This document shows, piece by piece, positions 1-38,972 of a stretch of 38,972 nt of DNA. A program made the position numbers and the translations under genes. Source of the stretch: Deltaproteobacteria bacterium (GTDB taxonomy: Bacteria; Myxococcota_A; UBA9160; SMWR01); contig JAFDBP010000118.1 in NCBI GenBank assembly GCA_019313245.1, positions 1 to 38,972 of the forward strand. The letters are read 5' to 3'. How positions within the stretch are numbered: position 1 is the first letter of the stretch; every line of letters begins with the position of its first letter. Below the pieces are notes generated by a model. It searched no databases. It was not told the origin of the DNA and worked only from the letters and a program-made list of their open reading frames with translations.

Positions 1-76
1 CTCCCCCCACCCCGCGCGCCGCACCGCCCCCCAAGCCAGAAATCGAAGACTTTCCCCTTTTTTTCGCCCCAACCAA

Positions 77-106
77 TTGACTCTTCGCGCGCGCCGGGGG
101 TACTCT
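77..106 (+). promoter_or_regulatory. Candidate sigma70 promoter of the pgpA-cinA-thpR cluster
   Basis: A -35 box TTGACT (77-82) and a -10-like TACTCT (101-106) are separated by 18 bases. The -35 is near consensus and the -10 is weak (3 of 6). A transcript from here would have a leader of about 100 bases before the pgpA GTG. The remaining bases of 1-216 show no gene that I can support. Confidence 0.4.
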
Positions 107-216
107 GAGTCCGACGCTCGGCCCCCCTGCCGCGGCGTCGAATCGCTCCGCGGCCCTCCAGTCGCGGCCCCTGGCGGAACGCGCAGACTGCGGTCCCGAT
201 CGAGTCGATCGTAGAA

Positions 217-753
217 GTGTCTGAAACCAAAGCAGAAACTGGCTCCGAACGAACTCCTGGACAGGGGGTGGCGAGAATTCTGGCCACCGCCGGAGGCGCG
301 GGCTACGCGCCGATCGCGCCGGGGACCTTCGGCTCCGCGCTGGGCGTCCTGGTATTCGTCATCCTCTCTGCCCTGCATCCGCTGCTGTTCCTGCTCACCA
401 CCGCCACCCTGCTCGCGCTGGGCACCTGGGCTTCCGACCGCGCCGAAGCTTTCTTCGGCAAGAAGGACGACGGCCGAATCGTGATCGACGAAGTCGTCGG
501 CCAGCTGATCGCCCTCACCCCACTGCTCTTCTGCGCCGAGCTCGCGGGCACCCGGCTGATCGCATCGCTCGGCGCCGGCTTTCTGCTCTTCCGCCTGTTC
601 GACATCTGGAAGCCCGGACCCGTCGCCTGGGCGGAGCGGCGCTTCGAGGGCGGCGCGGGCGTGATGCTCGACGACGTCGCCGCGGGCGCACTCGCGGCGC
701 TGTTCACCGCGCCGCTCGCGCTCTTCTGCAGCGCGCAGGGGGCAACCCCGTGA
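217..753 (+). CDS. pgpA: Phosphatidylglycerophosphatase A
   Basis: This 178-residue membrane protein matches the PgpA family, which dephosphorylates phosphatidylglycerophosphate to phosphatidylglycerol at the inner membrane. The family signatures are visible: the N-terminal APGTFGS segment (residues 34-40), then DEVVGQ (about 91-96) and the C-terminal DDVAAG stretch (about 151-156), with hydrophobic helices between them. The start is GTG at 217; a variable hydrophilic segment of about 20 residues precedes the conserved part. Its stop overlaps the GTG start of cinA (GTGA), so the two are probably translationally coupled. The pgpA-cinA-thpR-recA order is common in proteobacteria. Confidence 0.9.
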   Translation: MSETKAETGSERTPGQGVARILATAGGAGYAPIAPGTFGSALGVLVFVILSALHPLLFLLTTATLLALGTWASDRAEAFFGKKDDGRIVIDEVVGQLIALTPLLFCAELAGTRLIASLGAGFLLFRLFDIWKPGPVAWAERRFEGGAGVMLDDVAAGALAALFTAPLALFCSAQGATP

Positions 754-2018
754 AGGCCGAAATCCTCACCATCGGCGACGAAGTGATGCGCGGCGAGATC
801 GTCGACTCCAACAAGTCGTTTCTCGCCGACCGGCTGCTCGGGCTCGACATCGAGACCCACTTCCAGACCTCGGTGCGCGACGACCCGGCCGCGATGATCG
901 ACGCCTTCCGGCGCGCGGCGACGCGCAGCGAGATTGCGCTCGTGTCCGGCGGGCTCGGACCGACGCGCGACGATCTCACCGCGGAGGCGCTCGCCGAAGC
1001 CTTCGGTCTCGAGCTCGTGCTCGACGAAGCCGCCCTCGAGACGATCCGCGCCTTCTTTCACTCGCGCGGCCGCGAGATGACCGAGAACAACGTCAGCCAG
1101 GCGCGCTTTCCCGAGGGCGCCGAGATCCTGCCCAATCCGCTCGGAACCGCGCCGGGCTTTGCGATCGCCCAGGGCACGGCGCACTTCTTCTGTCTGCCGG
1201 GCGTCCCCAACGAGATGCAGCGCATGATGGACGAGCAGGTCGTACCGCGCATCGAGGCCATCCGCGGCGAGGGGCTCGCGGTGCGCGCGCGGCTGATTCG
1301 AACCTTCGGGATGGGCGAGTCCAGCCTCGACGACGAGCTGAAGGGCATCGCGGCGTCGGGCGATGTGAGCCTGGGATTCCGCACCGCGTTTCCCGACAAC
1401 TACCTGCGGCCGCTCGCGCGCGCCGCCACGGCCGAGCAGGCCGAGGCCGCACTCGACCGGATCTGCGACGCCATCGCGCAACGCCTCGGCCCGCTCGTCT
1501 ACGGCGAGGGCGACCAGACCCTCGACGCCGTCGTCGGCCAGATGCTCGCCGAGCGCGGCCTGACGATCGCCGTCGCGGAATCCTGCACGGGCGGGTTGAT
1601 CGCCTCGCGGATCACCGACAACCCGGGCTCGTCGGCCTACTTCGCGGGCGGCGTGGTCGCGTATTCGAACGCCGCCAAGTCGGAGCTGCTCGGCGTGCCC
1701 AGCGCACTGCTCGAAGAACACGGCGCGGTCTCCGACCCCGTGGCGCGCGCGATGGCCGAGGGCGCGCGCGAGCGATTCGGCGCAGACATCGGCATCGCGA
1801 CGACGGGCATCTCCGGCCCGGATGGCGGAACCGCCAGCAAGCCCGTCGGCCTGGTCCACATCGCGCTCGCGCGCGAGGCTGCGACCTTCGCCGATTCCTT
1901 CGTGTTCCGGTTCGACCGCACCCGCCACCGAATCTTGACTTCGCAGGTCGCGCTCGACTGGGTGCGGCGAACGCTGCTGGGCGTCGAACTCATCGGCCCG
2001 GCGTGGGCGCGGCGATGA
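750..2018 (+). CDS. cinA: CinA family protein (nicotinamide-nucleotide amidase, full length)
   Basis: This 422-residue protein has both CinA domains. The N-terminal part is a molybdopterin-binding-like (MoCF/COG1058) domain starting with EILTIGDEV and containing VSGGLGPTRDD. The C-terminal CinA/PncC amidase domain, from about residue 265, contains VAESCTGGLIASRI and the later TGISGPDGG motif. The family deamidates nicotinamide mononucleotide in pyridine-nucleotide salvage and is often encoded next to recA. It begins with GTG at 750, overlapping the pgpA stop by four bases. The full two-domain form suggests an intact enzyme. Confidence 0.93.
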   Translation: MKAEILTIGDEVMRGEIVDSNKSFLADRLLGLDIETHFQTSVRDDPAAMIDAFRRAATRSEIALVSGGLGPTRDDLTAEALAEAFGLELVLDEAALETIRAFFHSRGREMTENNVSQARFPEGAEILPNPLGTAPGFAIAQGTAHFFCLPGVPNEMQRMMDEQVVPRIEAIRGEGLAVRARLIRTFGMGESSLDDELKGIAASGDVSLGFRTAFPDNYLRPLARAATAEQAEAALDRICDAIAQRLGPLVYGEGDQTLDAVVGQMLAERGLTIAVAESCTGGLIASRITDNPGSSAYFAGGVVAYSNAAKSELLGVPSALLEEHGAVSDPVARAMAEGARERFGADIGIATTGISGPDGGTASKPVGLVHIALAREAATFADSFVFRFDRTRHRILTSQVALDWVRRTLLGVELIGPAWARR

Positions 2019-2078
2019 GCGAAACGAGCGGGCGGAGGAGGGCCGCCGTGAAGCGCCATTCTCTAGAGGGCTGCGGGC

Positions 2079-2399
2079 GTGGCTGAAGCGGCGGATCGCG
2101 TGCGCGCTTTCTTCGCCATCGACCTCGACGACCGCACGCGCGGCGCGGCGGCAGCGGTCGCCGACCGGCTGCGCGAGTGCCCGGCCGGCGATGCGGTCCG
2201 CTGGGTGCGCGACGAAACCCTCCACGTGACGCTGCGCTTTCTCGGAGACATCGACTGCGGGCGCATCGCTCGACTCGCGGGCTGCGTTCGGGAGCAGACC
2301 GCCGCGCTGAGCCCGTTTCGGCTCCAACTCGGCGGCGCCCGGCTCTTCCCCTCCCGGCGCCGCGCGCTGGCCGTGGTGCTCGATGTCGGGCCCGAATAG
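2079..2399 (+). pseudogene. thpR: RNA 2',3'-cyclic phosphodiesterase (2H family), N-terminal part ended by in-frame TAG
   Basis: This 106-residue piece is the first half of a ThpR/LigT-type 2H phosphoesterase, a family that opens or forms 2',5' linkages on RNA ends. It has the N-terminal RAFFAIDL strand and the first catalytic HxTx motif, HVTL at residues 49-52. The amber codon at 2397-2399 stops it in the middle of the fold. Reading continues in the same frame into the second half of the domain (2400-2708), so the break is a single nonsense codon and not a frameshift. The start is GTG at 2079. A nonsense mutation, a sequencing error or two separately made halves all remain possible. TAG is used as an ordinary stop by recA and pilT nearby. 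Confidence 0.75.
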
Positions 2400-2708
2400 C
2401 CGCTTGCAGCGCTCGCTGCGGCGGTCGAGCGGGGTGTGGAGGCCGCGGGTTTCGGCGCCGAGACGCGCCCGTTCAACCCGCACCTGACCCTGGGGCGAAT
2501 TCGCAAAAAACGTTTTCCGCTTGTGACCGGGGACGTCACAAGCGGCGGCGAAAGTTGCCCCGTGACTGAAGCCGTACTCTTCAAAAGTGAGCTGCACTCC
2601 TCGGGAGCGCACTACACCCCCATCGAACGCGCGCCGCTCGGCGGCGAGCCATCACCCCATTTGACTGAAACGGATCAATCGATCTACAACCCGAAAGTTG
2701 GAGGATGA
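2400..2708 (+). pseudogene. thpR: RNA 2',3'-cyclic phosphodiesterase, C-terminal part after the in-frame stop
   Basis: This continues the frame of the upstream fragment directly after the TAG. The codons following the stop read PLAALAAAVERG, the usual helix of the family. The second HxTx motif, HLTL, follows at codons 135-138 of the uninterrupted frame, and the C-terminal HYTPIER strand is also present. The first possible restart is GTG at 2436, with only a G-rich stretch in front of it and no clear ribosome site. The stop codon overlaps the upstream recA ATG at 2705. The 3' end of the frame also carries a probable recA promoter. Confidence 0.7.
2661..2690 (+). promoter_or_regulatory. Candidate recA promoter inside the thpR 3' end
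   Basis: TTGACT (2661-2666) and TACAAC (2685-2690) are 18 bases apart. The predicted start point near 2697 is just before the GGAGG (2700-2704) that precedes recA. I could not recognise a LexA box here. Confidence 0.45.
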
Positions 2709-2713
2709 CCAAA

Positions 2714-3859
<1,146 letters not shown>

Positions 3860-3873
3860 ACCCAACGCAGTGA

Positions 3874-3906
3874 CGCCATCTCTGGTGTCCAATTCCAGAG
3901 ATGGCG
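3874..3906. terminator. 12-bp perfect hairpin between convergent recA and lipoprotein genes
   Basis: CGCCATCTCTGG (3874-3885) pairs with CCAGAGATGGCG (3895-3906) around a nine-base loop. It starts 14 bases after the recA stop and lies 35 bases before the end of the minus-strand gene. No clear U tract follows on the plus strand. Position and symmetry suggest a bidirectional terminator. Confidence 0.65.
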
Positions 3907-3940
3907 CCGCGGCGAGGTCGGATCGGGTCTAGGCGGGCGC

Positions 3941-5566
3941 CTAGAGGGGCTCCAGCTCGGGGCGCGCTTTCGCGCCGCGGGTGGACGAAAGACCAGTGAT
4001 GCTCGAGTTGCCGCCGAGGGTGGTGATTTCGATGCGTTGCAGCGGCGTTTCGATCGGGAAGCGCGGCACGCCGATCGTCATCGACTCTCCGGAGAATCCG
4101 CGGGTGTCGAGCTGTGTCGTGCCATCCGGTTCGATTCGGAGCGCGTACGCGGCAGCCGGGTCGGCGCCCAATTCGAAGATGGCCGACTCGAGTTCGCGGG
4201 TGTAGCCGCGCAACGCCGTCTTGAGTTCCGTCGGCTGAACGCGGCGTGCGGCGCGACAGACTCCAGGTTGTTCGGGAGAGTCGAGGATCGACCACTCGCC
4301 GCTCTCGAGATCTGTCCGCACCACGTGGCAACCGCCATTGACGAATCGCAGGTCGAGACTGGTGCGGTTGTCCGCGGTGATCCGATACTGGGGCCGGCCA
4401 AAGCGGCCGCGCGGACCACAGACCTCGCCGGGCAACGACAGCGTGTAGCTCGTGGCGTCTTCGCGATAGACGCGCAGATCGTCCTGGGGCAGACCCGTCG
4501 TGGGATTGGGCCGCTGCTGGAGCACGAACGAACGGCCCCGCCAGCGCGAATCGCCCTCGTCGTTGAGTTCTTCGGGTCCGAGCACCGTCGCCTCGGCCTC
4601 GCCCTGCAGCTGCGACGGCTCGACGCCGCCCGCCGCATGCGAAGCGGGCCCCGTGGTGGACCCGATCAGTTCGAATTTCCCGGCCGAGAAGACCGAGGGC
4701 GAAACGGCCTGATAGGAATCTTCAGAGGGCTCCCAGAGCACCAGGTCGCCGGATTTCATCCACGCCAGACGCCGCGGTGAAGAGCGATCGCCGCGCGGGA
4801 TCACCTGGGCGAGCTTGGATCGACCGCCCTGCAGCTCGACGACGTGAATCTCGGCCGCCCGGCCCGTGGAGATCGCGAACGCCACTCGGCGCCCGTCGGG
4901 GGCCAGTGCGAGATCGAGTGCCGGACCTTCGCAGTTCTCGCCGAATCCGAATACCGATCGAGCCGAGAGCAGGCGCTCGAGCTGATGAACCTCGTCGGCG
5001 TCCGGGCCCGCGGGTTCGTCGGGATACAAGGCGCGCCAGGAAGACATGTAGGCGAGCGCCTCACCCTTTGCGGCGGGCACGGGGCGACACGAGTCCCGTC
5101 GATCGTTTTCGTCGAGCGCGCGCTGTATGCCGACCCGAACCCCGCTCGAATCCGAAACCGGAAGCGGCCGCGGACAGCGGTACCCGTCGCTCATCACGGA
5201 GACGATCCGCACCTCGGTGCGATAGGACGGCCAGGCCGAGATGCCCGGCTTGATCAAAGAGCCGATCGAGAAATGCCCGCGGGCGTCGGTCTTCGTCTCG
5301 CGGTGCCCGAGTACTTCGCGATCCGGCAGGATATCGTCGTAGTGGCCGTCGAAACGCGCGACCACGATCGCTCCCTCTACGGGTTTGCCGCTCGCCTGAT
5401 CGACGACCGTTCCGGAAATGCCGGGGGCGATGCGAACCGGTAGAACCACACAAGAAATTTGCAGCAGGGCGAGAACCGCGCCCAATCCAAACGCAGCCGC
5501 GATTCGCAACCGCCGAGCGTCCGCTCGACCGCCAGAGCCGAGATCGACTCGATTCGTTACACCCAT
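3941..5566 (-). CDS. Putative lipoprotein with carboxypeptidase-regulatory-like domain and beta-propeller-like region
   Basis: I do not recognise a named family. The protein has a basic n-region (ARRLRIAAAF), a hydrophobic stretch and a Cys after LLQIS, which could be an atypical lipobox with Gln at -3. A carboxypeptidase-regulatory-like Ig fold follows (about residues 48-105: GISGTVVD, GKPVEGA, TDARGHFSI). Later there are WD40/TolB-like segments such as LALAPDGRRVAFAIS and RRLAWMKSGDLVLW. The start is ATG at 5566 because GGGAGAGG lies six bases upstream on the minus strand. A longer frame to 5668 lacks that and would bury the signal peptide. It is probably exported and anchored at the envelope. 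It is divergent from pilT and convergent with recA. Confidence 0.7.
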   Translation of the reverse strand: MGVTNRVDLGSGGRADARRLRIAAAFGLGAVLALLQISCVVLPVRIAPGISGTVVDQASGKPVEGAIVVARFDGHYDDILPDREVLGHRETKTDARGHFSIGSLIKPGISAWPSYRTEVRIVSVMSDGYRCPRPLPVSDSSGVRVGIQRALDENDRRDSCRPVPAAKGEALAYMSSWRALYPDEPAGPDADEVHQLERLLSARSVFGFGENCEGPALDLALAPDGRRVAFAISTGRAAEIHVVELQGGRSKLAQVIPRGDRSSPRRLAWMKSGDLVLWEPSEDSYQAVSPSVFSAGKFELIGSTTGPASHAAGGVEPSQLQGEAEATVLGPEELNDEGDSRWRGRSFVLQQRPNPTTGLPQDDLRVYREDATSYTLSLPGEVCGPRGRFGRPQYRITADNRTSLDLRFVNGGCHVVRTDLESGEWSILDSPEQPGVCRAARRVQPTELKTALRGYTRELESAIFELGADPAAAYALRIEPDGTTQLDTRGFSGESMTIGVPRFPIETPLQRIEITTLGGNSSITGLSSTRGAKARPELEPL

Positions 5567-5811
5567 GTGCGCCTCTCCCTCGATGAAGCGAGATTCATAC
5601 GCCAATCGAACTATCGAAGAGCCTCTCATTTCGACCGGCGAAGGCCGAAACCTGAGTTCGGGCATCACCTCGCGACGGATCGACCGCGAACCCGAGAGGG
5701 GCGCCCTGCGCGACCGAGCGGGCCGGATTCGAGACGGCGCTCAAGGCAGAGCCCCAACAGGTCGATCAGAGGCGCCGTGAGGCCGCACGAGCGGCCTGGG
5801 GGGGAGTGAGC

Positions 5812-6993
5812 GTGGAGCTCAACGACATCCTGAAGATCGCTCTCAAGGGGGGAGCCTCGGATATTCACCTGAAGCCGGGACTGCCGCCCATGTTTCGGGT
5901 GGACGGCGCGCTGGTCCCGCTGAAAAACGGCGAGCGAATCCCTCCGGACGACCTCCAGAAAATGGCCTTTTCGATCATGAACGATACCCAGCGGGCTCGT
6001 TTCGATGAAACGCGCGAGACCGACCTCGCTTACGGCATCGCCGGGCTCGGCCGTTTCCGCGTCAACGTATTTCAGCAGCGCGGAACCGTCGGAATCGTCT
6101 TCCGGGTGATTCCCTTCGGTGTCAAGTCGATCGAACACCTGCACCTGCCCAAGATCATCGAATCGATTGCGATGGAGCAGCGCGGGTTGGTACTCGTAAC
6201 GGGAACCACCGGATCGGGAAAATCGACGACCCTGGCCGGAATGATCGACTACATCAACTCGAACCGAACCTGTCACATCATGACGATCGAGGACCCGATC
6301 GAATTCTTGATTCGCGATCGGCGCTCCATCGTCAACCAGCGCGAAATCGGCGTCGACACCCAGAGCTTCGCCAACGCCTTGCGCGCCGCACTTCGCCAGG
6401 ATCCGGACGTGATCCTCGTCGGCGAGATGCGCGACTTCGAGACGATCGAAACCGCCCTGACCGCGGCCGAGACGGGTCATCTCGTGATGAGCACCCTGCA
6501 CACCCTCGACGCGACCGAGACCATCAACCGCATCATCTCGGTGTTTCCCCCCTATCAGCAGAAGCAGGTCCGGCTGCAGCTCGCCGCGATCCTCAAGGCG
6601 GTGATCTCTCAGCGCCTGGTGCCTCGCGCGGACGGAAAGGGCCGGGTGCCCGCCCTGGAAGTGCTGATCAGCACGGCTCGGGTTCGCGAGTGCATCGCCG
6701 ACAAAGACCGCACCAAGGAGCTCCACGATGCGATCGCGAAGGGCTTCACCAGCTACGGCATGCAGACCTTCGACCAATCCCTGATGCACCTCGTAAAACA
6801 GGAGTTGGTCACCTACGAAGAAGCCCTCAAACACGTCTCCAACCCGGACGACTTCGCGCTTCGCTTCCGCGGCATCGCCTCCGCGTCGGACGGAACCTGG
6901 GACGACTTCGAGCCGGGCGAGGAAAAGCCCGACGAAGAGAAGGCCGGCGGCGAGAAATCCGACGTCGACGAAGACTTCATCCAGCGGTTCTAG
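5812..6993 (+). CDS. pilT: Type IV pilus twitching motility ATPase PilT
   Basis: PilT is the cytoplasmic hexameric ATPase that drives type IV pilus retraction. The N-terminal segment MELNDILKIALKGGASDIHL is typical. Walker A GTTGSGKST lies at about residues 131-139. An Asp box (TIEDPIE), Walker B (DVILVGEMRD, about 199-208) and His box (STLHTLDA) follow in order. Where many PilTs have AIRNLIRE, this one has ARVRECIADKD. I prefer GTG 5812 over GTG 5806 because the GGGGGGAG run just upstream then has normal spacing. The last 35 or so residues are an acidic Glu/Asp/Lys tail beyond the usual end. No pil structural genes are in the window. Confidence 0.93.
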   Translation: MELNDILKIALKGGASDIHLKPGLPPMFRVDGALVPLKNGERIPPDDLQKMAFSIMNDTQRARFDETRETDLAYGIAGLGRFRVNVFQQRGTVGIVFRVIPFGVKSIEHLHLPKIIESIAMEQRGLVLVTGTTGSGKSTTLAGMIDYINSNRTCHIMTIEDPIEFLIRDRRSIVNQREIGVDTQSFANALRAALRQDPDVILVGEMRDFETIETALTAAETGHLVMSTLHTLDATETINRIISVFPPYQQKQVRLQLAAILKAVISQRLVPRADGKGRVPALEVLISTARVRECIADKDRTKELHDAIAKGFTSYGMQTFDQSLMHLVKQELVTYEEALKHVSNPDDFALRFRGIASASDGTWDDFEPGEEKPDEEKAGGEKSDVDEDFIQRF

Positions 6994-6994
6994 C

Positions 6995-7268
6995 CCACGC
7001 AGACCCTCGGTGGTGACGCGCTACGCCGCATTGGCGGGGGCCCAGTTGGCCGCGTCTCCTCGCGACCACGCAGATCCTCGGTGGTGACGCGCTACGCCGC
7101 ATTGGCGGGGGCCCAGTTGGCCGCGTCTCCTCGCGACCGAGCAGATCCTTCGTGGTGACGCGCTACGCCGCATTGGCGGGGGCCCAGTTGGCCGCGTCTC
7201 TTCCTGACGGGGCAGTTTCATTGCCTATTGAGTCGGCCGCACTGGCCGGGGCCCAGTTGACCGGGTCG
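6995..7268. repeat. 71-bp tandem repeat, three near-identical copies plus a diverged fourth
   Basis: Units begin at 6995, 7066 and 7137, exactly 71 bases apart, and differ by only a few bases until the end of the third. A partial, diverged copy covers about 7231-7268. Each unit contains two adjacent small hairpins: CGCC-GCATT-GGCG followed by GGCC-CAGTT-GGCC. In the fourth copy the first stem becomes GGCC-GCACT-GGCC, changing both partners of the basal pair together. The period is not a multiple of three, so the array is not coding. It fills the pilT-alaS gap. Confidence 0.9.
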
Positions 7269-7320
7269 CGCTGGAAAGCGTCTAATAGCTATTGCGATAA
7301 CCCTCTTGGCCAGATCTCCT

Positions 7321-7380
7321 GCCCGCGTCCGCGGGCCGCTGCGGGCGGGGTCTGCGGGGCTTGGTGGGCTCGGTTATAGT
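7321..7380 (+). promoter_or_regulatory. alaS upstream region: GC hairpin and candidate -10 box
   Basis: A six-pair hairpin GCCCGC-GTCC-GCGGGC spans 7321-7336. A good -10 hexamer TATAGT is at 7375-7380, but no recognisable -35 lies at the right distance. A transcript from about 7387 would carry a leader of about 30 bases ending in GGAGGA (7409-7414) just before the alaS ATG. No T-box structure was recognised. Confidence 0.35.
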
Positions 7381-7417
7381 TCGGAATCGTGCGTGATCCC
7401 GGTAGGTTGGAGGACTG

Positions 7418-10057
7418 ATGGCTCGGAGTGCGAGCGAAATTCGAGAGTTGTTCCTGCGCTTTTTCGAGGCGAAGGGGCACCAGATCGTCGCGAGCGCTTC
7501 GCTGGTCCCCGAGGGCGACCCGACCCTGTTGTTCACCAACGCGGGGATGGTTCCGTTCAAGAACACCTTCCTGGGTTCGGAAACCCGCGATTACGTTCGG
7601 GCGGTGACCTCCCAGAAGTGCCTGCGCGTATCGGGCAAGCACAACGACCTCGAAAATGTCGGCCACACGCCGCGCCACAACACCTTCTTCGAGATGTTGG
7701 GCAATTTTTCGTTCGGCGATTATTTCAAGCTCGAGGCGATCGAGTACAGCTGGGAGCTGCTCACCGAGCACTTCGAGATCGACCCCGCCCGGCTCGTCGC
7801 CTCGGTGTTTCGCGAAGACGACGAGGCCTACGGCCTCTGGCGCGAGAAGATCGGGCTGCCCGCGGAAAAGATCTTCCGCCTCGACGAAGATGAGAACTTC
7901 TGGTCGATGGGCGAAACCGGGCCCTGCGGCCCCTGCGCGGAAATCCACATCGATTTCGGCGTCAACAGCCAGTGCACGAGCGACAGCTGCGACCCCTCCT
8001 GCGATTGCGGGCGCTGGCTCGAGATCTGGAATCTCGTCTTCATGCAGTTCGATCGCGACGCGGCGGGGAACATGACACCGCTGCCGAAGCCGTCCATCGA
8101 TACGGGTGCGAGTCTCGAGCGCCTGGCGTCCGTCCTGCAGGGCGTGCCGTCGAACTTCGACACCGACCTGTTTCGCGGCATCATGGACCGGATCCAGCGG
8201 GTCTCTGGGGTCGCGCGAGGGGAGGATCCCGAGCGCGACGTCTCGATGAACGTCATCGCCGACCACGCTCGGGCGCTGGTCTTCCTGATCGGCGACGGCG
8301 TGCTGCCCGGCAACGAAGGCCGGGGTTATGTGCTGCGCCGCCTGCTGCGCCGGGCCGCGCGCCACGGCGTGCTGCTGGGCGTGGAGCGGCCCTTCCTGTT
8401 CGACGTCGGCGACGCGGTCATCGACGAGATGGCGGCCGCGTATCCGGAGCTTCGCGACCGGCGCGCCTACATCACGGGCCGCATCCAGCGAGAGGAAGAG
8501 CGCTTCCTCGAAACGCTCTCGAAGGGCCTCGCCCTGCTCGAGGAAGACATCGCCGCACTCGAAAAGAGCGGTTCGAAGATGTTGCCGGGCGAAGCGGTCT
8601 TCAAGCTCTACGACACTTTTGGTTTTCCGGTCGACCTGACGGCAGACATCCTGTCCGGCCGCAACCTCGAAATCGACGAAGCCGGCTTCAACGCTGCGAT
8701 GACCGCACAGCGCCAGAGGGCGCGCGCGGCCTGGAAGGGGAGCGGCGACGAACGCGTCGCGGAAATCTACGCGAAGCTCGCGTCCGACCTCAGTACGCGA
8801 TTCACGGGTTACTCGGGCCTGAGCGGAACTTCGACGATCCGCGCACTGCTGGTCGACGGCGAGAGCCGCGAAGTCGCGAATTGCGGCGAATCGGTGGAGA
8901 TCGTCGTCGACGAGACCCCCTTCTACGCCGAGAGCGGCGGGCAGGTGGGCGACCGGGGCACGCTGCGCGCGTCCGGCGGCGCCGCCGAAATCAGCGACAC
9001 CCAGCGCCCGGCGCTACAGCTCGTGGTTCACCGCGGCGTCGTCAGCGAGGGCGAACTCCGCATCGACAGCGAGGTCGAACTGGCCGTGAACGCCGACGCG
9101 CGCGCGGCGACGGTCCGCAACCACTCCGGCACCCACCTGCTGCACGCGGCGCTGCGCGCCGTGCTGGGAAAACAGGCCATGCAGAAGGGCTCGCTCGTCG
9201 GACCCGATCGCCTGCGCTTCGACTTCACCCACGACGTAGCGATCGAAGACCGCCAGATCGAGGCGATCGAAGATCTCGCAAACGCTTGGATCGAGCAGAA
9301 CGCGCCGTCCAGCGTGCGAGAGATGTCGTATCCCGAGGCGATCGAGGCCGGCGCCGTCGCGATCTTCGACGAGAAATACGGCGACGTCGTGCGCGTGGTC
9401 CAGTTCGGCGACTTTTCGACGGAGCTCTGCGGCGGCACGCACGCTCGCGCGACCGGTGACATCGGCCTGCTCAAGATCCTGTCCGAGTCCAGCATCGCTT
9501 CGGGCGTTCGGCGCATCGAAGCGCTCACGGGACTCGGCGCGCTGAACCACCTCCGCAACCAGGAAAAGGCGCTGCGGAGTGCATCGGAGCTGCTGCGCGT
9601 AACCCCGGCAGAGGTTCCCGCCCGGATCGAGAAGCTGCTCGAAGACCGCCGCAGCGCAGAGCGAGAGATCGAACAGCTCCGATCGGCCCAGCGCGGCGCG
9701 ACCTCGAAAGACCTCACCCGAGACGCCAGAGAAATCGCCGGCGTGCAGGTCATCGCCACCCGGGTCGCGGGCGCCGAAGCCAAAGAGTTGCGCGGCATGG
9801 TGGATGACCTGCGCAGCCAGCTCTCGAGCGGGATCGTCCTGCTGGCTGCAGAGAAGAACGGCCAGGTCTCCCTCGCCCTCGGCGTCACCAGGAACCTCAC
9901 CGACCGCTTCCGCGCCGGCGACATGATCCGCGAGGTCGCGATCGTCGTCGGTGGCAAGGGCGGCGGCAGACCGGATTTCGCACAGGCGGGCGGCAGCGAT
10001 CCGAGCAAGATCGACGCCGCGTTCGACCGACTCGACGCGCTCATCGCAGGGAGCTGA
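7418..10057 (+). CDS. alaS: Alanine--tRNA ligase
   Basis: This 879-residue class II synthetase charges tRNA-Ala and carries its own editing domain. The N-terminal catalytic core starts with SASEIRELFLRFFEAKGH and includes motif-2-like sequence around NVGHTPRHNTFFEMLGNFSFGDYF. The editing-domain zinc site is complete: His569 and His573 in HSGTHLLH, then Cys671 and His675 in CGGTH. The C-terminal C-Ala domain ends with GGKGGGRPDFAQAGG. The ATG at 7418 follows GGAGGA by three bases. Length and motifs are normal. The ispG start follows the stop by two bases, so the two are probably cotranscribed. Confidence 0.97.
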   Translation: MARSASEIRELFLRFFEAKGHQIVASASLVPEGDPTLLFTNAGMVPFKNTFLGSETRDYVRAVTSQKCLRVSGKHNDLENVGHTPRHNTFFEMLGNFSFGDYFKLEAIEYSWELLTEHFEIDPARLVASVFREDDEAYGLWREKIGLPAEKIFRLDEDENFWSMGETGPCGPCAEIHIDFGVNSQCTSDSCDPSCDCGRWLEIWNLVFMQFDRDAAGNMTPLPKPSIDTGASLERLASVLQGVPSNFDTDLFRGIMDRIQRVSGVARGEDPERDVSMNVIADHARALVFLIGDGVLPGNEGRGYVLRRLLRRAARHGVLLGVERPFLFDVGDAVIDEMAAAYPELRDRRAYITGRIQREEERFLETLSKGLALLEEDIAALEKSGSKMLPGEAVFKLYDTFGFPVDLTADILSGRNLEIDEAGFNAAMTAQRQRARAAWKGSGDERVAEIYAKLASDLSTRFTGYSGLSGTSTIRALLVDGESREVANCGESVEIVVDETPFYAESGGQVGDRGTLRASGGAAEISDTQRPALQLVVHRGVVSEGELRIDSEVELAVNADARAATVRNHSGTHLLHAALRAVLGKQAMQKGSLVGPDRLRFDFTHDVAIEDRQIEAIEDLANAWIEQNAPSSVREMSYPEAIEAGAVAIFDEKYGDVVRVVQFGDFSTELCGGTHARATGDIGLLKILSESSIASGVRRIEALTGLGALNHLRNQEKALRSASELLRVTPAEVPARIEKLLEDRRSAEREIEQLRSAQRGATSKDLTRDAREIAGVQVIATRVAGAEAKELRGMVDDLRSQLSSGIVLLAAEKNGQVSLALGVTRNLTDRFRAGDMIREVAIVVGGKGGGRPDFAQAGGSDPSKIDAAFDRLDALIAGS

Positions 10058-10059
10058 AG

Positions 10060-12078
10060 GTGGAACACCGTTTTCTCGCGCATCCGTTCGTCCCCCATCG
10101 GCGTCGCACCCGAGAGGTGCGCGTGGGTGACGTGGGCATTGGCGGCTCGAACCCGATCCGAACCCAGTCGATGACGACCACCGACACCCGAAACACTCAG
10201 GCAACGGTCGATCAAGTCGAACTCCTCGCGTCCGTCGGCTGCGAGATCGTGCGCATCACCGCGCCCTCGTTGACCGACGCCGAAAACCTCGCCGCCATCC
10301 GCAAAGAACTCGACCGGCGCAAGGTTCGCGTTCCGCTGGTCGCCGACATCCACTTCACGCCAAATGCCGCGATGACGGCAGCCCAGTACGTCGAGAAGGT
10401 CCGGATCAATCCCGGGAATTTCGCGGACAAGAAGAAATTTGCGGTGCTCGAGTACACGGATGTCGCCTACGCGGAAGAAATCGAACGCGTCGCGGAAAAA
10501 TTCCGCCCGCTCGTGCGGCGTTGCAAGGAACTCGGCCGCGCGATGCGGATCGGCACGAATCACGGATCCCTCTCCGATCGGATCATGAATCGCTTTGGCG
10601 ACACACCGGCCGGGATGGTGGAGAGTGCGCTCGAATTTCTCGACGTCTGCGAGAGCGAGGGCTTCCGCGACATCGTGTTCAGCATGAAATCGAGCAACAC
10701 GCAGGTCGCCATCCAGGCCTACCGACTCCTCGCCGCTCGGCTCGCCGAGCGATCGCCGAACGAGCCGAGCTATCCGTTTCACCTGGGCGTCACCGAGGCG
10801 GGCGATGGCGAGGACGGGCGCATCAAGAGCGCGATCGGAATCGGCGCTCTGCTCGTCGACGGGATCGGCGACACGATTCGCGTATCGCTCACCGAGCCGC
10901 CGGAGAAAGAAATCCCGATCGCCTCGGCGCTCGCGGCGATCGGTTCCGAGTACGGCGGCGTCGCGGTGGAAGTCGTCGATCCCGGCGCGCCTTTCACCGC
11001 GGATCCCTACGCCCACAACCGGCGCGTGACCCGCAGCGTCGGACCGACCGATACCGACATCGGAAGCGATCACCCGGTGCGGGTCGAAGTCGATCTCGGC
11101 GCAGTTCCATCCGATCCGAAACAAACCGCCGAAGCCCTCGTCCGAAACCTCAAGACATGCCCGGACCTCGCGTGTGAAGGCATCGCGGTACACGTCTCCG
11201 GCCCGAACAATGTGCGCTCTCTGCAGACCTTTGCGGACGCCATTGCCGATGCGGGAATGCCGATCCCGCTCGCGGTTTGCGTTGCACCGGATCTGGTCGC
11301 AGAGTGGCCGGTGGGTGTCGCGCGCGTGGTGATCCGTGCGGCTTCGGCACGCGACGACTCACTGCTCGATGCCGCGGCGATGCGCTGCGCGAAATCTCGC
11401 ACTCCAGTCGAATGGAACATCTGCGGAGACATCGAGAAGATTTCCGACCGCCTCGACCGCGCGCTCGAGGCGAGTGCGCGAGTCGAGCTCGACGAGATCC
11501 TCGTCTCGGTCGAGTCGAGCTTGCCGGTGCACGCCACGCGCCTCGTCGCCGCTCGGCTCGAGGCGCGAGGCGCTTCGGATGTGCCGATCGTGCTTCGACA
11601 TCGACGATCCGCCGACGATTCGGACGTAACCGCCCTACTTCGGGCAGCCCACGTGCTCGGCGCGTCGCTGTGTGACGGCATCGGCGACGCCGTCGCGCTC
11701 GAGGGATTCGGCGAACCCGCACGGGCCGTCGATCTCAGCTATCGCATCCTGCAGGGGGCGCGACTGCGAACCTCGCGCACCGAGTTCATTTCGTGTCCCT
11801 CCTGCGGCCGAACGCTCTTCGATCTCGTCGAGACGACAGAGCGCATCAAGGCGCGCACGGGGCACCTCGTGGGTGTGAAGATCGCGATCATGGGATGCAT
11901 CGTGAACGGGCCCGGCGAAATGGCCGACGCCGACTTCGGTTACGTGGGCTCCGGACCCGGACGCGTCAACCTCTACGTCGGCAAAGATCTCGTCGCGCGC
12001 AACATTGCGGACGATACGGCCGACGACCGGCTCGTGGAGCTGATCCGGGAGAGCGGCCGCTGGGTCGATCCCGTCTGA
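10060..12078 (+). CDS. ispG: 4-hydroxy-3-methylbut-2-enyl diphosphate synthase, long form
   Basis: IspG (GcpE) reductively converts methylerythritol cyclodiphosphate to HMBPP in the MEP isoprenoid pathway, using a [4Fe-4S] cluster. The TIM-barrel part is at the N-terminus (SNPIRTQSMTTTDT, LVADIHFTPNAAM, RINPGNFADK). The cluster domain at the C-terminus has Cys579, Cys582, Cys613 and Glu620 (CPSC, then GCIVNGPGE), with spacing close to the E. coli enzyme. At 672 residues it is the long form with a large extra domain in the middle, as in plants, chlamydiae and Bacteroidetes, whereas E. coli IspG has about 370 residues. Start GTG at 10060. It probably shares the alaS transcript. Confidence 0.95.
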   Translation: MEHRFLAHPFVPHRRRTREVRVGDVGIGGSNPIRTQSMTTTDTRNTQATVDQVELLASVGCEIVRITAPSLTDAENLAAIRKELDRRKVRVPLVADIHFTPNAAMTAAQYVEKVRINPGNFADKKKFAVLEYTDVAYAEEIERVAEKFRPLVRRCKELGRAMRIGTNHGSLSDRIMNRFGDTPAGMVESALEFLDVCESEGFRDIVFSMKSSNTQVAIQAYRLLAARLAERSPNEPSYPFHLGVTEAGDGEDGRIKSAIGIGALLVDGIGDTIRVSLTEPPEKEIPIASALAAIGSEYGGVAVEVVDPGAPFTADPYAHNRRVTRSVGPTDTDIGSDHPVRVEVDLGAVPSDPKQTAEALVRNLKTCPDLACEGIAVHVSGPNNVRSLQTFADAIADAGMPIPLAVCVAPDLVAEWPVGVARVVIRAASARDDSLLDAAAMRCAKSRTPVEWNICGDIEKISDRLDRALEASARVELDEILVSVESSLPVHATRLVAARLEARGASDVPIVLRHRRSADDSDVTALLRAAHVLGASLCDGIGDAVALEGFGEPARAVDLSYRILQGARLRTSRTEFISCPSCGRTLFDLVETTERIKARTGHLVGVKIAIMGCIVNGPGEMADADFGYVGSGPGRVNLYVGKDLVARNIADDTADDRLVELIRESGRWVDPV

Positions 12079-12087
12079 AGCCGCGGA

Positions 12088-12624
12088 TCAGTCCGACTTC
12101 GGCGGGCTCGCGACGTCGATTTCCGTCGGCGGCGCTTCACCGGTCAGCCGCTCCATCTGCTCCAGCGCAGCCAGCGTCCGGGTTTTTGCGATCGCGGGGT
12201 GATCCCGGCCGATCCAGTCGCCGACCAGCAGCGTGAGCGCGACGACCACCAGCACGCCCTCGGTCGCTCCGAGCAGTCCGCCACCGACGCGGTCGACGAA
12301 GCCGAGCCCGGCCGCGCGAGCGCCGCGGCGGATGATGCGCCCGACAATCGTCACGGCCCCGATCGCCACGACGACCAGCAGCACACCGGCCACCCAGGGT
12401 TCGAACGCCCCATGGATGCGGCCCCCGCTGATTTCGCCGACCCAATCGGAAACGGGATCCACGAAGGCCCTGACTGCGAAATAGGCGGCCGCGAGCGAGG
12501 CGAGCGAGAACGCTTCGCGGATCAACCCCAAGAACAAGCCGCGCAGACACGCGAGCGCGATGATGGCGCCCACCGCGATGTCGACCGATTCGAATTCCGC
12601 CACGGTGGGTTCAGTGTAGCCCAT
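12088..12624 (-). CDS. cvpA: CvpA family membrane protein
   Basis: This 178-residue protein has about four hydrophobic helices in the CvpA pattern. It begins with DIAVGAIIALACLRGLFLGL and continues with REAFSLASLAAAYFAVR, GVLLVVVAIGAVTIVGRIIRR and GFVDRVGGGLLGATEGVLVV, the last being a strong family signature. CvpA proteins are inner-membrane proteins linked to colicin V export and envelope stress; the molecular function is unclear. No good ribosome site precedes ATG 12624, so the exact start is uncertain. The gene ends ten bases from the ispG stop, facing it. Confidence 0.85.
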   Translation of the reverse strand: MGYTEPTVAEFESVDIAVGAIIALACLRGLFLGLIREAFSLASLAAAYFAVRAFVDPVSDWVGEISGGRIHGAFEPWVAGVLLVVVAIGAVTIVGRIIRRGARAAGLGFVDRVGGGLLGATEGVLVVVALTLLVGDWIGRDHPAIAKTRTLAALEQMERLTGEAPPTEIDVASPPKSD

Positions 12625-12712
12625 GCGAGCATTGCGTTTGACGGAGACGCGCGGAGACCGCAGGATCGTGGCCGATGGCCGACCCGGAGCGAGACTCGGT
12701 CGTTCCCGGCGG

Positions 12713-12728
12713 TTGATTTACCTATCAT
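12713..12728 (+). promoter_or_regulatory. Weak candidate promoter of the symporter cassette
   Basis: The 158-base gap between divergent cvpA and the symporter cassette contains an AT-rich patch, TTGATTTACCTATCAT (12713-12728). TATCAT matches a -10 box at 5 of 6 positions, but there is no clear -35 at 16-18 bases. Nothing else in the gap is recognisable. Confidence 0.25.
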
Positions 12729-12782
12729 CGCCGCCGCCAGCCGTTCGCTGGCTGCGTCGCTGACGGAACGGGGGAAAATCAC

Positions 12783-12899
12783 GTGATCGCCGGCCTTCCC
12801 TGGAGTGCCTGGATCCTGCTGATCGCTGCGGTCGGGCCGGGCGTGACCCTGACCGCGTACTTCTACGTCCGCCGCCGCCGCGAACGGGAAGATCGCTGA
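12783..12899 (+). CDS. Small single-helix symporter accessory protein (38 residues)
   Basis: This short gene starts at GTG 12783 after GGGGGAAAA, and its TGA overlaps the ATG of the downstream symporter (TGATG). The product is one hydrophobic helix (GLPWSAWILLIAAVGPGVTL, then TAYFYV) followed by a charged RRRREREDR tail. That indicates a single-pass inner-membrane peptide with its basic end in the cytoplasm. Tiny proteins encoded just ahead of sodium:solute symporters are known as symporter small accessory proteins. Position, coupling and layout fit that role, but the family assignment is by analogy. Confidence 0.7.
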   Translation: MIAGLPWSAWILLIAAVGPGVTLTAYFYVRRRREREDR

Positions 12900-14365
12900 T
12901 GCCCTCCGGAGCGATCCTCGCGGTCTTGACCGTCTACGGAATCGTGCTCCTCGCGATCGGCTTCTGGAGTTCGCGCGGATCGGGCAGCGTCGCGGGCTAC
13001 TACGTCGCGGACAAGAGCCTGCCCTCGTGGGTGGTGGCTTTCAGTTCGAACGCCACCGGCGAGAGCGCATGGCTCCTGCTCGGCCTGACCGGCATGGGGT
13101 ACATGATCGGAATCCACGCGCTGTGGATCGTGCTCGGCGAAGTCACCGGTGTCGCGCTCGCGTGGGTGTTCGTCGGCACGCGCTTCAAGGCCTACACCGA
13201 CCGCTACGACTCGATCACGGTGCCCGACTACCTCGAGACCCGGTTCCGGGACTTCCGGCACATCCTGCGCATCGTGAGTGTCACGATCCTGCTGACCATG
13301 GTCACCGCCTACACCGCCGCCCAACTGACCGCATCGGGCAAGACCTTCAGTTCGTTCCTCGGAACCACCTATGAAACCGGCGTGCTGATCGGGCTCGCGT
13401 TCATCCTGTTCTACACCATCGTCGGCGGCTTCAAGGCCGTCGCCTACAACGATCTCCTCCACGGTGTCTTGATGTTTGGCGGCCTGTTCGTGCTGCCGAT
13501 CGTCGGGATCATCGCGGTCGGCGGCTGGAGCGAGCTGACCGCCGGTCTACGCGCAATCGATCCCAAGCTGCTCGAGCCGATGGGGAGTTTCGGCTGGTCG
13601 GCCGCGGGCGTCGCGAGCGCGCTCGGTTTCGTGGGGATCGGCCTGGCTTTTCTCGCCACGCCGCAACTTCTGATCCGCTTCATCTCGGCGAGGGATCGCG
13701 ATGAGATCGTCGAGGGCAGCATCATCGCCGTCATCTGCATCGTCGTGTTCGACCTCGGCGCCGTGTTTGCGGGCATGGCGGGGCGCGTCCTCTTCGACGG
13801 GCTGGCCGATCCCGAGACGATCCTGCCGACGATGAGCGCCGAACTCTTCCCGCCGGTCTTCACCGGCGTCTTCATGGTGGTCGTGCTCGCGGCGATCATC
13901 TCCACGGTCGATTCGCTGCTCATCCTCGCTTCGTCGGCCGTGGTGCGCGACCTGGTCCAGAAGGTCTTCAACCCCAACGTCAGCGATCGCCAGCTCTCCC
14001 TGCTCGGCAGGCTGACGACCGCAGTCGTCGGGTTCGGGGCGCTGGCGTTGGCGCTGCAGGAGGTGCGCATCATCTTCTGGTTCGTTCTCTTCGCGTGGTC
14101 GGGGATCGGGTCGGCGTTCGGCCCCGTCGTGCTGTGCTCGCTGTTCTGGAAGCGAACGACGCGAGCCGGTGTGATCGCGGGCATGATCGCGGGTTTTCTG
14201 GCGACCGTATTCTGGGTGCTGTTCTTCAAGGAGAAGTTCTACGATCTCTACGAGATGATCCCGGGCTTCGCGGCGGGTTTCGCCGCAACCATCGGTGTGA
14301 GCTTGTTCACGCAGGCTCCGGAGGGCGCCGGCGAGGAGATGGACGAGCTCACTGCCGAACCGTGA
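12899..14365 (+). CDS. Sodium:solute symporter (SSS/PutP-like)
   Basis: This 488-residue integral membrane protein has the LeuT-fold sodium:solute symporter pattern of about 13 helices. It starts with ILAVLTVYGIVLLAIGFW, followed by VAGYYVADKSLPSWVVAFS, as in PutP. In the helix 8 region, STVDSLLILASS (about residues 335-346) carries the Ser/Thr positions expected at the second sodium site. The substrate cannot be read from sequence; PutP-like members move proline, pantothenate or other organic solutes. The ATG overlaps the stop of the small accessory gene. A 42-base gap separates it from the molybdoenzyme gene, so one operon is likely. Confidence 0.9.
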   Translation: MPSGAILAVLTVYGIVLLAIGFWSSRGSGSVAGYYVADKSLPSWVVAFSSNATGESAWLLLGLTGMGYMIGIHALWIVLGEVTGVALAWVFVGTRFKAYTDRYDSITVPDYLETRFRDFRHILRIVSVTILLTMVTAYTAAQLTASGKTFSSFLGTTYETGVLIGLAFILFYTIVGGFKAVAYNDLLHGVLMFGGLFVLPIVGIIAVGGWSELTAGLRAIDPKLLEPMGSFGWSAAGVASALGFVGIGLAFLATPQLLIRFISARDRDEIVEGSIIAVICIVVFDLGAVFAGMAGRVLFDGLADPETILPTMSAELFPPVFTGVFMVVVLAAIISTVDSLLILASSAVVRDLVQKVFNPNVSDRQLSLLGRLTTAVVGFGALALALQEVRIIFWFVLFAWSGIGSAFGPVVLCSLFWKRTTRAGVIAGMIAGFLATVFWVLFFKEKFYDLYEMIPGFAAGFAATIGVSLFTQAPEGAGEEMDELTAEP

Positions 14366-14407
14366 TCGCGAGCGGGAAGAGCGCCGATCGATCGAGTAGG
14401 ACGGGGC

Positions 14408-16423
14408 ATGGAACGACGGAAGACCATCTGCCCGCTGGACTGCCCGGATGCCTGCGGCATCCAGGCGAGTCTGGAAAACGGCAAGATCATCCGCCTGGAC
14501 GGAGATGCCGAGCACCCGTTTACCCGGGGATTTCTCTGTCAGAAGGTCCGGACCTATCACCACCGCGTTCAATCCGACGAGCGCGTGTTGTTTCCACAGA
14601 TTCGAACCGGCGCCAAGGGAGATGCGCGTTTCGAGCGGATCTCGTGGGATGAGGCGCTGGAGCTGCTGGCTTCGCGGCTGACCGAGATCAAACGCGAGCA
14701 CGGCGGCGAAGCGCTGTTGCCCTATTGCTATGCGGGCAACATGGGCGCGGTGGCGCGCTGGGCGGGGTATGCGTTCTTCAACCGATACGGGGCCTCTCGG
14801 CTGCAGCAGACCATCTGCTCCAGCGCGGCCAAGGCAGCCTGGGCGGCGCACTGCGGATCGCTCCCGGGAAGCCCGCCCGAAATTGCGTCGCACGCCGATC
14901 TGATCCTGGCCTGGGGCATCGACATCAAGGTCACGAACGTCCACTTCTGGCCACTCGTCACGCAAGCCCGTCGGCGGGGCGCGAAGTTGGCGGTGATCGA
15001 TCCGTATCGGAATGTGACCGCCAGGGCAGCGGACTTCTACTTTCCGATTCGACCCGGCGGAGATGCGGCGCTGGCGCTGGGGCTCGCAAAGCGACTTCTC
15101 GACGAGGGCCGTCTGAATCGGAAATTCATCGATCGATACACGGAGGGCTTCGACGAATTCGCGGCGTCGCTGAACGAGAATTCGATCGACGCGCTGATCG
15201 AAGACAGCGGTCTGGATCGAGAGCAGTTCGAAGCATTGGCCGAGCAGATCGCGCAGAACCCGAAGACGTTCATCCGGATCGGCATCGGGCTCACGCGCAA
15301 CACCACCGGCGCGATGTCGGTGCGCGCAATCGTCTGCCTGGCCGCGGCACTGGGTCTGTTCGATGGGGGGGCGGGGCGCGGTGCACTGCTGATGAGCAAC
15401 GCCTTCCCGGGAGATTCGCGCCGGCTCGAGTTTCCCGAATTGAGCGAGAAGCCGACGCGATCGATCAACATGGTGCAACTCGGGGACGCGCTCACGGTGC
15501 TCGCACCCCCCGTAAAGGCCTTGTTCGTCTATAGCAGCAATCCGCTGAGCGTCGCGCCCGACGCGAGCCGGGTGCGCAAGGGATTGGCGCGGGAGGATCT
15601 GTTCACCGTCGTGCACGAGCAGTTCGTGACACCCACCGCGCGTTACGCAGATCTGCTTCTCCCCGCCACCACCTCGTTCGAAAACTGCGACGTGTACACG
15701 AGCTACGGGCACTTCCAGCTGGGCCGGGTGGAACCGGTGATTCCGGCGCGCGGAGAAGCCCTTAGCAACTTCGACTTGTTCCAGCGCCTGGCCGCAAAGA
15801 TGGGTTACGATGACGCGCCGTTCCGCCAGTCGATTGGCGAGCGTCTCGACTCCTACATCGGCACCCTGCAGGGACTGCCCAACGCAGTTCGCAAAGAAGG
15901 CCTCCGGCCGGGCGCGACCATTACGTCCGACGAAGTCGCATTCGCGGGCAACTACTCGCGCTTCGAGCGGGGGCGCTTCCGCTTTGCGCCACAGCACGTA
16001 GAGCCCGCCGTTCCGCGCGTTCTCCCGAGCCGCGAATTCGCCGACGCAGAACTCGAAGCGCGCTATCCACTCCGGTTGATCACGCCGCCGATGCTCGGGC
16101 TGTTGAATTCGACCTTCGGCGAGCGGTTCCCGAAGTGGATCGGCACGCTGATGATGCATCCGCGGGACGCCGAAGCGCGCAATTTGAGCGCGGGCGAGAC
16201 GGTCGAGGTCTTCAATGGGCGGGGATACAACCGGCGCACGCTCGCAATTTCCGAAGATGCGCAGCCCGGCCTCGTCGTCGCACAGGGCATCTACTGGGAA
16301 AACGATGCGTCGGAATCCACCGGCGTGAACGACTTGACGTCGCAGCAGACCACGGATCTGGGTGGAGGCGGAACCTTTCACGAATCCCTGGTGGATGTTC
16401 GCGGCGCGGGCAGCCGCGCGTAG
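14408..16423 (+). CDS. Molybdopterin-dependent oxidoreductase, DMSO reductase superfamily, cytoplasmic
   Basis: This 671-residue enzyme belongs to the bis-MGD molybdenum/tungsten family. The N-terminal [4Fe-4S] site is complete: Cys8, Cys12, Cys16 and Cys44 (CPLDCPDAC, then GFLC). Cys137 in TICSS lies where the metal-ligand loop is expected and may be the molybdenum ligand. The C-terminal dinucleotide-binding domain contains MMHPRDAEARNLSAGE. There is no twin-arginine signal, so it probably stays in the cytoplasm. No iron-sulfur or membrane-anchor partner genes lie nearby. Its stop is followed immediately by the ATG of a second symporter. Substrate unknown; acetylene-hydratase- or hydroxytransferase-like roles cannot be excluded. 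Confidence 0.88.
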   Translation: MERRKTICPLDCPDACGIQASLENGKIIRLDGDAEHPFTRGFLCQKVRTYHHRVQSDERVLFPQIRTGAKGDARFERISWDEALELLASRLTEIKREHGGEALLPYCYAGNMGAVARWAGYAFFNRYGASRLQQTICSSAAKAAWAAHCGSLPGSPPEIASHADLILAWGIDIKVTNVHFWPLVTQARRRGAKLAVIDPYRNVTARAADFYFPIRPGGDAALALGLAKRLLDEGRLNRKFIDRYTEGFDEFAASLNENSIDALIEDSGLDREQFEALAEQIAQNPKTFIRIGIGLTRNTTGAMSVRAIVCLAAALGLFDGGAGRGALLMSNAFPGDSRRLEFPELSEKPTRSINMVQLGDALTVLAPPVKALFVYSSNPLSVAPDASRVRKGLAREDLFTVVHEQFVTPTARYADLLLPATTSFENCDVYTSYGHFQLGRVEPVIPARGEALSNFDLFQRLAAKMGYDDAPFRQSIGERLDSYIGTLQGLPNAVRKEGLRPGATITSDEVAFAGNYSRFERGRFRFAPQHVEPAVPRVLPSREFADAELEARYPLRLITPPMLGLLNSTFGERFPKWIGTLMMHPRDAEARNLSAGETVEVFNGRGYNRRTLAISEDAQPGLVVAQGIYWENDASESTGVNDLTSQQTTDLGGGGTFHESLVDVRGAGSRA

Positions 16424-18166
16424 ATGGACATCTACACCACCAGCATCTTGATCAGCATCGTAATCTACGCGCTAATCGGCAATTACGCGGGGCGGAAGGT
16501 CAAACACCTCGAGGACTACTTCGTGGTGGGACGCCAGGCGCCGACGCTGTTGATCGTCGGCACGCTCGTGGCCAGCGTGCTCAGCACCAACGCCTTCCTG
16601 GGTGAGACCGGCTTTTCCTATGCCACCCAGGGCGGCGCCTACGTGCTGTGGCCGTCGATCTGGGTGACGGGCTACGTGTGGGGCGCGCTCTACTTCGGCC
16701 GCTACCTGCGGCGCAGCCGCAAGCTCACCGTTGCGGAATTCTTCGGCTGGCGCTTCGACAGCCAGGCCGTGCAGGCTGCCGCCGGTGTCACCATCGTAAT
16801 CGGTCTGGGCGGCTATCTGCTGGCTGTCACCCAGGGCGCCGCACTCATCCTCTCTCAACTAACACCCATGAGCTACATCCAGGGTCTCATCGTGGCCTGG
16901 GTGAGTTACACGCTCTTCACCCTCTACTCGGGCTCGCGAGGCGTCGTCATCACCGACACGATCATGTTCCTGCTGTTCACCGTGATGAGCTTCGTCGCGC
17001 TCTACTACATCGTCGGGGCTCACGGAGGCTGGCTGTCCTCCCTCGAGGGGCTCAGTCGACTCGAAGAAAAACCCGACCTGATGAGCTGGCACGGCGTCGT
17101 CGGCCCAGGTACGGAGTGGCCAACCGCCCTCGACTACGCGATCTGGTCGATCGTCCAGGGCATCGCATGGGCGCTCGTCACTGCGGTGAGCCCCTGGCAA
17201 TCGAGTCGCTACCTGATGGCGAAGTCGGAGCACGTGGTGATTCGCTCCGGGTGCATCGCGGCGATCGTCACCGCAGTGAGCAACATGGCGCTCTACGCAG
17301 CGGCGACCGTGGTCAACCTCAGCAAGATCGACATCTTCCCCGACGATCAGACGATGATCTGGGCGGCCCTCAACATGATGCCGCCACTGATCGGCGCCCT
17401 GCTGCTGGCCGGCGTCGCGGCGGCGGCGTTTTCTTCGGCGACGACCTTCCTGTCGCTGATCGGCTTCAGCGTGACGCAGGACATCTTTCCCCACCGCGAG
17501 CGCGACGATCGCAGCATGCTTCGCCTCAGCCGCACGATGATGCTGCTCGTCGGCGCGGTGGCGCTCCTGATCAGCCTGTTCCTGCCGCCGAGCATCTTCT
17601 GGCTGGCGTACTACGTCGGCACGGTATTCGCCTCATCGTGGGGCGCCGTCGGCTTCATGAGCGTGTGGAGCGACAAGATCACCGCGCGCGCGGCCTACTG
17701 GGGCATCATCTCGGGCTTCGTCGGAAACGTCATCCCGCGTCTGTTCGACACGCTGGGCTGGATCGATCTGCCCTCGTATCTGAATCCGATCGTGATCGGT
17801 GGCGCAATCAGCCTCGTCGTCGTCGTGTGCCTATCCCACCTCGGCGGCGTGACCGAAGTGCAGCGCGCGCGCCGGCTGGCACTGCACGAGACACCCGAAG
17901 AAGATCGCGACGCCGCGCAAACCGGGAAGACACAGCGAAGCGCCCTCGGCGTCGCGATCTCGGGCGTCTTTCTGACAGCGATGCTGCTGTACTACTACGT
18001 GTTTCCCTATCAGCGAACCACCGGCACCCTGCGCGAAGGTGGCGGGCTCGACTGGTGGTCGGTCGAGGCCCTGCTGGCGATGGCCTGGGCGGCGCTCTAC
18101 GTGCCCTGGGGCATCATGGCCTACAAGGTGGTCGGCCGTTCCTATGCGAGCAAGCGGCCGCACTGA
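16424..18166 (+). CDS. Second sodium:solute symporter family protein
   Basis: This 580-residue membrane protein also has the SSS fold but belongs to a different branch from the first symporter. The start has YALIGNYAGRKVKHLEDYFVV, and the sodium-site helix reads AAAAFSSATTFLSLIGFS (about residues 332-349). A cytoplasmic loop (GVTEVQRARRLALHETPEE) precedes the last two helices. The ATG directly follows the TAG of the molybdoenzyme gene without a clear ribosome site, which suggests coupled translation. Two different symporters around one enzyme gene suggest uptake of its substrate or exchange of its product, but this is inference. Confidence 0.88.
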   Translation: MDIYTTSILISIVIYALIGNYAGRKVKHLEDYFVVGRQAPTLLIVGTLVASVLSTNAFLGETGFSYATQGGAYVLWPSIWVTGYVWGALYFGRYLRRSRKLTVAEFFGWRFDSQAVQAAAGVTIVIGLGGYLLAVTQGAALILSQLTPMSYIQGLIVAWVSYTLFTLYSGSRGVVITDTIMFLLFTVMSFVALYYIVGAHGGWLSSLEGLSRLEEKPDLMSWHGVVGPGTEWPTALDYAIWSIVQGIAWALVTAVSPWQSSRYLMAKSEHVVIRSGCIAAIVTAVSNMALYAAATVVNLSKIDIFPDDQTMIWAALNMMPPLIGALLLAGVAAAAFSSATTFLSLIGFSVTQDIFPHRERDDRSMLRLSRTMMLLVGAVALLISLFLPPSIFWLAYYVGTVFASSWGAVGFMSVWSDKITARAAYWGIISGFVGNVIPRLFDTLGWIDLPSYLNPIVIGGAISLVVVVCLSHLGGVTEVQRARRLALHETPEEDRDAAQTGKTQRSALGVAISGVFLTAMLLYYYVFPYQRTTGTLREGGGLDWWSVEALLAMAWAALYVPWGIMAYKVVGRSYASKRPH

Positions 18167-18214
18167 AGCTCGCGGTTGGCGATTCGAATCGAAGCCGCGA
18201 ACCCGCATCGACCT

Positions 18215-18262
18215 GCATGGATCCCCATGCCGACCGACGCGCGGGTGCGGGTTGCCCTCGCG
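18215..18262. terminator. Two adjacent hairpins between convergent genes
   Basis: GCATGG-ATCC-CCATGC (18215-18230) is a perfect six-pair hairpin. CGCGcGGG (18238-18245) pairs with CCCtCGCG (18255-18262) with one mismatch. They lie just past the second symporter and just before the 3' end of the minus-strand dehydratase gene, so a bidirectional terminator is plausible. There is no U tract. Confidence 0.35.
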
Positions 18263-18270
18263 CGGCGCCC

Positions 18271-19809
18271 TCAACGCTTCGCAGCTTCGTCTCGCGCCGG
18301 AACTCCCGCGAGGCGTTTTGCGAGCCCCTTCTTCATTTCGAGCTCCGCCTGTCGGCCGATCTGGATGCGCTGCGCCTGGGGCGAGCCGGCGCCGTGCATC
18401 GACTCGGTCAGATAGCCGACGGCGTTGCGGCCCATGGTGAGGTTCTCGATCAGGCGCAGGATCCGGATGCGATCTTCCGTCGGGACATCGGAGCGCCCCT
18501 TCAGATACTTCTCGAGCAGGGGCCCCGTCTGCTCCGAGCGCAGGTCCGCCTCCGACGGACAGGTGACGAGCAGGCCCCCGGCGATGTCCTGTGCGAGACG
18601 CGCGATCTCGTACGGAAAGCGCGTCACGTTGTGCTTGCAGACGTTCGCGAGCATGTCGTTGGGTTCGTAGTTGCCCGCTGGCCGTCGAGCCGACTCGTGC
18701 GAGGCGGCGATTCCGGTGCCGTAGAGCGTCTCGTTCAGGTGCGTCATCTCGATCAGCTTGTCGCGGATGTGGGAGGCGTGCGGCACCCCGTTCATCTCCG
18801 CGATGCTTGCGGCCGCGCCCACCAGCACATCGCCGAGCCCGCTCTTGCAGACGTAGCTCCGGCGGTGGTAGCAGGTAAAGCGCTCGACGAGCGGGGCCGC
18901 CCACTCCACCTCTCCATCGAGAAACACCCGATCCCAGGGCACGAACACATCCTCGAGTACGATGAGGGCCTCCTGGCCGCTGAAGCCGGCGTTGCCGGCG
19001 TCGATGTCACCGCCTTCGAGCGCCCGGGTGTCGCACGACTGGCGTCCGTAGATGTAGGTGAGCCCCGGCGCATCCGCCGGGATCGCCGCGACGATCGCGT
19101 AGTCGCGATCGACCTCCCTGAGGCGCATGGTCGGCATCACGACGATCCAGTGGGAGTTCACGCAGCCCGTCTGGTGCGCCTTCGCGCCGCGCAGAACGAC
19201 GCCGTCGTCCCGACGCTCCACCACGCGCACGAAGAGATCCGGATCGTCCTGGTCTGCCGGGCCCTTGCTGCGATCGCCCTTCGGATCCGTCATGGCGCCG
19301 CCCACCACGAGGTTCCTCTGCTGTACGTGGCTCAAGAATTGGCGCAGCCGCTCGTGGTACGGCGTGCCCCTCTCCCGGTCGACTTCGTGGGTGATCGAAA
19401 AGAGGGCGTTGAAGGCGTCCATCCCGACGCAGCGCTGGAAGCACGTTCCCGTGAGCTGTCCGAGCCGGCGCTGCATCTTGTTCTGCAGCACCACGTCGTC
19501 GACACCCTCGGTCACGTGCAGGAAGCGGTTCACGGGCGCGTCGATGATGGACGAGTGTGCGGTCGCGAGCTCCGGGTCCGCCAGAGCGAGATCGTAGGTC
19601 TCGGCGACCGCGTTGACGGACGCCCGGATCAGCGGATGGTCGACCGGTTCCTCCACCCGCTCGCCAAACAGATAGACGCGCAGGCCGCGCCCGCGCAGGC
19701 TCGCCACGTAGTCGTCACCCGTGCGGATCGGTTGCTCGGGGCTCGGATGAAAGCGCGCCGGCTCACAAGCCGGTGCGTCTGAGATCGCTGCAGTCGGCTT
19801 CTCGGGCAT
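18271..19809 (-). CDS. abfD: 4-hydroxybutyryl-CoA dehydratase / vinylacetyl-CoA isomerase (HpaB superfamily)
   Basis: The 512-residue product closely follows the clostridial AbfD pattern. This FAD and [4Fe-4S] enzyme dehydrates 4-hydroxybutyryl-CoA to crotonyl-CoA. Recognisable blocks are VDHPLIR, CFQRCVGMDAFNALF, GAMTDPKGDRS, GAKAHQTG, YGRQSCDTR, HIRDKLIEMTHLNETLY, ANVCKHNVTRFPYEI and TESMHGAGSPQAQRI. All four cluster ligands have counterparts: Cys123, Cys127, His315 and Cys321. The His-to-Cys spacing is one residue shorter than in the clostridial protein (YVCK, not YGGCK). ATG 19809 is preferred over GTG 19842 because GAGGA lies seven bases upstream. It faces the symporter cassette and probably serves 4-hydroxybutyrate or GABA use. 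Confidence 0.9.
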   Translation of the reverse strand: MPEKPTAAISDAPACEPARFHPSPEQPIRTGDDYVASLRGRGLRVYLFGERVEEPVDHPLIRASVNAVAETYDLALADPELATAHSSIIDAPVNRFLHVTEGVDDVVLQNKMQRRLGQLTGTCFQRCVGMDAFNALFSITHEVDRERGTPYHERLRQFLSHVQQRNLVVGGAMTDPKGDRSKGPADQDDPDLFVRVVERRDDGVVLRGAKAHQTGCVNSHWIVVMPTMRLREVDRDYAIVAAIPADAPGLTYIYGRQSCDTRALEGGDIDAGNAGFSGQEALIVLEDVFVPWDRVFLDGEVEWAAPLVERFTCYHRRSYVCKSGLGDVLVGAAASIAEMNGVPHASHIRDKLIEMTHLNETLYGTGIAASHESARRPAGNYEPNDMLANVCKHNVTRFPYEIARLAQDIAGGLLVTCPSEADLRSEQTGPLLEKYLKGRSDVPTEDRIRILRLIENLTMGRNAVGYLTESMHGAGSPQAQRIQIGRQAELEMKKGLAKRLAGVPARDEAAKR

Positions 19810-19896
19810 GGCGCGGTCCTCGCTTCGCCGAATCCGGTGCACCCCGGAGCCTACCTCAGTCCGTCCGGACAGGTGTAGCGCTGGAACCGCCGCGGG

Positions 19897-20613
19897 TCAG
19901 TAGCGACCGATCATCCGCAGATACATCTGCGCGTCTTCGCGTTTGGGATGTTCGGCGAGCACGGCCTCCCACTCCTTCGCGGCCTCCTCGGTGCGGCCCA
20001 GCGAATACAGGGTGACACCGAGCTGTACTGCCGCGTCACAGAAGCCGGGATGACCGCGCAGCACGCGGCGAAATTCCGCGAGCGCGCGATCCGGCAGCCC
20101 CACGTCGCGCAGCGCGATGCCGAGTTTGTTTCGGATGTCGGGGAAGTTCGGGCAGCGGTCGAGCGCCTTGCGATAGGCCTCGATCGCCTCGCGCAATTCG
20201 CCAACTTCGCGGTAGGCGTCGCCGATCGCAGCGTGGAGGTTGGCGAGCTTGCCGCGAGTGGTCGAGTCGAGTGCGTCGCCGGCCGAGCGCGCCAACCTTC
20301 CCGCCCGCTCTGCGATCTCGCGGGAGCGATCGAAATCACCCTGGCTCTCGTAGACGTTGGCCAACGCGAGCAGCGCCTCCGAATACGAGGGATTGATGCG
20401 CAGGGCTTCGCGCAGCGAGTGGGCCGCCGCAGAGATATCGCCCTTGCGGTGGTACATCACGCCGATCATGTAGTGAACGTCTGCGAAATTGCGCGTTTGA
20501 ATCAGCCGGGTGAGGTGGGGAAGCGAGGCCTCGGCGTCTCCGCGCTCGAAGCAGCGCCGTCCGAGCTCGTAGTCGCGGCGCTCGCCGGGTGTCAACGGTC
20601 CAACCTCGTGCAT
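19897..20613 (-). CDS. Tetratricopeptide repeat protein
   Basis: The 238-residue protein is almost entirely TPR helices. Recognisable units include HYMIGVMYHRKGDISAAAHS, EALLALANVYESQGDFDRSR, AAIGDAYREVGELREAIEAY, DIRNKLGIALRDVGLPDRAL and AAVQLGVTLYSLGRTEEAAK. There is no signal peptide or membrane helix, so it is probably a cytoplasmic scaffold; the partner is unknown. ATG 20613 has a GGGG ribosome site within the end of bamD. The gap to bamD is ten bases, so the two form an operon. A role near envelope assembly is guilt by association only. Confidence 0.8.
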   Translation of the reverse strand: MHEVGPLTPGERRDYELGRRCFERGDAEASLPHLTRLIQTRNFADVHYMIGVMYHRKGDISAAAHSLREALRINPSYSEALLALANVYESQGDFDRSREIAERAGRLARSAGDALDSTTRGKLANLHAAIGDAYREVGELREAIEAYRKALDRCPNFPDIRNKLGIALRDVGLPDRALAEFRRVLRGHPGFCDAAVQLGVTLYSLGRTEEAAKEWEAVLAEHPKREDAQMYLRMIGRY

Positions 20614-20623
20614 CCATCGCCCC

Positions 20624-21406
20624 CTAGTCGCTCTTCGGCTCCTCTTCGATCCGCTTGGCTGCCGCAGCGGCGTACTCGGAATCCCGGTAATTCTGCACGA
20701 TCGACTGGAAGATCCGATCGGCCTCTTCGGTCCGACTCATCGCCGCGTAGCAGACGCCGAGATTGTAGAGCGCCTCGGCGTCGAGGCCGAGGCCGGGATA
20801 TTCGTTCAGCAACGACCGATAGCGCTCGGCGGCGCTCTCGTATTCCTCTCTCTGCAGATAGAACTCGGCGATCTCGGTGATGTTCTCGGCGAGGTGCGTG
20901 CGCAGATCTCGCCACAGGATCTCGGCTTCTCGGGCTTCTGGCGAATGCGGGTATTTCGCGAGCAGGCGGTCGAGGTGGAGCAGCGCGTCGCGAGTGGCGG
21001 TCTGGTCGCGGTTGGCCGCGTGCATCTGCCGCTCTCGGCACTGCGCCGAGCGCAGAATCGTATAGGGAACCTTCTCGTGTTGCGGGTGGAGATCCGCAAA
21101 GTCACGGTAGTAGGAGAGCGCCTCGTCGTAGCGGCGATCGTCGAAGTAGGCGTCGGCGATCTTGAGTTCGGCCAGGACGGCGATGTCGCTGTAGGGATAA
21201 TTGTCGATGATCGACTGGAGCTTCCCGATGGCCGCGACGTAGTCGACCGTGCGGAAGACGAGCCAGCTGCGGCCTTTGAGAATGTCGAGCGCCTCCTCGT
21301 ACAATTCTTCGGCCGGCGCCACATTCTCGAATGCCGGCGGCGGCGCCGAGCAGGCCGCCGCGACCACCAGGGCGATCGAAGCTAGGAATTTCGAGCGGTT
21401 GCGCAA
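20624..21406 (-). CDS. bamD: Outer membrane protein assembly factor BamD (lipoprotein)
   Basis: This 260-residue protein has the BamD layout: a lipoprotein signal (VVAAAC, Cys19) followed by five TPR-like repeats. These start with EELYEEALDIL and AAIGKLQSIIDNYPYSDIAVLAELKIADAYF. BamD is the essential periplasmic lipoprotein of the BAM complex that folds outer-membrane beta-barrels. It places the organism among diderm bacteria. The start is TTG at 21406 with GGGGAA six bases upstream; no later ATG would keep the signal peptide. It heads a two-gene operon with the TPR gene. A TTGACG hexamer on the minus strand (21451-21456) may be its -35 box. Confidence 0.82.
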   Translation of the reverse strand: MRNRSKFLASIALVVAAACSAPPPAFENVAPAEELYEEALDILKGRSWLVFRTVDYVAAIGKLQSIIDNYPYSDIAVLAELKIADAYFDDRRYDEALSYYRDFADLHPQHEKVPYTILRSAQCRERQMHAANRDQTATRDALLHLDRLLAKYPHSPEAREAEILWRDLRTHLAENITEIAEFYLQREEYESAAERYRSLLNEYPGLGLDAEALYNLGVCYAAMSRTEEADRIFQSIVQNYRDSEYAAAAAKRIEEEPKSD

Positions 21407-21457
21407 AGGTTCCCCGAACGTGCGGCCAATGATCGGTCCATCTGGATTCGCGTCAAT

Positions 21458-21485
21458 TTGCTAGCGTGTCCTACCCCATTATACC
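21458..21485 (+). promoter_or_regulatory. Candidate promoter of the 21504-25969 cluster
   Basis: TTGCTA (21458-21463) and TATACC (21480-21485) are 16 bases apart, 18 bases before the first start codon. The divergent bamD -35 candidate TTGACG (minus strand, 21451-21456) nearly abuts it, so the two promoters may interfere. Confidence 0.45.
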
Positions 21486-21503
21486 GGCGAGAGGAATACA
21501 TCG

Positions 21504-21719
21504 ATGAACAGGCGATCGCTCGAAAAAATGCGAACAGACCGGCGCCTCGCGGGGCGCAGTGGCTGGATTTCCCGCGCGGATCTGGATCGGGAGACCGAGG
21601 GCCTGCCGGATGCCAGCGGGAAAATCGCTGAGGAAGAGGCCGAACCCAACCCGGACGAAACCGATGCAAAGCCGCCCGAAGCGAATCCCCAGCTGACCGG
21701 CGGATTCGATACGGCCTAA
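21504..21719 (+). CDS. Small acidic hypothetical protein
   Basis: The 71-residue product is not recognised. The N-terminal half is basic and may be helical (RSLEKMRTDRRLAGRSGW). The rest is acidic, proline-rich and probably disordered. There is no signal peptide. ATG 21504 has GAGAGG nine bases upstream and a promoter-like sequence in front. The stop is 19 bases from the next start, so it heads the lipid-synthesis and ispE cluster. Its good initiation signals favour a real gene. Confidence 0.5.
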   Translation: MNRRSLEKMRTDRRLAGRSGWISRADLDRETEGLPDASGKIAEEEAEPNPDETDAKPPEANPQLTGGFDTA

Positions 21720-21738
21720 CCCAGATAGGGCTTCGCCC

Positions 21739-22374
21739 ATGATCAAGCAGCAGTTGGGAGATCGGCTCGACGGATGGATCCACACGGCCTTTCCGTTCCT
21801 GTTCGTCCGCCCGCTGAACCCCAACCTGCTGACCGTGCTCGGAGCCATCGGCTCGATCGTCGCCGCTGCCGCATTCGCAGAGGGCTGGCTCGTCTGCGGC
21901 GGAATCCTGATGCTCGCGAGCGGCTTCTTCGATCTCGTCGACGGCGTGGTCGCGCGACACCGGGGAATCGCCACGCGCTTCGGCGCGTTTCTCGACTCGA
22001 CCCTCGACCGGCTCGCCGACGTGGTGATCCTGGTGGGATTGTCGATCCACTTCGCGCGCATCGGAGAACCGGGCAACGTACTGCTCGTCGGAGCGGCGCT
22101 GACCGTGACGGTGCTGGTCTCGTACTCGGCCGCACGCGCAAAGCATTCCCTACCCGAAGGCATCAACGTCGGATTCTTCGAGCGCGGCGAGCGCGTCGGA
22201 CTGCTGGCCGCGGGGGCGATCCTGGGCTTTCTGGTGCCGGCGCTGTGGATCCTCACGATCGGCAGCACCGCGACGCTCGCCCAGCGCTTCGTTCGGGCCT
22301 ACCGTGAAATGGAACGACTCGACGCCGAAGAGCGAAACAGCCCGGAGGCGCCTGATTTGAGGACGGATACCTGA
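21739..22374 (+). CDS. CDP-alcohol phosphatidyltransferase family protein
   Basis: This 211-residue membrane enzyme has the complete CDP-alcohol phosphotransferase signature D-x2-DG-x2-AR-x8-G-x3-D-x3-D (Asp65, Asp68, Gly69, Ala72, Arg73, Gly82, Asp86, Asp90). The family transfers a phosphatidyl group from CDP-diacylglycerol to an alcohol at the inner membrane. The acceptor could be glycerol-3-phosphate or inositol phosphate; sequence alone does not decide. Several hydrophobic helices flank the motif. Its stop overlaps the start of the DUF1844 gene (TGATG). Confidence 0.85.
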   Translation: MIKQQLGDRLDGWIHTAFPFLFVRPLNPNLLTVLGAIGSIVAAAAFAEGWLVCGGILMLASGFFDLVDGVVARHRGIATRFGAFLDSTLDRLADVVILVGLSIHFARIGEPGNVLLVGAALTVTVLVSYSAARAKHSLPEGINVGFFERGERVGLLAAGAILGFLVPALWILTIGSTATLAQRFVRAYREMERLDAEERNSPEAPDLRTDT

Positions 22375-22694
22375 TGCCGACAGAACAAGACAAACGAGGA
22401 CCGGGCTTTACGATGAACGACCCCGACGAGCGATCGAAGGGCGCCGCCATCGACTTCTCGACGTTCGTGCTCTCCCTCGGGACCACCGCGCTCTACCAGC
22501 TCGGCCAGATCGGAGACCCCGAAGAGGGCGCCGAAAAGCGCCGCGAGCCCAATCTTCCCATCGCCAAACAGACCATCGACACCCTCGAGATGCTCACCGA
22601 GAAGACCCGCGGCAACCTCACGGACACCGAGTCCAAGCTGCTCGAGAGCATCCTCTACGAGCTGCACATGAAATTCGTCGAGGCCAGCAAGTGA
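22374..22694 (+). CDS. DUF1844 domain protein
   Basis: The 106-residue protein matches the DUF1844 pattern: IDFSTFVLSLGTTALYQLG, then NLPIAKQTIDTLEMLTEKT and LTDTESKLLESILYELHMKF. The family is small, cytoplasmic and of unknown function. An initial charged, flexible segment of about 25 residues precedes the domain. An internal ATG (MNDPDERSKG) is an alternative start. It overlaps both neighbours: TGATG with the upstream gene and GTGA with ispE. Such tight coupling implies coordinated production with ispE. Confidence 0.85.
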   Translation: MPTEQDKRGPGFTMNDPDERSKGAAIDFSTFVLSLGTTALYQLGQIGDPEEGAEKRREPNLPIAKQTIDTLEMLTEKTRGNLTDTESKLLESILYELHMKFVEASK

Positions 22695-23614
22695 GCACGC
22701 CGCCCGGCTCCGCCAGCCGGAGCCTGCGCTGCCACGCACCGGGCAAGATCAACCTCGGCCTGCGCGTCGTCGGCAGACGCCCGGACGGCTACCACGAGCT
22801 CGTGAGCCTGTTCGCGCCGCTGGATTTCGGTGACGACGTCGAGATCGCGATCTCCGATGCCAGCGCGCTCGAGATCGAACTCGAACTGAAGGGCGCGGGC
22901 GGTGGGATTCCCGCCGACGCCTCCAACCTCGCCCACCGGGCTGCCAGGGCCTTCGCGGAAGCCGCGGGCCTGAGCTGCCGAATCGAGCTGCGGATCGACA
23001 AGCGCCTGCCCGCGGGCGCGGGCTTGGGGGGCGGCTCCAGCGACGCGGGCGCGGTGTTGCGGGCGCTGCGCGAGCTGTTTCCGGGCGCGCTGGACGGGCC
23101 GCGCGTCGCCGAACTCGCGCTGGGGCTCGGGGCGGATGTGCCGTTCTTTCTCGACCCGCGACCCGCGCTGGTCAGCGGCATCGGCGAGCGACTCGAAGCC
23201 GTGGACGGCCTGCCCTCGCTGCCCGTCCTGCTCGCAAACCCGGGCATCGCGCTCTCGACCGCCGAGGTCTTCCAGGCCTTCGCGGCGATCCAGCCCGCGT
23301 TGACGAAATCCGCCCCCGATCGTACGATCCCGCCTCTTTCCGGGGTGACGAGCCCCGGATGGACGTTTGTGGGAGTCACCGGGCTCAGCCTGGAAAACGA
23401 CCTCGAACCGATTGCAATCCGACTGTGCCCGCCGATTGCGCGGCTGCAGAGACAGATCCGAGCCACAGGCGCGCCGGCGGTCGGCATGTCGGGCAGCGGG
23501 GCCACCGTATTCGGCCTTTTCGACTCCGCAGAAGCCGCGGAGCGCGCGCTAGAAGAGGCGGCCTTCGAGGCGCCCATCTGGGCCCGGGTCGCAGCCACAC
23601 GGGAATCTCGATAG
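22691..23614 (+). CDS. ispE: 4-(cytidine 5'-diphospho)-2-C-methyl-D-erythritol kinase
   Basis: IspE phosphorylates CDP-methylerythritol in the MEP isoprenoid pathway, in the cytoplasm. This 307-residue GHMP kinase has [21 protein letters not shown] at the N-terminus with Lys19. The ATP-binding glycine loop [15 protein letters not shown] follows at about residues 106-120. The C-terminal [13 protein letters not shown] motif is present. GTG at 22691 overlaps the preceding stop by four bases. It complements ispG elsewhere in the window. The gap to prs is 49 bases, with no room for the tRNA gene often found between ispE and prs. Confidence 0.95.
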
Positions 23615-23663
23615 GCTGACGATTCCCGATCGGGCCTCGAAACAGCCCCGGAGTATCCAGATC

Positions 23664-24602
23664 ATGCAACGCGCCAAGCTCTTCGCGGGGAACTCGAATC
23701 CCATACTCGCCGAGGCCGTGGCTCGCCACCTCGACACGCAGCTCGGCAAGATCGACGTGGGCACCTTCAGCGATGGCGAAGTCAACGTCGAGATCCACGA
23801 GAACGTCCGCGGCATGGACTGCTTCGTGATCCAATCGACGTCATCGCCCGCGAACAACCACCTGATGGAAATGCTGATCATGATCGATGCGCTGAGGCGC
23901 TCGTCGGCGAAGCGCATCACCGCGGTGATTCCCTACTACGGCTACGCGCGACAGGATCGCAAAGTGCGGCCGCGCGTTCCGATCTCCGCCAAACTGGTAG
24001 CGGACCTGATCAGCACGCCCGGAACCGATCGCCTGCTCTGCATCGATCTGCACGCGGGTCAGATCCAGGGGTTCTTCAACATCCCCGTCGATAACATCTA
24101 CGCAACGCCCGTGATGTTGGACGCGATCCGAACGCGCTACGAAGGACCGCTCACGATCATCTCGCCGGATGCCGGCGGCGTCGAGCGGTCGCGCGCCTAC
24201 GCGAAGCGGCTCGACGCGAACCTCGCGATCATCGACAAACGCCGCGAAGCCGCCAACGTGGCGGAAGTGATGAATATCGTCGGAGATGTGAAGGGGCAGA
24301 CCTGCGTGATCGTCGACGACATGGTCGATACGGCGGGGACGCTGGCAGAGTCTGCGGCGGCGCTGGAGCGAGAGGGAGCGAAGGCCGTCTACGCGGTCAT
24401 CACCCATCCGGTCCTGTCGGGTCCGGCCGTCAAACGCATCGCCGAGAGCCCGATCAAGGAACTCGTCGTCACCGACACGATCCCGCTGCGACCCGATGCA
24501 GAGGATTGCCCCAAGATACACGTCGTGACGATTGCTCCCCTGCTCGGAGAGTCGATCCGCCGAATCAGCAACGAAGAGAGCGTGAGTTCACTCTTCGTAT
24601 GA
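23664..24602 (+). CDS. prs: Ribose-phosphate pyrophosphokinase
   Basis: The 312-residue enzyme makes PRPP from ribose 5-phosphate and ATP for nucleotide, histidine, tryptophan and NAD synthesis. Motifs are standard: [47 protein letters not shown] and the PRPP-binding loop [15 protein letters not shown]. Length and order are typical of class I enzymes. ATG at 23664 follows a CGGAG element. It sits between ispE and rplY, an order seen in many bacteria. Confidence 0.97.
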
Positions 24603-24626
24603 AGAATCTATCGTTAGGAGAAACCC

Positions 24627-25316
24627 GTGGGTGAATTCGCACTTGGCGTTGAGTTACGAGAAGGACTGGGGAAGGGTGTGGCCCGCAAGCTGCGCGCGGC
24701 GGGCCGGATCCCGGCGATCTGCTATCGACGCAATGCGGAACCGGTCCCGGTCAGCCTCGATCCGAAAGAACTCGACCTCCTGCTTCGCAAGGCGAGCTCG
24801 GGCATCAATACGTTGATCGACCTCAAGGTGGCGGGCGGCGGCGACTTCGACGGCCGCCAGGTGCTCGTCAAGGAACTCCAGCGCGATCCGATCTCGGGCG
24901 CCTACCTGCACGCGGACCTCTACGCGGTCGACCTGCAGCAGGCGATCCACGTCGCGGTTCCCGTCAAACTCACCGGCACGGCCGTCGGCGTCGCGATCGG
25001 TGGCGGCATCCTCGATTTCGCAACCCGCGAACTCGATGTCGAATGTCTGCCGAACGCGATTCCCGAGGAATTCACCATCGACGTGAGCGGGATCGAAATC
25101 GGTCAATCCGTACACGTCAGCGACATTGCGGTTCCCGAGGGCGTCGAAATCCTCAACGACCCCGACGTCACGGTCATGTCCGTCGTGGCGCCGGTAGCGA
25201 TCGAGGAAGAGGCGCCCGCTGAGGAAGTGGGCGAAGAGGGAGAGGCAGTCGAAGCGGAGGCCAAGGCCGAGGATGCGGCGCCGGAAGATTCCGCGGAGAA
25301 GAAGAGCGACGACTGA
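24627..25316 (+). CDS. rplY: Large ribosomal subunit protein bL25, CTC/TL5 form
   Basis: This 229-residue protein has the 5S-rRNA-binding L25 domain (about residues 1-95, GKGVARKLRAAGRIPAICY). The TL5/CTC beta domain follows (about 96-190, FTIDVSGIEIGQSVHVSDI). A 35-residue Glu/Ala-rich acidic tail ends it. The CTC form is linked to general stress in some bacteria. The GTG start at 24627 has AGGAG eight bases upstream. Fifteen bases separate it from pth, with which it is usually cotranscribed. Confidence 0.95.
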   Translation: MGEFALGVELREGLGKGVARKLRAAGRIPAICYRRNAEPVPVSLDPKELDLLLRKASSGINTLIDLKVAGGGDFDGRQVLVKELQRDPISGAYLHADLYAVDLQQAIHVAVPVKLTGTAVGVAIGGGILDFATRELDVECLPNAIPEEFTIDVSGIEIGQSVHVSDIAVPEGVEILNDPDVTVMSVVAPVAIEEEAPAEEVGEEGEAVEAEAKAEDAAPEDSAEKKSDD

Positions 25317-25330
25317 CGCGACGGCCGGAA

Positions 25331-25969
25331 ATGAAGATCGTCGTCGGACTCGGAAATCCGGGGCCGCGATATGCGGCCACGCGCCACAACATCGGCGCCC
25401 GGATCGTCGACCGCTTCGCCTTCGATCGCGGCATCTCGCTCACCGAGCACCGGTTCGAGAGCCGCTTCGGCCGGGGGCGGATCTCGCCGCCGGTCGACGG
25501 GACGCCCGAAGCTTCGCCTGAGCGTTCGGCCGATCAACCCGATCTCGATGTCGGCGTGTTGATTCCCCAGACCTACATGAATCACTGCGGCATCGCGGTG
25601 GCCGCCGCCCTGAACGAACTCCCGGTAGACGACATCCGAACCGATCTGTTGGTCGTGGTCGACGATCTCGACCTGCCCTTTGGGCGCCTGCGAATCCGGC
25701 CGCGCGGAGGCTCCGCGGGCCACCGCGGGCTCGAGGACATCGCCGAGCGGATCTACAGCAGCGACTTCTCGCGCCTGCGCTTCGGGATCGGGCGGCCCGA
25801 AGCCGACATCGATCCTGTCGACTGGGTGCTTCGCAGCTTCTCGCGCGCGGAAGAGGCCGCTCTCGAGGAGCGGATTCCGCTGGCCGCAGAAGCCGTCAGC
25901 TCGATTCTGATCGACGGCGTCGTCCCCTCGATGAACCGCTACAATCCCGACCCCGAATCGGGGGACTAG
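25331..25969 (+). CDS. pth: Peptidyl-tRNA hydrolase
   Basis: Pth recycles peptidyl-tRNAs dropped from ribosomes. Conserved features are VVGLGNPGPRYAATRHNIG with catalytic His19, PQTYMNHCG with Asn84, and VVDDLDLPFGRLR with Asp111. The tRNA-contact motif reads GSAGHRGLEDI, so the Asn equivalent to E. coli Asn114 is Arg here. A hydrophilic insertion of about 20 residues (about 51-72) lengthens a surface loop, making 212 residues against about 194 in E. coli. ATG 25331 lacks a strong ribosome site, suggesting coupling to rplY. Confidence 0.94.
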   Translation: MKIVVGLGNPGPRYAATRHNIGARIVDRFAFDRGISLTEHRFESRFGRGRISPPVDGTPEASPERSADQPDLDVGVLIPQTYMNHCGIAVAAALNELPVDDIRTDLLVVVDDLDLPFGRLRIRPRGGSAGHRGLEDIAERIYSSDFSRLRFGIGRPEADIDPVDWVLRSFSRAEEAALEERIPLAAEAVSSILIDGVVPSMNRYNPDPESGD

Positions 25970-26076
25970 CGACTGCCACGCGCAGATGTCTCCGGAAACC
26001 GCCAACGGACTTCGACACCAAACGGGCCACTCATTCGAGCAACTGAATTCAATCCAGACGAGCAGGTGAACGGATC

Positions 26077-27321
26077 GTGAGCGAAACGAACAAACGCGGC
26101 GTCATCAACATCCTTCAAGAGTTCTCGGTGCCCCTGCTGTCGGGCGTGTTGGTGGCGATGGTCTGGGCGAACGTGCACCACGAAACCTACGAGCACGTGA
26201 TCCACTGGGTACCGATCGCCGGACTGGAGATATTCGGCCACCCCGTCACCCTGCACTGGCTCGTCAACGACATCTTCATGGTGTTCTTCTTCGGGATCGC
26301 CGCCAAGGAAATCACCGAATCGTGCTTGCCAGGCGGCAACCTCAACCCGATCACGAAGTCGATCAACCCCTTGATGGCGACACTGGGCGGAGTCATCGGC
26401 CCGGTGCTCGTCTTCTTCATCGGAATGTCCTTCCTCTACGGACCGACGGACGACATCGCAACGCTGAGGCGAGGCTGGGGCATCCCGACCGCGACGGACA
26501 TCGCACTCGCGTGGCTCGTCGCGCGAACCGTCTTCGGCAGGGGGCATCCGGCGATCAACTTCCTGCTGTTGCTCGCGGTCGCCGACGACGCGATCGGCCT
26601 CGCGATCATCGCGATCTTCTACGGCGATCCACATCTCCCGGCCCGTCCCGAGTTCCTGCTGCTGATCGCTGCCGGAATGGCCATCGCCTATGGAATGCGC
26701 CGAGCGGACGTCAAGTCGTGGATCCCCTACATCGCAATCTGCGGTCCACTCTCCTGGCTCGGCTTGTTTCTCGCACACCTCCACCCCGCGCTCGCGCTCG
26801 TCTTCATCGTTCCGTTTCTGCCCGGACCGCGCCGCGACATCGGCCTGTTCAGCGAGCAGGACGAGATCGACCGCATGGGAGAAAAGCTCGCCGAGGACCT
26901 CCAGATGGAGCACTCGCCGCTGCACCAATTCGAACACCAGCTGAAGCTCTTCGTCGATTTCGGCCTGTTCTTCTTCGCCTTCACCAACGCGGGCGTCGTC
27001 TTCGCGACGATCGGAACCATGACCTGGTTGATCCTCGGATCGCTGGTGATCGGCAAGACGCTGGGCATCACGTTGCTGGGTCTGCTCGGCAGGCTGATCG
27101 GCTTTCCGCTGCCCGACCGGATGGGCGTGCGCGAACTCGCGATGGCCGGATTCGTGGCGGCGCTCGGGCTGACCGTCGCCCTCTTCGTGGCGGGCGCGGC
27201 CTTCACCGAACCGATGCTGCTCGGACAGGCGAAGATGGGGGCGCTCTTCTCGGGCTTCGTGGGGCTCGCCGCAATCCTGATCGGCCGCGCGCTCGGGATG
27301 CACCGCCGCAAGCCCGAATAA
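26077..27321 (+). CDS. nhaA: Na+/H+ antiporter NhaA
   Basis: The 414-residue inner-membrane antiporter exchanges sodium for protons in pH and salt balance. The ion-binding residues are visible: Asp141 in PTATDIALAW (E. coli Asp133), and Asp170-Asp171 in LAVADDAIGLA (E. coli Asp163-Asp164). A Lys in VIGKTLGI lines up with E. coli Lys300. The sequence around the DD pair differs from the classical IIDDLGAI, so it belongs to a divergent NhaA branch. GTG at 26077 follows AGGTGAACG. The 107 bases upstream show no clear promoter or riboswitch. Confidence 0.92.
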   Translation: MSETNKRGVINILQEFSVPLLSGVLVAMVWANVHHETYEHVIHWVPIAGLEIFGHPVTLHWLVNDIFMVFFFGIAAKEITESCLPGGNLNPITKSINPLMATLGGVIGPVLVFFIGMSFLYGPTDDIATLRRGWGIPTATDIALAWLVARTVFGRGHPAINFLLLLAVADDAIGLAIIAIFYGDPHLPARPEFLLLIAAGMAIAYGMRRADVKSWIPYIAICGPLSWLGLFLAHLHPALALVFIVPFLPGPRRDIGLFSEQDEIDRMGEKLAEDLQMEHSPLHQFEHQLKLFVDFGLFFFAFTNAGVVFATIGTMTWLILGSLVIGKTLGITLLGLLGRLIGFPLPDRMGVRELAMAGFVAALGLTVALFVAGAAFTEPMLLGQAKMGALFSGFVGLAAILIGRALGMHRRKPE

Positions 27322-27343
27322 AGACCCGCGGGCGGAGCTTTCC

Positions 27344-27371
27344 GTCCGACCGATTGTCGCATTGGCCGGAC
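27344..27371 (+). terminator. Imperfect hairpin after nhaA
   Basis: GTCCGaCC (27344-27351) pairs with GGcCGGAC (27364-27371), leaving one mismatch and a 12-base loop, followed by TTTG. It could end nhaA transcription. It also contains one of the CATTGnCC boxes discussed for the mocR promoter. Confidence 0.3.
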
Positions 27372-27454
27372 TTTGTACCGAACAAATGCGCCATTTTTCG
27401 TGATCATTGTCCGGTCAATCGCCCATTGACCCCCAAATGACCGATCCATAGACT
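27360..27454 (+). promoter_or_regulatory. mocR control region: CATTGnCC boxes, inverted repeat and leaderless promoter
   Basis: Three CATTGnCC boxes occur at 27360-27367, 27405-27412 and 27424-27431. The last two enclose an inverted repeat, GGTCAAT-CGCCC-ATTGACC (27413-27431). TTGACC (27426-27431) and TAGACT (27449-27454) form a -35/-10 pair with an ideal 17-base spacer. The expected start point (27460-27462) coincides with the mocR ATG at 27462, and no ribosome site precedes that ATG. The operator therefore overlaps the -35, which fits autoregulation by a MocR protein. Confidence 0.55.
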
Positions 27455-27461
27455 CCCCTGC

Positions 27462-28943
27462 ATGGATATTGCGTTGGAACGCGGCACGGGCCGGGAGCGA
27501 GCCGTCTACCGCCAGATCTCCGATCACATTCGACTCGAGATCGCGGGCGGTCGACTCGAAGCGGGCGATCGACTGCCCCCGATTCGAGATCTCGCAAAAG
27601 ATCTCGGGGTCAACCGCGACACCGTCGCGCTCGCCTACGAAGAACTCGTCAACGCGGGAGTCGCGGTCTCTACGGTCGGACGCGGCACCTTCGTCGCAGC
27701 CGCGCACCCGAAGACCGCTTCGAGTTCCGAGGATTTCCGCCCCGCGCTGTCTCCACTGACGGAGCGCCTGCTCGGCTTCGAGCGCGCGCGGCCGCAATTT
27801 GGCAGCAGCGCGAACGCCGTGCCGATGCACTCGCTGGTTCCCGATCACAGCCTCTACCCCGCTGAAGAATTTCGCCGGGTCCTGAACCGCGTGCTGCAGC
27901 AGAGCGGGCCAGAGCTGCTGCTCTACGGCAGCCCGCAGGGCCATCTCGGACTGCGCGAAACGCTCGCCGTGCGATTGCAGCGCGAGGGGATCCACACCAG
28001 CGCGGGCGGCATCGTGCTCTGCCACGGAGCCAGCCAGGGGATCTCGCTCGGATTGCGGCTGTTCGCGCAATCGGGCGACACCGTCGCGGTCGAAGAGCCG
28101 ACCTACAACAACGTCCTCGCAGCGGCCCACGGCCTCGGATTCGAGATCGCGCCGATTCCGATGCGCGAGGCCGGACTCGACCTCGATGCACTCGACCGCA
28201 ATCTCGCGCGGCCCGAAGTCAAGGTGCTCTACACGATTCCGACCTTTCACAACCCGCTCGGCTCGACGACCTCGGTCGAACACCGGCGCCAATTGCTCGA
28301 GATCGCCGCGCGCCACCGCAAGCCCGTGATCGAAGACGGCTACGAAACCGATCTGCGCTTCTCGGGGCGAGCGATACCCTCGCTGGCGGCGCTCGATCGC
28401 ACCGGCCTCGTCCTGCACCTCTTTTCGTTTTCGAAGTCGCTCTTCCCGGGCGCCCGGGTCGGCGCGATCACCGCGCAGGGCCGGTTGATCGAAGCCCTGC
28501 TCGCGCTGAAGCAGGCGACCGATCTCTCGGACGCGCTCCCGCTCCAGGCCGCGCTGGCCGAATTCGCCGAGAGCGGGGCGTACGACCGGCATCTCGGGCG
28601 CGTGCGGCGGGTGCTGCGCGAGCGCTGCAACGCGCTTCTCGATGCGCTCGCGCGCGAAATGCCGGAGGGCACGCGCTGGACGCAGCCCGAAGGTGGACTC
28701 CAGCTGTGGGTCGAGCTTCCCGAGGAAATCGAAACCCGGGAGCTCTTGTCCGACGCCGCCGTTGCGGGCGTCTTCTTCGCGCCGGGATCTCAGTTCAATC
28801 ACGACGGCCGCTCCTCGAACGGCCTGCGCCTGACTTTTGCGATGGCCGAACCCGACGACCTGCGCGCCGGCGTCGCGGCGCTCGCGAGGGTGATCGTCGA
28901 GCGGCTCGAGGGAAAACCGCGGATGGACCGCGTGCAAATCTAA
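27462..28943 (+). CDS. MocR-type GntR/aminotransferase transcriptional regulator (PdxR-like)
   Basis: The 493-residue protein fuses an N-terminal GntR winged helix (about residues 13-80: YRQISDHIRLEIAGGRLEAG, LPPIRDLAKDLGVNRDTV) to a fold-type I aminotransferase-like domain (about 110-490). The PLP-binding lysine is Lys325 in FSFSKSLFPG. MocR proteins sense PLP or amino acids, and the PdxR subgroup controls pdxST. Its position immediately upstream of pdxS and pdxT supports that role. ATG 27462 has no ribosome site, but a promoter places the transcript start at the ATG, so the mRNA may be leaderless. PLP as effector is inference. Confidence 0.9.
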   Translation: MDIALERGTGRERAVYRQISDHIRLEIAGGRLEAGDRLPPIRDLAKDLGVNRDTVALAYEELVNAGVAVSTVGRGTFVAAAHPKTASSSEDFRPALSPLTERLLGFERARPQFGSSANAVPMHSLVPDHSLYPAEEFRRVLNRVLQQSGPELLLYGSPQGHLGLRETLAVRLQREGIHTSAGGIVLCHGASQGISLGLRLFAQSGDTVAVEEPTYNNVLAAAHGLGFEIAPIPMREAGLDLDALDRNLARPEVKVLYTIPTFHNPLGSTTSVEHRRQLLEIAARHRKPVIEDGYETDLRFSGRAIPSLAALDRTGLVLHLFSFSKSLFPGARVGAITAQGRLIEALLALKQATDLSDALPLQAALAEFAESGAYDRHLGRVRRVLRERCNALLDALAREMPEGTRWTQPEGGLQLWVELPEEIETRELLSDAAVAGVFFAPGSQFNHDGRSSNGLRLTFAMAEPDDLRAGVAALARVIVERLEGKPRMDRVQI

Positions 28944-28962
28944 CGACAGACTCGCGCCGGGT

Positions 28963-28979
28963 TCGCCGACGAGCGGCGA
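28963..28979 (+). other. Small hairpin between mocR and pdxS
   Basis: TCGCCG-ACGAG-CGGCGA forms a six-pair stem in the 57-base gap before pdxS, just upstream of its GGGAGGA ribosome site. It could moderate read-through or protect the pdxS mRNA end. No alternative structure was worked out. Confidence 0.3.
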
Positions 28980-29000
28980 CGGCGGGGATTGGGAGGAACC

Positions 29001-29924
29001 ATGTCAGATCAAACGGGAAACGGAAACGGCGGCGCGGGAGACGCAACCGCGAAGAGCTTCGAACTCAAGGTCGGGCTCGCCGAAATGCTGAAGGGCGGCG
29101 TGATCATGGACGTCGTCAATCCCGACCAGGCGAAAATCGCCGAGGACAGCGGTGCGTGTGCGGTGATGGCGCTCGAGCGGGTGCCATCGGACATCCGACG
29201 CGACGGCGGCGTCGCGCGCATGTGCCAGGTGGAAATCATCGAGTCCATCCAGCGCACGGTGTCGATTCCCGTGATGGCCAAGGTGCGGATCGGTCACTAC
29301 CTCGAAGCGCAGGTGCTCGATGCGCTCGGCGTCGACTTCATCGACGAGAGCGAGGTGTTGACGCCCGCCGACGAAGAGCACCACGTCGACAAATTCCCGT
29401 TCCGATCGCCCTTCGTCTGCGGCGCGCGGGATCTCGGAGAGGCGCTGCGCCGGATCTCCGAGGGTGCGGCGATGATCCGAACCAAGGGCGAGGCGGGCAG
29501 CGGCAACATCGTCGAAGCCGTCCGGCACCTGCGCACGGTGTTCGGCCAGATGCGCTCGCTGCAGGCGCTGCTGCCCGAAGAAGTGCCGGCGCGCGCCAAG
29601 GAGCTGCGAGCGCCGCTGGATCTCGTGCAACGCGTGGCCGAGACCGGGAAACTGCCGGTTCCGAACTTCGCGGCCGGCGGCATCGCGACGCCCGCCGACG
29701 CCGCCCTCTGCCGCTCGCTCGGTGCGGAGGCGGTCTTCGTCGGCTCGGGCATCTTCAAGAGCGGAGATCCGGCGGTGCTGGCCCGGGCGATCGTGCGGGC
29801 CACGACGCACTGGGATGAGCCCGAAGAACTCGTCGCGGCGTGTCGCGGACTCGGCAAGCCGATGGAGGGGATCGAGATGGAGACCCTCGCCGAGAGCCAG
29901 CGCCTGGCCAATCGCGGGTGGTAG
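29001..29924 (+). CDS. pdxS: Pyridoxal 5'-phosphate synthase lyase subunit PdxS
   Basis: PdxS forms PLP from ribose 5-phosphate, glyceraldehyde 3-phosphate and ammonia supplied by PdxT. The 307-residue protein shows the active-site landmarks: Asp37 in [10 protein letters not shown], the Schiff-base Lys94 in VMAKVRIGH, and the second Lys in [28 protein letters not shown] and FVGSGIFKS are also present. ATG 29001 follows GGGAGGA; an upstream in-frame TTG lies before that site and is unlikely. The first 18 residues are a Gly/Asn-rich variable leader. The 3' end overlaps pdxT by seven bases. Confidence 0.96.
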
Positions 29925-30526
29925 CCGCCGGCCGGCATAGTCGGCCCGCTGCCGAACTGCGCGTCGGGATCGTTTCGGTCCAGGGTGCCGTTCAACCCCA
30001 CGCGGCGGCCATCGCGAGAGCGGGCGCCGCGTGGGCGCAGGTCCGCCACCCGGAGGATCTCGACGACCTCGATGCGCTGATCCTGCCGGGCGGCGAATCC
30101 ACCACGATCTCCAAGGGGCTGGAGCGCGTCGGCCTCTACGAGGCGCTCGAAGCCTTCGCGCGCAGCGGGCGCCCCGTGCTCGGAACTTGTGCGGGCGCGA
30201 TCCTGATGGCGCGCGAGGTCGAGGGCGTCCCGGTTCGCAGCCTCGGACTCATCGACGTAACCGCCGTCCGCAACGCCTACGGGACCCAGGTCGACTCGTT
30301 CGCGACCGTCGCGCAGGGCGAGTTGGAAGGGCTGCGCGCGATCTTCATCCGGGCTCCGCGGCTGAAGCGGCCGGGCCCCGATGTGGAGGTGTTGGCCCGC
30401 GTCGACGGCTGGCCGGTCTTCGTGCGGCAGGAAAACGCGCTCGCGACCACCTTCCACCCGGAACTCACCCCGGACGGCCGGGTTCACGCCGCGCTGCTGG
30501 AACTCGCGAAAAAGCGGCAGCAGTAG
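29918..30526 (+). CDS. pdxT: Pyridoxal 5'-phosphate synthase glutaminase subunit PdxT
   Basis: PdxT is the class I glutamine amidotransferase that feeds ammonia to PdxS. The 202-residue frame from GTG 29918 has the family start ([11 protein letters not shown]), the substrate loop LPGGESTTI, nucleophile Cys91 in GTCAGAI, and His180 with Glu182 in FHPEL. That completes the Cys-His-Glu triad. The frame stays open upstream into pdxS, but residues before 29918 do not resemble the family. The overlap with pdxS implies coupled translation and a matched subunit ratio. Confidence 0.95.
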
Positions 30527-30648
30527 ACGGCGCGGCCCTCGGCCCCTCGGGGCGACATCCCGCTCCCCCTTCCACGACGAGCGCGACTCTGCTATCCATC
30601 CCCGTCCGGCGGGCCCGATCTGCGGGCCGGCCATAGGAACCTTTCCTC

Positions 30649-30699
30649 AGCTTCCGGCGCTGAGCGCGCACCCGGCGCCTCAGCGGTCGAGCGGAAGCT
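30649..30699 (+). promoter_or_regulatory. Folded rpsF 5' leader, possible S6:S18 autoregulatory element
   Basis: In the 217-base gap before rpsF, AGCTTCCG (30649-30656) pairs perfectly with CGGAAGCT (30692-30699). Inside it CGCTGAG (30658-30664) pairs with CTCAGCG (30679-30685). The result is two stacked stems with an asymmetric internal loop (one base against six) and a short apical stem carrying a bulged C. It ends 44 bases before the rpsF start. Known rpsF leaders bind the S6:S18 dimer through a similar hairpin, but I could not match the conserved CCG with certainty. The rest of the gap shows nothing recognisable. Confidence 0.45.
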
Positions 30700-30743
30700 C
30701 TGGATCCGGCCCTCGCGGTCGGACCTGTCCACGAGGAGGAGCT

Positions 30744-31325
30744 GTGCGGGAATACGAAACCACCCTGATCATCCAACCGGAGATCTCCGACGAGGGCGTC
30801 GTCACGCTGCAAGAGCGTCTCGACGGCATCCTCGAGGGCTTTGGCGCGGTCCGACTGATCTACGACGATCTCGGCAAGCGCCGCCTCGCCTACGAGATCC
30901 AGAATTTCCAGAAGGGGCGCTACGTGATGCTCCGATTCCTCGACGAGGGATCGAACATCAAGGCCCTCGAGCGCGCTCTCGGGCTCGAAGACTCGATCAT
31001 CCGCTTCCTCACCGTGCAGGTCGACGATTCCGTGGAAGACGTCGCGGCGCGCCAGGCCGCGGCCGCCGAGGAAGAGCGGATCCGCGCCGAGAAGGCCGCC
31101 GAACGCGCCGCCCGCGAGGCCGAGGAAGCCGAGCGGCAGAAGGCGGAAGAAGCCGAGCGAGAGCGGGCCGAAGCCGAGGAAGCGGAGAAGCGCGCGGTCG
31201 CTGGAGATGAAGCGGCTGCGGACGACGAAACCGACGCGGCGACCGAAGCAGACGAAACCAGCGAACCGGCGGCGGCTGAAGGCGATGCGGCCGAAGCCGC
31301 CAGCGCCGAGGAGGTTGCGAGATGA
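30744..31325 (+). CDS. rpsF: Small ribosomal subunit protein bS6 with long acidic/helical tail
   Basis: The first 95 or so residues are a normal S6 fold ([27 protein letters not shown]-like [28 protein letters not shown]), which binds S18 on the 30S platform. The remaining ~95 residues are an Ala/Glu/Arg-rich stretch that probably forms a single charged helix ([20 protein letters not shown]), ending in an acidic disordered part. Total length is 193 residues. GTG 30744 follows GAGGAGGAG closely. The stop overlaps the rpsR ATG (ATGA). Confidence 0.93.
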
Positions 31326-31672
31326 GCGCAGCGTCAGGCCCCGGCGGGTATCGGCGAGATCGAGAGGACCGCGACGAGCGGAGAGAGTCGACGGTCAAGA
31401 GCCGGCTGCGCTCGCGCGCCCGCAAGAAGGCTCGAAAACAGAACAAGAAGAGCGGCTTCATGCGCCGCAAAGTCTGCCGCTTCTGCGCCGACTCGAGCTT
31501 GGAGATCGACTACAAGGACGCGAAGGCGCTGCGCCTGTTCACGTCTGAGATCGGCAAGATGATTCCGCGGCGCATCTCGGGAAATTGCGCAAAGCACCAG
31601 CGCCAGCTCGCGGTGGCGATCAAACGCGCGCGCCACATCGCGATCATGCCCTTCGCCGGGCACGGCATCTAG
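31322..31672 (+). CDS. rpsR: Small ribosomal subunit protein bS18, zinc-site form
   Basis: The 116-residue S18 binds with S6 to the 30S platform. The core contains [30 protein letters not shown] and [11 protein letters not shown]. Cys52, Cys55, Cys89 and His92 form a C-x2-C and C-x2-H set, consistent with a zinc-binding form. A basic N-terminal extension of about 45 residues (many Arg and Lys) makes it longer than the roughly 75-residue E. coli protein. ATG at 31322 overlaps the rpsF stop, so S6 and S18 are probably translated in step. Confidence 0.95.
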
Positions 31673-31685
31673 GAGGCCGGGAACG

Positions 31686-32141
31686 ATGCGCCAGGTCAAG
31701 GTCATCCTGCGCGAAGCGGTTTTGGGTCTTGGCGAAGCCGGCGATCTCGTCGGCGTCAAGGTCGGCTACGCGCGCAACTATCTGCTCCCTCAGGGGAAGG
31801 CACTGCTCGCCACCGATTCGAAGGTGCGCGAACTCGAGCACCACAAACGCGTGGTGATGGAAAAGGCCGCGCGCGATCTGAAGGATCTCAAGGCGCTGTG
31901 CGAGCGGCTCGAATCCGTCGAACTCGAAGTCACGGCGAAGGTGGGTGAAGAGGGCAAGCTGTTCGGATCCATAACGTCGTCCCATATCGCGGACCTGCTC
32001 GCCGAAAAGGGTTACACGGTCGACCGGCGCAAGATCACGCTCAGCGAGCCCCTGCGAGAGGTCGGAGACCACGTCGTGCCGATTCGCCTGCAACGCGATC
32101 TCACGGCCAACGTCGCTCTCAAGATCAGCGCAGAAAGTTAA
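31686..32141 (+). CDS. rplI: Large ribosomal subunit protein bL9
   Basis: The 151-residue L9 binds 23S rRNA through its N-terminal domain (MRQVKVILREAVLGLGEAGD, YARNYLLPQGKALLAT). A long connecting helix follows (about residues 45-75), then the C-terminal domain (LFGSITSSHIADLL, RRKITLSEPLREVGDH). Length is typical. ATG 31686 follows GGAGG with suitable spacing. It is the third gene of the rpsF-rpsR-rplI set and lies 85 bases ahead of dnaB. Confidence 0.97.
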   Translation: MRQVKVILREAVLGLGEAGDLVGVKVGYARNYLLPQGKALLATDSKVRELEHHKRVVMEKAARDLKDLKALCERLESVELEVTAKVGEEGKLFGSITSSHIADLLAEKGYTVDRRKITLSEPLREVGDHVVPIRLQRDLTANVALKISAES

Positions 32142-32193
32142 GCGCCGCGCGCCTCGACGCCGCGATTTCTTCCGCCACGCGCGCGGGTTGCTG

Positions 32194-32199
32194 TACAAT
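32194..32199 (+). promoter_or_regulatory. Candidate -10 element of dnaB
   Basis: TACAAT matches the -10 consensus at 5 of 6 positions and lies 27 bases before the dnaB GTG. No convincing -35 hexamer is seen 16-18 bases upstream, so the element may be weak or dependent on an activator. Confidence 0.35.
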
Positions 32200-32226
32200 G
32201 AGCCCTCACTCGCCGACGGGGGGGAC

Positions 32227-33687
32227 GTGGCGAAGACCCGGGACTCAAAAGACAAACGCATCGACAATCTCGACCCGAGTTCGAAGGAAACTCATCGGCT
32301 TCCGCCGCACGACATCGAGGCCGAGAAAGCGGTTCTGTCCGCGCTGCTGCTCGACAACGACGCGATCCACTCGGTCTACACCGAAGTCGTACCCGAAGAC
32401 TTCTATCACCCCGCCCACCGTCAGCTGTATCTCTCGATGCTCACGCTCCAGGACTCGAACCAGCCGGTCGACCTGCACACGCTCGCCGACTACCTGAACA
32501 CACAGAAGAAACTCGATGCGATCGGCGGACCAGTCTTCCTGGCTGAAATCGCAGACTACGAGGCGACCGCGGCCAATGTCATCCACCACGCCCGGATCGT
32601 TCGCGACAAAAGCATCAAGCGCAACTTGATTTCGGTTGCGTCAGAGATCGCCGAGGCCGGTTACGACCAGTCGGATGCCGCAGACCAACTGCTCGACGCC
32701 GCAGAATCCAAGATTTTCGAGATCGGGCAACAAAAGGCGCGCACCACCTTCCGCAGCCTGCATGACGAGATGAATGACGCGCTCGACTACGTCGAGGTGC
32801 TGATCCAACGCGGCGGACAGCTCACCGGAGTGCCGACCGGATTCAGGGACTTCGACGAAATGACCGGCGGGCTCCAGCCCGGAGAACTCGTCGTGATCGC
32901 CGCGCGCCCCAGCATGGGCAAGACGGCCCTCGCGCTGAACATCGCGCGCAACGCGGCCATCGAGCACGGCAAGAAAGCCGCCATCTTCTCGCTCGAGATG
33001 ACCAAGCGCGCGCTCGCGCTGCGCCTGCTCGCGTCGGAGGCGAGCATCGATTTTTCGGGCTTCCGCAAGGGCTTTGGGCGGCCCGAGGATCTGCGCAAGC
33101 TCACCCAGGCCGGCGGGAAACTCGCGGACGCCAACATCTGGATCGACGACAGCGGTCTGATCACCATCCTCGAGATCAAGGCGAAGTGCCGGCGCCTCGC
33201 CTCGGAGCGCGGCCTCGACCTGGTGATGGTCGACTACCTCCAGTTGGCTCACGGCGATTCGCCGAATCAGCGCAAGGATCTCGAGATCGCCGAGATCAGC
33301 CACGGCCTCAAGGCCCTCGCAAAGGAACTCGACATCCCGGTGATCGCGCTCTCGCAGCTCAACCGGGGGCCCGAACAGCGCGACCCCGACAAGCGGCGCC
33401 CGAACATGGGCGACCTGCGCGAATCGGGCGCCATCGAACAGGACGCCGACGTGATCGCCTTCATCTATCGCGACGAGGTCTACAACCCGACCGAAGAGAA
33501 CCACGGCATTGCTGAATTGATCATCGCCAAACAGCGCAACGGACCGACCGGCACGGTGAAGATGCAATTCAGCGCCCGCTACGCGCACTTCCACGATCTC
33601 GCCGAAGTGCCGGGCGGGCTCCCTCCACAATCCAGTGGATCCGGACACGGCGGCGGCTACATCCCGCCCGACGACGAAATCTTCTAG
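32227..33687 (+). CDS. dnaB: Replicative DNA helicase DnaB
   Basis: The 486-residue hexameric helicase unwinds DNA at the replication fork. The N-terminal DnaB domain starts at LPPHDIEAEKAVLSALLLDN. The RecA-like C-terminal domain has Walker A RPSMGKTALA, Walker B LDLVMVDYLQL, IPVIALSQLNRG (sensor) and RRPNMGDLRESGAIEQDAD. A Ser/Gly-rich tail ends with PPDDEIF. I chose GTG 32227 because GGGGGGGA lies directly upstream; an earlier TTG at 32188 would overlap the candidate -10. No intein is present. The ldcA start follows the TAG without a gap. Confidence 0.96.
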   Translation: MAKTRDSKDKRIDNLDPSSKETHRLPPHDIEAEKAVLSALLLDNDAIHSVYTEVVPEDFYHPAHRQLYLSMLTLQDSNQPVDLHTLADYLNTQKKLDAIGGPVFLAEIADYEATAANVIHHARIVRDKSIKRNLISVASEIAEAGYDQSDAADQLLDAAESKIFEIGQQKARTTFRSLHDEMNDALDYVEVLIQRGGQLTGVPTGFRDFDEMTGGLQPGELVVIAARPSMGKTALALNIARNAAIEHGKKAAIFSLEMTKRALALRLLASEASIDFSGFRKGFGRPEDLRKLTQAGGKLADANIWIDDSGLITILEIKAKCRRLASERGLDLVMVDYLQLAHGDSPNQRKDLEIAEISHGLKALAKELDIPVIALSQLNRGPEQRDPDKRRPNMGDLRESGAIEQDADVIAFIYRDEVYNPTEENHGIAELIIAKQRNGPTGTVKMQFSARYAHFHDLAEVPGGLPPQSSGSGHGGGYIPPDDEIF

Positions 33688-34602
33688 GTGCCTCGCTTGC
33701 GCAAACCCCGGGCCCTGAGCGAGGGCGCGGTATTGGGGATCGCCGCACCCGGCGGCCCCGTCGATCGCGAACGACTCGAGGCGGGCGAAGCATTGCTGCG
33801 CGCCGCTGGTTTCGACTTCTACCGCAGAGAAGACCTGTTCACCTGCGACGGCTACACGGCCGGTGACGACGCGCGCCGCGCGGCCGAACTGATGGAACTC
33901 GTCAACGATCCCAACGTCGCCGGCATCATCTGCGCCCGCGGCGGATACGGCTGTGACCGGATTCTTCCCATGCTCGACGCCGGGGCGTTCCGCGAGGCCC
34001 GCAAGCCCCTGGTCGGCTACAGCGACGTCACGGCCCTGCTGTTGTGGCAACGCCGCTGCGCGGGGCTGATCGGGTTTCACGGCCCGATGCTCGACCGCGG
34101 CGAAGATCTGGCCGCTGCCGCGCTCGAACACCTGGTCAAGCAGTTGACCGGGGAAGGCTCGATCCCGTGGACGCTTCGCGGCCGGGCGGTCGTCGACGGT
34201 CGGGCGACGGGGCGCATCGTCGGTGGTTCCCTCACGCTGCTGACCGCGAGCATCGGCACGCCGTGGGAACTCGACACGCGCGCCGCCATCCTGTTGATCG
34301 AAGATGTCGGCGAGCGGCCCTATCGAATCGACCGCATGTTGCAGCAGCTTCGCGCCGCGGGAAAATTCGAAGGGTTGGCGGCCGTGGGCGTCGGAAAGTT
34401 CACGGGTTGCGTCGACGAACGTTACCCGCAACCCGATGTGGATCGCGTGATCGAAAATGCGCTATGCCCACTGGGTATCCCCATCGTGAGCGATCTGCCC
34501 TTCGGTCATACCGAGCTGAACTACGCGTGGCCAATGGGCGGGCGCGCTACCATCGACGGCACGCGCGGCGAGTTGCAGTTGCTCGAGCGCGGGGTTCGCT
34601 AG
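33688..34602 (+). CDS. ldcA: LD-carboxypeptidase (muramoyltetrapeptide carboxypeptidase, S66 family)
   Basis: LdcA removes the terminal D-Ala from murein tetrapeptides in the cytoplasm, giving the tripeptide used in recycling. The S66 triad is in place: Ser112 in GYSDVTALL, Glu205 in LLIEDVGE and His274 in PFGHTE. GIICARGGYGCDRIL is also typical. The 304-residue length is normal and there is no signal peptide. GTG 33688 directly follows the dnaB stop. Two genes later lies mpl, the next enzyme of the same pathway. Confidence 0.93.
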   Translation: MPRLRKPRALSEGAVLGIAAPGGPVDRERLEAGEALLRAAGFDFYRREDLFTCDGYTAGDDARRAAELMELVNDPNVAGIICARGGYGCDRILPMLDAGAFREARKPLVGYSDVTALLLWQRRCAGLIGFHGPMLDRGEDLAAAALEHLVKQLTGEGSIPWTLRGRAVVDGRATGRIVGGSLTLLTASIGTPWELDTRAAILLIEDVGERPYRIDRMLQQLRAAGKFEGLAAVGVGKFTGCVDERYPQPDVDRVIENALCPLGIPIVSDLPFGHTELNYAWPMGGRATIDGTRGELQLLERGVR

Positions 34603-34657
34603 CCGCGCTCGACCGTTCGCGAAGAGTGGGGCGTGAGGGACCGGGGGGCAGTCAGTC

Positions 34658-35815
34658 GTGAAATGGAGTGCGATCCGGCGCAAGCTCCGACGGGTTGATC
34701 GGGCGATCGACAAATCGATTGCGAGCGCCGAAATTCCGGGCGCCGTCGCGGGTGCGCGGATGCCGAAGAGCGGAGAAACGCTCGAATACTTCTCCGAGCG
34801 CGGACTCGCGGTGCTGCAACCCGAGCGGATCCCGATGGCGAGGCGGACGATCTTCGATCTCGCGTCGCTCACCAAGCCCATCGCGACGACGACTGCGATC
34901 CTGTTGCTCGTCGACGAGGGAGCGGTCGAGCTCGACGCTCCGGTCGCCAAATATCTGCCGCTCTTCTCCGAGAGAAACAAGGAGGAAGTCACGATCCGGC
35001 ACCTGCTCACCCACTCTTCGGGTTTGAAACCGTGGCGGGCGTATCACGAAATCTTCCTGCAGAAAGAACGCAAGACCGGCGAGAGCTGGATCGGCACTCC
35101 CGAAGCGCGCGCGTCCGTGATCGACCGCACCGTTCGCTCGGCACTGGTCCACGAACCCGGCGAGGCCGCGGTCTACGGCGATCTCGACTTCATCGTACTC
35201 GGCGCCGTGGTCGAAGCGGTCGTCGGCCAGCGCCTCGACGATTTCTGCCGCGAGCGGATTTTCGCACCGTTCGAAATGACCGACACCTTCTTCATCCCGA
35301 TTGGGCGCGACGCGCAGCCGCTGCCCGAGCCCACCCGGCGCCGCATCGCCGCCACCGAGAACTGTCCCTGGCGAAACCGCATTCTCTGGGGAGAAGTGCA
35401 CGACCCGAACGCGTCGGTGATGTCTGGCGTGGCCGGGCACGCGGGCCTCTTCTCGACGGTCGACGACGTGCTGAAGTTCGCCCGCGTCGTCATCGACAGC
35501 TGGCACGGGCGCAGCGAACTGCTCCCCCGGGAAACCCTGCGTCCATTCCTCACCCGCCAGAGCCTGCCGCTCTCGTCGGATTGGGCGCTTGGCTGGGATA
35601 CACCGACAGAGGGCACGTCGTCCTCGGGCAAACACTTTTCGAAGAACTCGGTGGGACATCTCGGCTTTACGGGCACCTCGCTCTGGATCGATCTCGACCG
35701 CGAACTCGCAATTGCACTGTTGACCAATCGCGTGCACCTGATCGCCAAGAAGAGCCGCTTCGCGCTGCGCCCGATCGTCCACGACGCGATCGTCGAAGCC
35801 TTCGAGGCCGGCTAG
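34658..35815 (+). CDS. Serine hydrolase, beta-lactamase class C / penicillin-binding-protein-like
   Basis: The 385-residue protein has the class C serine hydrolase layout. Ser70-x-x-Lys73 in ASLTKP is the nucleophile motif. Tyr173-Gly-Asp175 takes the place of YxN, and a late HLGFTG supplies the His/Lys-x-Gly motif. RHLLTHSSGL is the usual loop between them. No signal peptide is apparent, so it may be cytoplasmic. Activity could be esterase, D-amino-acid amidase or a murein peptidase. Its place between ldcA and mpl suggests muropeptide processing, which is inference. GTG 34658 follows a G-rich site. Confidence 0.85.
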   Translation: MKWSAIRRKLRRVDRAIDKSIASAEIPGAVAGARMPKSGETLEYFSERGLAVLQPERIPMARRTIFDLASLTKPIATTTAILLLVDEGAVELDAPVAKYLPLFSERNKEEVTIRHLLTHSSGLKPWRAYHEIFLQKERKTGESWIGTPEARASVIDRTVRSALVHEPGEAAVYGDLDFIVLGAVVEAVVGQRLDDFCRERIFAPFEMTDTFFIPIGRDAQPLPEPTRRRIAATENCPWRNRILWGEVHDPNASVMSGVAGHAGLFSTVDDVLKFARVVIDSWHGRSELLPRETLRPFLTRQSLPLSSDWALGWDTPTEGTSSSGKHFSKNSVGHLGFTGTSLWIDLDRELAIALLTNRVHLIAKKSRFALRPIVHDAIVEAFEAG

Positions 35816-35816
35816 C

Positions 35817-37262
35817 GTGGGCAAGGCGCCGCGACACGTTCACTTCGTCGCGATCGGTGGCACCGGGATGGGATCGTTGGCGGGGCTGCTCGCGGCCCGC
35901 GGCATCCGGGTCAGCGGCTCGGACGACGCCCTCTACCCGCCGATGAGTACGATGCTCGAGCAATGGGGCATCCCCGTCTACGAGGGATTTCGCCCGGAAC
36001 ACGCACTCGATCAGCGCCCGGATCTGGTCGTGATCGGCAACGCCGTTCGACCCGACAATTCCGAAGCGCGCGCCGTCATCGACGAGGGCCTGGCGTATCT
36101 GTCGTTTCCGGACGCCCTCTACCAGCTCGCGATCGCGGGCAAACACTCGGTGGTGGTTTCCGGAACCCACGGCAAGACCACCACCACGAGCCTGCTCGCA
36201 GCGGTGTTGCTCGGATCCGGACGGGATCCGTCGCTGCTCGTCGGGGGCTACGCGCACGATTTTGGCGGCAGCTTTCGCGAAGGGCAGGGCGAACACTTCG
36301 TGGTCGAGGGCGACGAATACGACACCGCCTTCTTCGACAAGACCCCGAAGTTCCTCCACTACGGCGCGCGTACGCTGCTGGTCACGTCCGTCGAGTTCGA
36401 TCACGCGGACATCTATCGGGATCTGGATCACATCAAAGTGGAGTTCCGCAAATTGATCGCGGGCGTTCCCCGCGACGGCACGATCGTCGCGGCCGCCAGC
36501 CATCCCGGTGTTCGCGACGTGATCTCCGAAGCGCCGTGTCGGGTGTTGCGATACGGCGTCGAGGGTGACGGGCTCGACTGGTCGTGCGCGGCGCTGGAAG
36601 CGGATGCGAGCGGTACCCACTTCGACATCCTGATTGGCGGCGAGCGGGCCGCGCGGGCTTTCGTCCCGATGTATGGCCGATTCAACGTCGAAAATGCGAT
36701 CGGCGTGCTCGCAGCGGCAACTGCGCTGGGCGTCCCGCCCGACGCCGCGATTGCGGCGCTCGCGACCTTCAAGGGCGTCAAGCGCAGGCAGGAAGTGCGC
36801 GGCGAAGAGCGCGGCGTCGCGGTCGTCGACGATTTCGCCCACCATCCCACCGCCGTTCGCGGTTCGATCGGCGCGCTTCGTCAGCGCTTCGCGGATCGCC
36901 GCCTGATCGCGGTCTTCGAACCGCGCACCAACACCAGCCGGCGCGCGATCTTCCAGCGGGAGTACGCGGATGCGCTCGGCGATGCCGACCGGGTCGTGAT
37001 CCGATCCGTTGCCGAAACACCCATCTACAGCGCCACGGGAGCCGTCGAAGAATTCTTCTCGTCGCAGCAACTCGTCGAAGACCTCGGCGAGCGCGGCGTG
37101 CCTGCGCTGTCGTGCGACAGCGTGGAGGAAATCATCGCGCAGCTGACAACCGAGTGCAGGGCGGGCGACGTGGTCTTGTGCATGAGCAACGGTTCATTCG
37201 ACGACATCTGGCAGCGCCTGCTCGCCGCGCTGCGCGGATCATCGGAGTCGGCGAAGCGTTAG
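35817..37262 (+). CDS. mpl: UDP-N-acetylmuramate:L-alanyl-gamma-D-glutamyl-meso-diaminopimelate ligase
   Basis: Mpl reattaches recycled murein tripeptide to UDP-MurNAc. The 481-residue Mur ligase has the N-terminal nucleotide domain (HFVAIGGTGMGSLAGLL), the ATP loop SGTHGKTTTTS (about residues 115-125), EGDEYDTAFFDKTPKFLHY, which is characteristic of Mpl and not MurC, and DDFAHHPTAV and FEPRTNTSRR in the C-terminal domain. GTG 35817 lies one base after the previous stop. It overlaps convergent thiD by four bases at the 3' end. With ldcA it supports an active recycling route in a DAP-type murein. Confidence 0.95.
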   Translation: MGKAPRHVHFVAIGGTGMGSLAGLLAARGIRVSGSDDALYPPMSTMLEQWGIPVYEGFRPEHALDQRPDLVVIGNAVRPDNSEARAVIDEGLAYLSFPDALYQLAIAGKHSVVVSGTHGKTTTTSLLAAVLLGSGRDPSLLVGGYAHDFGGSFREGQGEHFVVEGDEYDTAFFDKTPKFLHYGARTLLVTSVEFDHADIYRDLDHIKVEFRKLIAGVPRDGTIVAAASHPGVRDVISEAPCRVLRYGVEGDGLDWSCAALEADASGTHFDILIGGERAARAFVPMYGRFNVENAIGVLAAATALGVPPDAAIAALATFKGVKRRQEVRGEERGVAVVDDFAHHPTAVRGSIGALRQRFADRRLIAVFEPRTNTSRRAIFQREYADALGDADRVVIRSVAETPIYSATGAVEEFFSSQQLVEDLGERGVPALSCDSVEEIIAQLTTECRAGDVVLCMSNGSFDDIWQRLLAALRGSSESAKR

Positions 37263-38062
37263 TCGATGCACCCATAGGAGAGCAGCCGAGCGCGCGCACC
37301 GCTGCCCGCGGAGTTTCGCAGCGCGTCTGCGACGAATTGGCGGCCCCGCTCGACGGCCTCTTCGAGCGCCGCACCGAGCGCGAGCTGGGCGGCGATCGCC
37401 GAAGACAGCGCGCAGCCGGTGCCGTGGAATGGCCCCCCCTCGATGCGCTCCCCCTCGAGCCAATGCAGTGACACGCTGCCTCCCTGTCGCACGGCGAGCA
37501 GATCGCGGGGCGGGCCGTCGCGGTGCCCGCCCTTGACGAGTGCGGCGCGCGCGCCGAGCTGCGAAACCAGTACGGAGGCGGCGGCCTCGGTGCCCTCTTC
37601 GCTGGAGGTATCGCACTCGGTCAGTGCGGCGGCCTCTGCGAGATTGGGGGTGACGAGTGCGGCGCTGCCAATCAGCGATTGCAGGGCGCCCCAGGCGCGG
37701 CGTTCGAGCAGCGCCGTTCCATCGCTCGCCGCCAGGACCGGATCGATCACGATCGGAATCTCGCTCGACGCGGACAGGAATGGGGCGAGCCCGAGCTGCA
37801 CGTTGCGCACGACGTCGTCCGAAGCGAGCGCGCCGATCTTGATCGCGTCCGGGGTCAGATCCTTCAACAAGACGCGCAGCTGCTCGAGCACGACCGAGGG
37901 AAAAGCCGGAAGCACCTGGCGGACCTTGGCGGTGTCCTGAACGGTGATCGCGGTGACCACCCCGGCTCCGTGCACCCCCATCGCGCGAAAGACCTGGAGA
38001 TCCGCCTGGAGACCTGCCCCCCCGGTCGGATCCGATCCCGCGATGCTGAGTGCGACCTTCAT
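37259..38062 (-). CDS. thiD: Hydroxymethylpyrimidine/phosphomethylpyrimidine kinase
   Basis: ThiD phosphorylates the pyrimidine half of thiamine twice. The 267-residue ribokinase-fold enzyme begins with VALSIAGSDPTGGAGLQAD and has VVTAITVQDT, DAIKIGAL, VIDPVLAASDG, VTPNLAEAAAL, ALVKGGH and FHGTGCALSSAIAA, the last carrying the catalytic Cys/anion-hole segment. All family blocks are in order. ATG is at 38062 (minus strand). No other thiamine gene and no TPP riboswitch was recognised nearby. It is convergent with mpl and divergent from the secreted protein gene. Confidence 0.94.
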   Translation of the reverse strand: MKVALSIAGSDPTGGAGLQADLQVFRAMGVHGAGVVTAITVQDTAKVRQVLPAFPSVVLEQLRVLLKDLTPDAIKIGALASDDVVRNVQLGLAPFLSASSEIPIVIDPVLAASDGTALLERRAWGALQSLIGSAALVTPNLAEAAALTECDTSSEEGTEAAASVLVSQLGARAALVKGGHRDGPPRDLLAVRQGGSVSLHWLEGERIEGGPFHGTGCALSSAIAAQLALGAALEEAVERGRQFVADALRNSAGSGARARLLSYGCID

Positions 38063-38088
38063 CGCCAGTCATGGTAAGGTCATCCCCC

Positions 38089-38886
38089 GTGATGCGCATC
38101 AGCCCTCGACAGCTCGGAATCGACCACCGACCACCGCCGCACTGCGGCTCGCGAACGCGCACCCGCGAGCGGCCGTTCGCGCACGGATTCACCCGCGCGC
38201 TGGTCGGCCTCGCGCTTTCTGCGCTGATCGCCCTGCCGGGCGCCGCAGAAAAAGAACAGGCCGCGAAGCAGCCCGAGGATACGGCGTGGTACGCGCAGAC
38301 TTTTGCGCGCGGCGACGCCCGGGTGAACGTCACCCACCTGTGGGCGCTGAAATCGCAATTTCGCGCGGAGACCGTCGCCCGGGGCCACAAGCTCGTGACG
38401 ATCGTGAGAGGCGACACCTACTACGTCTACGACGAGATCGCCCTGACCGGAGTCGCCATTCGCCGAGCTCCGGCTGCCATTGCCGCAGATTCCCGAACCC
38501 CCCGGCCGTTCGGGAACGAAGCCCAGATCCTGTTGGAAGATGGCGGCGAAAAGATCCGCGAAGAAGTCGTTTCGGGACAACCGGCCGACGTCTATCAGAT
38601 CACCGACGAAGAAGGCCGGCGGGTCGTCTGGGTAACCCAGGACGATCGGCGGCTGCCGATCCGCATCGAAGTCTTCGGCCGCAAGACGGGAGCGACGCGA
38701 TACAAGGAATACGTCGATTGGGTGATTGGGCTCCCGCTCACCGACGCGTTCTTCGAACCCGACCCGGGCGTCAAATTCGAGCGCTTCGAACTCGACGAGT
38801 TCATCGAGAAGACCCTCGAGAGAGACCCCGTGGCCGCGATCCCAATCCTCTACGGCGAACTGCTACACGGCCGCGCGCCGCGCTAG
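38089..38886 (+). CDS. Secreted protein, possibly LolA-like fold
   Basis: The 266-residue frame has a hydrophobic export helix (ALVGLALSALIALPGAA) before a mature part starting near EKEQAAKQ. The n-region is unusually long, about 45 residues rich in Arg and Pro, which questions the start; GTG 38089 and ATG 38092 are both possible. The mature part has a pattern common in LolA/LolB-like outer-membrane proteins: short beta strands, then VVWVTQDDRRLPIRIEVFG, a YKEYVDW turn and FFEPDPGVKF. I suggest a periplasmic or outer-membrane role at moderate confidence. It is followed by the hairpin array. Confidence 0.6.
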   Translation: MMRISPRQLGIDHRPPPHCGSRTRTRERPFAHGFTRALVGLALSALIALPGAAEKEQAAKQPEDTAWYAQTFARGDARVNVTHLWALKSQFRAETVARGHKLVTIVRGDTYYVYDEIALTGVAIRRAPAAIAADSRTPRPFGNEAQILLEDGGEKIREEVVSGQPADVYQITDEEGRRVVWVTQDDRRLPIRIEVFGRKTGATRYKEYVDWVIGLPLTDAFFEPDPGVKFERFELDEFIEKTLERDPVAAIPILYGELLHGRAPR

Positions 38887-38972
38887 CTGGCGAATCCTGC
38901 GGATTCGCTTTGCGGCGACGAGACCTGCGGCCTCGTCTGGCTGGCGAATCCTGCGGATTCGCTTTGCGGCGA
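38887..38972. repeat. Hairpin repeat array with 54-bp period, running off the window
   Basis: A 32-base unit at 38887-38918 recurs exactly at 38941-38972. Each copy contains the perfect hairpin GCGAATCC-TGC-GGATTCGC (38890-38908 and 38944-38962) followed by TTTGCGGCGA. Between them is a different hairpin, GACGAGaCC-TGC-GGcCTCGTC (38917-38937). All share the apex CCTGCGG with unrelated stems. It starts right after the last gene, so it may also end transcription. Confidence 0.85.

Follow-up and report, generated by a model that had tools for sequence, protein, structure and literature searches.

The window, by which we mean the whole stretch of DNA analysed (38,972 nucleotides), is contig C118 of a MAG of 3.88 Mb in 308 contigs, 84% complete and with 3.5% contamination. 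Between the alaS-ispG-cvpA genes on one side and the TPR-yfiO genes on the other, it carries a molybdoenzyme gene flanked by two genes of sodium:solute symporters (SSS1 and SSS2) and preceded by a small open reading frame:

12783-12899, + strand: ORF of 38 codons with one hydrophobic stretch, overlapping the start of SSS1 by 1 base; a doubtful gene.
12899-14365, + strand: SSS1, a PutP-like sodium:solute symporter of 488 aa (PF00474, 1.1e-77); a lineage-specific insertion.
14408-16423, + strand: single-subunit molybdopterin (bis-PGD type) oxidoreductase of 671 aa, predicted to be cytoplasmic (Pfam, motif alignment, AlphaFold model).
16424-18166, + strand: SSS2, a divergent sodium:solute symporter of 580 aa (PF00474, 7.7e-23).

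The gene junctions are exactly those of the original prediction. The small ORF and SSS1 overlap in TGATG (TGA at 12897-12899, ATG at 12899), a spacer of 42 bases separates SSS1 from the enzyme, and the TAG of the enzyme is followed by the ATG of SSS2 with 0 bases between them. The two flanking genes are indeed SSS symporters, as both exceed the cut-off of the Pfam SSF profile (262 bits for SSS1 and 81 bits for SSS2, against 22.8), and the enzyme has the Pfam domains Molybdop_Fe4S4, Molybdopterin, and Molydop_binding, each above its cut-off. The suggestion of one transcript comes from the spacing only. A scan of positions 12600-18400 found no sigma-70-type promoter, a weak result because the chance expectation was 0.8. 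Upstream of the cassette, IspG (10060-12078, + strand) is of a long form of 672 aa, in which the GcpE profile matches two separate stretches.

The four cysteine ligands of the Fe-S cluster (C8, C12, C16, and C44) and the candidate Mo ligand (C137) are the same in all 30 relatives that were aligned, and the full [4Fe-4S] site that had been read from the sequence is thus upheld. The Fe-S motif starts at residue 8, which leaves no space for a Tat signal, and no gene for a partner subunit was found near the enzyme; the earlier description of a single-subunit cytoplasmic protein stands. The AlphaFold model of the enzyme (pLDDT 89.7, pTM 0.91) has its best fold matches in the PDB among formate dehydrogenases, DMSO reductases, Nap, and acetylene hydratase, all at about 20% identity, and Cys137 aligns with Sec140 of FdhF and with the Cys of NapA. 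In the search against the curated families of NCBIfam, the enzyme fell far under every cut-off. Its fold is common to proteins of the BisC/DMSO reductase type, but DMSO, TMAO, and biotin sulfoxide reductases have a Ser as Mo ligand where the enzyme has Cys137, and BisC lacks the Fe-S motif that the enzyme carries. All four genomes of the genus have cofactor genes of the MoeA type.

Two trees place the enzyme in a clade of four rows with its relatives from the genus and a gammaproteobacterial protein (L009, 61% identity). This clade lies within a broad family whose single-subunit members come from Bacillota, Pseudomonadota, Acidobacteriota, Chloroflexota, Planctomycetota, Actinomycetota, Cyanobacteriota, and other Myxococcota. 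In both trees the family is apart from FdhF, NapA, DmsA, BisC, and YdeP of E. coli, so that the enzyme falls outside the sampled respiratory clades, as the original prediction implied. In the second tree the family lies nearer to DmsA and BisC than to FdhF and Nap. Part of the deep branching is open and several of the reference rows are long, and we therefore make no claim on its order. The enzyme groups with relatives from Neobacillus and Anoxybacillus, with an inner branch order that is partly open. Such Bacillaceae-type relatives (37-40% identity), rather than the YoaE and YyaE sequences themselves, are what places the family, which is probably the YoaE/YyaE branch of B. subtilis. This branch of the DMSO reductase superfamily is cytoplasmic and of unassigned function, its genome context is uninformative, and its position in the tree suggests S- or N-oxide reduction (PMC4257093). 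The enzyme of the window is likewise cytoplasmic and stand-alone, with about 670 aa, an Fe4S4 motif at the extreme N-terminus, and no signal peptide; a neighbour like SSS2, in contrast, is not reported for the B. subtilis proteins. Judged by its sequence, the enzyme is a stand-alone cytoplasmic protein of the DMSO reductase superfamily, from a widespread and uncharacterised family.

The symporters have 33% (SSS1) and 21% (SSS2) identity to PutP of E. coli, and both retain the Na2-site positions. SSS1 belongs with PutP to the SSF family and keeps its Na2-site residues (A53/A337/S340/T341), but D55 and W244 are replaced and its score with the PutP equivalog model (363 bits) is under the cut-off of 515.5. 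The pair S340/T341 of PutP aligns with S335/T336 in SSS1 and with Ser337/Ser338 in SSS2, and in both symporters the substrate-site positions differ from those of PutP. The structure model of SSS2 was poor (pLDDT 43.8, from a shallow alignment) and was left out of the analysis. We also considered the small ORF as a known type of symporter accessory subunit and rejected this, having found no convincing NCBIfam match and no support in the literature.

We then compared the locus across the four genomes that sample the genus: that of the window (G000), G006, G007, and G008. The 85% identical enzyme relative labelled Myxococcota in the tree (L010) was taken to be the copy on contig C94 of G008, which has the same length, and was counted once. 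The surroundings of the locus in G006 and G008 are collinear with the window, with 84-91% identity on both sides (blastn), but the alignments end at position 12686 of the window and restart at 14368-14373, i.e., 3-8 bases past the stop codon of SSS1. The segment 12687-14367, which contains the 38-codon ORF and SSS1, has no counterpart in these two genomes. Its place is taken in both by a gene that we name from its sequence as a Kv-type channel, and additionally in G008 by a gene resembling a CaCA exchanger, named in the same way. G007 has the same order of CvpA and Kv channel and no enzyme or symporter gene there. SSS1 is absent from all three of these genomes, and a search of the window for a remnant of the Kv channel found none. 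The most parsimonious reading is that SSS1 and the small ORF took the place of the Kv-channel gene in the lineage of the window. The 42-base leader upstream of the enzyme is common to the relatives without SSS1 and goes with the enzyme gene. The three-gene cassette is thus not conserved, and the insertion of SSS1 is seen in this one genome only. On the other side of the cassette, an HpaB-family gene (PF11794/PF03241; 18271-19842, - strand) converges with SSS2. It is missing from the same spot in G006, where about 0.5 kb of other sequence is found, and so represents a second variable insertion at the locus.

The enzyme and SSS2 show a different pattern. In G006 they are adjacent, at 85% and 87% identity, with the same 0-base TAG-ATG junction. 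In G008 the enzyme is syntenic and 85% identical, and the contig stops 19 bases beyond its stop codon; these last bases match the start of SSS2, with ATC instead of ATG, so SSS2 very probably follows the enzyme there too, its start changed or misread. Between the window and G006, synonymous codon changes exceed amino-acid changes both in the enzyme (168 vs 104) and in SSS2 (103 vs 75), as would be expected if both genes are under selection. The enzyme and SSS2 form a shared two-gene unit only within this small genus-level group of uncultured Myxococcota. Relatives of SSS2 occur at 75-80% identity in three genomes of other genera (G010, G015, and G038), all without the enzyme, and a paralogue (55%) lies on contig C207 of the window's own genome. 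G010 and G015 are MAGs placed in different genera, and about 9 kb around their SSS2 relatives (L104 and L105) are nearly identical; this near identity means that the two loci may be one contaminant or a case of bin cross-contamination. Co-occurrence in relatives thus held for the enzyme and SSS2 within the genus, and the refuting case named in the original prediction, unlinked genes in close relatives, applies to SSS1 and in part to SSS2, which is without the enzyme in other genera.

Further away, the enzyme family keeps other company. No SSS gene was found near any of 80 enzyme relatives elsewhere, in flanks that extended to 7 kb, or less where a contig ended. Among 64 near same-strand neighbours scanned with Pfam, the commonest families were MFS (10) and formate/nitrite transporters (9), mainly from Paenibacillus, and SSF is absent from the commonest families listed. 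In about 10 of the Paenibacillus loci (L013-L033), a transporter of the formate/nitrite family lies upstream of the enzyme relative and an MFS transporter downstream. The gammaproteobacterial relative (L009) follows an Fe-ADH gene at a distance of 12 bp, and a hydrolase gene and a cupin gene lie upstream. On alphaproteobacterial plasmids, members of the same family (37-39% identity) adjoin genes for ferredoxin, FAD oxidoreductase, and MoaA or Glp; the clusters of Thioclava, Allorhizobium, and Agrobacterium (L228, L229, and L230) also include an AraC regulator. The window differs from these clusters in having neither electron-transfer genes nor such a regulator, and in having a symporter. The plasmid arrangement supports a soluble ferredoxin route and suggests that this type of electron transfer is open to members of the family. 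Together, these neighbourhoods suggest that lineages pair the enzyme family with differing partners, some of them carriers of small solutes.

The reading that we prefer, with a probability of about 0.5, is that the enzyme and SSS2 are a genus-level unit in a spot prone to gene exchange, that SSS1 replaced a Kv channel there, and that SSS2 imports a solute for the enzyme. SSS2, which keeps the Na2-site residues, would take up a small organic solute using the sodium gradient, and the site of its oxidation or reduction would be the Cys-ligated Mo(W)-bis-PGD centre of the cytoplasmic enzyme. The enzyme's one [4Fe-4S] cluster would exchange electrons with a soluble ferredoxin or flavoprotein of general use, the gene of which lies elsewhere. 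The most that SSS1 would contribute is a second, dispensable route of import. The functional link between the enzyme and SSS2 would be one of guilt by adjacency in two to three genomes, because the two genes are together only in the genus, SSS2 occurs elsewhere without the enzyme, and SSS genes are missing from the flanks of all 80 enzyme relatives. A rival account is that the enzyme, SSS2, and SSS1 came together by chance at a variable locus and serve separate pathways. The genes that vary at the spot among the four genomes (the Kv channel, the CaCA-like exchanger, the HpaB-like gene, and SSS1) speak for such an account, as do the unrelated neighbours of the enzyme family elsewhere and the SSS2 relatives that occur without the enzyme. 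Against it speaks the retention of the 0-base junction across about 15% protein divergence between two species, with traces in a third genome. We hold this account to be a serious possibility, if one on the lower side of even odds.

The tight spacing in the window had led the original prediction to treat the three genes as one system, that is, as an import-and-transform pathway with two symporters. The absence of SSS1 from all other genomes of the genus speaks against this, as does the distribution of its relatives. Best matches to SSS1 elsewhere in the family reach only 43%, and relatives were found in 36 of the 379 genomes sampled from the phylum, the window's included. We examined the other 35 neighbourhoods, 32 of them by phmmer with several molybdoenzyme queries and two by gene lists, the last being that of G265. 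None of the 32 has a molybdoenzyme, and neither do the two examined by gene lists (G001 and G005), in which demethylase-like genes are near. The exception is G265 (L127, 10264-14098, - strand), where the nearest relative of SSS1 in the order (51%) lies 58 bp from a molybdoenzyme of 775 aa and of a different family. This other family, common in the order, was found in 20 of the sampled genomes, of which nearly all lack a close relative of SSS1; we treated the adjacency in G265 as a probable coincidence. With this single positive among 35, a general association between SSS1 and molybdoenzymes was rejected, and a true three-gene system appears unlikely. It is also improbable, and slightly more so, that an SSS1-type symporter was set non-randomly beside two different molybdoenzyme families (in the window and in G265) to form import-and-redox pathways. 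The substrates of such pathways would perhaps be methylated amines, since some SSS1 relatives adjoin demethylase-like genes. The locus of G265 is also near a gene resembling OYE/dimethylamine dehydrogenase and broken pieces resembling an FAD oxidoreductase.

Two further explanations have very little left to recommend them. The enzyme could be a cytoplasmic formate dehydrogenase of the FdhF type, since an FdhF subunit is its top PDB match by sequence, formate dehydrogenases are among its best fold matches, and the Paenibacillus relatives adjoin a formate/nitrite-family transporter; but the catalytic His141 of these dehydrogenases is replaced by Ser138, directly after Cys137, the position of Arg333 is not conserved in the enzyme family, the score with the formate dehydrogenase model is 212 bits against a cut-off of 666 (NCBIfam), and both trees set the enzyme apart from FdhF, and we rejected this identity on the active-site residues and the model score as highly improbable. 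The segment with SSS1 is equally hard to explain as a binning or assembly chimera, which the fragmentation and contamination of the MAG and the uniqueness of SSS1 in the genus might suggest, because both flanks are on one contig and collinear with the relatives and the G+C content of SSS1 (0.647) is in line with that of the neighbouring genes.

The three-gene layout therefore matters little, one of its genes being a local insertion, and the case is a largely ordinary one, with known parts arranged locally around an enzyme family that is itself known, if uncharacterised. In the literature we found nothing beyond "unknown" on the function of YoaE or on an SSS-molybdoenzyme operon, and no assigned reaction for the enzyme family, which is widespread, with eight phyla represented in the loci that we examined. 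The pairing with SSS2 and the pairing with ferredoxin and FAD oxidoreductase on rhizobial plasmids are handles on the substrate and the electron donor of the enzyme, and the plasmid cluster is a good lead to both for the family.
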